Shown piece after piece: positions 1 through 64,000 of a stretch of DNA of 64,000 nucleotides. Each line of letters begins with the position of its first letter. Position 1 is the first letter of the stretch. Source of the stretch: Cheilinus undulatus (Eukaryota; Chordata; Actinopteri; Labriformes; Labridae); contig NC_054867.1 in assembly GCF_018320785.1 (NCBI RefSeq), positions 20,108,855 through 20,172,854 of the forward strand, in the 5' to 3' direction. Both the position numbers and the translations under genes were made by a program. Below the pieces are notes generated by a model. The model did no database searches. It saw nothing but the letters and a program-made list of their open reading frames with translations, and was not told the origin of the DNA.

Positions 1-800
1 TGTGATTAAGCTGCATTTAGCGAGAGTCCTCCAAGGCTCCTTTCTGGAGCCTCTTCTCTTCCACATCTACATTTCTACCTGCTCAGATCATAGAAAATGA
101 AAATATTACTATAACTATGCAGATGACACACAGCTATACATTTCAATGGCCTGAGGTGACCATGACCCCATAGAAGCACTGGGTAAATCCACTCAACAAA
201 TTAATGAGCATATGGGTAATAATGTTATTTAGTTAAACAGAGAAAAACTGAGGTAGTTTTTTTCTGACCAAAGGAGGAAAATTTAACTCAGCATGCAGCT
301 CCAGTCACTACAGTTAAAATCCACTGAACAGGCCAGAAATCTATAGGTGCTGTTAGGGATTCAGACCTTTATTTTAAAAACCACATAAAAATGATTATAA
401 AGTAATCGTATCATCCCCTCAGGAATATTGATTGTTCTTTATTTACATTTCATGTAGAAAAAGTGCCCAACCCTGATGGGTTTATAGGACACCAGAAATA
501 CAATTGCATTGTTTTACAAAAAGAAATATATTTCAAGGATTAAAGGTCTTATGGCAGCAGGACCTTAAAAACCTGCATTTATCTTCAGTCGAGTTGACTA
601 CTGTAACAGTGTCTTTACTGGTCTGCCTAAAAAGTCAGGCGGAGAGCTGCAGCTGACTCAGAATGCTGCTGCTCGAGTCCTCACTAAGGCCAAGAGAGTG
701 GATCACATCACTCCTGCTCTGAGATCTTTACACTGGCTCAGAAAACAAAACTACTATGTTCTGGTGTAATACATAGAGGACTGACACTGACAACTTTTTT
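1..800 (+). mobile_element. Truncated L2-like LINE, reverse-transcriptase relic
   Basis: A decayed non-LTR retrotransposon whose coding strand is plus. Around 110-150 a frame reads NYADDTQLYIS, which contains the reverse-transcriptase YADD catalytic motif. At about 655-740 a frame reads QNAAARVLTKAKRVDHITPALRSLHW, split here by changes, which resembles the C-terminal end of fish L2/Maui-type LINE polymerases. Frameshifts and stops separate the pieces, so nothing is translatable. The 5' part is cut by the window edge. The family assignment rests on remembered motifs, not on an alignment. Confidence 0.75.
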
Positions 801-2591
801 GGCACTTTATTCTCTAATTTAATTTAATTTTTATTCTATTTGCATATGATTTTTAGAAATTAAACTTCTTTCGGGCTATGTAGCAAGCACTAACCTACTC
901 TGCAGAAATAACTGCCTGTCACCTTTCAGCACTCACCTCAGCATCAGAGCTGTCTCCACTGCCCCTGCATGCTGCCCCTGCCTCTGACTCACTCTCATCT
1001 CAACCACCTATATCAGGAGACATGGAGATGCATTGAGCATTCTTTCATATTGATAACTGAAATAAGCTTAATGTAGATTGTTCATATGAAGATTTCTGTG
1101 ATGTAGCTCAGTCATGTTATCAGCATATCAAACACACAGGTAGAATAGCAGCCTAATAATTATGTGGGCTACATTAGAAATGGGCAATCTCCCTGAAACA
1201 TGACTGAGCAGTTTGACAGTTCAGAAATTGTCAAATTTGTGTTCAGACTTGGAGTCTTTTTTTAATGGATGCTGTCAAAGAGAGGAATAACGTCAGGAGA
1301 GAGAAAAAAGTGAGTAAAAAAGACCTTAAATACAGCCGCTAGAAAAAGTATTTTTCCACCCTGCACTGTGAATGATTACATGTTTTGTTCAATAAAAACA
1401 TGAAAACATATCATTTTTTGCACAGTATTAGTTTAAGCAGACTGTGTTTGTCTATTGTTGTGACTTAGATGAAGATCAGAACACATTTGATGACCAATTT
1501 ATGCAGAAATCCAAGAAGTCCCAAAGGGTTTACATACTTTTTCAAGCGACTCTATGTTTAGAACTACAAATGAACTTCCTTCTGTCGATTCTTATTTTTA
1601 TAACGTCACTTTTCCAACCCTCATCCTTTATCTGGGCTTAGGACCTGCAAAAATGACTCAAGAGAGATACTCTGGCAGTTACTTCAAATTGTATTTTTAG
1701 TTGTTTTTTTATTCTGTTTTTAATAAGTTTAGTTTTCTTAACTTTGGTTTAGTTTTGAAACTTATGGTCCATTTAAGAGCCTGCACCAAATCACAGTGAG
1801 ACATGAACATTTTTAACCATTTGATTCATAATATGTTTTTTCTTTTTTTCTTTGGTTCTGAAAGAACCAAAAAGAGATAATAGAAAAACTGTCTAAACGA
1901 CATGGAGAGGTGAACTTCTCCTGCTCCACCGCAGCTGAGAGGGACTGCTGTGTGAAGACTTGGCCGCCTGTAAGAGCTTTGAGACTGGGAGGGGCTCACG
2001 GCAGCCCCCGCTGCTCACTGAGAGAAGCAGCAACAATATGTGCTTTCACGTCAGTCTCCCAAAGTTTCCAATAACACCAGAAAAAGTCGCTAGATTTGTC
2101 GCTTGGTGCTTTTTAAAAAAAAAAATCACTAGAGGGGTCTGAATACTCGCTAAATATAGCATGTAAGAGCCCCCATAAGGACCTGCTAAAGTTTTATTTT
2201 AGCATCCAAAATAATCCCAGGGTTCTGGTTGATTGAATCAACATATCCTATAAAATGGCATTAACACAAGTTTTCTTTTTATATATTGTTGGTTAAACTG
2301 TGCCTGGTGTTGCTGCTTCAGTGAACAGCACATTTGGCTATTAACACAAAACGTAAGGATATTTGTCATCACTGATTTACCATCAAAAAGAGGAATAAAA
2401 ATGTTTTAAACTCACAATGCTGTAGATCACTCTATGACCCATGCTTCATGTGAGCAGTGACAGGTTGTCTTGCTTTGACACACAAGTATTAGCAGTGGTG
2501 TGGTGGTGTGTGCAGAAGTGAGTATACTCCTAATTCGTATACTTTTTGATAGTGAATATACTCCTCATTTTATAGTGGGTACACTCTGTGG
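801..2591. other. Non-coding stretch, no gene seen
   Basis: AT-rich sequence without an open frame that looks like protein. The short frames here have random-looking composition and no recognisable domain. No repeat with readable boundaries was found. Confidence 0.5.
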
Positions 2592-3542
2592 CAGTGATAC
2601 TCAATGTGTGGCTCTTTAGCCACATGTGGCTCTTTTGTCTTAAGTCTTACTTTGAAAACAATCCCCCTTACACACATAAAAAAGGAAATTTTGACCTCAG
2701 GAATGATCCATTGCAAGTCACATGAATCAGTTGTTTTCCCACACATACTCAGTCGGTTTTACATACCATTTTTAATCTGCAAACTTTAATTTTTTGTTTG
2801 TTTATTTCCATCTGATGTGTGCAAGAAAGAACATGAAGATAAATATCACTGCCTCTTTAGAAGAGGGACGAAACATGCTCCAAACTCAACTTCTGACTTC
2901 TGGATGTCTGTGCAGGTTGAGGTCTGAACTAGCAGTTGTATGAAGGATCAAATTTTGAATCCAACACTTTTACAAAATACAGCTTGCCAAATCAACATGA
3001 ATGTCAAATTTTCAGTTATCTAATACGGGTATTCAGCAATGAATTATATTTAGTAATAAAATGCTAGTTTTTCTTTTTTAACGCATCTGAATTGTCTAAT
3101 CTCTGAATTTTATAATTTTATAATTTTATCTTTGATATTAACATATGGTTAATTAATTTTATGTAAACTAGTTATGACTGCATAGAGATTAGCTGGTATT
3201 TTAACAGAAAAGCAGAATAAAATAAACAGAGGATAATGTATTTTTTTTTAAACAAACAAAACCATCATCTGAAGGAGTTAACATGTATCTGAGTTGACCG
3301 TGGGGATAAAAAGTGATGGCTTAAACCAGCTTTTTAACCCAAATAGTAATCTTAAATGACTGTTGATGAAGAAAATGATGAAAATGAAAGCTGAAACCAA
3401 AATCTCTTTGCATGTTCTGATTAATATCTTTTTCTTCATTTAATAATTATTGGATTTACACCCCCAGGTGTGAGTTGTGGCTCTAGCAAAAGGAACTTTT
3501 CAACAGTTTGGCTCTTTACTTTAGCAGGGTTAAGTGACACTG
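2592..3542. mobile_element. Possible hAT-like non-autonomous element
   Basis: The stretch begins with CAGTGATACTCAATGTGTGG and ends with CACTG. The motif GGCTCTTTA occurs near both ends, though in the same orientation. CAGTG...CACTG termini are typical of fish hAT-derived elements. I could not identify a clear 8-bp target duplication, so the boundaries and the class are uncertain. Confidence 0.4.
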
Positions 3543-3582
3543 CTTTTATCCATACTGGATTGTTTCATCCAAGGTCCTAGTG

Positions 3583-4080
3583 CAGTGATTCCCAACCTGT
3601 GGGCCGTAGCCCCCTGGTGGGCCGTGAAGGTATTGCAAGTGGGCCGCCAAATCATTTCCAAAATAGTATGATTTGTGTGTGTGTGTACACAGAATAGTGT
3701 TTTAAATGTTAAAACTCAGTTACGTTAAAAAGGATACTAAAATGTTATATATTCTTTTCATTATTTTGTTTTGTTTTTCCTTCAAGTATTAGACATGTGA
3801 CAAGCAAATGAGAGATAGGAACTTTTGTTGTAATCTAGAGGTTAATGTGTGGACCGCTCCTTAAAAACTAATACTGAAGGTGTTGCAACATGTTACAGTT
3901 GCTGTGTTAGGGACTGTGGAGCTTCCAACATGTTTCTCCGTTATGTTCAATCTTCAATTAAAAAAAAAGTGCTCAGAGAACGCATTATATGGCCTCCATA
4001 TTTATGGGGTCGGAGGTGGGCCGTGAAAATTTTTGAGACTTAAAAGCGGGCCCTGAGTTGGAAAAGGTTGGGAACCACTG
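3583..4080. mobile_element. hAT-type MITE with intact 8-bp target duplication
   Basis: The left end reads CAGTGATTCCCAACCTG and the right end reads GGTTGGGAACCACTG, which are near-perfect inverted repeats. The element is flanked by the direct repeat TCCTAGTG at 3575-3582 and 4081-4088. An 8-bp duplication plus CAGTG termini is diagnostic of hAT transposition. The interior has no transposase. The motif GGGCCGTGA recurs near both ends (about 3619 and 4019). The 498-bp size fits a non-autonomous element. Confidence 0.88.
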
Positions 4081-4204
4081 TCCTAGTGTGTTTTCCTTGC
4101 ACAGATTTGAGTGGCTACATTTTTTTCTAAACTTGGGTCTAGATTTCTCATTACGGAAGTGGTTGTGGGTCCTGACGCTAGCCCAGTGTAGCACAACTGG
4201 CCAG

Positions 4205-4232
<28 letters not shown>
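4205..4232. repeat. Poly(A) tract
   Basis: About 28 consecutive A residues on the plus strand. No clear SINE or LINE body precedes it, so it may be simple low-complexity DNA. Confidence 0.9.
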
Positions 4233-4235
<3 letters not shown>

Positions 4236-4525
4236 AATCCCTGTTTTCATCACAAATAGTTTTAATTTATTCTTTTATTCATTGAATCACCAGCATCTTA
4301 GTAATTAAAATACATTTTATTTCACATATTTTGAGCTCCATTTTGGAAACCTTACAACAAGCTAAAACCAAACTTTCTTTCTATCCACAGAGGCACTAGG
4401 AGAACATCAATAAACTTTTTTTTTTTTTTCATTTATTTATTTCCTAAGTAAACCCAATCACAGCATTCATTTTAACTCATTTTGGTGAATCAAAATGTCT
4501 GCCATGAAGTGGTTTAAAGGGGTTT

Positions 4526-5746
4526 TTAGAGCAGGGACGGAGGGGCAGGAGTGGATGGAGCCTCTCTCCTTCTCTTCATCCACTGAGGTTTCCGCAGTCC
4601 CACGGAGTGTCTCCATCTTTTGAATCTTGACATCTCCATGGGTGCCGGCTCTGGAGCTGGAGTGATCTTTGGCTTCAGCTTCTCCACCTCTGTAGCATGG
4701 ACTCTCTCCTTCTCTGCCATGATGTCCCTCAGGGAGTCTATCTCATGCTCCATTGTTTCCTGAAGGCTGATCTTTTCTGCCTTCAGATTCTGGATCAATT
4801 TCAGGTTCTCTGCCACCTCCCCGTAGAGAGACTTGATCTCAAATCTGAGATCATTTATGAGGCTCTCTGTCTCCTGCTTCACAGCCAGAATATCATTTTG
4901 GTTCTTCTGTCTGAGTTCGTTGGAGGCTCTCATCTTCTCCACTTCTTCAAGGAGAAGCTTCACTCTGTCTTTCTCATCCTGCAGCTCTGCTGTCAGCTGC
5001 TCTCTCAGAGTTTTATCAGGCTCTTGCAGCTCCTGAAGTGTATTCGGATGAATGAGCTGGCTTTTTAAGTTCTCCAGCTCAGGCTGTAGAATCTGCTCCT
5101 TCATTGTGGCAGCCTGCTGCAGGGTAGAAATTTCCTCCATGGCCTTCTCTTTGAGAGCCTTGATTTCAGCATTCAGGGACCCTATCATCTGCTGGTGTCT
5201 GGACTCTCTCTCTGAATGAGCCTGGCTTTGCTCTTCCATGTTGATCCTGAGATTGTCCAGCATCTCTTTTGTAGCAGCCATGTCAGCCTCATACCTGGAT
5301 TGCAGCTCCTGGTATGAAGCCTTCATGCCGTCTAGTTCCTCTATGAGGGCCTGGCTTTTCTCCTTCTCATCCTGGAGATCCTTGGTGAACTTTTCACTGT
5401 TCACCAAGTGTGCCACTTTCAGCTCCTCATAGTCTGCGTGCAGATCTTTCTTCTTCTTCTGCCGCTTGGAATCATTGACTTTATGAGATATCCTGAAAGC
5501 CGAGAGAGTTTCCTCACTGCTGTATTTTTGCAGCCTCTCAAGCTCTCGTTTTGTCTCCTTTCCCTGGTTAATGTGCATTTCTTTCAGGGCTTTCTGCTTT
5601 GCAAGCTGCTGCTTGGTCAGCTCCAGCTCCTGGCTCATCTGGACTTTTTCAGTCCTCTCTTGCTGTAGCTGCTGGCGGAGCTGCACAACATCCTGACGGA
5701 GTCTTTCAACCTCCATCTGTGTGCTGTTGTTCCTTCTTGCTGGCAT
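4526..5746 (-). CDS. Intronless coiled-coil protein of unknown function
   Basis: A 406-residue single-exon open frame when started at MPARRNN. An upstream in-frame ATG at 5803 would add 19 residues but lies across a probable 5'UTR intron (donor GTAAGG at 5810, acceptor TTTTAG at 5751). Almost the whole protein is charged heptad-like coiled coil rich in Glu, Lys, Gln and Leu, interrupted by a KRQKKKK basic patch near residue 95. The C-terminus is basic (FKRWRH, MKRRR) and ends in a Pro/Ser tail. A TATA-like box (TATATATA) lies at 5890-5897, and AATAAA signals on the minus strand fall at 4432-4441, followed by an A-run in the transcript sense. This arrangement suggests a live gene or a retroposed copy. 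I do not recognise the family; resemblance to golgin- or trichohyalin-like proteins is probably only coiled-coil composition. Confidence 0.75.
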   Translation of the reverse strand: MPARRNNSTQMEVERLRQDVVQLRQQLQQERTEKVQMSQELELTKQQLAKQKALKEMHINQGKETKRELERLQKYSSEETLSAFRISHKVNDSKRQKKKKDLHADYEELKVAHLVNSEKFTKDLQDEKEKSQALIEELDGMKASYQELQSRYEADMAATKEMLDNLRINMEEQSQAHSERESRHQQMIGSLNAEIKALKEKAMEEISTLQQAATMKEQILQPELENLKSQLIHPNTLQELQEPDKTLREQLTAELQDEKDRVKLLLEEVEKMRASNELRQKNQNDILAVKQETESLINDLRFEIKSLYGEVAENLKLIQNLKAEKISLQETMEHEIDSLRDIMAEKERVHATEVEKLKPKITPAPEPAPMEMSRFKRWRHSVGLRKPQWMKRRREAPSTPAPPSLL

Positions 5747-5889
5747 TTTTCTAAAATGTACAGAACGATGAATGAACACTGAATTGGAAGTCTGTCTCAA
5801 CAATCCTTACGTTGTCTCTCAGTGCTGTCGAACTCGACGAACAATTCTGGGACCAGTGACTCAATGTACTGATAACAAGGAATCAGTCC

Positions 5890-5897
5890 TATATATA
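5890..5897 (-). promoter_or_regulatory. TATA-like box of the coiled-coil gene
   Basis: TATATATA, read on the minus strand as CTATATATAGG, lies about 145 bp upstream of the ATG and about 80 bp upstream of a candidate 5'UTR splice donor. That spacing fits a core promoter. Confidence 0.5.
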
Positions 5898-6099
5898 GAC
5901 TTTTTCACATTCCATTCTACTCTGAAGTTCTAAATTCCAATTCTTCTTCTACTCTTTAATTTCTGGCATGTTTACATTCAAAATCTCCATCTTTGATTCA
6001 GACCCGAAAATTTCTGATATCTGTACCACTCAAGGTGGTTGTACATTTTTAAAAAGTCTGTGTCTGTATGTCCATCCCTCGTCTATAGAACCATAGATA

Positions 6100-6722
6100 T
6101 ATATATAGAAGACTAGATATGCCAGTGCGCTGTAGCAGCCTGCTAAGCGACGTGCCTATGTGGCGGCCATCTTGGCGGGGGGCAACGTTCTCATTAAAGG
6201 CAATGCATGTACGTTGAAAATAAATCATAACTTGCTCAGTTCTCAAATGATTTTCATGTGGTTTACTTTATTGTCAACACCAAAACATGTGCTATTAATA
6301 CAGAACATTTGATTTAAAAAAAAAAAAAAAAAAACTGAAAAGGGCTATCTACCAATGTAGTCTACAATTTTACTCTTTAGGTCAAGAGGTCTGGGAATCT
6401 TTTATGTTCAGCCATTATATATTTATAAATGTATATACATAGATATATAGTTGTATGTATAAAAATAGAAAGATAAATATATACATATATAGAAAATATG
6501 TTTTTAGAGCAAAAGATTTAATTGTAAAGGTAATCAAAAAATCATTTATATTAATCTATTTGTCTCTCTCCCCCTCCTTCTCTCTCTCTCACTCTCTCGC
6601 TATATATACTGTATATGTTTATAGAAACAAACACACTGTGGAGATAGAATAGAATAGAGTTTATTGCCATTTGTACAAGTTAGAAACAGGTACATTGAAA
6701 TTGTTGTGCATGTCACTGAGTA
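6100..6722. repeat. Low-complexity AT/TC tract and probable retroposon tail
   Basis: AT-rich and pyrimidine-rich simple sequence (TATATA around 6425-6500, TCTCTC around 6560-6600). It is followed at about 6648-6722 by TAGAATAGAATAGAGTTTATTGCC. That pattern resembles the tail of fish retroposons read on the minus strand (AATAAACTCTATTCTATTC). Confidence 0.45.
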
Positions 6723-6802
6723 AACAGTAACACTTCACTTCACCTTGGACCTAAATAACGTATATAACTATAAATATAAATACTATAACTATAACGTATA
6801 TA

Positions 6803-6995
6803 ACTTCTATAACTACTACTAGTAGTAGTGGTAGTACACCAACTACTACCGCTGATACTGGCACTGCTACTACAACTGGTAATACTATTACAAATGCTGA
6901 TACTACTGCTACGATTCTAACGGCTATTTATACTACTACTGCTGCTTGTACTTTTAGTACTACTATTACTGCTTGTACAACTATACTACAGCTGC
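6803..6995. repeat. Degenerate (ACT)n / (TAC)n trinucleotide repeat
   Basis: ACT, TAC and GCT triplets recur for about 190 bp with many substitutions. All frames contain stops. It is best read as an old, decayed trinucleotide microsatellite. Confidence 0.75.
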
Positions 6996-7773
6996 TATCA
7001 ATCATCTGGTATTTGGCTGTCAAGCTGCTAGCTCGCATTAGTGTTTTGCTAGTAGCCAAGTAGTTACTGAAGCTCTCAACAAGATTTAATAATGAAAAAA
7101 GAGCCAAAAACTATTTTTACCTATGAAAGGTTATTCCCAGTTTCCTTGTTTCAACAGTACGGCGTAGTGTGCAACCGTATGCAGCACAATGTGCAGGCAT
7201 CCTTGTTTAGTTTTCATGCCATCTACAACCACGGAATGCCCTGACACTTTGCCCCTACTAGCTTAGCCTCGCACGCAGCTCAAAGGGGTGTGTCATATCT
7301 ACTTATTCATATCTGTGTGTAGAACAGTCAAAGAAAGTATTTCAGCAAAAGCTGGACATTTTGACATATGTTGTCACTTTCATTGATCCAACTCTCAGTC
7401 TCAATATGCCTGCATGATGCGGTTGTGTGTGTAGGAAACCAGGAAAATGCGGAGTGGATTTCTACTGATATGGGTATTCCCCTTACTGATAAAGTGGAAC
7501 GGATTTGACTTGAGTTTTGATCGCGGTCATGCACTAATACCTTTTTTCAGAATACTGAATAACAGCTGACGGTGATCCAGATGATTGTTAAGCAATGAGA
7601 ACTAGCTATCGTAAGCTAATTAGCATTCACCTATTCTTTGAGGATGAAGAGTTTCTTGCCCTCTGATTCCCAGACAGCATTATTGACCAAAACACATTAA
7701 AATGCATAAACTGTCTGTACTCCGTAAACGCTTATGCTGATGGCTGTGTTTAAGGTAAGGACTTCCTAGTGTA

Positions 7774-8944
7774 GATACAGTGCCTAAAAAAGTATTCACC
7801 CCTATGGATGTTTTACCCTTTGATGATTTTATAAAACAATCATGCTCAACATAATTTAGATTTTCTGATGAAAAAAAAATCCTTAATATCAAAGTGAAAA
7901 CTGATTTCTTCTAAGTGATGAAAAATATATAAAAATTTTTAAAGTCAAATAAGTGACTACATTATTATTTACCCCCATAAGAAGTCTATGTAGGTTGTCC
8001 TCCAGGACTTTACTATATGTTGCCGCATTCATTTTACCCACTACCTTTAAAAGCATTTCTGGGCCGACTGCTGAAAAGCATCCCCACAGAATGATGCTGC
8101 CACGACTTTGCTTCACAGTGGGGAGGGTGTGTTTATGGTGATGTGCAGTGTTTGGCTGGTGCCAAACATAATGTCTTGTCTGGTGGCCTTAAAGCACCAT
8201 TTTGATCTCATCAGACCAAAGAACTTTTCTTCCACTTGACTGTGGAGTCTCCCACGTGCCTTTTGGCGAACTCTAGTGGAGATTTAATGAGTTTTCTTCA
8301 ACAGTTACTTTCTCTTTGCCAATCTCCCATAAAGCTTTGAAGCTTTGGTAAAGAACAGCTTTAGTGTGCAGAGTCTCTCTATCTCAGCTGCTAAAGTTTG
8401 TAACTCCTTCAGAGTCATAGGTGTCTTGGTGGTCTCTCTCACTTGTCTCCCTCTTGCATGGCCACTCATTTTGTGAGGACAGCCTGATCTAAGGCAGATT
8501 TACACATGTGCCATATTCCTTCCATTTCTTGATGATGAATTTAACTGAACTCCAAGGGATGTTTATTGCTTTGGAAATGTTTTTGTATCCATGTCCTGAC
8601 TCATATACTTTACATACTTTGGTTCCTTTGTCTTCATGGTGTAATGATTGCCAGGAATATTGATTAACCAGTGACTGGACCTTCCAGACACAGGTGTCTC
8701 TATACTGCAATCACTTGAGACGGTGATCCCCATTTCACTAATTGTGAGACTACACTCACCACCTGGCAAGACCTCTGTTAAATTAGGTCAGTCACTTTAT
8801 TAGTAGAAAACTGTTTTCACTTCAACATTTAAGGGGTTTTTGGGGTAAAAAAAAAAGAAGCTTAATCACATTGACTATGATTGATTTATAAAATAAATTA
8901 AAAGTAAGATACCAAGGGGGAGAGTAATTTTTAGAGACACTATA
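7774..8944 (-). mobile_element. Degenerate Tc1/mariner element with transposase relic
   Basis: The left end reads TACAGTGCCTAAAAAAGTAT and the right end, reversed, reads TATAGTGTCTCTAAAAATTA; these are diverged Tc1-type inverted termini next to TA. On the minus strand, broken frames give transposase pieces in order: a helix-turn-helix piece (YGTCVNLP, then SGHARGRQVRETTKTP near 8400-8520) and a central piece (GSIILWGCFSAVGPE near 8050-8110, the conserved Tc1 block just before the second catalytic Asp region). Stops and frameshifts make it a pseudogene. Confidence 0.85.
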
Positions 8945-11804
8945 AAAACAGATGTCCTCTTGCTGTTGTTATAACTGTTCAGCAAGGATTGTATTTCAGG
9001 TAGGACTATGCAGATCCTGTGCTTAAGCTGCAATACCTCCTTAATTTTTCAGAATCTCCAACTCTTTAAATAATGAAAATGTTTGTATTGACATTATGGC
9101 TCAAGACCAAAGGTAAAACTGAACAAAGAAGGCACACTTCAGTGCTGTGGGGAGCTGGAGATGGTGTTCATGAAAATAGAACACAGTCTTGGTAGATCCA
9201 TTTTTTTAAGGAACCATTACACTTAATATTTTCCCTCAATGTTGAGCTAAGTATTTACCTCACAGTACCCTCCATATCACAAATAGTTATATTCTTCCCC
9301 AGCTTTGGTGCATTTCGCTGTTTAAAGTATAATAATTGTACAAATAGCCTGTCTGTGGCCTTCCAAGGAGCCCAGGCAATGACCTTAGTGTATATCTATG
9401 TTTGCATTTGTCATGTTTGTTCATGCTCATGTATTCATGCAGCTTCTCCATTCATTCATATGCCCATGTTTGTGTGTGCATGGCTGCATGTGTGCCTCAG
9501 AGTGTGTAATCTCTGTGGATGTCCATGTGTGTTTATGTAAGTATTTAAGAACCTAGATGTCAGGATGTAATGTGCACGTATGTGAGTGCAGGGTAAAAAT
9601 ATCTCACCCTCTCCACTCAGGCAGAAGCATTAGCCACTGTGTGTATACACACAGACAGAAAAACACACACAATCCCACTCTCCATCACTGCTGAAGTCTG
9701 CCAGCATGCAAATATGACCAATTTAACGCCTGCTAGTCAAGTACAAAACAAAATGCAGATCAGAAAAGGAGGCTGAGTGAGGTGAGCAGACGGGTGCGCG
9801 TTTAAACTGAACTTTTCAGACGGAGGAGTGATAAGGTTGCTGGGGTTGTGCAATAGCTTCTTGGTAGTTTTGTTTTTTTCCTTAGTTATATGGAATATTA
9901 TAGGGCACATGTGCAATATGGTCAATGTGCAACTATGTCATCTGTGGTTGTGTTCAGTACATTTGAACCCTGTTTACACCTTTCATTAACTATCATGCTG
10001 AGTAACCAGATTCCTAGTGGTCCTTAAGGTTGAGATTCACTGATTGTAAAAATCAGGGCTGATGCGGATACCTGTGTTTAAAATAACTATTTAGCAAATT
10101 TAGCAGATGTTTTTCTTTACTTTTTTGGTGTAATACTCCCACTGTGTATCATTTCTCATGTTTGACCATGAAAGCTGATACGAGTTTGTCTAAAGGGTCA
10201 TATCCTCTGCCCAATAGTAAATCTATTTTCTAAAACAGCTGTTTTGTGTGCTAAATACCAACATTAAATTGATACAATGCAACAGATGAACATCTGCCTC
10301 TAATATTGGTTCGTGCCCACATTATTTGTGGCAGCTGATGTTAGGGTGCTACCAATGTTTAACCAATGCATCTAGCGTCATGATAGGCGTGACAACCACT
10401 CAGTAAGTACTGATGATATGCTACAGATAATATGCATGTGGTCAAGGATGCCTTCATCTGGATTGGTTTGGTAGTGTAGAGTTTGTACTGGCATGCGTTA
10501 GAGGTTGCCCTTGTCAAGTGGCATGTGCTGCCACGCAGAAAGTGTAGCTTATATGTGTCCATCCAGTCTCACTGATGACATTTTGATCTGAATTGAGTTG
10601 TCACCTTAATCTAACCAGCACCCTACTAGTTAAAAAAAATAATTTGTTTCCTATAAAAGCCCATTTTTGACAAATTGGATAAGAAAAAGCTGTTAAAGAG
10701 GTCTTCAGAGCTTTTTTTTTGTTTTTTTTTGTTTTACAATTTTCATGAAACTATTCACAGTATGTGATAACCTAAGAGTAAAAGGACAAAGAGGGGCTTT
10801 TTTGTAACAGTAGTTAGGACAAGATCACCAGAGAGATGTCTTGACTCTTTGTTCCCAGGAGTCACATATATCTATAAGAAATGAAAATTCCCCACAGGAG
10901 CTCTAATAAGTGGATTTCTTTAGGTTTAGCATTAACTAATGTATGAGTAATAGCAAAAGTATGAGGCGATGATCTGATTTTTTTTTTAACTGTGACATTA
11001 GTGCAGTACCACTTCATACAAAGAAGTGACAACCGCTAGCGACCACGTGAAAGCTGTCTGATCTTTGCTTCAGTAGCAGCACCACAGAACAAAATCAGAA
11101 GCTCATTTAGCGACGGATAATCCCCTCCTGCATGGGGAGCTCATTGTGCCCTGCATAGCCCAGATTCATCTCTCCCACTATCACTCTGCTCTCGCTCTCT
11201 CTGTGAGCTCCGCCGAACACAAGCAGGCAGAGAATCTCCATTTATTTCTGTAACAATGTCCCTTCATGGCGCCCTTCTTTTCTCTATGGGGTTTCCAGGG
11301 CCACTGTGTCAGGTGACTCAGATGGAACCAGGCCCGTGTGTCCTGCGGGGAAGATGGTCTGCACTTTTGAGATGGAGGCACTCAATGCAAGTGTCTGGGT
11401 ATTTATTGTGGAAATTGTACTTGGAGTACATGTGAAGAGGAAGTGAGCTGAGTGCAAAGACGGAGAAGAGAGCCAAACATAGTCTCAAATATAGAGAGAA
11501 TATTACAGTTCAAGGTTAGGGGTTTGGAATAGGGAACAAATGACTGAGTAAGACATGAGAACAAACTTTCTATTCAGTGACAGAACCCTTATACATTCAT
11601 GTTTCACCTTTATTCTCTGTTGTTCTGGTGAAGTCAGTGGTAAGTGGTTAAAAAATTCCAGCCAAGACTTTACACTGCAGGGAACAGATCCAAACAGAAC
11701 AGGTTTATGGAGTCTAACCTTTTTTTCAGTCTCCATAGGGAATACCTGCTTCTCAATTCCCTCTGATACTCATTATTCAGTATTGCTCTTTTTTCCCGAG
11801 GAAT
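8945..11804. other. Non-coding stretch, no gene seen
   Basis: No splice-flanked coding segment or recognisable domain was found. TG/CA-rich simple sequence occurs around 9390-9540 and 9650-9670. The block at about 11,030-11,380 is less AT-rich than its surroundings and could be regulatory, but nothing in it is diagnostic. Confidence 0.45.
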
Positions 11805-12069
11805 TGTGAAGGCATCACCCACCCAAATTTATCATCAGAGGGCAGGATAGAAAAAGGGGTAAATCGCCCCGGCAACTCGCACCCCGCAAACCGCTTTAAT
11901 GTCGACGATCGCAATGGTGGAGCCGGCTTGCTTTGGCCCTGCTCAGCATCATTCCCGGCACGACCAAACTGGTGATGGAAAAATAACTCAGCACAGCTTG
12001 GTTTGGCTCTGCATGGCCAAAAGTCATAGTGGAAAAGGCCCACTGGAGTCATTTTGGTACGCTGGCCAT

Positions 12070-12157
12070 TTTGGTGAAGGTTCACCATGGTTCCAGGTTT
12101 TCTCCACTTGTGGATAATGACTCTTACTATAGTTGGTTTGAGTCAATGTTTTTTACC
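12070..12157. mobile_element. Tc1-like transposase fragment
   Basis: This short segment, reading GGTGAAGGTTCACCATGGTT and then GTTTTCTCCACTTGTGGATA, resembles a conserved stretch from the helix-turn-helix part of a fish Tc1 transposase gene. No termini are present. It abuts unrelated GC-richer sequence at 11,820-12,060. Confidence 0.5.
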
Positions 12158-12439
12158 TTAATAAATGAAATCATCATATACTTTTCAAATACTTTTTCAC
12201 TGCACTGTAAGAGCTTTCTAAAACACAGGTCATTTATCCTTTGCTGGATGTGTCACTTAAAAATCAAGAGTACCCATTTCTGCAGACACCACTACAACAT
12301 GGCCTCACCACACAATGTTAAGCAGATTTGTTGAAATGTTGCATTCTGCCTGCTGTTGCTGTCCACACAGACTTTTTCTCCTGTGTACACCAAAACATTC
12401 TGATAATTTGTAGATACAACTTAGACTATGATTTCACTA

Positions 12440-12870
12440 TCAAAGGAAAGCACAACACTTGTTGACACGTTTTGCAGCAAAGGTCAAGCTCAACAGCATT
12501 TCTTTTGTCTGGTCTTTTTCACGCCTGGTGATAGGCACAGAGACCGTCAGCAGTTTTTGGGCCCTTGGGACATCCACAGCAAGACCCTGGCTCATGGTAG
12601 CCCTACAGCAATCCAAGTACCCACCCGGACAGTACCCTAAGCAATGCTTACTCCCCACATCCACCCCTTACCTTAAGGTGTGGACAGATTATTTGTCCAT
12701 GTTCCTGGTAAAATGCAAGGACATCCAGAGCATGACCTGGGTTGTGTCAATCCTCCATTCTGCCCAGTGGTCCACTTAGGTGGGCTTACTTGCTATTACA
12801 AGCCTTATTTAACCCTTAAACATGCCTGAAGGTTCTGCACAGTACTGTGCAAATTTTTTTCAATCTAAGG
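12440..12870 (+). repeat. Dispersed repeat, copy 1 of 3, unclassified
   Basis: It shares ordered blocks with 23,765-24,525 (reverse orientation) and 60,640-60,870 (same orientation): AGGTCAAGCTCAACAGCAT, then GGGCCCTTGGGACATC or GGGCCCTTGGGATATC, then GGGTTGTGTCAATC, then CTTACTTGC, then TCTGCACAGTACTGTGCA. No long coding frame, clear inverted repeat or poly(A) tail defines its class. Confidence 0.65.
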
Positions 12871-13782
12871 TCCTGGCTGGAACATTTTCAATTAAAGAAA
12901 TTTGAGTGGTGGACATTTTTTGAGCCGTGATTTTTCATTACGGAGGAGGTGGTGGGTCCAGAGGAAGGACTAGTTAAGAATCCCTGCTACATAAATAATT
13001 TAATCATTACAGTGTTGACTTGGCTGTGTAATATTTTCTCATGCTTATTTCTTTTTAGATTATGCAATCTTTCAAGCACACCACTTGTGGTTGAATCTCA
13101 TTTCATCTTACTAAACTTGATGTGTAGTTAATAACATTCCTACAGTGCTTCTTTTTAACCTTTGCATTTTGTTATGCTCTCATCTCTATGTATCCCATCT
13201 CCACTTCTGTGCACTCCACTGTACTATGTGTATGTTCTGTCTCATCCAAGTAGACATGTCCACCTACAGGAGATGACAGGCTAACCTTTACCCGCCTGAG
13301 TCACAGATGGCAGACCGTTGTCTCAGGGTTCAGAGAAAGACAGAGGTCCTGCCCTGACCTGATGGGTTAGCTGCCAGCTTATCTTAAAATCATATTGTTA
13401 CCTTAATGTTACTCAGACCTGGTTGTGCACGGTCTCCTGGTTGCAGCATAGTAAGCTGTAAACAACAACACTGTGAACAACAGTGTGAACAACACTGACA
13501 CATCATCATCAGATAACACAAAGAAGGAGAGCTAATAAGCAAAAAATGTTCTTAGTTTTACAAACAGCAGATACTGCCAGTACAGCAGGTTGCCACCAGG
13601 GCTGACTATCTAGTATTCACTTTTAATGTTCTGGGTTTGAGCTGCATACCCCCAAACTTCAAAAACTACAGTGATATCATATGCCAGGTTGGTCTCACTT
13701 GAGGCAGGTTATCCTCCTGTAGAGAGAGTAGAATAGCATTGTAATTGCTGGTCATATTTCAGTTGTTCATCCCGATTGTGAC

Positions 13783-14626
13783 CAGTGGTGGGGGTAATCA
13801 TAACAAAGTAATCTGTTAGAGTACTCAGATTACTTTTTGTTGTAACGAGTAACGTAACGCATTAGTTTTACAATTCAAGTAATCCTGTTATTAGTTACAT
13901 TTTCATAAAAGTAATCCATTACTAAAAGAAAAATCCCAAATTTCCTTTCTCCTTTGTGGCTTCAAAAAGAGAGAAAGAAACAAATGAAGCTCCTTGATGC
14001 ATCTGCTCTGTTTGTCCTCCTTTCTTCCTGTAGGCACGTTGGCACGTAGCGCTGTGGCAGCAGAAGGTAAACATGCTGTGTCATTACACGCGCATTGGTA
14101 GCTTGTTAAACCAGCGAGATGACAGAGAGTACAGCAGGCCACTGTGGAATTATCCCCATTATGATGGATTTCTGGATTAAAGGGGCGAGAACAGCATCAT
14201 GGTGAAACGTAAGTTTAAAAGCTCTGTTTGCTTTCATTCAATCAGCTGTGCAGCTGTTCCAATTACGTGCTGTTATTACACACAGCATTCGAGTGATTCT
14301 GTCTGCCTCTGCTCAGCTTGTTGTCAGATTGTGAGCATGTTAAAGAGCTGTAAACGTTTTCCTGTCTGAGATTATGGGCTGTAAATTAGGCTCTACATTG
14401 GCATTAGAGTCTGCACATTCAAATGCAGATGTGCGGTCCTTATCTGTTATTTTAACACCGCCAAGTGGAACGAGTGGCTAACGGGTTTTAATATTCAGTA
14501 ACACAAAAGTACTCTAACGCGTTAGTTTTAGAAGTAGGTAACGCAGTAACGTCACAAGTTACTTTTACCAGTATGTAACGGAGTAATCTAACGAGTTGGT
14601 TTCAAAAGTAACGCTACCCAACAATG
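13783..14626. mobile_element. hAT-type non-autonomous element with perfect 8-bp target duplication
   Basis: The left terminus CAGTGGTGGGGGTAA and the right terminus (reversed) CATTGTTGGGTAGCG are imperfect inverted repeats, followed by GTAACG-rich subterminal blocks on both sides. ATTGTGAC is repeated directly at 13775-13782 and 14627-14634, an 8-bp duplication as hAT elements make. The interior (about 13,940-14,450) has no transposase, so this is an 844-bp non-autonomous copy. Confidence 0.88.
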
Positions 14627-14634
14627 ATTGTGAC

Positions 14635-16340
14635 AGTCCATCAGGTGGATTGCTTATTTCTGCTGCTATTGTCAAGTGTTTTATAATTTGTGCCTCTCTA
14701 TTTTCAGATCTCTGGGCATTCAAGACCATTTCTTAGCCTAACCCTGGGCCACCCACAGACACAACTAGGCTTACTGGTCCTACTCTGATTCCAGTGAATA
14801 TCATTTGGATCTGTAGCATTGTTGCTAAAGTCTTGACAACATTTTCTTCCCGGGCCTGGCTCTAATCAGCTTTGAAGTGGACTGCAAAAAATGTTTCAGG
14901 TCTTAGCATGGCTAGACATGTTGACACTACTGTCCTTACCCAATTGGCCAAACTATAATATTAGAATAACAAAAATACAACCCTAATTCCAAAAATGTTG
15001 GAGGGCATATAAAATGTACATAAAAACTGAATGCAATTATTTGTCTCATATCAAATCTCATATACCAGTATTTTATTCACTCTAGAACAATTATTGTCTT
15101 ATGTAAGATTATAGCAGCTCAACAGTCCTGGGTCATCTTTGCTGTATATATATATATTTATTTTATAAGAACGCTTTTTATCAGTGAATGGTCTGGACTG
15201 CAGACAGGCCAGCTCAATACCTCTGACACAGAACAGTTTTCCACGTTGCCTCAGTCTATTTTAAATGAGCTTTTTCCAAGAGAAGAAGAATTTCTGTATC
15301 ATGTTCACATATGGCACATATGGCAGATCTTGTATCTCCAACACAAACTGGACCACCCCTTTGTAGCTAGGAGTGGTTGATGGGGCCCTCCTCCCTCCTG
15401 ATTGTCAGAAAAACTCACACCTCCTCTGCCGAGTGGGGCTTAGCTTGAGCTTGCTCTCTTTGACTTTGTCTTGTTGAAACAAACAGTGAGTCAACTCCAG
15501 TCATGCTTTTAATGCAGCTTGGAACATCCTTGATATGTAGGAGTTATTCAATAAGCACTTCAAAGTCAACCAGAAATCATCCATATGAGGTCTGTGACTT
15601 AAAATAAACTTAAAGGTATCATCAGCTGCAAAGCAACATATTATAATTAGAATGAAAGGCTTAATTTCTGCCAAAACGTTATTGATGCTTTAAGTCACAC
15701 CAAAATAGACGTGACAGCGCTGTGATGTCATTGGTTAGTATAAGCTTAGCATCATCTCTTAAAGAGATGATTTTTCCCCAGCCTCATGTCACCTTGTCAA
15801 AAGAAGTCGAAAACAGATCACTGACCGGTTAAGTCTCCAGTGATATCTGTCAGCAGCTGCCACCAGTCTGTGTATTTGTGTACAAATGTGGATCTAAAAC
15901 TCTCTTCAATTTTGTCATAAACCAACAGAAGAGTGTGAAATGGTGATAGGTCAGTGAAGAAATGACACAAAGAGACTAAAAAGGAAACAAAGAGAAAATG
16001 TGTGCTGGAGAGGTGAGATTGCTTTTTCTAAAAAAAATGATGAGTCTTATTTTGTTAAGTCTGCTGCATACAAATGTGTTTAATTAGTGGTGCTTTTTAT
16101 TCATGTGGAGCGTTGCTGTATTTGCATAACTACAGATTAATTTTGGCCTCTCACTCTTGTCTCAGTGTTTCCAGAATAGAGCTCCACTTCTAATCTGCAG
16201 TTTCTTTTCAAAGAAAGAATTGGATTTTATGGTTTTATTAGAAAATGATACTACTTAAAGCCGTTGAACATGTCCTTTAAAAATATTGATCTTTTTGCCT
16301 TTTACTTAAGTTTATTTGCTCTCTGCTGCACTGCACTGTT
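14635..16340. other. Non-coding stretch, no gene seen
   Basis: No supported coding exon. A short TA repeat lies at 15,146-15,156. The sequence is otherwise unremarkable AT-rich DNA. Confidence 0.45.
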
Positions 16341-16344
16341 ACTT

Positions 16345-17240
16345 CATGTCCACATTACAATACATTTTTTACAATAAACTTTGCACATTTATATAAATAA
16401 AGTACATTTACATTTGTACAATTGATTTATCATATTTTTACAAAAAAAAAAAAACATATCAAGTCTTTGAAATAAACTTCACATTTTTACATTAAAAGTG
16501 TGACATTTTTACAATTAACTCATCACCTTTAACAATAAACTAGTCACGGTCTAATAATTAATTTGTAAAACTGTCTTTTAAAAACTTATCAAGATTTTCC
16601 TAAAACTAATTTAGAAGCAATTTATAACAATAAACTTATCAAGGTTTTACAATAAACTATTCTTTTTCACAATGAATTTATCACATTTTCACAAATAATT
16701 TATCAGTTGTTTACAATAAATCATCACATTTTTACTATAAATATATCATTTTTAGACAATTAATATATCAATTCTTTAAAATACACTCCATACAATATAA
16801 TTTAAAAGTTTGCTTTACAATGAACATATCATATTTTTAAAATAAACATCATGTTTTCAAAAGTACTTTTCACATTTTTTTTTTTAAAATCATGTTTTAA
16901 CTATCAATGTATAACAATTTTACAATTAAATTATCACATTTCTACGAATAATAGATCACCTTTTAATAATATTGGTTGTCATGTTTTTACAATTAACTTA
17001 TCACATTTTATAAATAATTTGTCACGTTGTAACACAATTTTATCATGTTTTCCCATCAGTACATCACTGTTTTTTCAATAAAATTATCTTTTTTTTTACA
17101 ATTAATTTTTACATCATTACATCAAACTCATCATGTTTTACGATAAATTGATCATATTTTACAATAAGCTTATCATTTTTTTTTTACAATATAATAAATT
17201 ATAATGTTATAACATGAAACATTTCATATTCTTTCAGTAC
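16345..17240. repeat. Degenerate minisatellite, unit about 20-24 bp
   Basis: About 900 bp is built from diverged copies of a unit close to TTTTTACAATAAACTTATCA. Variants recur every 20-24 bp (for example around 16,500, 16,640, 16,710, 16,980, 17,140 and 17,165). The array is strongly A/T-rich with strand asymmetry: the unit keeps CA and TTTT on the plus strand. No coding potential. Confidence 0.8.
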
Positions 17241-18880
17241 AGATTATCAGATTATAAAGTGAAGATACAGAATTTTAGAATGGTAAAGCTTTGATGTAAT
17301 GTTGTGTTTTTTTCTTGGTATGGCAGCACTAGGCTTCCGTACTAACCTAGACTGTAAAGTAGTGAGGGTGACATCATGTTGGGTCAGTCCTGGGTTTTGG
17401 ACCAGAGAAAGATCCACTCATGATGGACTCATCGTTTGTGACTCATCAGTGTGTGTGTGTGGCTCTGGTACAGAAAGCTATGGAGTTGATACAGTGCTAG
17501 TGAAAGTGCCCTGTGTGAGTAGAAAATACAGCAGTGATGATGCACCAGCGCATAAAAAAATGCATGTGTATCATTTGCATCATGTGCTCAATCAACTGTA
17601 CAATTTTGCTTCTCTTTCTCCTCCTCTCTCTCACACATAAACACACACACATTTACACACATGCAGTGAAGACTTTGGGCACATCTCAAAGGACAGCTTC
17701 TGCATGAGTTGGTCCATGGTGGAGAGGAGGGGACCTTACAGCTGTTTGGAGCAGAATATGCCAGCCACTGACAGTGTGCCAAACAGACCAAGAACATGAA
17801 CGCACACGCTTACACACAGCTGTACAACCATCCTCTTGAATGGCTCATGGCTGATTATGAAACTGCCTTCTCTTTGTCCAGAACCAGTACGGAGTGAAGA
17901 TGCAGGAAACCACCCAGTCTGTGGCATCTATCTTGACCAGAGCTAACGCAACCTTTAAACAACCTTCTGTTTGTCTACATAAGCACTCAGCCATGAAGCC
18001 AAAGGTTCTTTATCATTAGCTACGTAAATGCCAGTCTCTGCCTAAACTCCAGCCTTAAAGCCTGAGGGTATGAAATCAGAGTGACAGACTAGGGTCATGA
18101 GGGGAAGTCGTTTCAAGCAGGCTTTTGGAAAATATCATGCTTAGTTGAAGAAAATACATTGATTTTGAGGTGACTGAAATCATTTCAACATCAGCCAAAC
18201 TTCATCTGAATGTATTTAAGGTTGATTTTTCAACAGATATCCAATCCTGGGCTGTAAAGAATACCCCCACGGCCCCCGTGGTGGAGGGCCCCGCAGTCCA
18301 AAGGGCCCTGCCCTTACCTGACATTTTTTAGGATAAGGGATGCATGCATCGCTGGCGGGCCTGCATTTGCCCACTGCAGCAGTGGGCATAATATGCATGC
18401 AAATTATACAGAGTAACCAATTACAGCTCTGGCTGCTTGGTACTGTCTGCTTCCTGTAAGCACAATGAGTCGCTGACAGACATGTCAATCAATCAGCACT
18501 TAGAGCCTCATCCAATCCCCACCTCCCGACTCAACTCTCACAAGCCAATGACAGCCTTGTTTAATGATACAAACTTACCAGTAGTTTGTTTACAAAGTTA
18601 GTTAAAACAGCAGCATGTCCAAATGACCAACATTATATGGATGCGAATACAAAAAAAAGGAAATGACTAAAGGAGGAAGGAATTCTGAAGCAGAGAGAGA
18701 CATTTCTGACATTGAATTTTACATTGAATGAAAGTGGGAATCCTGATGGCTCAAACTTGGTGGCCACAGGTACTAGCTAGCCATCAGACAAGTGAAAAAG
18801 AAAGATTTAAATTGTTTTTCCAAGCTTTCCTAGAAATAACAGTTTGGCTGATTGTACTTTAATAACTTTTAATAGGCCCA
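17241..18880. other. Non-coding stretch, no gene seen
   Basis: Short TG/CA and CT runs occur at 17,445-17,460 and 17,600-17,660. Frames here are short and without recognised domains. A G/C-richer block at 18,260-18,370 (GGCCCCCGTGGTGGAGGGCC) may be part of a repeat. Confidence 0.4.
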
Positions 18881-18881
18881 G

Positions 18882-18882
<1 letters not shown>

Positions 18883-18919
<37 letters not shown>
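18883..18919. repeat. (GA)n microsatellite
   Basis: About 18 uninterrupted GA dinucleotides, continuing into a GA-rich tail to about 18,950. Confidence 0.95.
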
Positions 18920-18921
<2 letters not shown>

Positions 18922-19055
18922 GCAGAGAAAGAGAGGAAAAGTGAGAGAGCGTGCATTATGCAGTTAACTGGAGGACAAATGGGAAAGAAAACCATTGTTT
19001 GAAATGCATAAATCATCTGCTGTTTAACTGTGTGTGATCAACTTAGTGTGCCACA

Positions 19056-19653
19056 AAGACAAGTGAATACAAAAATGCAGTGTTTGAATGATTATTTAAT
19101 TTTTAATCCAAATCTATCTGGTCCTATGTGAAAAAGTAATTGCCCCCATTGTTAAATCATGAGTTAACTGTGATTAATCACAGCTTTTGTAAGGCTGAGT
19201 TAATTTTCACTGGCCACACCCAGGCCTGATTACTGCCAGGTTTGTTGGATCAAGAACTCACTTAAATAAACAGACTTACATCCAATTGGTATGCTGTGGC
19301 GTGACCTTAAATGGGCAGTTCATGCTCAAAAACCCCCCAATATGGCGGAGGCGCCAAAATTCTTCCACAGCGATGTAAAAGACTCATCACCTGTTTTCTA
19401 AAATGGTTGATTTCAGTTATTGCTGCCAAGGGTGGCAAAACCAGTTATTAGGTTAAGTGGTGCAGTTAATTTTTCACAGAGGGGCCACATAGGTTTGGAT
19501 TTAATAATCATGCAGACACTGCATTTTCTATTCACTTGGGTTTTCTTTGTGAAATATTAAAATTGGTTTGATGATCCAAAACATTTGAGTGTGATAAAAA
19601 TGCTCAAACCTCACTAATCAGAAAGGGAGTAAATACTTTTTCCCGGCACTGTA
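19056..19653. mobile_element. Internally deleted Tc1-like element
   Basis: The segment GACAAGTGAATACAAAAATG with GTGAAAAAGTAATTGCCCCC on the left, and GGGAGTAAATACTTTTTCCC with GGCACTGTA on the right, match the terminal regions of a common fish Tc1 family. The interior retains only short pieces of transposase-strand sequence (around 19,290-19,450), joined with large deletions. It cannot encode a protein. Confidence 0.7.
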
Positions 19654-20220
19654 TTTACAGTCATGGTTCCATTAGACGTGGCTCTGATAAGTTTAGAGTT
19701 TACAATAAAGAGAGCAGTGATGGTCCACACATGTAGCTGACCAGAGGATCCATGCGCAGTTTGCACATGTTAGACTCCTAAATATGAGACTGCATCGGTC
19801 TGTTAAATCACTGAAGTCTACAGTGCTGTTTGCACTCTTCACTGGTAAACTGAGGAATACTGTCAGGACAGATGATCAGCTGATGAGGAGCTGACTTATA
19901 CTGTCGAATATAAAAAATATATACAAGGGCCCAATTAAGGGGAGCTGCTGGGGGCCCCCATGGATTCGCATTACCAGGCTGATCCAGTGCTAAGGTTTGG
20001 CGCAGCTCATGGTGCTGCTCTACTTAAATGTAGCTTTCACTTCCTCCAGTTCATTTATGTCATCTTTAGTGAAAAACTCCACCTCCCCATCACTGAGAAA
20101 TCTCCTTGGTTTTTTCAGCACTTTTATCCCATCAGCCTTAAATGACACCAACACCTCCACCACCAGTGTCTGGACTCCACAAGGGATTAGACTTTGGTAC
20201 CTCACTGCACTTAGTGCAAA

Positions 20221-20300
20221 TACAGAGCCTATAAGAAGTATTCACCCTGGTGGATGTTTTACCCTTTTACTGATTTTATAAATCAATCATGGACAATACA
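20221..20300. mobile_element. Solo Tc1-type terminus
   Basis: TACAGAGCCTATAAGAAGTA, then ATTCACCC and TTTTACCCTTTTACTGATTT, is the same kind of terminus as at 7776 and 36558. The opposite end was not found nearby, so this is a truncated fragment. Confidence 0.6.
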
Positions 20301-23300
20301 ATATGGCTTTTTGACACCCCCCATCTCTACAAGTAATTTCAATAAATTAAAAATAAATAAAGTAAAATATTGCATAAATATTCAACAAGACTGGCATGGC
20401 TGAAGTTTTCTTGCATTGTCGTCTAGTTCGACACTCTGACCTGATGTCAGCGACATGTATCCAGATGCCTACCATCAGGGCAGTGCTTTCTCTCCATCTT
20501 TGTATCACCATTTACCAGAGTGACATCATTACAAGTCCCCACTTTTCCCTTCCCGGGTTTTATGTGTACATACAGTGAAGCTGTATGTAATGGCGTGGTT
20601 AACTGAGCTTATTTTCAATACATGTTATCACATGCATTACAGTTTCTGAACTGATTTGCTGGAAAGCTTCAATGCTTAAAGAAGCTTCATCTCACCATCA
20701 CTACAGACTAAATCCCCCTAAAACAAAATCAGGCCCTCTTCTAGTCACCAGTAAGCCACATATTATTTTTTTTGAGTTTATGAACCCAGAATTAGAAAAC
20801 AAACCCAATCAGACTGTCATAATAGCCTTTATTGTGAAGAGTAAATAAGGTAGTATTTTCTATCTGAAAAGAGACAAAACAATCATGAACTAGTCCAGCC
20901 TACAGTCAGCTCATGTGTCAACAGAAACATAGTAATGCCAGGCTAAAACTTGAGTAGAAGTTAAATCCCCTGTCTCGAAGATCACCTTTTTATTCTACAT
21001 AATTCATGTCTCACCAAAGTGTGTTAAACACGTGTGACAGTGATCCAGCAGCATCACTGAGCAGACTCAGAGCCGACAGGATCAGATCAGTGTCTATCAA
21101 ACATGTTCGGAGATCAGAAGAAAATTTTGATAAAGGACTGGTGTCTGTAACATATAGGACGCAGATTTATTTCCTCAACTTTAGATCTGTCATCCATCTA
21201 ATTCATGTGACTGCCGTGTCTGTGTTTTTAGCTTTTTATTGGAGATGGTGAGTCCCTGACTAAAAGCGACACAGATACAAGCAGAAGTGAACAGGCTGGA
21301 GCTCAGGCTAAATCCACATGCTGAATGTTGGCTGTCTACTAAATCATATGTTAGAGATTTTAACTGTATTTTAGGAATCTGCTCTTCTCTTTGCTGAACT
21401 TTTCCCCCTTAACTTTTACTGCTGACTCTGCATCTACCAAAGACTGTATATGAGTGAGAAGAGCATTCACTTCACATGATTCACACACACAATCAGTAAC
21501 AGTCATCGGAGGAGCGAGCCTAACCATGACCCTGACCCCAAAGAGGTTTGGGGCTTCAAGGAGAACATCCAGGGCTTAAGACCTTGAAGCATAATTTTCA
21601 CTCACCCAACCTCACAGCATCAAACAACTTACATACTACTTTCTTATTCTTACTTTTTTTGCAAGAAAAAAAGCTAAATAATTTCTACAGATACAGGTGT
21701 AAAGGCAAGATAGTATGCATATTTGTACCTGTATTCATCTATATAAACATCTCTCTATATTATAGTTGTTGTTTTTTTTCAATATTTGTTTTTTTTTTGT
21801 TTTTTTTTTTTGAATATGGTTTTATATATATGCTTTTTTTCTGCAAATTATTGAGTATGATGCATTGTCATAGAATTGTTAAACTTTACTCAGATGCATC
21901 TTATCTCAATTAAGAGGGTCAGTGAGAGACACTTTAAATTAATCTTGTGCCTTTTTGGACTCTTTTTTTCTTTCTTTGTGAGAAAACATTCAATAAGCTA
22001 CACCTGAAGACAAATGGACACATCCATTACCCTCGGGTTTGCTACAGCTGGATTGCAAGCAATTAGTGAAGTCATGTTTTGTAGACTCTAGCCTGAAAAA
22101 AGAAGAGTACTCTGTATGTATCTCATTCATAGTTTTAGAAAGGATCAGTCTTACTATCGCTGCTGGTGCTGCAGAATAAATCAGAATACCTGGGTCATTA
22201 TTTGAATTGTTTGCACTTTTATAGGTCCACTGGCCATGAAGAGGTTGGAAATGTTTCCCTCTTTTTAACTGCAGGCAAGGAAAAAATGCACTGCAATGAA
22301 AAGGTCACTTTTATAATAACACTATGACCATGAAGTGGTAGGCTGTCTTTTTTTAGTCTTCTTAAATAGAACCATACAATTTGGGTCATCAGAATTTGAA
22401 AGCTATCAATAGCTTTTGATGGTATGTCTTTTAAAATATTTAAAACTCTATGATTTAATGATTGACAGTATTAAAAAAGTACCCATGTTTAAAAATACTA
22501 CATCTATTTCTTGAGCATTTGTAGAAAAGGAGGGACATGTCAATAAAAACAAAAAAAATTGAAAACAAAGTAAACAGCAAATATTTTGGTGCAGTTCAGA
22601 CAATGTGAAGGATTTTGCCTGCAGTTTTTGATAATTAAAAATGAGAAATAATCCATATCTGGATCCAAGGACTTAAATTTTTGCTACCAAAGTATTGGAC
22701 CAGGTATCAATGTCCTTTTGATTGTACACAGAGGATTTATCTGTTTAGAAAATATCTAAAAGACGTGCATGGCCAATGCTATATAGACTTCATTAGAAGT
22801 TCAACAGTGAACATTTTTTAACGTCTGTTTGTAGATGCTGTAACAATATTGATGCTCAAACCAGATTTAACTGGGCAGTCTGTTTCCCTTAAAAACAGAA
22901 CAGTCCAGCAAAACACAAATATGCAACCTGAATCGCTACCCTGTGGTCAGACATACATTTGAACTTCCCAACATCAGCTAAGCAACATGACAAGCAGGGT
23001 GCAAAGTGATTGTATGAGTATGAGAACATAAAGTTTTGGTTGTGTGCCATTTATATTTCTGTCACACAGTGAATGCTGACATTAGACCACCACTGTTAAA
23101 GAGTTGGATGCAGTCAGTCTGAGCAGAGGCAAAGACAAAACACACTGCAGTTGTCAGAGGCAGATGAGGGGAAATGCACCTCATGCCATAAGGTGTATTT
23201 ACTCATCAGCAAACCGACTTTTTGGTTTTATCCATACGTTTTTAGCAAAGAGGGAGAAAAGCTGTTAAAAGTGCCCTTTCTGGTTTGTGCTGCAAGCAAT

Positions 23301-23764
23301 CTCAGAGTTTTAAAAACAGTCATCGATTCAAAACAAGAGGCAAGTCACAGAGGTTAGGCTGTTCAGCAGCTGGCCAGGTCTTTACCCAACCTGAAAATGT
23401 CTAGTGGGGCCGCCATGTTACAGGGGAGTCGTTCCGCACTATGAGTGCGAAATGACTCTCATAGTGAGTCAACTCACAACTGTTGGCAGGGTAAAGTTGT
23501 GGTTCATCACAAGTAAACAGCACAAAACATAAATGAGATGAAGCAAAAGAGCAGCTTCAAGTAGTAGTTCCCACTTTCCCTTAATTTCCACTGTTTCCAT
23601 GGCAACAATAAACAAGATGTTTTAGCCATTGTGGTTCCATCATGACAGCCACCATAACAAGACACACCCTGTTACAACTTTAAAAATTCATTATTTCACT
23701 AGCATTGAAAACTGTTGGAAATATTTGAAGTGATGTAAGAACTCCACTGAAATGCATACAATAT
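20301..23764. other. Non-coding stretch within the putative synaptophysin-family gene; no exon seen
   Basis: This lies downstream of the two coding exons at 26.2-26.4 kb, so it is probably intronic. I looked on the minus strand for the expected next exon (the first transmembrane segment, usually containing an IFAFATC-like motif) and did not recognise one. A perfect RFX-like palindrome at 23,593-23,606 is listed separately. Confidence 0.4.
23593..23606. promoter_or_regulatory. RFX X-box-like palindrome
   Basis: GTTTCCATGGCAAC closely matches the RFX-family X-box (GTTGCCATGGCAAC). It sits about 3 kb downstream of the start of the putative synaptophysin-family gene. A second, weaker copy lies in that gene's promoter at 26,603-26,616. 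Function is inferred from the motif only. Confidence 0.45.
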
Positions 23765-24525
23765 ATACGTACAGTACAATACTGTGCAGAACTTTTAGAC
23801 ATGTTCGGACCACAAAACTGAGGCTAAAGTAAGGTAAAATGTGGCAAATAAGCCATCATCGGGCAGGAAGGAGGATTGACACAACCCCAGTGGTGCTCTG
23901 GGTGTCCACACCTGGGCCGAGTAAGCACAGTCTAAGACAGTGGTTCCCAAACTTTTTTTTTAACCTGCAGCCCCCCCTATTTGTTTCTAAGAAAAGTCAA
24001 CCCCCTCCAAGACCACCCACAAGAATTAAAAAAATGATACACTGCTGTTAAAAATCAACATCATTTTTTATTGTTTCATGTATAATAGGACTGTTTAGCA
24101 TACCAAAAGATGTTTGCATAAACTATCTCAGTAAAGTTTTGCCATGATTTTTGTTTAAGTCAATCCAATTTATATATATGCCAGTCTAAGCTCAGAACAG
24201 ACAAGGCCTCTTGCCCACCCCCCTGAGATCTTTGTCACCTCCCTTAGGGGGGTTCTGGACCTCATGTTGGCACTGAATAGTAAGTAGAGGTGGCACAAGC
24301 ACCTGGCTGTGCTGTAGATATCCCAAGGGCCTAAAAACTGCCATGGTCTGTGGGGGTATTAACAAGGGTGAAAAGGCCTGGGCAAGATGCTGTTGAGCTT
24401 GACCTTGGCTTTCAAGCAACACATAGTATATATGTCGAGCTGGACTCTGAACACCCCTACCCCCAGCCCCTGGTTGCAGCACGTTGGGCCCTGTGGTGAA
24501 ACCTTGGCGCTCTATATGCCTAAAA
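23765..24525 (-). repeat. Dispersed repeat, copy 2 of 3, interrupted by an insertion
   Basis: Reading the minus strand gives the same block order as copy 1: AAGGTCAAGCTCAACAGCAT (24,392-24,411), the GGGCCCTTGGGATATC-like block, GGGTTGTGTCAATC (about 23,880), and TTCTGCACAGTATTGTACTG near 23,770-23,790. The copy is split by a segment at 23,937-24,182 (listed separately), bracketed by AGTCTAAG on both sides. Confidence 0.65.
23937..24182. mobile_element. hAT-like insertion inside the dispersed repeat
   Basis: It starts with ACAGTGGTTCCCAAAC, a typical hAT-derived terminus. It is bracketed by the 8-bp direct repeat AGTCTAAG at 23929-23936 and 24183-24190. The expected right terminus (GTTTGGGAACCACTG) is missing and the right side is AT-rich, so that end may have been altered. 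The surrounding repeat resumes on the far side, which supports a real insertion. Confidence 0.6.
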
Positions 24526-24527
24526 CT

Positions 24528-24826
24528 TACAGTTCCTATAAACAGCATTCACCCCCTTGAATGTTTTACCCTCTTACTAATCAGTATTCCTGGCTACTAT
24601 TACACCACAGAGACAAAAGAACACCCCAAGTAATTCAGAGAAAAGGTTATTGAAAAGGACAAGTCAGGGAACGGATGCAAAAATTTCCAAGGCACATAAC
24701 GTTGTAGAAATCTGTTTTCATTTTTACATCAAGAATTTTTTTTAAATTATATTGATCATGACTGATTTATAAACTCAATAAAAGGGAAAACATCCAAGGG
24801 GGTCTATATGTTTAGTAGGCCCTGTA
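24528..24826. mobile_element. Short Tc1-derived MITE
   Basis: The left end TACAGTTCCTATAAACAGCA and the right end GTTTAGTAGGCCCTGTA form diverged Tc1-type inverted termini about 300 bp apart. The interior matches parts of the 36.6-37.7 kb Tc1 copy (the stretch CAGTATTCCTGGCTACTATT). It is an internally deleted, non-coding copy. Confidence 0.7.
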
Positions 24827-24862
24827 TGCACGTGACTATATGAATTATATAATACACATGAC

Positions 24863-24900
<38 letters not shown>
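24863..24900. repeat. (TA)n(CA)n compound microsatellite
   Basis: About 13 TA units run directly into about 6 CA units, a common fish microsatellite configuration. Confidence 0.93.
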
Positions 24901-26181
24901 TTTTAAAGCAGAATTTCTACAAATTCTAGCTTTTTTTTCCCAGTGTTGCAAAAGCATTTTGGAGAAATGCTACAAAATATGATTTATTTTCTCCTTTCAA
25001 TGTTTCCTCCTGGTGTTCACTGGGTAAAATCATATTATATCATGACAACCTACATCTGAGCACTGTCAGGCGAATCCTGGACCGATACAACACCGGGTGA
25101 TAGAGGCCAGTGTGCAGTGATGCTCGCTCAGTCACACATGCTGCCCTCTACCCTCCACAGACACACAGACAGAGCAAAAATAAGACACATGAAAGGAGCT
25201 TTTACAGAGTGTTATCTTAATCATACAGATGGTGCTTTGGATCATCTGCTTGTTCTTTGGCCAACAAATATCACAGTGAATCTGGTCACACATACACAAA
25301 CAGCCCAAAGGGACACTCACTGGAACTCACCTCACTGATAGACATCTGCCTTATCTCAACTAAAATGTCATGTTTCTGACCAGAGTGAGTTTAAGCGAGG
25401 TTCGCTCTCTTTTCTTGTCAAAAAAAGGAGAGGGGGGTCTGTTTTTATATGATTTTATGGAGCAGCGAGTGTTCTGCTGCAGGAGGATTCTCTGCACATT
25501 TGATGGCATTTAGAAAAAGTGGGAAAGACAGCCCCACACACACATACACACACCCTATCTGTGCAAGCTGAATACCCTTATGGCTACAGTAATTTCTCTA
25601 AACTCACATCAAAGAAAATCACTTATCTCCCTCTGCCTTTGGGCTGCTCTGCACTGTACAATAAACACCACAGACTAGAAGGCACCCAGACAGAGAGGTA
25701 GTAGCTTTGATTCAGTCAGACCTAGGACACCCCGTTCTTACTGCTGGTCTATGTTATATCATGTCACTTTGAGTAAAGAAAAAGGGGCCAAGTGTATGTG
25801 GAATGGCGCACATGGATGGCACAACGCATCCAAATTACGCATAATTGAAAAATCATCACAGCAGCTTCCCCTGACATGTAGTTCTCACGGAGCTATAAAT
25901 CCTTACATAAACTTGAGCCAATTAGTCACGGTGTAACGGATCAAAGCCCAAATGATTGCTGGTAAGGTCCATCACTGTGAGGAAGTAACACGCGCACTAA
26001 AATGCCCAACAGATGTGATAAGTTGTACCAAAGAGATGCGTGAATGGATCAAGTCCAAACCGAACGAGTCTAGAAGCACATAAAAACACACTCATCTTGT
26101 CCTACATTACATAATTCATTCATGTTTTGGCAGTAAATAATTAGCTGATTGCATGCAAAAAACATCAAAGTTTTAACTTAC

Positions 26182-26247
26182 CCACTCCAAAACGCGGATA
26201 AATCCCAGAGGTAATTTGAGCACTTGAAATGTCCCTTTAGATGCCAG
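26182..26247 (-). CDS. Synaptophysin/synaptoporin-family protein, coding exon 2 (partial gene)
   Basis: A 66-bp exon, with acceptor ACGCAG before it and donor GTAAGT after it, continues in phase 0 from exon 1. It encodes 22 residues including GTFQVLKLPLGFIRVLEW. This closely resembles the cytoplasmic N-terminus of synaptophysin-family vesicle proteins (pattern PLGF, then V/I, then L, just before the first membrane span), and the exon length also fits my memory of that family. These are four-span proteins of small secretory or synaptic vesicles. LASKGTF resembles synaptoporin most, but paralogue assignment from 28 residues is unsafe. The remaining exons should lie leftwards and were not found. 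Confidence 0.7.
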
Positions 26248-26375
26248 CTGCGTAAAGACAGAAAAAAGAAAGCATTCTAATGTCTTTAACCAATTAACGC
26301 CACATTGGTTAATTTATCAGGTAAACACTCATGTTTCTGGGTCAAAAAGATCGTTCTCCTCACTGCTTTACTCAC

Positions 26376-26393
26376 CTGATCAGCGGAGTCCAT
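26376..26393 (-). CDS. Synaptophysin/synaptoporin-family protein, coding exon 1
   Basis: The short first coding exon encodes MDSADQ and ends in donor GTGAGT. It precedes exon 2 across a 128-bp intron. A six-residue first exon ending in a Q just before a hydrophobic residue parallels MDVVNQ/MDPVSQ-type starts in this family. The upstream 26,400-26,680 sequence is GC-richer, with CCAAT boxes in reverse orientation (ATTGG at 26,625 and 26,665), consistent with a promoter. Confidence 0.68.
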
Positions 26394-26399
26394 CTCTGC

Positions 26400-26680
26400 A
26401 GCAGCTCACTTTCTTTCTCACTTTTTTGATTGGATGTAAACAATCTCAACACACAACACCGCAGACCAGGATCCGATTGATGTTGCTGTCGCGCCGAACA
26501 GTCAGAAAGGGGAGGGGGCGACTCTGATCCTGATTCCATCCGGAAAAAGCCGAGTCCTCTTCGTTTGTTTTCCTGGCTGTTGAGGAATAGCCTCGCCTGC
26601 TATTTGCCATGGAAACAGGCGGGGATTGGCCTCTTCAAAGAGGAGTGACGCCTTCATTTTTTGTTATTGGAGAGAGCTGA
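26400..26680 (-). promoter_or_regulatory. Probable promoter of the synaptophysin-family gene
   Basis: A locally GC-rich block with GGGGAGGGGGCG (an Sp1-like GC box near 26,509), two inverted CCAAT boxes and an RFX-like TTTGCCATGGAAAC at 26,603-26,616. It lies directly upstream of the MDSADQ exon. The transcription start cannot be fixed by eye. Confidence 0.5.
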
Positions 26681-29530
26681 CTTGTTATGTGATCAATGGA
26701 CTGATATTTTCAAGTGCACAGTCACTGGGCATGCGCCAGTTATAGCTCATGTTAAAGCATGTGGCCAAATTACTTTTCTCGATTTTAAGAGTGTTAAAGT
26801 CGTTTGAAGAATCACAATTCAATAATGTTTTTGTTGCATAATATTTTCTCATTAAAGAAATATTAATTAATTAATGGATTATCTCATTTGAATGTTTACA
26901 GGGGGACTCCTGTGTTTTTTTTATTCTGTCTTTTTTTGGGGGGGGGGAACTAATCACTTTTATATCCTTCTTGCATCTTTCCTTCCTGCATGCATGTCAG
27001 TCAATAAGGACCACTATACACTTTAAGAACATCAAAGCCACTTCAACACTAGGGGGAAACAAGGGGCTGCTTTGGCAAAGTGGTTTCCCCACAATGAAGA
27101 CCCAAGCAGAGAGTAGCATACACACCTAAAGTAGGCCCAATCATAAGCATACATATAATCACAGATAACCAAACGATGAAAAAAATAGGATATAAAAACA
27201 TCAATATGAAACTGAAATAGTGGACATATGTGCCACAGGCTGGTGACGAGATTTAACAATCTTCATTGGGAACAACACTCTAAGTTTTGGACAGCACAAA
27301 TGGTCGAATGTAAGCCCCAAGCCATGACCCCAGACAACAGCAGTCCGTCCAGCTTACACACTTTGTGGCCATATAATGCCTGGCTTTTAGAAAGCAAGGT
27401 GGTGCTCCCTCACCTACTCATACAGATGACAATAATCGGTTCATCAGTTCTCTGGTAAATGGGATCTCCACACTACCAGGTGTCCGGGGTGATAACACTC
27501 CCCCACACAGTCTTTACACACTATTTCAGAAGTTGGGTTGTTTGACATACTTGGTAAAAGTAGTGTTATTAGCCTCCAGTGATTTCAGTTGAGTTGCTCC
27601 TTGAAACAGGGCAAGCTTGAAAAAGCTTGGCTATGTAGCACTACAGACAGGTACAGATTCTCCGTGTAATTTAGTGAGTTTTAGGTATAAATGGGCAAGA
27701 AAGCATTTCTGGCTTGATTGTACGCTGTATCCAAAGTTTTAGAGAGTTTTGTTTTTCACCCAGAGAGCTTAGGGCTTGTCCACTGTAATTTTTGGCTGGA
27801 TGTACAGTTTTACTTGGCAGAGAGGGCTCTGCTCAAAAGATGCTCCCTGGGTTAGTTAAAGAAAATGCTTTGACTTTCCAGGTAGCGCATGATTTGAAAC
27901 CCCCATATGGATGGATACATTAATGTCAATTTGTACAGAATGCAATAAAATTAGTTCAAAAGCAATGAAAAACTACTAGCATGAATTTCAATATTAGGGT
28001 GCAACAAGCTTTATGCTATAAAGGAGGAGGCTGGGGTGGAGGAGGCTAAGATTTGCCAGCAGCGGCATTTGCATCAGTATACAGTAAATTCAAGGAGGGA
28101 TTAGTGAGAAGTAAGTCATATTTAAATGGGCTGCTGTGTTGAGAGATAGAGTTGTGATTGGCTGTGGGAGCTGGGAGGCAATAACTGGGATCAGCTGGCC
28201 ATCAGCTGATCATGGCTGGGTGTATGACTACTGTGTCCTGCATGAACTAACGCCAAGCTTCATTTTAAAAAAGATGTTTTGGCATCCAGCCTGCAGGCAG
28301 CCAGCAGGTAAAAATACTAGCAATTTAGCACATTGCTTTTGTAGGCTTTGTAGAGACACCAGTATCATCTTCAGCCCATTTTTAATGCCAGTTTAAAAAA
28401 ACTCAACAGTTGAAAGAAAAAGCTTGTGCTCTAAGCAGAACTGTGAGCAGACAGGTCCCCTGAACTGTAGAATAATGGTACAAAAGTGGCAGTACTACTG
28501 AATAAGTTATGTTTACAACTCTGAAAACATGATTCACTTTGTCGAGACTTGAATTATGCAATCTGTGACAGCCAGAGAACAAGTCAGGCTCCATTCATGC
28601 ATGCTTGCAAAACACACACTGACAAATACACATCTATACAGGTGATCCTAACTCTGTGCAATGATGCTTGAATATACAATGTTTTTTTTTTTTTTTATCT
28701 AGGCCTACTGTATGAGCTGGGGCAGTTTGTCATCCAATAATGAGTTTGCTGAGGCAACGAGCGGGCAAGAGAGAGGACGAGAGAGAGAGAGACAGCTCAC
28801 TAAACATGAGAGGGAGTGAGGGGGGCTTCCCTGACTCTGCTTCACTGATGACAATTTGTGTAACGCCAAGTGCAAACTGCTCTGACAGCGTGGCTAATTT
28901 TACAACATCTCTCCCATCGCCCCCTTGCTTTTACTCTTCCTTTCCTCCCTCTTCTCTCTGGAATACACACTCATATTCATACACTCACACCCACACACTC
29001 TCTGCCTGAAGGGCTCTGTCCATGCGATTAGGGCTTTGTTGAGCCTGATTGGATAACAGGAAATCAAAAGGATCTGAGCAAGACAAACCAAGTCTCTAAA
29101 ATGTAGTATGAGTTTGGATGTGTTTAAGATAATTATCAGAGATGCATGCACTGACTGGATTTCATGGAGGGTTTCTCATTGACCTGAATGCACAGTCTGA
29201 GAACATGTCAGGATTATGCAGATACTGGATTCATGTAAAAGAATGAAGTATTACACTCAGCCTCGTGTGCCAGATTTTCGGTTCAGTCTACCAAACATGC
29301 AAATAATAGGAAAGTTTTAAAAGAGATGCTAGTTTGCTAACATGCTTTACAAAACTCTTGCAGCATCTGATCCTGTGACCTGATTGGCTGAATACTGTGT
29401 CAGGAAAGCAATAGCAATGTTGGATATACACAACTCACCTTTCAAAAACGGCTACAGGGAACAGTAGTGACCTGGCTACTGTAAGTACTGGTGTGTTGTG
29501 CAGATGTAGTTAAACAGTTTTTTTGCAGTA
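26681..29530. other. Non-coding stretch, no gene seen
   Basis: No coding exon recognised on either strand. A purine-rich GA run lies at 28,765-28,790. Stretches at 28,830-28,930 and 29,010-29,150 are less repetitive and could be conserved regulatory DNA, but there is no direct evidence. Confidence 0.4.
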
Positions 29531-29531
29531 A

Positions 29532-30465
29532 TCACAGTGCTGTTGTCAGATAGGTTCTGTCAGTACTGTTTGTAATGATTTGGTACTGTATCTGATGCTT
29601 ATTCAGGGTCAGGTTAAGGTGGCAGCAGGCGAAGTAAGTCAACCCAGATGTCCTTCTCCCAAGCAACAGTTGCTCCTGAGGGAAGCCAAGGTATTCCCTG
29701 GCCAGATGGGATATATATACCTGCCAGTGAGTTCTGGGTCTGCCCTGGGGTCTCCTCCAAATTGGACATTCCCCAAAGACCTCAAGAGTGAGGTGACCAA
29801 GAGGCATCCTGATCAGATGCCCGAACTATCTCAAATGGCTCCTTTCAATATGAAGGAGCAGCATCTCTACTTCGAGATCCATATGGATGTCTGAGCTCCT
29901 CGTAAGGCTGAGTCTAGACTTCTGCCTGTGGAATCTCATTTTGACTGCTTGAACCTGCAATCTCATTCTTTCATTAATTACCAGTAATTTATGACCATAG
30001 GTGAGGATTGGATTGGTAAAAAGAAAGCTTTACCTTACACATCAGAGATACTTGAACTCCTTCACTTGGGGCAAAGACTCACTCTCCACCAGGAGGGACT
30101 AACTCACCATTTTCCGGCAGATGGCCATGGCCATTGCCTTGAGATCCTGCCCATGAAAATCACAAACATAATGGGAGACAAAGTGCAGCCTTGACAGAGG
30201 CCAACACCCACAGGGAACGTGTCCAACTTTTGTGCTGAGAATGCAGACACAACTCTCACTCTGGTTATTTGGGGACCTGTTGGCTTGCAGCAGCAGACCC
30301 AGAACCCAATATTCAAAACACATGTAGACTGGATGAGCAAACTCCCATGCTCCTTCAGGTAGCCTTGCAAAAGAAAAGAGCTGGTCCACTGTCCCATTTT
30401 CAGGACGGTGTCTGCATTGTTCCTCTTGAACCCGAGGTTCAACAAGTGGCCAGTTAGCATGCCAG
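29532..30465 (-). mobile_element. Truncated LINE reverse-transcriptase relic
   Basis: On the minus strand, frames in order give a reverse-transcriptase segment near 30,210 (FPVGVGLCQGCTLSPIMF, the RT motif usually written G-L-x-Q-G-C-x-L-S-P) and then a C-terminal segment near 29,700-29,800 (WRRPQGRPRTHW, a common LINE C-terminal block). Frames shift between them and stops are present. No 5' end, endonuclease domain or target duplication was identified. The family may be Rex1- or CR1-like, but I could not decide. Confidence 0.8.
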
Positions 30466-31977
30466 TTTATTACCAGACTTTAACAGTGGGTGAAAAAAGC
30501 AGTCAAATTTTTGTGATAATTACCTCAAACGTCCGTTTACAATTAGCTGTTTGAAAAAAAAGGCAGTTTACCTGCCATCTTTTCCAGCATGTGTGAACAG
30601 TAGTTTGATATTTTGGACAACACTACCCTAGGCTGTGTACTCCACTGAAGTATACTGTAAAATATATCAGGGCCAGCTCAAACCTACATCAGGCCTTAAG
30701 CAACCCAACTGCTAATCAGTGTTATTAGCTCAATCATATCCTTTTTCCACCAAGCTAGGTCTAGTGCTGGTTCAGAGCTAGTGCCTGAGCTGGCACCAGT
30801 CCTTTGTTTTTCCACAGCCAAAGAACTGGTTCTTGATCAGAAAAAAATGGTTCCCCTTGCTAAACTCTTTGCCAAACCAAATCAAAGAACCAGTTCACCT
30901 CAGGGCCTGCGTGCTTATGTTGGGCTTATCTGGGCTGGGGTGACTATGTTCATTAACCAAAAACACCAATAAATTTAACACAGATATATATGTTGACCAC
31001 TTTTGGAGAAGCCCTGAGTAGGTAAAGCATGACCTAAAAAGAGAAAAAATGTCACTAAGGGTTTTTTGCCTGTGTATAATTTGTCCTGCAACCCCTTCAT
31101 GTAGTATCTACTTGGAAATTTTAAAAAATCCCTTCTCGCCCCTTTGTCTGTTTTGTATCCCCTTTAAGCTTGCCAAAGGGGCTGTGCTGTGTCTACAATT
31201 GCTGAAAACGCACTGAGAAAGAGCAAAAGGTTCTGAAGACAGCTCAGAATCACAGCTTTACTACACTTAATGCCTTGTGCTTCCATGTTGTGTTGTTGAG
31301 GTCGGGGTGCTCTGGGAAAGACCGAGTTCACGAGTTGTAAATCCAACTTTGGGAGACATTCCATTTGTCACTTCCGGTTAGAAGTCGGAAAAACAAGTTG
31401 GAATACGAGTTACAATGACAATCTGTGGCCAAAATACCTATCAGATCTAGTTTCTTACATCCAGACCCCTCAGGTCCTTTGAAGCAGGTTTACACTGTTC
31501 CTAGAATCAGAACCAAGCAGGATAAAGCAGCTTCTAGTTTCTACCTCATCACCTGTGGAACAAACTACCAGAGTACTGGAGGCTTTCTTCATTTGTTAAC
31601 TCTTGTTAAACAAGTCTTTAAACATATTCATTTACTGCTGCATTTCCATAGGGGGTTGGTCTGAGCCATGAAACTCCAGGTCTGAAAGGAAGTCTCACTT
31701 GTAAAAGGGTCTGGCTGTAGATCTGTAGGCCTTATATCTCAGAAAGAAAGTGCTATAATTTGCCAGTAACGTATTTCAAGTTTTAGATCAATTTTTTTTA
31801 ATCCATCATTATTGCCAAAGAAAAGTCTGGCAGTTACATTCATCAAATAACCATGCCGCAAACATTACAGATTAGCTAAATTTCTTAAGTAAAAGAGAAA
31901 AAAGTTTTTTTTTTTTTTTGTTTTTTTTTAAATCTGGGATTAAATTATGTGTGGACCTGTTTTAGGAGTAGTCACAC
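30466..31977. other. Non-coding stretch, no gene seen
   Basis: No supported coding segment. A T-rich low-complexity run lies at 31,904-31,930. Confidence 0.4.
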
Positions 31978-32339
31978 AAAAGATGGCTCACTTTAGCTTT
32001 GTAAAAAGCTACATAGCTTTGCTACTAAGGCTTACTGCAGAAGTAAATTCAGCTAAGTTAGCTTTAGCAATGTGAGCTTCAGCAAAAAAAGCTTTAGTAA
32101 ACATAGCTGCTTTGTGAGCTTAGCTTAAGCTATGTTAGCTACACAGCTATGTTGGCTATCTAACCTGTGGAATTGACCTATGGCTAAGTCCCGCCCTCAA
32201 ACGCGATGAGCCAGTCACAGTGCGTATAGCCATTCCAGTACACTCGGACAACTGCTGCCTGGACGTCCATTGAAATGAATGGTAGAAAGTCAGTTTTCAT
32301 CTGGTTTTATGAGGTTTTTTTGAGATTTTACGTTTAAAA

Positions 32340-32540
32340 ATGGTCAAACGTTGTTCATGGGGTACGTGCGACTCCAACACAAGGTATCCTGAGAGGCTGG
32401 GCAACGGAGTGTATTTTTTACCCTTTCCTAAGCCACATCTAAACCGAGAAAAGTGTCTTCTTTGGATAAAGTTGTGCGGTAGACCACAACATCAACTCAG
32501 CGTGAATAAAATTAACAAGGATATCTACATCTGTTCTAAG
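32340..32540 (+). CDS. THAP-type zinc finger, first exon only (partial or relic)
   Basis: A 67-codon open exon beginning MVKRCSWGTCDS and ending YICSK at a good donor (AAG|GTAAGC). It shows the THAP pattern: Cys5, Cys10, the hydrophobic/proline stretch FLPFPKP at 26-32, Trp42, and Cys65. The fourth ligand, a His two residues after Cys65, would be the first residue of the next exon. I found no such exon (CAC/CAT immediately after an AG acceptor) within the inverted-repeat unit, so the finger is incomplete here. THAP domains bind DNA in host regulators and in transposases. Its position inside inverted repeats favours a transposon origin. Confidence 0.6.
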
Positions 32541-32880
32541 GTAAGCCAACATCGTCTTTGAGGCTACATATTGTCCATTTGCTGGAAAGAAATAGAAAGT
32601 TATTTTTAACATCTCTAACGTTAGCAAAAGTTAGCCTAATGTTAGCTCCTAGCTGTGTTGTTTGTTGTGTCACGTTTTGTTGGGAGGTCATTGGCATTTT
32701 TTGTTTTAATTTTTGTACTTTGGTGATCGTACATCATTGTTAACTGTTGTCCAAAGGGCTCTAGTTAAACTAACGTTAACTTCTGGAGCTTAGTTTCATT
32801 AACTTATCTGTAATAGCCAAGATAACAATGGTTGGCAAACGTTATGCTGAATGATTCAATGTAAATACTGTAGCACCAAA

Positions 32881-33244
32881 CTAACGGAGAGACACTTGTG
32901 GTAAAGATGGTAAAAAGGCTGTTATATTTTTCTCATATTCTGAGCCTAAACCCTTAACTTCAGTGGCACTTTGATGCTGATCCTCTATCTTGTGGTCTGA
33001 GATTGTGATGGCAACGAGATGTGGTTTATCACGTTTGCACTGGAACCTGTAAATTTTGGCTTGTAATCGTAGCTTTTTATCTACCTTCTTGACAATAAAA
33101 TGATTAATATACCTCCAGTGCGTAGTTTAGACCCATTTGGTGACTTCTAGATGATATGTGATCTTTCTGTCTCCAAAAATCATCAATGGCCTCCTGTGAA
33201 ATGTCTCCTACTGTGATACCTGCAATAGCGTCTGGCTTAGCCAT
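32881..33244 (-). pseudogene. Frameshifted coding segment starting in the inverted repeat
   Basis: On the minus strand an ATG inside the right-hand inverted repeat opens a frame MAKPDAIAGITVGDISQEAI and onward, with DDFWRQKD and LNYALE. It stops after about 46 codons near 33,107. From about 33,107 another frame continues with NHFIVKKVDKKLRLQAKIY and then CKRDKPHLVAITISDHKIE, and stops at 32,881. The second part has the charge pattern of a folded protein and would join the first after a single-base shift. I do not recognise the family with confidence. It converges on the THAP exon. Confidence 0.45.
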
Positions 33245-34032
33245 AGGTCAATTACATTGCAACACAAGACACAATAACTATGGGGCTCTTGTAGCTGCAA
33301 TTCTATCGCTGACAACAACTCAAAGTCTGTCTTTTCAGAGTGCATAAAATTCTTGAACTCTGTTAGTTCACCTAAAGTGCTTTACAATCTCAGTGAGCCT
33401 TATGTTAGCTTCACTCACAATAGCTTGTGTTTTCTTGAGTAGAAATAAAATAAAGGAAGAAATAAAAAAACTAAGAAAATACGACAGTGGGCTCAGGCTA
33501 TCAATACAAAACAGAGAATAAAACTGGTTAACTACAGATTTAACAATAAACCGCCTACAAAATGCACAGAAAACAGCTCAGTCATACCGGTAAATCTCCA
33601 GGTTAACATGTGCAGAGTAAACAGGAAGTGAAAGACCATTATGCACTGACGTTTGTTGCTACTCGATGCGGTCACCTAGTGACCATATCTGTAACTGCCT
33701 GTGAATATCAACCTACATTCTAATCCTCATTTCAATGACAAAACGATGTCAGATACATAAGAAAAAAACAAAGAACATTAACATTTTAGGTAACTAACAT
33801 AGTATGAATATAACATAATTAGTGGATAAAATATATATGACTTACTTTAACACCTGGCTACAGCTACATAGCCCGTCATCTATAACTAAGATAGCTTTAG
33901 CAAGTGAGTTTTAGCAAATATAGCTGAAACTTACTCAGCCTCATAAATAATGTAGATGCATGGCTTACATAACTGCTTTGTAGCTCTATCATGTACGTAG
34001 GTTACACAGCTAACGGTAACACATGAGCCATC

Positions 34033-36555
34033 CTTTCTGTGATGTTTTCATGGAGGACGAGGTTTTTCGCTGTAAGCAGACTGTTTATTCTGCTTTATTA
34101 AACATTTTGTAATTAGGGTTTGCAGGTCAGGTTTTTAACTTTTGACTTTTGGTATCCTGACAGTTACATAAACCCTTACTCTTACCCTTTATGGAAGTTT
34201 AATCTTATTCAGGTCTGTCAGACTGTCTTTGCTCGTTGTTGGCATTGAAAAATTTTGCTGTTAGCATTGTGTGAGGGGTCTGATGCTGACTTCACGATGC
34301 CAAATAATTTACTTGTTATGAGACTGCGCTGCAGCATGCTTTACTGTGGGATCCCGCCTACTATATAAGGTGGTGGATGGTATGATGCAACCAAAATGTG
34401 AAGCCAAACATCTGGAGCTGCCCTTTGCAGTTCATAGTTTGTAAGTTTTGCCATCTCCATGTTAACAAATGGGAAAAGTGCATGTGAAAATTATGATGGT
34501 TTGATGTGGAAAACAATAACTTTCTGTCAGGTTATATGAAAGAGGCAGTGAGGCACCAAGGTAAAGCATTATAGGCACCTAGCTCAATTCAGGCCTGAGA
34601 AAATAAAACCTGATAGGTAAAAGAACGCAAAAGACAAATAGGATGAGGCGGTAAACAAAGAAAGGAGATAGATATCTGGAGAAACTGATGGCAGCTGAAT
34701 CATGATGAGGCAGATTCAGGACAGATTAGAACTGGAAACAGGTGTATTGATGGAAAAAAGAGAAATTCTGTGGGCTACCTGTGGAGAAAATGGAAATGAA
34801 GGGAGGTACAGGAGGACAGACTATAACAAGAGCGATAGGTGGAACAATTGCTATTCTTCTTTTCCTCTGCTTAAGCCTCTTTCATATTGCGACACACAGA
34901 GGAATTATAGCACAGAGACTAGGTCAGCCACTTATCCATCTCATCCAACAATGCAACACGCCGCAACTCCACAGCAATTACTGCTCAGCTGGAACGGCTG
35001 CCAAAGCACGTCCACATCCTCTGGTGCTAATGCAGTTTCATGTTTGATAATAGCGAAAACTGTGAAGCAAAGGAGGTGTATCAAAAACGTGCAAAATTCA
35101 AACAGTGATGGAGAGCCCCTGTTTTTGGAAGCATGAACAGGTGAAGACATTTCTTATGTTAGAATAAAAATAGGCTCTCTGAAAACACGTCAGTCAGTAA
35201 AGCAAGTGTACAAAGAAAAGACAAAAATCTCCTGTTTTTTGTAGGAGACTCTGGCAAATGTCACCGTGCTGGTCTTGTTCTCTGCCATGAAAAATGTCAC
35301 AGTGAACGGTTTCAGGGTGGATTCATACATTTCACACTCGCTTGTTAATTAAACCTATCCTCATATGCCTGTACTGACACAAAGCAATGAAACATGATTA
35401 GATGCCAAAACAAAAGACGAGCTTTGGAAACATTTTCTGGGTAAAATGGCATTAGCTGTGGTCTCATTCTGCACCAGTTAGACAGCGTACATAATCAGGA
35501 TTAACTTTAGCATGATGGGGAGCTGCAGAAAGAGAGAAAGAGAGAGATGGGAAAACAAAATTCCCCTTCAAAGTAAGTCATGCTGTTAACAGATAGCAGC
35601 ACTGCCGGAGTAATTACCTTGTAATGACTGTTCAATAAGTCCTTTTCTTCCACGCTAACTAGAACTCCTTTAGTTCTATTAGGAATCAAAGATATTCTCC
35701 AGTTGATAAAAAATCCTGTTAACACAAATATTCAAATAATATATTATCTTTTCAGAAAATTTTAGTGATTTGTCATTTTGCTCTGCTGCAGACATTCTTC
35801 TTCCATAAATATGGTAAAATGTGTTTTTTTTTTTTTTTTTTTACAAAATATATCCTACTTTATATTGCAGCAAATCTGTTAAAGTGGACATTTTACCTCA
35901 TCAATATAGCACCCAGAAACAAACAAAAAAAAAATCAGAAATTGATCTCTACTGATGACATCTTTGACAGATGTGGTGCAGAAAGGGGGTGCAGAGTTAA
36001 AAACATGATCCACAGAGAAGAAGTATAATGAAATGCTACTGATCATAAAATCTAAGTTACATAATATATATGTAACATATATGTTAATAAGGCAGATATT
36101 CTAGATATCTTGATACAAAATATATTATCAAGCTATGACTTTCTAAAAAATGAGAAAAAACTTCCATCTGGGTTTGTTGCTCCCAGCTCTGTGTTCACAC
36201 TTACAGGAAACATTACACAGCTCTGTCCACCTTGTTTATGTTTTGCTCTGAGGCTCAAACATGTTTTACACATGACTCTTTTAGTATAAAACTCTTCCCA
36301 GAATGCCCCGCTGCCACATGGGAAAATAGAGGCAGTCCTGCTCACCCAGGGATTCTGATTGTAGAGGCACAATGGGGCAATTATGCTGCAAGAGCACAAT
36401 GATTAAAGGACAGACTTTCTAAACACGGGAGACTTTGGTCAAAAAAAGGCTTTGTGTGTGAATGGAGATCAGTCCTGATGTTGCATGTTATACCTCTGAG
36501 GATGTATCAACGCAGAGAATTTGACTATTATTGGTGATAAATGACAGAATACAGT
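34033..36555. other. Non-coding stretch, no gene seen
   Basis: The longest open frame (34,702-35,136, plus) has a low-complexity, Ser/Thr/Asn-rich composition and no domain, so I do not call it. A T18 run lies at 35,825-35,842. The segment 35,230-35,480 is non-repetitive and could be regulatory. Confidence 0.4.
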
Positions 36556-36557
36556 GA

Positions 36558-37745
36558 TACAGTGCCTATAAAAAGTATTTCCCCTATTTATTACACAAAA
36601 ATATGAAAGGTGAAATGAGTGACTGCATAAATATTCACCGCCTTTAAAGTCAATGACCTTCTCACAATTAGTGAAACAGGGATCACCAGAGCACAGTGTG
36701 TCTCAAGTGGTTGTAGCATGAAGACACCTGTGTCTGGAAGGTCCAGTTAATCAGTATTCCTTGCTACTGTTGCACCATGAGACAAAGGAACACTCCAAGC
36801 AACTCAGAGAAAAAGCTATTGAAAAAGTATAAGTCAGGGCACGGATACAAAATATTCAAGACTGAACATCTCCCAGAGCTCAGTTAAATTCATCATCAAG
36901 AAATGGGAGGAATACTGCACGTGAAAATCTGCCTAATCAGACCGTCCTCACCAAGAAGGAGACTAGAGAGAGAGGCCACCAAGACTACCCTGAAGGAAAT
37001 ACAAGCTTCAGCAGCTGAGATGGAGAGACCAGTCAAAGCTTTACGGGAGAGTTGCAAAGAGAAAGCCGCTATTAAAGAAAACTCAGATTAAATCTCGACT
37101 AGAGTTCATCAAAAGGCATGTGGGAGACTCCATGGTCAAGTGGGAGAAAGTTCTTTGGTCTGCTGAGACCAAAATGGTGCTTTATGGCCATCAGACGAGA
37201 CGCTGTGTTTAGAGAATACCAAACACTGCACATCACCACAAACACACCATCCTCACTGTGAAGCACTGTGGTGGCAGCATCATACTGTGGGGATGCTTCT
37301 CAGTAGCAGGCCCTGGAAGGCTTGTAAAGGTAGAGGATAAAATGAATGCAGCAGAATATAGACTCGACTTGAAAAGGACTGTTTTATGCCTGATCCCTGA
37401 GCAACCTGACTTAGCTTTAGTATTTCTACAAAGAAAAATGGCATAAAATTGCAGTTCGCAGATGTGAAAGCCTGATTGAGACCTATCTACACAGACTCAG
37501 AGCTGTGATTGCAACCAAAGGTGTATCCACTTAGTGAATAGGGGGCTGAGAGTTAAGGCAGTCACTTATTTTAAATGATATTTTTTTTTCAATTGACATT
37601 AGTTTGCAGAAGTCTGTTTTCACTTTGACATGAAAGACTTTTCACTGTAATTTTTTGGTCAAAAAGCCAATTTGTACTGAACATAATTGGTTCATAAAAT
37701 TAAGAAAAGGGTAAGGGTCTTTTGCCATCTTGTAGAATTTATACA
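36558..37745 (+). mobile_element. Degenerate Tc1/mariner element with transposase relic
   Basis: It begins TACAGTGCCTATAAAAAGTA. Plus-strand frames give, in order, a piece with KEIQASAAEMERPVKALRES (36,990-37,075, the second helix-turn-helix region) and GGSIILWGCFSVAGPGRLVK (37,268-37,327, the conserved central block). Stops and frameshifts separate them. The right terminus near 37,690-37,745 is diverged. It shares sequence with the copies at 7.8 kb and 24.5 kb. Confidence 0.85.
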
Positions 37746-40285
37746 TAAAACAGTAGCATCTGTATAGGACTGAATTTTTTTATTGGAAGTTTTCTGGTTT
37801 TTTGGTTTGTAGTACAAGTAATTTGTTCACAAGCATTTCAGTGGGAATAAAAACACGTTTGTGCAGAGCAAAGAGTTTAATGCATCTCATCATTCAGCAA
37901 TCTCTGAATCCACTGCATATGTCCTACAATTATTGTATTGAAAAAGATCTAATTTTTGTAATGATATTTGCATACTACTGCAGAGAGAACTAATACTCTT
38001 AGACCTTGCTTTTCAACTTGATGTGTATTCCCTCTTCTTAAATTACTCTCACATTAACTGTCATAAAAAGAAGTATTGTACTGTTTTGTAACATTTTTTT
38101 CACGACACAAAACCAAGCTTCGGCTGAACAAAGATGAAAATCAGTCACTGAGTACAACACTCACGAAATTCAAACGTCAAATGAGAGCCGGACTTTAAAG
38201 CATTGAAAGAGCTATGGGAACAGCACTCAGAGGACCTGAGAGGTTTAACATACAGACAAGACAAAGGTTTCTGTAACATACAGAGGTACTAAAAGAAGTA
38301 GTCGCACAAGGACATGAGGTCACAGCAGCAAAGCAGCATCATGGTTTTGTAAGGGGCCTGACATCATTCTGGGGAACTGGTTGGCCACTTTGCTCCAGGG
38401 TGTGGTGATACCAAGTAAGTAAATAAAAATTAACTCAAAACTTGGTTTGATCACTGCATTATGAAGCAGTGTGCTATAATGAAGGCTAAAAGCTGGAGCC
38501 TTTTGATGATTTTAGATTCTCCTTCATTGCTGTCCTGCTGCTTGGTGCTTTCTGCTGTGAAGACAGATGGGTTCTCTTCACACTCACACTGTGGTGTCTG
38601 CTGCAAAGTGAGAACATGATCAAGCTCACCAGGGTTTGAATAATTTCTTCATGTGATGTGAAACATCACCAGCTTCCCTAGTTACATCTAAGTACAGCAG
38701 GTTTCATAAATTCATGTAAAACACATTTCAGTGTTACAGGCATTTAGTGTCCACCCATAACTGTCAGTGGTTGAAGACCTGATGTGAAGGGTAATGAAGG
38801 AGAATGAACGCCATGATAACAGATTTATCCTTATCCTATGTGTCGCTAAGCAACTAATCCAGCAGGCATGCAGTAACAGGACATGTATTTTGTGACGATG
38901 ACAGCCAGTTATTGGCGGACTATCTTGTGGTGAACACTGCATGCCCAGAGCGCTGCTGAAACATTCAGCACACTGTTTAATGGATGTGGTAAGTGTGAAG
39001 CTCACACATGACAAATATGTCACAAACACATTCAGTCTGCACAGAAGCTAAATCCATGCTTTAAGCAATGCTTAAACCCATTAGCAACTACTAAAAGTGA
39101 ACTAACATTACTCCATTATTAGTTACTCCAAATTTTAGTTCTAGATGTTGATGATTTTGTGACTAGATGTGTTTTTTTGCAGGAGTTGGCTTAAAAAAAC
39201 CCAACATCAGATTCAGAATCAGAACATTGTGCTTTTTTATTTTTCCTGTTTCCCTCCTTGATTTATTGGACAGCATTTTAATTTTACATCTCGTGGATTT
39301 TGTGACCAAAGCCACAGTGGAAAATGCATGCATTACCATCGATTCTTTTGCACAACTCCACACCCTCAGTGCAACACCAGATGTAAATGTTGTGCAAACA
39401 AAAAATAAGGATAAGGAATTAGATCTATAAAGAAAACTAACAAATTCTGGGCTTAAAATGAAACAGACTCACTTCGCTTCATTAAGAAACATTTTAATTC
39501 AGTCACAAAGACACTGAATAGAATTTGCTGCTCATATTTTTACACTAAATTGAAATTCAAAGTTTTAAACTTCTACATTTTAAAGTGCTGTGCAGTATTT
39601 ACAAAGTAAAAAGTATTTAACACTTTATTTGGCTGTGATGCATTATAGGATGTTACCACAGGGAACCTGTAAATCCACACGGAATAATTTAAATAATTAC
39701 CATAAGGGTATGAGCACATAGAGCCCCCTAACAAAACTACCAAATGTTTGATGTTTAGGTTTTTTAGGCCACACTTTATAATTTTCCAGCAATATATCAA
39801 TGTTTTCACAAGTCATGACAGGCTGCTTTATGATTGTACAACCAGTAGATGTCACTGTGTTGGATTATTTGCTCTTGGAAATTTCATCTGCTGATCCCTA
39901 GAAATCATTGATAAGTGATGTTGAGATTTCTCTGTTTAACGTGGTGACATCATCAACAAAAAATTAGATATTTGCCTTCACATTTCAAGAACAGCAACAA
40001 TGGTTTTATCTGTTATGATTAAGTGTGAGTTTCGTGATTTCTTTAACATTTCTTTGAGGGACTTCCCATCTTTGTTTATTTTAGCAGTACTCTGTGGACA
40101 GGCCTGCTCTCAGAATTGGCTGAGCCCCTGAAAAACTCCACTAATGAGCCCTCCCCAGTTGTGATTTATTGACATTGTCAATGCACATCTGTTGAACCAG
40201 TAGCACTGGTGTTAGCATTCAGGCAAACTTTTACCTTATTTTAGACCTGAAAAGTGTCTAAAATTATCTGATGTTAAAATTATTT
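37746..40285. other. Non-coding stretch, no gene seen
   Basis: Only short frames with no recognised domain. No clear transposon termini were identified. Confidence 0.4.
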
Positions 40286-40289
40286 GATT

Positions 40290-40640
40290 AAGCCAGTTTT
40301 GACATCTTTTCAACAATTTTCCCCACCCATTTCTGCCACTTCTTACCCATTTTCACAATTTCTAAAGCCCCTTTTGAAAAGTTTCCTGCCTTATTTTTGC
40401 CACTTTTAACCAATATTGCCCGCTTCTAATCAATATTTGCCATTTTCAACCAATTATCACCACTTTTAACCAATACTTCATACTTTTTCTGCAAATTTTT
40501 GCCTCTCTTAAACAATATGGCCACTTTCAACCAATATTTTCCTCTTTAACTGCCCTTTTAACCATTTTTTTTGCCACTTTTCTCCTATGTTTGCATCTTT
40601 TTGTAACTATTTAACTACTTTTCCCCTAGTTCTCAGTTTC
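40290..40640. repeat. Degenerate minisatellite, unit about 20-21 bp
   Basis: Diverged tandem copies of a unit close to TTTTGCCACTTTTAACCAAT run for about 350 bp (clear copies near 40,395, 40,455, 40,508 and 40,570). The plus strand is pyrimidine-rich. It differs in sequence from the 16.3-17.2 kb array but has a similar period and decay. Confidence 0.78.
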
Positions 40641-41440
40641 TTCTACTTTATTTTCTGGCATCCTTATGTTTGTGCACATTATGGCATAGCTATGGAGTCT
40701 GATAATACTTTCCAAATGGTTTAGTTTAATTTGCCCATCCATATTATTAACAATACAGCATTAAAATTATAATATTTTTGTTTTTTGGATTAGAGTGGTT
40801 ATTCTTCAGGTTGAAAAAATAAAATGTGGATATAACAGCTTAACTTTACAATGGACCTTGATTTTTCTGCCCTCCATGTGCCCCCCATTTGACTGGGCCT
40901 CAGAAAGCTCTCCTCCTTTACCCTCCTTACGGGTGGCCTTGCCTGTAGACAAAACCAGTACACCTTATGTTTGCAGATTTTGTTTAAGTAGTGCCTCATT
41001 ATTTAATAAGTCTAAATCTGTATACTTTAAAAATATAAAATATCAATCTTTACGGTTGAAAATGTCAACTAAAGCTGTTTCACCACATGCTGGCAGCCCT
41101 TTCCTTGAACACCTGACAGCAGCAGAGACAGACATCAAAAATAAATGAAGAAATGATCTTTCTCATTGCTGATGGTCTTCCTCAGCCTTTAGGTCACAAA
41201 GTGTCCTTAGTTTTTCTTTGACTTTGTTTGCTAGGTAGCTAAAACTCATCAAAGGAACTTTAAGCCTATGAAGAACATGGAAGCACTTTAATTTCATGTT
41301 TTCTCCATCGAAGGAGCAATAATTTTTGTATTCTTCTCTGTTTAACAATCATGAGAAAAAACATAACAGTCAAAATAAGCACCTGGGTCCACACTCTGAA
41401 CTGCATTTCTGAGTAGAGGGAGTGAAAACGATGGGACGTC

Positions 41441-42183
41441 TTACTGCTCCATATCATTATCATTTTGCAGAGTTTTCATTGCCAGACCCCACAAAGTCAC
41501 ACTGGAGATAAACTGTCCTTCACTGGACCTGTAGGACCCACTACTGGGTCTACTAGAAGGAGTCAGAGAACTGCAGTGATTGTCTGAAGGGGGCAGGTAC
41601 GGCCTTCCCACTACACCTCTGCCCATCTCCACTGACATGTTCCCGTTCTCCACGTATGGACCGTACACCACCTCCTGAGGCAGGTGGGGCTTTGCCAGCT
41701 TCATGTGGTCTGTAGCAGTCAGAGGTGCACTCTTGTCCTGGTGGCTGGAGGAGAGGAGGTGGTGGGGCACCAGAGAACGAAGCTCTGGAAGTGGGGTGGG
41801 GGTAGAGGCTGGGCTGAGGTGCATGCTGGGTGATGGAGTGTCTATATGTGACGCTTGTTGAGATGGTGAAGGAGCAGACTGTGGGGGTTTCTCTAACCCT
41901 GCATGGGGCATCATGCTGGGAAAATGCTCCTCACTGGTAGCTGCAGGTCTACTGTGGCTGACAGAACCTGCGACTGAGGCCGCTCCATCTGAACCCCTAG
42001 GTGGGTCTGTGTTTTCTGTTGCTGGGCTTTCAGCTGGAGCTCCTTTACAGTGTGAAGTGCTGTGTCTCCTCAGCATGGCCGAGCGGGTGAAGCTCTTTCC
42101 ACAGGCGTTACACGCATACGGCTTCTCACCAGTGTGTGAGCGAATGTGACGCTGCAGATCCCCTGAGCCAATAAAACACTTCC
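41441..42183 (-). CDS. zbtb49: ZBTB49, coding exon 7 (last)
   Basis: The terminal coding exon (743 bp) has its acceptor at 42,184-42,185 and a TAA stop at 41,441. It completes zinc finger 6 ([11 protein letters not shown]) and encodes finger 7 ([19 protein letters not shown]), followed by a long Ser/Pro-rich tail. It ends in [20 protein letters not shown], which strongly resembles the C-terminus of mammalian ZBTB49 as I remember it. That tail is the best evidence for this specific paralogue among BTB zinc fingers. ZBTB49 is a nuclear transcription factor. The whole coding sequence adds up to 2,376 bp (791 residues), close to the human length of about 765. Confidence 0.93.
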
Positions 42184-44549
42184 CTGTGTAGATTCAAAAC
42201 ACAGATTAAATGTAAAAACAGTGTTCTCACAGTAGCTACAGTACAAACAAGATTATAAATGCTGAGTGTTGTTCTATGTTTAAACTTTAAGCACAAAAAT
42301 CAAGTCCACAAGAAAAAGTTTTAATGTCTCAAAAATTGATTTAATTTTTATTTGTATTTTTAAATGAATTATGCCAAATAACCAGGTGGCTAACTACATT
42401 GGCTCAATTTGCTATATGCAAGCAGGTATGTTTTGTACTATAATAACTTACAACCTTAACAGAGCATCAAATACCCAAGCAGCATTATCCAGTGTTGAAA
42501 AATTAAACCAATTCAGAAGTAAAAAAAAAAAACAACTAGTTGCTCAAGTCTCCACTTGAGACTGCTTCCAAAAGCCCCGGAAGTCTTGTAAACGCCTGTG
42601 AACATAGTCCCATTTAAACATCAGAAGCAAACACGTTTACAGCATGGTACTATATTTAAATACATTTTTGCTCTCTATAACTAGTTTCTTCATTCATAAT
42701 GAGGCTAGAGTGGATGATTTATTTTACTCATCTGTTTTAATCATATTAAGGAACATAAGTATGTAAAGTTTGCATTACTAGGGGTGGTTGAGTTGCAGGA
42801 GACTTATGGACCACCTCAACCCCACCACTCTTCCTGCTTCTAGACTGAAAGTTAGGGGATGCTCAGACAATTCCCTACCAGTGATTAATGATCTGTTTTG
42901 GGCATTCAGACTATACGTGTAATTTATCACGTAGGTTTACACGATACATTTAAAGGAACGCTGCATGTTACTACTTTTTGACATTATCAAATCAACATTA
43001 GTGTTTTCAAGCATATGTTGTGTAAAGAAACCCACTAGATTGCTACATTTTGAAGATAATGTAAAAGATAGAGTCATCTGTAAGCTGATTTCATCTGGAT
43101 GCATTATTCTTTGTCTCACATCTTTTCTAATATACTCACCTTGATCTACATGCAGTTACTTGTTTCTTAATGTCCTCCGTGCTAAAACTGCAATTGGTTT
43201 TAAAATTGAATTTGTTTTAAGGATGAAACTTGAGATAGGCAGAGCAATGCATTCATATGACATCACTACCCAGAAAGCATTTCAGAAAAATGACAGCCTA
43301 CACAGTTGCTTACATAATTTTTTCCATAATTTTTTAGAATTGACTTGAAAATTTAGAAACCAAAAGTTTCTTTATATGATATACATAGTTTGGCAAAGCA
43401 TGACATCACGACAGAACAGCCTGCCATTGAAAGTCGAAGCCCTTGTAAAAAAAACAATATGGTGGAAAGCAGCTGCTAGTGGCAGAAATGATTAAAAACA
43501 TTATAAAAAATCAATAAAAAGACGTCCAATATTGGAGTTACTGGTGTGGATTTAATCTTTCAAGAAACTTGAAAGTAACCCAAGTTTCAGGCTACCAAGA
43601 AAAGCCTCTGTAAGGGCTGCAAAGGCATGGATAGCATCATTAGAATGATACAGTGGAAAACAAGGATTTATGGTTTAAAACTTAAATAACCTTTTGTAAC
43701 CTGTGTCTCTTCTGGTTGTTCTGTTGTTTCTAAAAACCAATCTGGATAAAGGCCTCCCAGACCCCCTCTGTTTGCAGTCTGAGCTATTGGATATTATACA
43801 ATCTTCAGAAAGCATTGATATGCATCCACATCTAGCCATAAGGATTACCTCTTCGTATCTGAATGCCCACTGATGCATAGAATAAACAGGGCATTAGGTT
43901 GATATAGCACCAATATAGTGATCTTCAAAGGCTTCTGAACACCTCTCCTGAAACCAATGGTTGACTTCTTGGAGACTACGTCCATATTTAATACAGTCTA
44001 TAAAAATACTTCACATGGACTAAGCTGCTGAGAGAGCACATGCAGTGCAGTGACAGACAATCATGAATCAAAATTAGAGTTTCAATGTTATGACCAGCTG
44101 GTGTACCCAAGTACTCTCTATATGAAACACCTTCTCTTGAAGGGCAGCTGCAGAATCTAAAAAGATAGTGTACACAATTTGAAAACAGGGTCTAATTAAG
44201 CTTCACAGTGTGTGCACATTATGCTTCAAGCCTTTGTTTGCCTTCAGTTTTGCTAATTTAAGCATGCAAACAGTGCCTTTTCATAAAAGATTCCTTCATT
44301 TAAAAGTCAAACTGATTTTTGGCCCTACAGCAGAAAATGACCAAGATATTCCATATTTAAATAAGAACACCGTAATGGACACTGACATCAAAGTCAGCAG
44401 TTAGCACATGGTTCTTATGCTTGGCAAACCCAACAAAAAAAGTTGTTTGCTAATCATGTCAGCTCTAGAACAGTGTTTTGCTACAGCTACGGCATCTACA
44501 GTGAAATCATTGTTAATCATTTGAACACGTAGTAGACACTATCTCTTAC

Positions 44550-44711
44550 CACAGGTAGCACAGCTGTGTGGTTTTTCCCCTGCATGGCGAGCCTTGTGCT
44601 TCAGAAGTTTTCTGTGTGTGTTGAAGGATTTTCCACACTGGTCACATGTGAATGTCTTGTCTGTGGCATGAGTCCTCTTGTGCTCTTTGAGGTTACTCAA
44701 GTTGTTAAATC
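44550..44711 (-). CDS. zbtb49: ZBTB49, coding exon 6
   Basis: A 162-bp exon between acceptor TCCCAG and donor GTAAGA. It completes finger 4 (FNNLSNLKEHKRTH), contains finger 5 (FTCDQCGKSFNTHRKLLKH), and starts finger 6 (HSCATCG). The phase joins exon 5 and exon 7 without a shift. The following intron is about 2.4 kb. Confidence 0.93.
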
Positions 44712-44914
44712 CTGGGAGACAAAGAGTACCACAAAAAATATATTTAAGTAACAATATGTGTCTGATTTTCCCTCTGGTTCTGTAAACTAAGCTCAAGGCC
44801 CTATCATACATTAGTTAAGATTTATTTTAAGACAGAGACCAGCATATAAGACGCATATATGGCTGGATTACAGTAGTACTTTATACAATTTCTACTGGGA
44901 CAGAAAACGTTTAC

Positions 44915-44997
44915 CTCGACCACAAATATCACATAGATGCGGCTTTTCTCCTGTGTGGACCACTTTGTGACGCTGGACATCACCTGATGCTGTAAAA
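44915..44997 (-). CDS. zbtb49: ZBTB49, coding exon 5
   Basis: An 83-bp exon with acceptor TTTTAG and donor GTAAAC (weaker than consensus). It finishes finger 3 ([14 protein letters not shown]) and begins finger 4 (HLCDICGRG), linked by the usual TGEKP-type linker. Confidence 0.9.
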
Positions 44998-45189
44998 CTA
45001 AAAAACATGGAAATGACTGAATTTATAGGCCTTCGAGGACTATCACAGCTGTGTAATGCAGGGAAAATATTGCATAACTAGACTTTAAGTGCAGTTATGA
45101 AGCTCTTAAGGGTCATTAAAGGATACTTCATAAAATACATGTAGAGAAAATTAAAATATAAAGCAATATTATTGATAGAATGGGCTTAC

Positions 45190-45263
45190 CTTTTACCACA
45201 TAACTCACAGATGTATGGTTTCTCCCCAGAGTGTCGCCGCAAATGTGTCTGCAAGTTTCCAGC
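45190..45263 (-). CDS. zbtb49: ZBTB49, coding exon 4
   Basis: A 74-bp exon with acceptor TTTTAG and donor GTAAGC. It encodes the second half of finger 2 (AGNLQTHLRRH), the SGEKP linker and the first half of finger 3 (YICELCGK). A split inside fingers is repeated across this gene. Confidence 0.92.
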
Positions 45264-45356
45264 CTAAAAAGCATAACACAGTGACTCAGAACTATTTTTA
45301 TCTGAATTGTACATTTAACAATATCTTCTAAATCAGAATAAAATACCAGATGGTAC

Positions 45357-45403
45357 CTGCGAGAAGTTTCTCCCACACACATTACACTGAAAGGGCTTCT
45401 CAC
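45357..45403 (-). CDS. zbtb49: ZBTB49, coding exon 3 (47-bp micro-exon)
   Basis: A 47-bp exon encoding GEKPFQCNVCGRNFSQ, the first half of finger 2, with acceptor TTGCAG and donor GTACCA. It is too short to stand out as an open frame but is required to join fingers 1 and 2 in phase. Confidence 0.92.
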
Positions 45404-45492
45404 CTGCAACAAAAAAAGGTTTGCTTTTCAAAGATTGTGCTTAAATTACTACAGTTATATGAAAATTTCACAATTTTAAAAACTCTGAATAC

Positions 45493-46607
45493 CTGTATGC
45501 GAGCGTTTGTGAAGCTCCAGGTTGCTTGGGTGTTTGAAGATCTTCCCACACACCTCACAACAATATTGCTTGTGTCCTGTCTGCTGTGGCGCCTCTGGCA
45601 CAGTCTCCATGTTTTGCTGCTCTTGGTTTACAGGCGGAGGGCTGGGAAGTTGTGCATCCGTTGCTGTCTCAGGAACCTCCTCCTGGGCTTCATTATGGTC
45701 CTCAGCAGGAGCTTGTGAAACTTCTGTTTGGACCACAGACTCCACTTGATGACTCTCTTTGGGGCAGCTGAGGACAGGGTCACTGACTGATTCTGCAAAC
45801 ATCTCCTCCAAAGCCTTCTGAGAGCGGAGGTAGTTGTATTTCTTCAGGTACACGGCCTTTTTAGGGCGCACCGGCTTGTTGAGAAGGGAGTCTGCAGAGT
45901 TGGAGCTGGGGGTGTTTAAATTATCTGATGGTGTTAAAGTGGAGACTGGGTTCTTTTCTATTGCCACAGATGTACAGGGAGGGTTGGGCTGAGTGGGGTT
46001 TCCTGAGCATATGGGAGTGTGGCTGACCCCAGGCTGACACTGCTGATCTTCACCCAGCACCAAAGGGCCTGGGCCTTGATTTGAGGCAGCCATATTAGTT
46101 TGAATCGCACTTTGTTTGAAGTACTGCTTACTGTAGAAGTTACGGAGCTTGTAACCATGGACTAGCTGTTTCTCTACAGGTGCCTGACTGCTGCTAGCTG
46201 TGTCACAGTTCTGGCTGCTATGAAGCACAGAAACAGGCATCCTTTTGGTATGGTCCAGGTCACTGCTGAAGCCAGGCCTCTGGGTTTCTGAGGGGCAGTG
46301 GAGATCAACATCATGAGGAAGACTGCTCCCTAAAAGGCAGTCATGCTCAGAGCCCAGCATGCCTGGTAGAGAAAATGATGAGATTTCCACTGGTGGAGGG
46401 CATGGCTTCAGGAAGGCATTGCACATGCTCTGTACATTTGGAACCTGCAAACACTGTGCAATGTCCAGAAGTGCTTGAACATTATCTTGGTTGATGTCAA
46501 GATGGGAGGTGTACATGTAGTCCAGTATTTGCCCAATGCCACCTACATCCTGGATAACCAAGTTGAACACTTCATTCTTCTGGCTGGGGGAATTTTGGAA
46601 TAAAGAC
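45493..46607 (-). CDS. zbtb49: ZBTB49, coding exon 2 (large)
   Basis: A 1,115-bp exon with acceptor TTCTAG and donor GTATTC. It finishes the BTB/POZ domain (SLFQNSPSQKNEVF, then IGQILDYMYTSHLDINQDNV). The domain is followed by a long acidic, Ser/Pro-rich linker with a basic KPVRPKKAVYLKKYNYLRSQ-like patch, which resembles a similar patch in mammalian ZBTB49. It ends with zinc finger 1 (YCCEVCGKIFKHPSNLELHKRSH). The BTB domain mediates dimerisation and co-regulator contacts. No interruption is seen. Confidence 0.95.
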
Positions 46608-46681
46608 CTAGAAAGATCATAGTGGAACTGTTCACACTGGGACATTCCAAACATGAGTTTTAATAATAAAAGACGGCACTC

Positions 46682-46835
46682 TCAATCAGTGGCTGAAAAA
46701 GTAGAAGACTATTGTACTCAAGTAAAATTACAGTTACTTTGGTTAAAATGTACTTAAGTAGAAGCAAAACTACTGGTCTAAAGATTAGAAGTAAAGTATT
46801 TCATTTAAGGTTTACACAGAGTACTGAGTAGCTAC
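46682..46835. mobile_element. hAT-like MITE fragment in zbtb49 intron 1
   Basis: The sequence contains GTACTCAAGTAAAATTACAG and GTACTTAAGTAGAAG, blocks common in fish hAT-derived MITEs. No intact opposite terminus or target duplication was found. Confidence 0.45.
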
Positions 46836-46873
46836 TGAGGACATGTGCAAAAAATATATATTTCTCTAATGGT

Positions 46874-47707
46874 AGGGATGCACGTTATTAGATTTTTTGT
46901 AGGTATCTGATACTGTTACTAAATTATTTAAAGGTCACATATTTCACTCCTTTAAAACAAGTTTATATTAGTCTCAGAGGTCCCTAAAACATGCCTGTGA
47001 AGTTTGTTAATGAAAAACACTCCAGTATTGGATTTTTGCATGTCTAGAAACCCCTCTGTTTCAGCCCTGCTCAGAACGAGCTGTTTCTATGTCTGTGGCT
47101 TTAAATGTAAATGAGCTGTCTGACTCCACTCCTGACTCCGCCCCTCTCATGAAATGGATGTGGCTTAATGGATGTGGCTCTCCTGATCAGGACTTTCTTC
47201 CATGCTGGGAGGGTCAACTGAACCTAGGGGTGGTGCTAACTCCCAACATGACATCATCAGGGGAAAATCTGTACATGGCTTGTTTCAGCACACATTTTCT
47301 GACAGGTGGAGTGGGGTGGGTAGATTTTTCTGATTATCGGGGGGGATTGTGGACAGGGCAGGGGCACATATTTTTGCTAGAAAAGCCTGAAAAAGTGTAT
47401 TTTGCATAATATGTGACCTTTAAGTCAATAACGATATTAATACAGAAATTCATGAAATAACCATGAACAGATTTGAGTCTTTAAAACACATTTTAAAGCG
47501 CAAGGAATGGCGATGAATAAAGAAAAAGACTTCAGCTCATGTAGGCCTGTTGGTCCAACAAAAACTCCACTAGCTTTTTTTTCTTATGGCCAATATTTAC
47601 AGCTGATATAGACAGACTTTTATAGACAAAATACTGGTTGCAAATATCGGCAGAAATTTTCACATCTACAGATACCGATATCATACTGATAATATCATGC
47701 ATCCCCA
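46874..47707. mobile_element. Outer element with GGGATGCA termini in zbtb49 intron 1
   Basis: The left end TAGGGATGCACG and the right end TGCATCCCCA are inverted, and AT-rich subterminal sequence with TATCTGATACTG and CAGATACCGATATC occurs inside them. This resembles a widespread fish non-autonomous DNA element. It is interrupted by the TTAA-flanked element at 46,932-47,419. Target duplication not resolved. Confidence 0.55.
46932..47419. mobile_element. Inner TTAA-flanked MITE (piggyBac-like)
   Basis: The termini AGGTCACATATT and AATATGTGACCT are perfect inverted repeats. Each is directly flanked outside by TTAA (46,928-46,931 and 47,420-47,423). A TTAA target duplication is the hallmark of piggyBac-type transposition. 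The 488-bp interior has no transposase. It lies within the 46.87-47.71 kb element, so it inserted later. Confidence 0.72.
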
Positions 47708-47959
47708 CCAAATGTAAATAACATCTTGAGAATTTGGATCTCAAACCAGGTTCTGGTTAAGTCATCACTTTATAATAAAGTGAAATGAAATGGCTGTTGT
47801 GGGATGTGATGTGGAATCATTCCATCTTTACGTGCAACTGAACATTATGTACTGTCAAAGCCAAACAACTAGCCAAACACTAGCAAAAAGTATGCTGAGA
47901 GATGAAATGTGGTAGTAAACTAAACTAACAACAAATTGCAGTTGATAAATATATAAATT

Positions 47960-48522
47960 AGGGCTTTCAAATAATTAAACAGTCTTACAGCTTAATCAAG
48001 ATTAATCTCAGAATTTCTTTAGTCAATCGTGTTTAATCTCCCCATTTTGAAATTCCAGTATTTTGCATTTAAAATCGTCTTTTTTCATTTTGCTTTTTTA
48101 CCATGTCAAACTGAAGTCAATTAACTTCTTGTTTGGACAAAGACCTAACTTTATTTTGAAAGAAAACAAGAAACCTTGGCTAAATTGAAGATTACGACAT
48201 GAACTTAACAAAAAAGGACTTTTTATTGATAAAAAAGGAAGTAAGGTAACAGCAAAACAGTTTATGTTTGAAAACACTAGATAGAGGTGAAGTTTGACAC
48301 TACTCTGAGCTGTCTGAGTTGTTTTAACAGGTGAGTAAGACATTAAGCAGCATTGGTTTACATATTTTACATAACTTTGTGTGCAGGGAAGCATTGCAGT
48401 GGCTTAACCAGTGTGCTGAAAAGGGACAGTAAAGCATGTGATTAACAGTGATTAAATAGATTAATGCACTAATTATGGACCTTAATTAATTACGATTATT
48501 GCAACAAGGCTGACAGCCCTAA
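47960..48522. mobile_element. MITE-like element in zbtb49 intron 1
   Basis: The left end GGGCTTTCAAATAATTAAAC and the right end GGCTGACAGCCCTA are imperfect inverted termini. Subterminal GATTAA/TTAATC repeats occur on both sides (47,990-48,050 and 48,440-48,500). This pattern fits a common fish hAT-like family. The interior carries no domain. Confidence 0.6.
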
Positions 48523-48672
48523 TACATATATTTCACAAAAACTGCTGTACTGTAATACTATCATGATCATAGGCCACATCACATATTGGACCACATCAGG
48601 AGTTATCCTCTGATTCCCATTCCTTTACTTAGTTAGAGATATTCATATGCTGTTGTAAAGAAATAAATGCAC

Positions 48673-48824
48673 CTGAAATAAGAGCTGAAAGCAGCCAAGA
48701 CGTTTTTGTGGGCTTTGAAGCAGACACCTTTGACCACCAGCATGCAGTCACACAGCAGCCCCTGGATCCTCTGCTCCTGGAGCTGCTGCAGGAGGTAGGA
48801 GCTGTGGCTGGACAGAGGGTCCAT
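48673..48824 (-). CDS. zbtb49: ZBTB49, coding exon 1
   Basis: The exon starts at ATG 48,824 ([14 protein letters not shown]); an in-frame GTG six bases upstream is not a likely start. It encodes the first half of the BTB domain, including [20 protein letters not shown] and [10 protein letters not shown], and ends AG|GTGCAT. The motif [20 protein letters not shown] is nearly identical to the mammalian ZBTB49 start as I recall it. The next intron (2,065 bp) carries at least three repeat insertions. The 5'UTR probably extends to about 49.2-49.3 kb. Confidence 0.94.
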
Positions 48825-49899
48825 GGTCACTCAATCTCCAACTTCTCCATCAAAAGAACTAGACAAGAGGACAAATGAAATACAGCAACGCAATACATGG
48901 GAAATCCAACGGTACTGCTACTGCTTAGGAAACAGAAAGTTTACGATTAATTCCAATGATTTGGTCATACCGTTAGTTTTAAAGGGCAATATTCATGTTT
49001 ATGATTCAACTACCGCGCAGAATCCAGGCTGTCAGAACCGCGAGACCACCCATGCAAAAATTGGACGGAAACGGCTATCAAGCTAACAACAAAGCTAAGC
49101 TATACCAACCATAACGACATTTGGTATCTATCAGTTCTGCTGTAAATATCCCAGGAATTACATACTCAACCAAGAAATAAAGACTTTAAAACTGATATTT
49201 AGTTTAATATGAAAGTAAATATAAAAACAAACCTACAACTGAGGATTCCTCCTTTTATTTGGATGATAGGTCACTTTTTGGGAGTGGTAACGTCACCTTA
49301 CTTCCTGGTACGGCCCGTATTTCGTGCAGCACAAACACAAATCATATATTAATCATTCATTAAGTAATATAATTTAACAACGTATGAAATACCCTTTCCA
49401 ACCCAACGCTTCTATGTACATTTGGTTATTTTTTAGAAGAAAGCCATGTGAATGACGTATTTCTTTTCTTGTGGGAACTTTATCTTAGTTGTGTTTTTAC
49501 ACGGATGACATTAAATGTAGCTCCCGGATGTTGGTGCGGTAACGTGTGTTTTGAAAAGTTGATACGCATGGGACTCTAGGGAAGAATTGTTACATGAAAA
49601 TGCGACTTTTGAAACCGAGCAGGATTTTTTAAACTCCGCTTTATGTTGTTGTAGTCATCGCTACACCCTCGGCTAAATCGGTTTTTATTTTTGTTTGGAC
49701 CAGTTTGTTTTTTTTCAATCGTTAACTGAATTTCTTTGGCTAACAGTTAGCTCGTACAAGCTCTGTAGAGAGTTGATAACTCTTTCTTTTCCATTTTGTT
49801 TATTGGCTGGTGTCGTTGGCTTGATCAACATATCGTATTTGAGGATTTGTTTGAATCGTAGTTGTATTATTTGCGAAGACCAGCAGAAGTGTCGTTAAA
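48825..49899. promoter_or_regulatory. Shared intergenic promoter region of zbtb49 and lyar
   Basis: The head-to-head start codons of zbtb49 (minus) and lyar (plus) are about 1.1 kb apart. Within the gap, an ETS-like ACTTCCTG at 49,300-49,307 sits next to a CRE-like TAACGTCAC at 49,288-49,296. Both are motifs frequent in housekeeping bidirectional promoters. TATA boxes at canonical spacing were not recognised. The 5'UTR boundaries are not defined by sequence alone. Confidence 0.55.
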
Positions 49900-50021
49900 A
49901 TGGTGTTTTTCACGTGTAACGGCTGTGGCGAATCCCTGAAGAAAGCTCAGGTTGATAAACATGTGAATATCTGTCGGGGTTGCCAGGTCCTTTCTTGCAT
50001 CGATTGTGGAAAAGACTTTTG
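49900..50021 (+). CDS. lyar: LYAR, coding exon 1
   Basis: It starts with ATG at 49,900 (MVFFTCNGCGESLKKAQVDKH) and ends TTTTG|GTAAGT. It encodes the first LYAR-type C2HC zinc finger (C6, C9, H21, C25) and the start of the second (CQVLSCIDCGKDF). LYAR is a nucleolar protein linked to ribosome biogenesis and cell growth. The start fits the conserved MVFF beginning of the family. Confidence 0.95.
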
Positions 50022-50144
50022 GTAAGTTGTCTTTTTTTTCTGTTTCATTATTAATTAACACTGACTCAATATCCCAACTTGGAGCTAGCTCCAAAAGCTG
50101 GAGCTTCATGACTGAAATGGTATTTCTCTGTTCATGTCCTACAG

Positions 50145-50259
50145 GGGTGACGACTACAAGAACCACGTTAAATGTATCAGTGAGGACCAGAAGTATGGAG
50201 GAAAAGGTTTTGAGGCGAAGGCAAACAAAGGAGACGTGAAACAGCAGCAGTGGATACAG
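50145..50259 (+). CDS. lyar: LYAR, coding exon 2
   Basis: A 115-bp exon (acceptor CTACAG, donor GTAATC) completing the second zinc-finger unit (DDYKNHVKCISEDQKYGG). The basic, glutamine-containing stretch KGDVKQQQWIQ follows. It joins exons 1 and 3 in phase. Confidence 0.94.
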
Positions 50260-50355
50260 GTAATCGCAAATAAATTACACAGTTTTTTTTTCTTTTTTTT
50301 TTTTTAGGTGGTTTTATTTTGATCTCGCTTCATGTTTTTTTTTCAATTCCCACAG

Positions 50356-50463
50356 AGAGTACACGAAGCCATGAACAAGCCTGGGATTAGTGCAAAACTA
50401 AAGGATGTGCTTAGACAAGTCAGTACATATGACAACGTCCCACGGAAGAAGGCAAAGTTTCAG
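50356..50463 (+). CDS. lyar: LYAR, coding exon 3
   Basis: A 108-bp exon (acceptor CCACAG, donor GTTTGT) encoding RVHEAMNKPGISAKLKDVL and then YDNVPRKKAKFQ, a conserved helical segment of the family. In frame with its neighbours. Confidence 0.93.
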
Positions 50464-50589
50464 GTTTGTGTTATCGAAATCCAACCACAAGTTTTGTGTC
50501 TTATTCATAGGATGTAAAGTAAGGAGCACACTTCAACAATTTAACATTTTAAGATGCACAGTCCAAAAAAGTAAAACAAAATCCTAGTA

Positions 50590-51150
50590 CTTTTTTAATA
50601 CGGAGCATGGCAGATACGTACCACAATGAACCCAATTCAACATGCAGTCTTCTTCACCATCAGCTGGAATGTGTTTGCTGTGGTTTGCCTCACCTTGCAT
50701 GCATATTGAATAGATTTATTAATAATTTAACCTATTTGCCATACTCAAATACTGTAAGTAATTCATCTATTGACACAAATGCTGTAAGAAGGCTCTCTGT
50801 GGTAAAATGTCTCACCTCATATGCACATTTGCACTAATCAACTATCTTAAATAATCTTACCTACGTCCATATCTGCCTCTATCCTTACATATTTTATACT
50901 TCTGATCACGTCTAGTAAGCATTCTTACACCCATTGCACAGCTTATAACCACACAATCAATGCACACAGATGTACTAGAAACACCTAACAAGAGCTTGTA
51001 CGTATTTAAATCTTAACCTCTTTTTCAGTTTTATTTTTTTCTATATTAAATGTTAAATTCCTTTACACTGAGAGCAAGGCTAACTTGAGTGAAATTCCTT
51101 GTTGCCTAAGCATACTTGGCCAATTAAGTTGATTGATTCTGATTAGAGAG
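50590..51150. repeat. Possible LINE/SINE 3' remnant in lyar intron 3
   Basis: The stretch ends with TTGATTGATTCTGATT at 51,131-51,146, preceded by GTGAAATTCCTTGTTGCCTA. Both resemble the 3' ends of fish non-LTR elements. No coding remnant was recognised, so the call is weak. Confidence 0.35.
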
Positions 51151-51380
51151 AGGTTTTGCCTGGGACTCCATGTCTTAGGCAAGACTATGTACCCACAGCT
51201 ATCATCTGTAAATTGTGTGTGAAAGAGGGATCATGATATGTAGAGTAAGTGAAAGAGTAATCAAAAGACTAGAACTAAAAGTGCAGTCTGTCATTTTGAC
51301 GGCTGCATCGTCATTGTCTTCTGTGTTTTTAGACTTGCATACATAAACTAATACATTTTTTTGTTTCACCTTTTCCTCAG

Positions 51381-51461
51381 AACTGGATGAGAAACAGCCT
51401 TAAAATAGCCAACACCAGTCTTCATGATGAAGTGTGGGAAATCCTTGCTGAAGCCGACAAA
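51381..51461 (+). CDS. lyar: LYAR, coding exon 4
   Basis: An 81-bp exon (acceptor CCTCAG, donor GTAAAT) encoding NWMRNSLKIANTSLHDEVWE and ILAEADK. The following intron is about 1.7 kb. Confidence 0.93.
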
Positions 51462-53182
51462 GTAAATCACTCCTCATTATTATTATTTTTTTTTTTATGT
51501 TTGTTTGACTCTGAAGGTAACTCCTACTGTGCTTGTAAAGAGTACATTATTAGAAAGTTATTTTGGTTAGCTTGGTTATAATTACATGAAATACAATTTA
51601 CAGGCTTTCTGTTTCTCAGGGGTACAAAAGAATGCTGGAAGAATAACTTTACATGAATGGTGTCACCTCTTAACAGCCATCTTACACAGCCATATTTGAG
51701 CTGTATCAGAAAAGACCACATAACAGTTGAGTGTTCTTTTTTTAAAGTCCACTGTTGTAATATAGAATCTGATCGAATATTTTGTTTCCATCGAGAGGTC
51801 TGATTCAGTTTGATGTTGTGTTATATTTAATCAGAAAAATGTACAAAATGAAGAAATAAGGATTTTTTGTAGCCTATTCTTAAAAATGGGTCTTGAATGA
51901 TTGCATGATATGCTATGCATAACATCTCTGCTGCTGTAAAAAAAGTTTCAAACCAGTATTTTGACTCAAATTTCAGGTTAAAGAAATACTGCAACTTCAG
52001 CGATTTGAAAATTGCAGCAGGCCATATTGCGATTTAATATAATTTTCAATTAATTGCCAAGCCCTTATTTCCATGATAAAAACTTGGAAAGGGTCCCAAA
52101 TAAGTGACCATTACATCCCACCCAAAAAGGGTGGAGCTACGCACTGACATCACTGCTTAGCCAGGCAGCAAAAACACAGCTGTCTGCTCTATGAGGAGTT
52201 GGTGAAAATGAGAGGAAAACAGACCAATATCTACTTTAATTAGGATGCTTGAACTTGACCGAGAATGTTCGTCTCCTAAAGACACAGTGGACCGTAGACA
52301 TTGATATATGGTTGTAACTCTGGTTTCCTTACATTATATGGACCTGATTTCAAGTACATAAAGCAGAGCCTGAAGGCACACATCAGCCTAATTCATCAAT
52401 GATGGATGTGAAACTGAATTAATGTCAAAGTTTTGTAATTACAAAGCTTCAGATCAGTTGTTTCTCCATATTTCAGTGATTCATTCAATTTGAAGTTTTG
52501 GTAATCTGTGAAAAGATTGCTCTGTTGTTAAATCTGTTTGCAAAAATGCAGGTTGTATTTTCAAACAGGACCATTACCCTGGTTTTCTTACTTAATCTAG
52601 TTCAGTCTTAACACGTGTGGAACATTTATTTTACTGCTAATGTGAGAAATACACACAGTACAAAACTAAACTTTTATATTTAGTTGTATGAACTGTTTAA
52701 GCGTCAGATACATTCCCTTCATAAACCGTTCACAGAAATCACTTCAATATTCAACCAAATTAGTGTCAAGTGCCTTTCACCTTAGAAATAATATCATGGT
52801 TGATTTGCTCTAATTTAGGTTTTTAATTTTCCTTTGAGATAAGAGGAGGAAGAGCAGAGTGGGGTGTAGTTCATCACCTCCAACTGAATACTTGTTGTAG
52901 CTTCTGTAATAGCCCAATTTTTTATGTAAACATATTCCATCAGCTGAGGTTCTGTACTGGCCGCGATGAACAACATGAAGATGTAGTTATTTAAATGATC
53001 TGTGTTTAGAGCATATGATATGTCTGGTTTGTACTTGTGATTTATTGTAATGAAATGGAAGAAAACACGACAGCCATTGTTTTCTTTAGGGCATTTTCTT
53101 TGATTTGTCTTTTCAAATACTTTTTCTTCCCCATATTTAAAGTTTCCCAACTGACTTTCATTACTCATCTATAATCCCACAG

Positions 53183-53495
53183 CCTCCCGAAGCCCCACTG
53201 AAGAAAGCAGCAGCTCAACCAACAGTGGCTGAAGTCAAAGCAGATACTAATGGAAATGAATATCAGAATGGTGATTCTGATGTAAAAAAGAAACTCAATA
53301 AACGAGAGCGTAAAGAGGCTCGTCAGCAGAAGAACAAGAAAGCTTCTAAAATGTCGGCTGCACAGGAGCTGGAAGAAGAGCAGGCAGGCAAAAAGAAGAA
53401 AAAGGACAGGAAGAGAAAGCACACCTCTGATGATGAAGAGGAGCAGAATGGGCATGCAGCTGAAGTTGAGACATATAGCAAGAAATCAAAGACAA
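53183..53495 (+). CDS. lyar: LYAR, coding exon 5 (basic linker)
   Basis: A 313-bp exon (acceptor CCACAG, donor GTAAGC) encoding a lysine-, glutamate- and arginine-rich segment (KLNKRERKEARQQKNKK, then AGKKKKKDRKRKH), predicted coiled coil and nucleolar-targeting type. This low-complexity middle part varies in length among species. Confidence 0.9.
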
Positions 53496-53705
53496 GTAAG
53501 CCATTTTCCTAAGGTCTGCTCTTAATATGCATCCCGATTCTCTAAGAGTGTTTGTGTCTGTAGCTCAAGCGCATTCATGGCCACTTCGTGTTGAAAAGTA
53601 AACACTGAGCTATAAAACAATGGTCACCCCTCAGGCTTCTGTATAACCAATTATTGAACTCCTCTGTTTATTACTCTAATAATTGGTTTTACATTCCTTT
53701 TTCAG

Positions 53706-53774
53706 GAGACTCAGCAGAAGAGGACAATGCAGCGCAGATATCCGAGGAGGCTGACGATCAACAGGTCCCCAAAG
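53706..53774 (+). CDS. lyar: LYAR, coding exon 6
   Basis: A 69-bp exon (acceptor TTTCAG, donor GTAAGA) encoding an acidic stretch (DSAEEDNAAQISEEADDQ) between the basic linker and the C-terminal domain. Phase 1 at both ends. Confidence 0.88.
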
Positions 53775-53933
53775 GTAAGATGGTTTAACTGAGAGACTTG
53801 ACTAGGCAGCTTTTCACAGACTAAACTGAGATGTAAAAGAATTAAACCACCAGGGGTCAGTGTTGTGCTGTATCTATAATTTAAGCACCATCAGTTAATC
53901 CAGCCACATTTAATTTATCTTATTAATTTACAG

Positions 53934-54019
53934 GCAAATTTAACTGGAAGGGAAATATCAAGACTGTGCTGAGAGGCTCACCAGACCAAGAACTGGCACT
54001 CAAGAAACTTAAGAAAAAG
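53934..54019 (+). CDS. lyar: LYAR, coding exon 7
   Basis: An 86-bp exon (acceptor TTACAG, donor GTGAGT) encoding GKFNWKGNIKTVLRGSPDQE and LALKKLKKK. FNWKGNIK begins the conserved C-terminal domain. Confidence 0.92.
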
Positions 54020-54178
54020 GTGAGTAATGGCTTGTTTTAATTAACCTGCATCAATCTGGTTGATATTTTATTTGTTTGTAAAGTGCCTAATTTTACCATT
54101 AGGCCCTGCATGTTTTTTTCTGTAAACATTTTATTTTTAAATATCTTTTTCTAATAGGATATTAATTGTTTCTTGCAG

Positions 54179-54316
54179 GTTTTGGCAGCCTACTACTCAC
54201 ACACTGGTGAACAAAATTATAAAACAGAGTCAGAGGTACTAGCCATTTTCAACAAGAAGATCAGCAAAAATCCCAAATTTAGAGTTCTGAAAGACAAAGT
54301 GAGGCTTGTAAAGTAG
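54179..54316 (+). CDS. lyar: LYAR, coding exon 8 (last)
   Basis: The terminal exon (acceptor TTGCAG) encodes VLAAYYSHTGEQNYKTESEV, continues to FRVLKDKVRLVK and ends with TAG at 54,314-54,316. AATAAA follows at 54,364-54,369. The complete coding sequence totals 1,032 bp (343 residues), slightly shorter than the human protein (about 379), mainly in the basic middle region. Confidence 0.94.
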   Translation, partial: VLAAYYSHTGEQNYKTESEVLAIFNKKISKNPKFRVLKDKVRLVK

Positions 54317-54363
54317 TTTCACTATTCTTTGGCATGAAATGTATTTTGTTCATAGACTTTTTA

Positions 54364-54369
54364 AATAAA
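54364..54369 (+). terminator. lyar: lyar polyadenylation signal
   Basis: AATAAA, 48 bp after the lyar stop codon, followed by an A-rich stretch. A short 3'UTR is likely. Confidence 0.75.
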
Positions 54370-56225
54370 AAAACTCCATCCTTCCCTGGGTGTTCTTATG
54401 CACATGATTTAATCTTAAAGATTAAACAGTTTTCTAACTGAATGATATGTCCTGGCGTTTTTCACTATGCTTATGGATGAAATTGCCGTAGCCTGAGGAA
54501 ACATTCAACTTGAAGAAAATTCACAGTACCCATAGATTTTAACTAGTGAATCTTTTCAAAGTCATACATTTTGGTGATCTTGAGGCCTTAACATGCTTAC
54601 GTACATTTTGTAAAGTCTTATATCTAAATGACAGATGCCTTATTTAAATCAGAAAAAAGGAATATTGTTACAATATGTATAGCAAATGATATGTTTTATA
54701 CTATTATTCAATTTTTTTCATAGTTTCTTTGTTTTTCATACCTTTTCCAGTATTTTGATAACATTTTCCTGAAATTAACTATCAACTGGTATATCAAAAA
54801 ATTCTTAAGATTGCTATGTTGAACTATGAGAAATTTGGGGCTACACTGAAAATTACCTAAGAATCTGTGTTTTTTAATGTATAAGATGACACATTGTGAC
54901 AGACGGCTGCTCTCCACATTCCAACCCCACAGTAAGGCTGGGAAATGGCACCTTATCTGTGGGATTGGATGTTGGAGTGGGGGAAGGGAAACGGGAGAGG
55001 TGCACCTGAGGTGAATTTGACTCTCACACGGGACAAAGCTAATGCACATTCCTCGGCACCCTGAACGGGGTTCACTTGGCCAGGGACACAGAAGCTCCAT
55101 AGAAGCAAGATGCTTGGTGTCAGCCTCAGGTGAAGTTTTAATGCAGTCTGATTTTCCACCACTAGAATGAGCAGCCTCTTTACCCTGTGTACACACAGTC
55201 AGCAGCAGGAGGAAGTCTGCCCAGCTTTATGAAGCTCTACTAATCCCAGCAGGTTTAACACAGGTGCTCATTCATCACACTGCTTACCTGTAATTGTATA
55301 TTGCCTACTTTGGGTATTAGTCAAGCTGTTACTCAAGTTTGGCAGTATTAAACTTATGTTTTCTAGTCTTCAGTGAGACTCAGTGTTGCTTAATGCTTCT
55401 GTTTAATCCAGGCCCCACAGGATACTCTGAAACTGAAACAAGGCCCAACGCTACTGTTGCAAAACAAATCTAGGTGGACAGATCAATATTTGATTTCCGC
55501 AATAAGATATAGTAGGATTACTTGTGAGGGCATATTTTTCCCCCGGGACCTCTCCTTAACTTCAGTTATTTCTCTGTAAAACTGCATCACCCTTTTGATG
55601 AAGTATGACTAAAATGTCTAACCTTCTTCATTGTGTCAGTTCTTGCAGGATTTGTCTGTCAGTTTCAGATTCACCTAATCCATCACCTTTATGAGGCCTG
55701 AAGGAACAAGAAGTTTTGACCATTAACAAAGAGGAAATGTGTTGTAACGCCTCTTTTAAAAAACTCCAACTTCTTGCCTTGTCTTTCCAAGTTTCTAGTA
55801 GGGACCAGCATGGGTAAGCTCTAAAGTGTCATCACTATGTGCAGGGTTGTAATCCAGCTCAACAATATGGCCTGCCAGAATTATCTCATTTAAATATCCC
55901 CAATGACCGGGTTGGCGCCAAAAGAGTTAAATATCTGGGGCTTAGCCTAAACTTAAGAGAGTCTGGGGACATGCTCCCCTAGACATTTTTTAAATTACCA
56001 GACAATTTTCTGCACTTTTTAAAGTTATCTTAAAAACAAATCTATACATTTCCAGTAAAATTATACAACTTCAGCTTTAAAAATGTCCTCTAGAACCAAT
56101 GTCCTTTTAAATATGTAATTATTCTCAATATGCCTTCATCATAATGAAATCATGTTGAAGGTCATTATTTTGGCAAAAAATGCTTGATGTGTATTTTTTA
56201 AGTTATCCAACATGGGGGGGGATTT
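54370..56225. other. Intergenic stretch between lyar and a Tc1 element
   Basis: AT-rich with only short frames and no recognised domain. The longest (54,708-55,196, minus) is not conserved-looking and contains no domain. Confidence 0.45.
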
Positions 56226-57430
56226 CAGGTACATCTAAAAAAATTAGAATATCATGAAAAGTTCAATATTTTTTGTCACTCATGTCAGAAAGTGAAACCC
56301 AAATATTATATAGACTCATTACACATAGAGTGAAATATTTCAAGCCTTTATTTCTTGAAAAGTTGATGATTATGATGATTATGGCGTACATATAATGAAA
56401 ACCCAAAATTCAGTGTCTCTGGAAATTCGAATATTACATAAGACAGACATAAACAGAAATGTCAGGCTTCTGAAAAGTATGCTCATTTCTATGCCTTCAG
56501 TACTTGGTTGGGCATCCTTTTGCATGAATTACTGCATCAATGCGGCATGGCATGGAGGCGATCAGCCTGTGGCACTGCTCAGGTATAATGGAAGCCCAGG
56601 TTGCTTTGATAGCGGCCTTCAGGTCATCTACATTGTTGGGTCTGGTGTCTCTCATCTTCCTCTTGACAATACTCCATAGATTCTCTATGGGGTTCAGGTC
56701 AGGCCAGTTTGCTGGCCAATCAAGCACAGTAACACCATGGTCACTGAACCAGCTTTTGGTACCTTTGGCAGTGTGGGCAGGTGCCAAGTCCCGCTGGAAA
56801 ATGAAATCAGCATCTCCATCAAGCTTGTCAGCAGAAGGAAGCATGAGGTGTTATAAAATGTCCTTGTAGATGACTGCGTTGACTGTGGACAGCAGAAAAC
56901 ACAGTGGATCAACACCAGCAGATGCCATGGCAACCCAAATCATCACTGACTGTGGAAACTTCACACTGGACTTCAAGCAACATGGATTCTGTGCCTCTCA
57001 ACTCTTCCTCCAGACCCTGGGACCTTGATTTTCAAATGACATGCAACATTTATTGTCATCTGAAAAGAGGACTTTGGACCACTGAGCAACAGTCTAGTTC
57101 TTTTTCTCCACAGCCCAGGTAAGACGCTTCTGACATTGTCTCTGGTTCAGGAGTGGCTTGACACGAGAAATGTGACATTTGTAGCCCATGTCTAGGATTG
57201 GTCTGTGCGTAGTGGCTCTTGTTGATGCGCTGACTCCAGCCTGAGTCCTCTCCTTGTGAAACTCCCCCAAAATCTTGATGTGTGTTTCACACATCCATCT
57301 AGAAAACCACTCATAGACAGTGATTGGGAAAGGGCAGAGCCTTTGAAAAAAAAAACTCGGAGGATAATTGGATGAACATTCTGTCACATCTTTACGTGAT
57401 GTAGCCGCTACCAAGCTGTACCCCTACTGA
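56226..57430 (-). mobile_element. Tc1/mariner element with long transposase remnants
   Basis: The left terminus CAGGTACATCTAAAAAAATT, then TAGAATATCATGAAAAG, matches in inverse the terminus at 63,660-63,710. Minus-strand frames give, in order, the helix-turn-helix region (YKCHISRVKPLLNQRQCQKR, 57,100-57,200), a central region near 56,900, and a 115-residue catalytic C-terminal part (56,497-56,844). That part includes RDLAPAHTAKGTKSWF, then WPDLNPIENLWS, the second Asp and the Glu of the DD34E triad. It is better preserved than the other Tc1 copies but is still frameshifted, and its right terminus is missing. Confidence 0.88.
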
Positions 57431-58760
57431 AGGAGTAAACTTCATACAGAACTGCATAACGTGAACCATGGCGACCACAGACATGTCAGGTTATGACTAT
57501 GGCGTTTTTGAAAAGAAAACAACTCACTGCTGTTCTTTGTTCTTTTTTGTAACAAAGAAATGTCGTCAAGTTTTGATCAAACTGGTACTTTAGCAGAATC
57601 CACGCTAATGTCTTCTGTCATAATTGCACCGGCCTCTTGCTGCTGCTCGCTTATGCCATGACTCTGCTGTGCCCAAAAGTACTGCCCCTCGTTGCTGATT
57701 GGTCTTGCCACTTTCTAGCCAGGCCCAAACAGTTCAGACAGGAGCTTTGCCAGTGATGCGCGTATCCATCTGCTTTTCAAGGATAATGTGAATCTTTAAA
57801 AAATAAAAAGAAGTTAAAGGTGCAGTGTGTAAAATTGGGACTATCAACATCTAACAGTCAATTCTTTAAAGAGTTGACAGTTTGAATCATAGATATTAAT
57901 ATAGTCCACACATTTCAAACGAGACCAGTTGGTGAAGTAAGACTTTCAGCAAACCCACAAACTAAACAGATATTTGAAAGCCATGATTGGGTTCTACATC
58001 TTTTCTGAAGTATAAAAATGTGTCCCAGCTCCTGAAACATAATACAGTTATATTTATTTCTATGCAAATACTGATATGAAGCAATCAAAGTTAGCATAAC
58101 ATGCTTGTCTAGGTTATTTCTTAATTTTGTCCTCAACAGTTGAGTGTGGATGAAGGTTAGTATCCAGTTTAAGTTATAAAAGATGGAATTTATGGATTAA
58201 AATCTTCAAATTGCTCTTATCATCACAGTAGCATCTCCTGTCTATATGAAGCCCCATTTAACAAAAACAAAAAAAAGGCAGAAATCACACCCATATTGTC
58301 ACATTCTTTTTTTTTTCTTTTAAATCAAGCTTAAAGATATGGGGCTTAGGCCCCGCAGGCCACCCCCTTGCTCTGCCTTTGTCAATAAACCTTTTAAGGA
58401 TAAATCACAGCACAGCAATGACCTCATGGCACTACCAGAATAAACCCTGTGGCCAGATTAAAATAGGAGACGTCTGAGCATTGTCTCCCTCACTTAGAGG
58501 CTTTGGTCAATTTTTAATCACGGGCAAAAAAACAAACAAACAGAGGTCTATAGTTTAAATTTAACTTGTGTGAAAAAAAAACAAGAAAACAGATTTTAAA
58601 AATTATTTAGTTGTGTATTTTCTATACATATCACTTTTATCTATCTAAAACTTTTTTTAATCTATCGTCATTAGTTAAAATCTGTCATTTTCATTATTGC
58701 ATGATAAACAAAAGGATGTCGCTTTCAACTGCGTCATAAAAACGCGACTACTGTGTTTCT
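57431..58760. other. Intergenic stretch upstream of tmem128
   Basis: AT-rich without a supported exon. T- and A-rich runs at about 58,307-58,322 and 58,570-58,580. Confidence 0.4.
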
Positions 58761-58768
58761 ATTCCAGT

Positions 58769-58777
58769 GCGGAAGTG
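58769..58777 (+). promoter_or_regulatory. tmem128: ETS-type site upstream of tmem128
   Basis: GCGGAAGTG, a strong ETS/GABP consensus, lies 56 bp upstream of the tmem128 ATG. Such sites are common at TATA-less housekeeping promoters. Inferred function only. Confidence 0.5.
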
Positions 58778-58832
58778 CCGCCTTATCACCAGTTAGCATT
58801 TGCAGCTGGTGTAATTCAACGGAAACATCATA

Positions 58833-58932
58833 ATGTTGAACGACAGCGAGCTTGCAACGTTGCGGAACAGATTTAAAAAAGATGCCGAGTTTCTTATGCG
58901 AACAACGACACACGATGACGGAGATGAAAAGA
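58833..58932 (+). CDS. tmem128: TMEM128, coding exon 1
   Basis: It starts with ATG at 58,833 (MLNDSELATLRNRFKKDAEF) and ends at donor AAGA|GTAAGC after DDGDEK. It encodes the cytoplasmic N-terminus of a small four-span membrane protein of unknown function. No signal peptide is seen, as expected. Synteny with lyar and zbtb49 supports the assignment. Intron 1 is 2.8 kb. Confidence 0.82.
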
Positions 58933-61704
58933 GTAAGCTGTTGGCTGACGTTGAGGTTGATCTTTTTTTCTTAACTGACAGGAAAAAACAATGACAATTC
59001 AAACCATTGTTAGCAAACAACTACCTAGTACTGTAGCTCGGTAACTGTGGAAATAAACACCTTAGTGGCTAACTTAAGCATGTAAATATCACTGTCAGTA
59101 AAGGTGCTAACCTTTATAGGAATGTATGTTCAGTAGGGCTGTCAGGATACCAGTGCTGAACCTCGGTTTGAACCTAGTAAAAGTCTTACTGTATCGATAT
59201 TTGTTTCTGTACTGTGGGTTTAAAAAGACAAGTCCCATAGGCATCCAGTTTTTTGCTGTCAATAAAATCCTGCAGACAAAGTCTGTTCAAAATTCAAAAT
59301 AAAAATAGTGGCAATTATTTCTCTCCAAGCAGCCCAGTGACATTAAGGTAGTTTCAAGTTATTTCCTGCTATATATTACTTAAATAACTGCTTTTTCTTT
59401 TTGAAATACCTAGAATCGAAAATTATGGAGGTATGGAAAGTTACTTATTAACATTTATTCATTACTGCAACTCAGTTACTACATAATTGAGTTGCTTTTT
59501 GTGTACTTTCACTTTTGATCAATTTTTAAAAGGAGTAATAGCAGTCAGTAGAACCTTGTGGGAGAAAGATAAAACATTTCATCCCCAAACAGCGATTGCA
59601 TTTTACGTCCTTCCTTATAATAAACAACAATGTTAGAGATTCATATTCTTCTGTTATAGCAGATTAAGGAAAGATCATATTTCCCTGTACAATCCCCTCA
59701 AGTATCAAAAGCAGAAACTTTGTAATTAGTACTCTATAAACGTTGAATGATCTGCTTTTATTTAGAGTATGATAACCCTGTACTTCTTTCACCTCTGCAA
59801 CTCAGGCTTTAATGTGCAGTTCACACATTTGTAGATAGCCTTAAAAAAATGAGCTGTTTCTTTTTAAACCCACACAACAATAGCAGAAAGATTCACTCTG
59901 TTTAAGCTTGCACAGTGGACAATTGTACAACTCGGAGGCCTTCACTGGCAGACAACCAGTTATTCTTGATTGTTTTGACTGTGAGCAAACGCTGCGTCAG
60001 CTCGGCAATATAATACAAGGAAACTCTACTCCACACTGTCCCCAACCAAAGGGTCACATCTTTGTTAGCGTTAACTGAGGGAAAAAAACGCTTGCACAGC
60101 GATCACTGCTTTCTTATTAGTGACTGCATTTTATTCTAGTTTACATATCATTTCATGGGAGGTCCCTGTATGCTATATCCTGTATCCAAAACGGACCACT
60201 TGGCATAACTTTGGCTACATATGTAGGTCACATACCAGCTCTTGTTTGAGGCATGGAGTTCACTGTGAACTCCTACACTGTAGACTAGCGTTCCAGAGCA
60301 CTTCAGCAGCCAACATCAGACTCTGATACGTTTAATCAACCATTAAATTATAGAGATTAATCACTCTCTAAAATGTAAGATTACCTCAAAGTAAACTATC
60401 GCTTTCATCTCAGTAGCTCCTTAAAGCCTGGGGGGGGAGGGGGGTTGAACTTTCTATTATGAGAAGAAAAATCTTATATGTAGCCCATTTAGCTCCTCTT
60501 TGCAGTTTTGTTAAAGTTGACCATGCAGGGTCTAAGTGTTAATTTGTTCTTTGTAGGATGCTAATGATTCCGGGATGGGGCAGGCAGCCAGAGTCAGTCT
60601 CGACACATGTCTCAACACGTGTCAACACAAGTGTACTGCAGCCAAGGTCAAGCTTCACGGCTGCTGTCTTGTCTGGGCCTTTCCACACCTAGTAATATGC
60701 CTGGAGAGCTCCTGAATTTTAAAGCACTAATATGCAAAGACATCCAAAGCACGACTGGGGTTGTGTCAATCTCCCTTTCTGCCTAGTGCTGTCCTAAGGC
60801 AGCTTACTTGCCAAATCTATGCCTTACTTTAGCCTCTTTTTTTTTTGCCCAAACATGCCTCTACAGAAAGGAAAAGCACTTAACAAAGAAGTCCCTAAAC
60901 CCAGTTAAATCCTAACTATTCGCCTCCACAGGTCAACTGTGCCAACCGAAGGGCAGCAAGAAGCCAAGACTTTGCCAGGGATTTGTTCAGTTAGTTCCAA
61001 ACAAAACCCCAGAGGTCTGAACAGAAAGTGATCTCCAGTGTCATAGAACCACCCCCATCTATGCTAGCTCTCACCACCCACCATGCCAACATGGAGACGT
61101 TCTCTTTCTTACCTACTCTGCAACATGGCCAAACAGCATTTCCACCTTCAGCTGACCCAGACTTAGCAAGAGGGTGGCAGAGCTAGGGTGAGGGGCCCTG
61201 ACTGGGGCTTAGCATTCACCCCTGCTGGATTAGGCTGATGCCCTACCTCCCCCTTCTACCTACCCTAGCACACCCCACAGTTACATCTGTCAACCATTAT
61301 TTGGTCCCATACTGAGATATCTCAAGCTTTGAGATATCTTTATGAGTGCCTAAAAAGATGTGAAAAATCTGTGAAATGTGTTGTGCAGACATGAGTTTGG
61401 GTTTTCTAAAGACAACAACAATAAACAGCTGCAATGCCCATTTACAGCTCATTATGGAAAAAATGCAATAAAAACAAACATTCAAATGTTAAACGTCATT
61501 GATTAAATCAAGTCATGATAAAGTGCTTCAAAGACGCCTACTCAAAATGAAGTCTTCAAAAGTTAAAGTCTATTATCTTGTGCTTGCTTTGTTAAAAATA
61601 ATATATTTACCTAAAATCCTAGTTGAATGAAGTATTATCTTAAAGTAGACAAGATGTTTGAAACAGTTTCTTTAAGTCTTTTTTTTTTTTCTATTACTTT
61701 TTAG
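58933..61704. other. tmem128: tmem128 intron 1
   Basis: It contains a fragment that starts AGGGCTGTCAGGATACCAGT (about 59,133), as in fish MITEs, and the third copy of the unclassified dispersed repeat (60,640-60,870), and is otherwise AT-rich. No exon was recognised. Confidence 0.55.
60640..60870 (+). repeat. Dispersed repeat, copy 3 of 3, truncated
   Basis: Shared blocks in order: AAGGTCAAGCTTCACGGCTG, ATGCAAAGACATCCAAAGCA, GGGTTGTGTCAATC, GCTTACTTGCC and CCAAACATGCCT. It lacks the TCTGCACAGTACTGTGCA end found in copies 1 and 2. Confidence 0.6.
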
Positions 61705-61837
61705 GTCACGAAGAAAAGGATGCCAAACCACTCCCACGCATCAACAGACACACCATTTTCTGGATTGTTGCATCTATAGGTGTGACATACTACGTTGATT
61801 TCATCCACAACATAATGGAAAACGACGACATCAAAAG
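61705..61837 (+). CDS. tmem128: TMEM128, coding exon 2
   Basis: A 133-bp exon (acceptor TTTTAG, donor GTGAAG) encoding [20 protein letters not shown] and continuing [13 protein letters not shown], which includes the first predicted transmembrane helix. It matches the TMEM128 family as I recall it. In phase with exons 1 and 3. Confidence 0.9.
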
Positions 61838-62142
61838 GTGAAGTTATGCGGAAGACAATCAACTTTCCTTCATGACCATGGTTATCAATTTTCAATTCTC
61901 TTCATTGTAAACCCATTAAAAAAAATAAATATGACAGGTAGCAGGTTCTTTTCATACATCTGGGTAAAACATGACAGACAAATGAGAGCTTTATCTGAGT
62001 TTGACTTCTTTTGAGTATTCCTAAGAGAATAGCCTAATTAATGTGAATTGTAAGAATATTGTCTTTACATTTGAATAGCATCAACAAGTCTTTACAGGCT
62101 GCCTTTGTACAATTAATATAGATCATTTCCTTTTCTCCATAG

Positions 62143-62304
62143 TTGGTGGTTCAATGTGGGCCTGATACTCCTTGGACTCTGTCTGTCTCTGGCCATGTTT
62201 TGCATTGTGTACCTGGAGTGGTTCAAAGGCATCCAGCACTATGACCAAGAGTACCCTGCCATTCCTCCCATCACCACTGCAGCTTTTATTGCAGCGTCCT
62301 GCAG
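62143..62304 (+). CDS. tmem128: TMEM128, coding exon 3 (gene continues beyond the window)
   Basis: A 162-bp exon (acceptor CCATAG, donor GTAAAA) encoding [20 protein letters not shown] (second membrane helix), then [20 protein letters not shown] and [11 protein letters not shown] (start of the third). The last membrane helix and the stop codon were not found in the remaining 1.7 kb, so the gene is cut by the window end, or its last exon was missed. Confidence 0.9.
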
Positions 62305-62919
62305 GTAAAACACAAAACACAATAGTGCAGTTTATGTCAGTGGCAATAAAATAAAGCCTTTTTTTTACCTCTGTGCATGTATGCATCTAACAGGGTGTCA
62401 CACAGCTGAAGTAAATGTCACTCCAGCAAGTCAGTTTTCCTTTTAATCGTGCCTTGTGGAGAACATGCATTTCCTACTGTTCAATTTTGAAGTAACATGT
62501 AGTTTACATCTTTTAGGGTCCACTTACACTCCAGTTGCCCTGTGTTGTACTGAAGCAGGATTGTCCCCCCTCCCTTCTCTCCCCCTTGTCTGCGCTCACA
62601 TTGCTCCAGACCCAACCAAGCCTGAGCACAGTTACCTCTTGTTTGGATAATCCCATCTGCCCAAATCTGAGTAAACACTCAAGCTCTTCATTGGACCAGT
62701 GTCTAGATCGCATGCCTGTGTTTGTGCTCATGCATGACTTATCGTGCCCTGCCAAACCCACCTCTTTCAAACATAGCACCTTTTGAGAAACATTTTGCTA
62801 TACCAGTTGATAGGCAGTTTAGGGTAAAAGTCCTAGAAATACTTGCAAATTTATGAAAAAGCAAGTTGAACAAAGTGATATCAAAGTGTTTATTTAACTA
62901 AACTTGTATTTCAGCTTAA

Positions 62920-63043
62920 GCTGAGGAAAATGGTGATGAAAACAAAGAATCCAAAAATAAAGCAAGGTTTGTGAAGGTGATCAACTATTTCAATAGGCAT
63001 CTCGATCGTGGCAATTACATTAGAGCATCAGAGAAAGTTTTGG
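62920..63043 (+). other. Coding-like segment of unknown identity, downstream of tmem128 exon 3
   Basis: The frame AEENGDENKESKNKARFVKV, continuing NYFNRHLDRGNYIRASEKVL, is open, with an acceptor-like TTTCAG just before it and a donor-like GTAAGC directly after the last codon. The composition looks like a real protein, yet it does not fit TMEM128 in either phase or content. It could be an exon of another gene or a transposon fragment. I do not recognise it. Confidence 0.35.
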
Positions 63044-63485
63044 TAAGCAGCAATTTTTCTCACAGTCATTTTCCTGAATCTCCTGTGCTTGCTGAATAGA
63101 ACTAAGCAGACACTGATTTTGTGTCTAAAATATTTTAAGAGTTGTCACTGGTTTTAAATACTGCATTTGAGGTCTTGTTTTTTTTCAAAAGGAAAGAAAC
63201 ATTTGGTGTGAGAAAAGACGGTGTTCATTTTTTAATACTGTTAAACCTTCCCAAAATATTACAGCAGCATGAGGTATAACAGACAAGTGTTTAAATACCA
63301 CGTTTTAGGGGTTGACCAAGAACTTGCCAGCATGCACAGGCAAGCACAACAATCAGAGCGGGCCTCTACTCATGCTTTATTCACTCCTTTTACAAAATGT
63401 TTTAAGCCCTAAAAAAAACAAGTAGGTGTATTACAAGTGTTTTGAGTTAATTAGCTGAGTAGGGTGTGTGACACCATAACTTTCC

Positions 63486-63707
63486 AAATTGAACTTTTTC
63501 ACAATATTCTCATTTTCTGAGACACTGAATTTTGTGTTTTCATTATCTGTAAGCCATAATCATTAACATTTCGAGAAATAAAGGCTTGAAATATTTCACT
63601 CTATGTGTAATGAGTCTATATAATGTATGGGTTTCACTTTCTGAAATGAGTGACAAAAATATTGAACTTTTTCATGATATCCTAATTTTTTGAGATGTAC
63701 CTGTAGG
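63486..63707. mobile_element. Short Tc1/mariner-derived MITE
   Basis: The left inner sequence AACTTTTTCACAATATTCTC and the right sequence TTCATGATATCCTAATTTTT with GAGATGTACCTGTAG belong to the same family as the 56.2-57.4 kb element. The ATTATGTG/TATATAATG-type internal block is also shared. It is non-coding and about 220 bp long. Confidence 0.6.
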
Positions 63708-64000
63708 TCTGAGCACTGTAAATTGCTTCATCTCTCATTGACTCAGTGATTGCAGTGATGAAAAGCATCTTAGTCTTATGATCTCTTGTGCTTTTGTAGT
63801 TCCTATAGATTTTTTGGTGTCATCACTTAATGGTTGTCTGTATTTGATGAGAGGCTCATGAGGCAATAATCGTAATGACAGTTAACGATTAAGTGATCAT
63901 AAGCAAAATGAGTTTTGCTATAACTTTTCACACTCATCCATGATGCCTGCTTAAGTTTGCATATTTGATGTCTCAAGCCCAGCAGTTACTTAAATTGATT

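Follow-up and report, generated by a model that had tools for sequence, protein, structure and literature searches.

Structure of the unit

The analysis covered a window of 64,000 nucleotides (G000:C3:20108855-20172854) from a 1.17-Gb assembly. The initial annotation had described a unit bounded by two perfect 18-bp inverted repeats, and both arms were exact at 32171-32188 and 33236-33253, with the sequences AATTGACCTATGGCTAAG and CTTAGCCATAGGTCAATT. The outermost four bases of each arm were AATT. Within the window, the only other perfect inverted pairs of 18 bp separated by less than 5 kb were two palindromes and one AT microsatellite. The features of the unit, in window positions, are listed below.

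32174..33250, no strand: very probable non-autonomous ISL2EU-type element, window copy; length 1077 bp if the target is A|AT|T, with ends compared in 36 copies and the empty sites L107 and L108
32171..32174, no strand: left target AATT (A|AT|T); left-border AATT in 32 of 36 two-ended copies
33250..33253, no strand: right target AATT; right-border AATT in 30 of 36 two-ended copies
32171..32188, plus strand: left terminal inverted repeat including AATT; exact arm, 341 genome matches of the 18-mer
33236..33253, minus strand: right terminal inverted repeat including AATT; exact arm match
32340..32540, plus strand: first exon of the transposase gene, THAP domain to the third Zn ligand (...ICSK); ATG at 32340, Pfam THAP
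32541..32546, plus strand: splice donor GTAAGC; donor GT retained in 40 of 40 aligned copies
32962..33232, minus strand: relic of the second gene (ORF2), the part preceding SWIM-YqaJ in related elements; continuous in the 40-copy consensus, similar to an exon upstream of YqaJ
33232..33233, no strand: point where 44 bp are deleted; of 40 aligned rows, the window copy alone has this exact junction

The inverted repeat was 15 bp long under the A|AT|T model, and the termini began with TGACC or GACC. If the duplicated target were the 4-bp AATT, the bounds of the window copy would be 32175-33249.

Copy number in the genome

The exact 18-mer was found 341 times genome-wide (179 + 162), and its reversed control was not found. 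Among the 100 of these 341 places that were listed, 24 neighbouring end pairs lay within 10 kb; 21 of them spanned 1073-1137 bp, and the remaining three spanned 573, 797 and 6722 bp. In the DNA search, 40 of 417 candidates were scored, comprising the window copy and 39 others at 88-92% identity. Thirty-three of these 39 matched from unit position 1, and 38 ended at unit position 1059-1064. A protein search with the right-hand relic returned E <1e-42 for all 150 of the 449 candidates that were scored. The same-genome search of the unit and its termini, suggested as a check in the initial annotation, thus yielded 341 exact ends and at least 150 scored relic places. Mean divergence from the consensus of 40 aligned copies, which were picked by likeness to the window copy, was 5.6%, and that of the window copy was 4.6%.

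Longer copies with identical ends had also been anticipated. A full-length parent with the ends of the family was not found among the 150 of 449 ORF2 candidates scored and the 100 of 341 ends listed. The lone long pair in that list, of 6722 bp on C2, was rejected as a full element: both of its ends showed a standard copy split at consensus position ~734-744. Judged from 2.5 of its 6.7 kb, read at the two ends, it most likely arose when another sequence inserted into a standard copy.

A literature search for strings of the ends of the unit gave 0 matches, and no relative turned up in IMG/VR or GTDB when these were searched with P0003 and P0001. A 16-bp piece of the end occurred in nine IMG/VR stretches, whose similarity to the unit was limited to pieces of 15-28 bp. 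Searches of NCBIfam and of solved structures gave nothing meaningful.

Target site and empty sites

Borders were examined in 44 copies (39 fetched, the window copy and L087-L090), of which 36 were two-ended; L051, L078, L079, L084, L085, L086, L087 and L090 were dropped for missing one end. AATT was present at both borders in 26 of the 36 (left 32, right 30). The sequences outside AATT differed between copies, and the left and right flanks also differed from each other. The preference reached YAATTR, with a pyrimidine before AATT in 31/36 copies and a purine after it in 29/36.

The right flank of the window copy (33254-33335) is itself a dispersed repeat with relatives on C17, C19 and C20, and the unit was inserted into that repeat. 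On the left, the unit is flanked by another repeat, rich in AGCTA.

Uninterrupted relatives were found for two copies. The joined flanks of L061 had many (40 of 2435 candidates scored); of five that were read, four carried a single AATT and one AACT. For the window copy (40 of 260 candidates scored), the empty sites C17:25060180-25060300 and C19:33691830-33691940 carried a single AATT in ACC(A/T)GTGGAATTAGATTG; a third relative had AGTT, and a fourth stretch fell short of spanning the site. The C17 and C19 sites matched only ~14 bases left of AATT, because the left flank of the window copy belongs to another repeat. Copies are flanked by two AATT and empty sites hold one; therefore, insertion turned one AATT into two. 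Both the AATT border and the target duplication that the initial annotation had looked for there were thus confirmed. Duplications of 2 bp and 4 bp are indistinguishable at this target, as AATT is palindromic; a 2-bp duplication would be the preferred reading.

Given the 341 ends, the uniform pair spans, the AATT target and the uninterrupted single-AATT sites, the unit is a member of a repeated non-autonomous DNA transposon family.

THAP exon at the left end

At the left, an inward-reading THAP exon halting at a splice donor had been proposed, and this was upheld: the exon at 32340-32540 (+) ends in ICSK, followed by GTAAGC. Its Pfam THAP match, at E 2.9e-4 and 22.0 bits (cut-off 23.9), covered profile positions 1-56 of 87. 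Such a partial score below the cut-off is expected, because the intron interrupts the domain and the match stops at the start of the intron. Near the YqaJ place on C15, another THAP exon, now decayed, ends HSQLNVMKINKHTYV*SK|GTAAGG, with the same break point as in the unit, and THAP profile matches end similarly in several other THAP places of the genome. The THAP consensus was also compared with six other THAP stretches, giving low scores of 28-35 (two on the wrong strand; no shuffle control). Thus, the THAP sequence does not group the unit with those six stretches.

There also seems to be a second repeated THAP family, at G000 C6:9084562, C3:20382347, C1:4963508, C18:41767222 and other places. 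Its members match profile positions ~2-86 in frames of ~95 codons, many with one stop.

ORF2 relic at the right end

For the right end, the initial annotation had described a frame of about 46 codons opened by an ATG inside the inverted repeat and resumed after a frameshift. This arrangement is present in the window copy, where the frame runs from 33244 to 33107 (-), 46 codons from the ATG, and resumes in another frame from 33126 to 32884 (-), but it is absent from the 39 other copies. In 36 of those 39, the right repeat is preceded by 44 additional bases; the other three (L051, L066 and L079) differ at this site in other ways, and the exact junction of the window copy was found in none of the 39. 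It is because of this 44-bp deletion that the ATG of the repeat (33244-33242, minus strand) is in frame with the ORF2 relic. The ATG was therefore rejected as the true start of the right-hand gene, since the in-frame junction is the deletion seen in the window copy only. A 44-bp deletion in one copy can thus make an inverted repeat resemble a gene start. The frameshift results from a 2-bp deletion in the relic at ~33111, which was found in 1 of 40 aligned rows, the window copy, and in 0 of the 39 others.

Read from the 40-copy consensus, the right-hand relic stays open over 92 codons, with no in-frame ATG before it. The codon before the relic, located in 39 of 40 rows, was GTG or CTG in 33/39 and ATG in 0/39.

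The longest stop-free run in the unit was 82 codons; when the unit was simulated 2000 times with a Markov model, 51% of the sequences had a run of that length or more. Frame length was therefore rejected as coding evidence, and the coding status rests on relatives. The relic had no meaningful match in Pfam and none to the Myb/SANT domain that the second gene of PIF/Harbinger carries; only the first part of the gene is left. The 92-codon consensus aligned with an exon upstream of SWIM-YqaJ at a score of 48, which 0 of 2000 shuffles reached; this exon was picked by eye and pattern, and the E-values of the exon search were weak. One of the exons tried, exon 1 of L094, was not significant alone and aligned out of order (31/2000 shuffles). 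The similar sequences outside the family included several exons upstream of YqaJ genes. Of the 33 YqaJ loci, taken with 1.5-kb flanks, 30 lacked a tblastn match to the frames of the window at E 0.01, and the consensus relics gave weak tblastn matches only. Judged by the YqaJ-linked exons and their THAP/HTH_Tnp_4 neighbours, the right-hand relic is most likely a gene of the element.

ISL2EU-type genes elsewhere in the genome

Profile searches of the genome gave 33 YqaJ places (43/43 candidates scored), at least 35 HTH_Tnp_4 places (150/180 scored) and at least 109 THAP places (150/169 scored). HTH_Tnp_4 lay within 7 kb of 15 of the 33 YqaJ places, and 14 of these 15 were convergent. For THAP, 17 of the 33 had a neighbour within 7 kb, 13 of them convergent. 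All three domains were convergent at 8 places. The exceptions among HTH neighbours were one divergent case and one place with an additional same-strand HTH; among THAP neighbours, three were same-strand only, one had both orientations and one was divergent. Some of the convergent cases depend on each other: three on C20 look like a single duplication, and an HTH place is common to two on C13. Convergent coding, which had been called unusual for a small DNA transposon, is therefore the usual layout of ISL2EU-type elements here, and a single genome shows their transposase and YqaJ genes to be mostly convergent.

Convergent THAP/HTH transposase and YqaJ genes were seen in an element on C22 (THAP 1529701, HTH 1530751, YqaJ 1532368), at C13:7012777-7018240 and at C10:34053017-34056965. 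Pfam identified DDE_Tnp_4 (E 2.7e-45) and HTH_Tnp_4 (E 1.7e-12) in L035, and YqaJ in L018. Some of these other elements have a THAP match that stops in the same part of the profile as in the unit. They differ from the unit in belonging to another sequence family and in having YqaJ and HTH_Tnp_4; some copies carry stops.

The three YqaJ places at C20:15925778, 15952187 and 15988000 had equal scores, each with a convergent HTH_Tnp_4, and lay 26-36 kb apart. They probably represent a duplication carrying an ISL2EU-type element.

Classification

The relevant passages of Han et al. (2015; PMC4482050) describe ISL2EU elements as duplicating AT within an A|AT|T target and as having an ORF1 with THAP, HTH and DDE parts, an ORF2 with YqaJ, and inverted repeats of 6-259 bp usually starting with GG. 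PMC9179366 reports them from several teleosts. The unit shares the A|AT|T target, the THAP exon at one end and a repeat length within that range; its second relic resembles an exon upstream of SWIM-YqaJ, although YqaJ itself is absent. It differs in its length of ~1.1 kb with the middle deleted, against a mean of ~4.8 kb for autonomous consensus sequences, in ends that start with TGACC or GACC instead of GG, and in lacking any catalytic domain; HTH, DDE and YqaJ are absent. Since DDE and YqaJ are gone, the superfamily rests on the target, the layout, THAP and the ORF2 similarity. ISL2EU is the best fit because of the AATT target, the THAP exon that starts the transposase gene, and the second frame resembling an exon upstream of SWIM-YqaJ. 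The unit is thus very probably a non-autonomous ISL2EU (PHIS / Harbinger-like) deletion derivative, most likely amplified in trans. The TWA duplication of PIF/Harbinger was not seen, the target of the unit being AATT.

THAP domains occur in some Kolobok elements. They are also carried by P-element transposases such as zebrafish THAP9/Pdre2 (PMC10983969, in part), and the unit keeps no DDE part, so there is a small chance that it is a non-autonomous element of one of these THAP superfamilies, unrelated to ISL2EU. According to the sections on Pdre2 in PMC10983969, that element shares a THAP domain, short inverted repeats and internally deleted copies with the unit, but it has 8-bp duplications and other ends, and those sections mention no second gene. 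For Kolobok, the corresponding part of PMC9587614 gives TTAA target duplications, again in contrast to AATT. A P element is further opposed by the flanks outside AATT, which differ between left and right, and by the single AATT of empty sites, and both superfamilies by the resemblance of the ORF2 relic to an exon upstream of YqaJ.

Capture of host coding sequence at the right end, the other origin that the initial annotation had offered, is highly unlikely. In its favour, the relic has neither a meaningful Pfam match nor an in-frame ATG before it; however, several of the similar sequences outside the family are exons upstream of YqaJ genes, and many of those YqaJ genes neighbour THAP/HTH_Tnp_4 genes. 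A captured sequence is not needed to explain the relic. That the unit belongs to the Spy group of PHIS is scarcely credible. Spy shares the superfamily and an AT-rich palindromic target, but the passages on it in PMC4482050 give an AAATTT target without duplication and one gene; the base before AATT here was C or T in 31/36 copies and A in 1/36, two AATT flank a copy against one in empty sites, and the unit has two relics. A chance inverted repeat around unrelated frames has virtually no probability: the frames of the unit are no longer than chance, but the 341 exact ends, the at least 150 scored places and the empty sites refute it.

Decay of the relics

With the mutation spectrum taken from the non-coding parts of the unit in the 40 copies picked by likeness to the window copy, the nonsynonymous/synonymous ratio was 0.87 for THAP and 0.92 for ORF2. 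Stops numbered 51 in THAP against 28.6 expected, and 20 in ORF2 against 37.7 expected. Both relics thus decay about neutrally, and therefore they are probably passengers.

Truncated P-element proteins act as repressors. A predicted truncated THAP product may arise from the exon read into the intron (...ICSKVSQHR-stop). It is very unlikely, however, that the derivative would have been favoured for such a protein, or for a short ORF2 product, repressing or titrating ISL2EU transposition: the donor GT in 40/40 copies is compatible with a repressor, and the near-neutral decay counts against one.

Proposed history of the family

The full ISL2EU-type element would have carried two convergent genes. 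The left gene, interrupted by an intron behind the CSK codons of THAP, would have encoded a transposase with THAP, HTH and DDE parts; the right gene would have been ORF2, with SWIM and YqaJ exonuclease domains at its end. A single deletion derivative may have lost the middle (DDE, SWIM and YqaJ) while retaining the two ends, the THAP exon and its donor, and the region where ORF2 starts. The deleted two-gene element first suggested by the initial annotation agrees with this, as the unit keeps the apparent 5' ends of both ISL2EU genes without the DDE and YqaJ parts. We infer ISL2EU membership for the lost parts and a single founding deletion. The derivative would then have been mobilised and amplified in trans by an ISL2EU transposase, giving many uniform copies of ~1.1 kb. 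Insertion was at AATT, where either 2 bp (AT within A|AT|T) or all 4 bp would have been duplicated. The copies would then have decayed about neutrally; the window copy has in addition lost 44 bp close to the right end, as well as 2 bp within the ORF2 relic.

The unit adds a high-copy non-autonomous ISL2EU-type family that retains parts of both genes; its significance is modest.

Other features in the window

BTB/POZ and C2H2 zinc-finger frames were found at 45476-46681 (-) and 41441-42193 (-) and are probably exons of one ZBTB-type host gene. Tc1/mariner-type relics lay at 56497-56850 (-) and 57094-57423 (-), with DDE_3 above its cut-off and HTH_Tnp_Tc3_2 below it. The presence of Tc1 and ISL2EU remains fits a fish genome. 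A reverse-transcriptase fragment at 30104-30466 (-), with an RVT_1 score of 21.7 bits below the cut-off of 29.6, is perhaps a retroelement relic.
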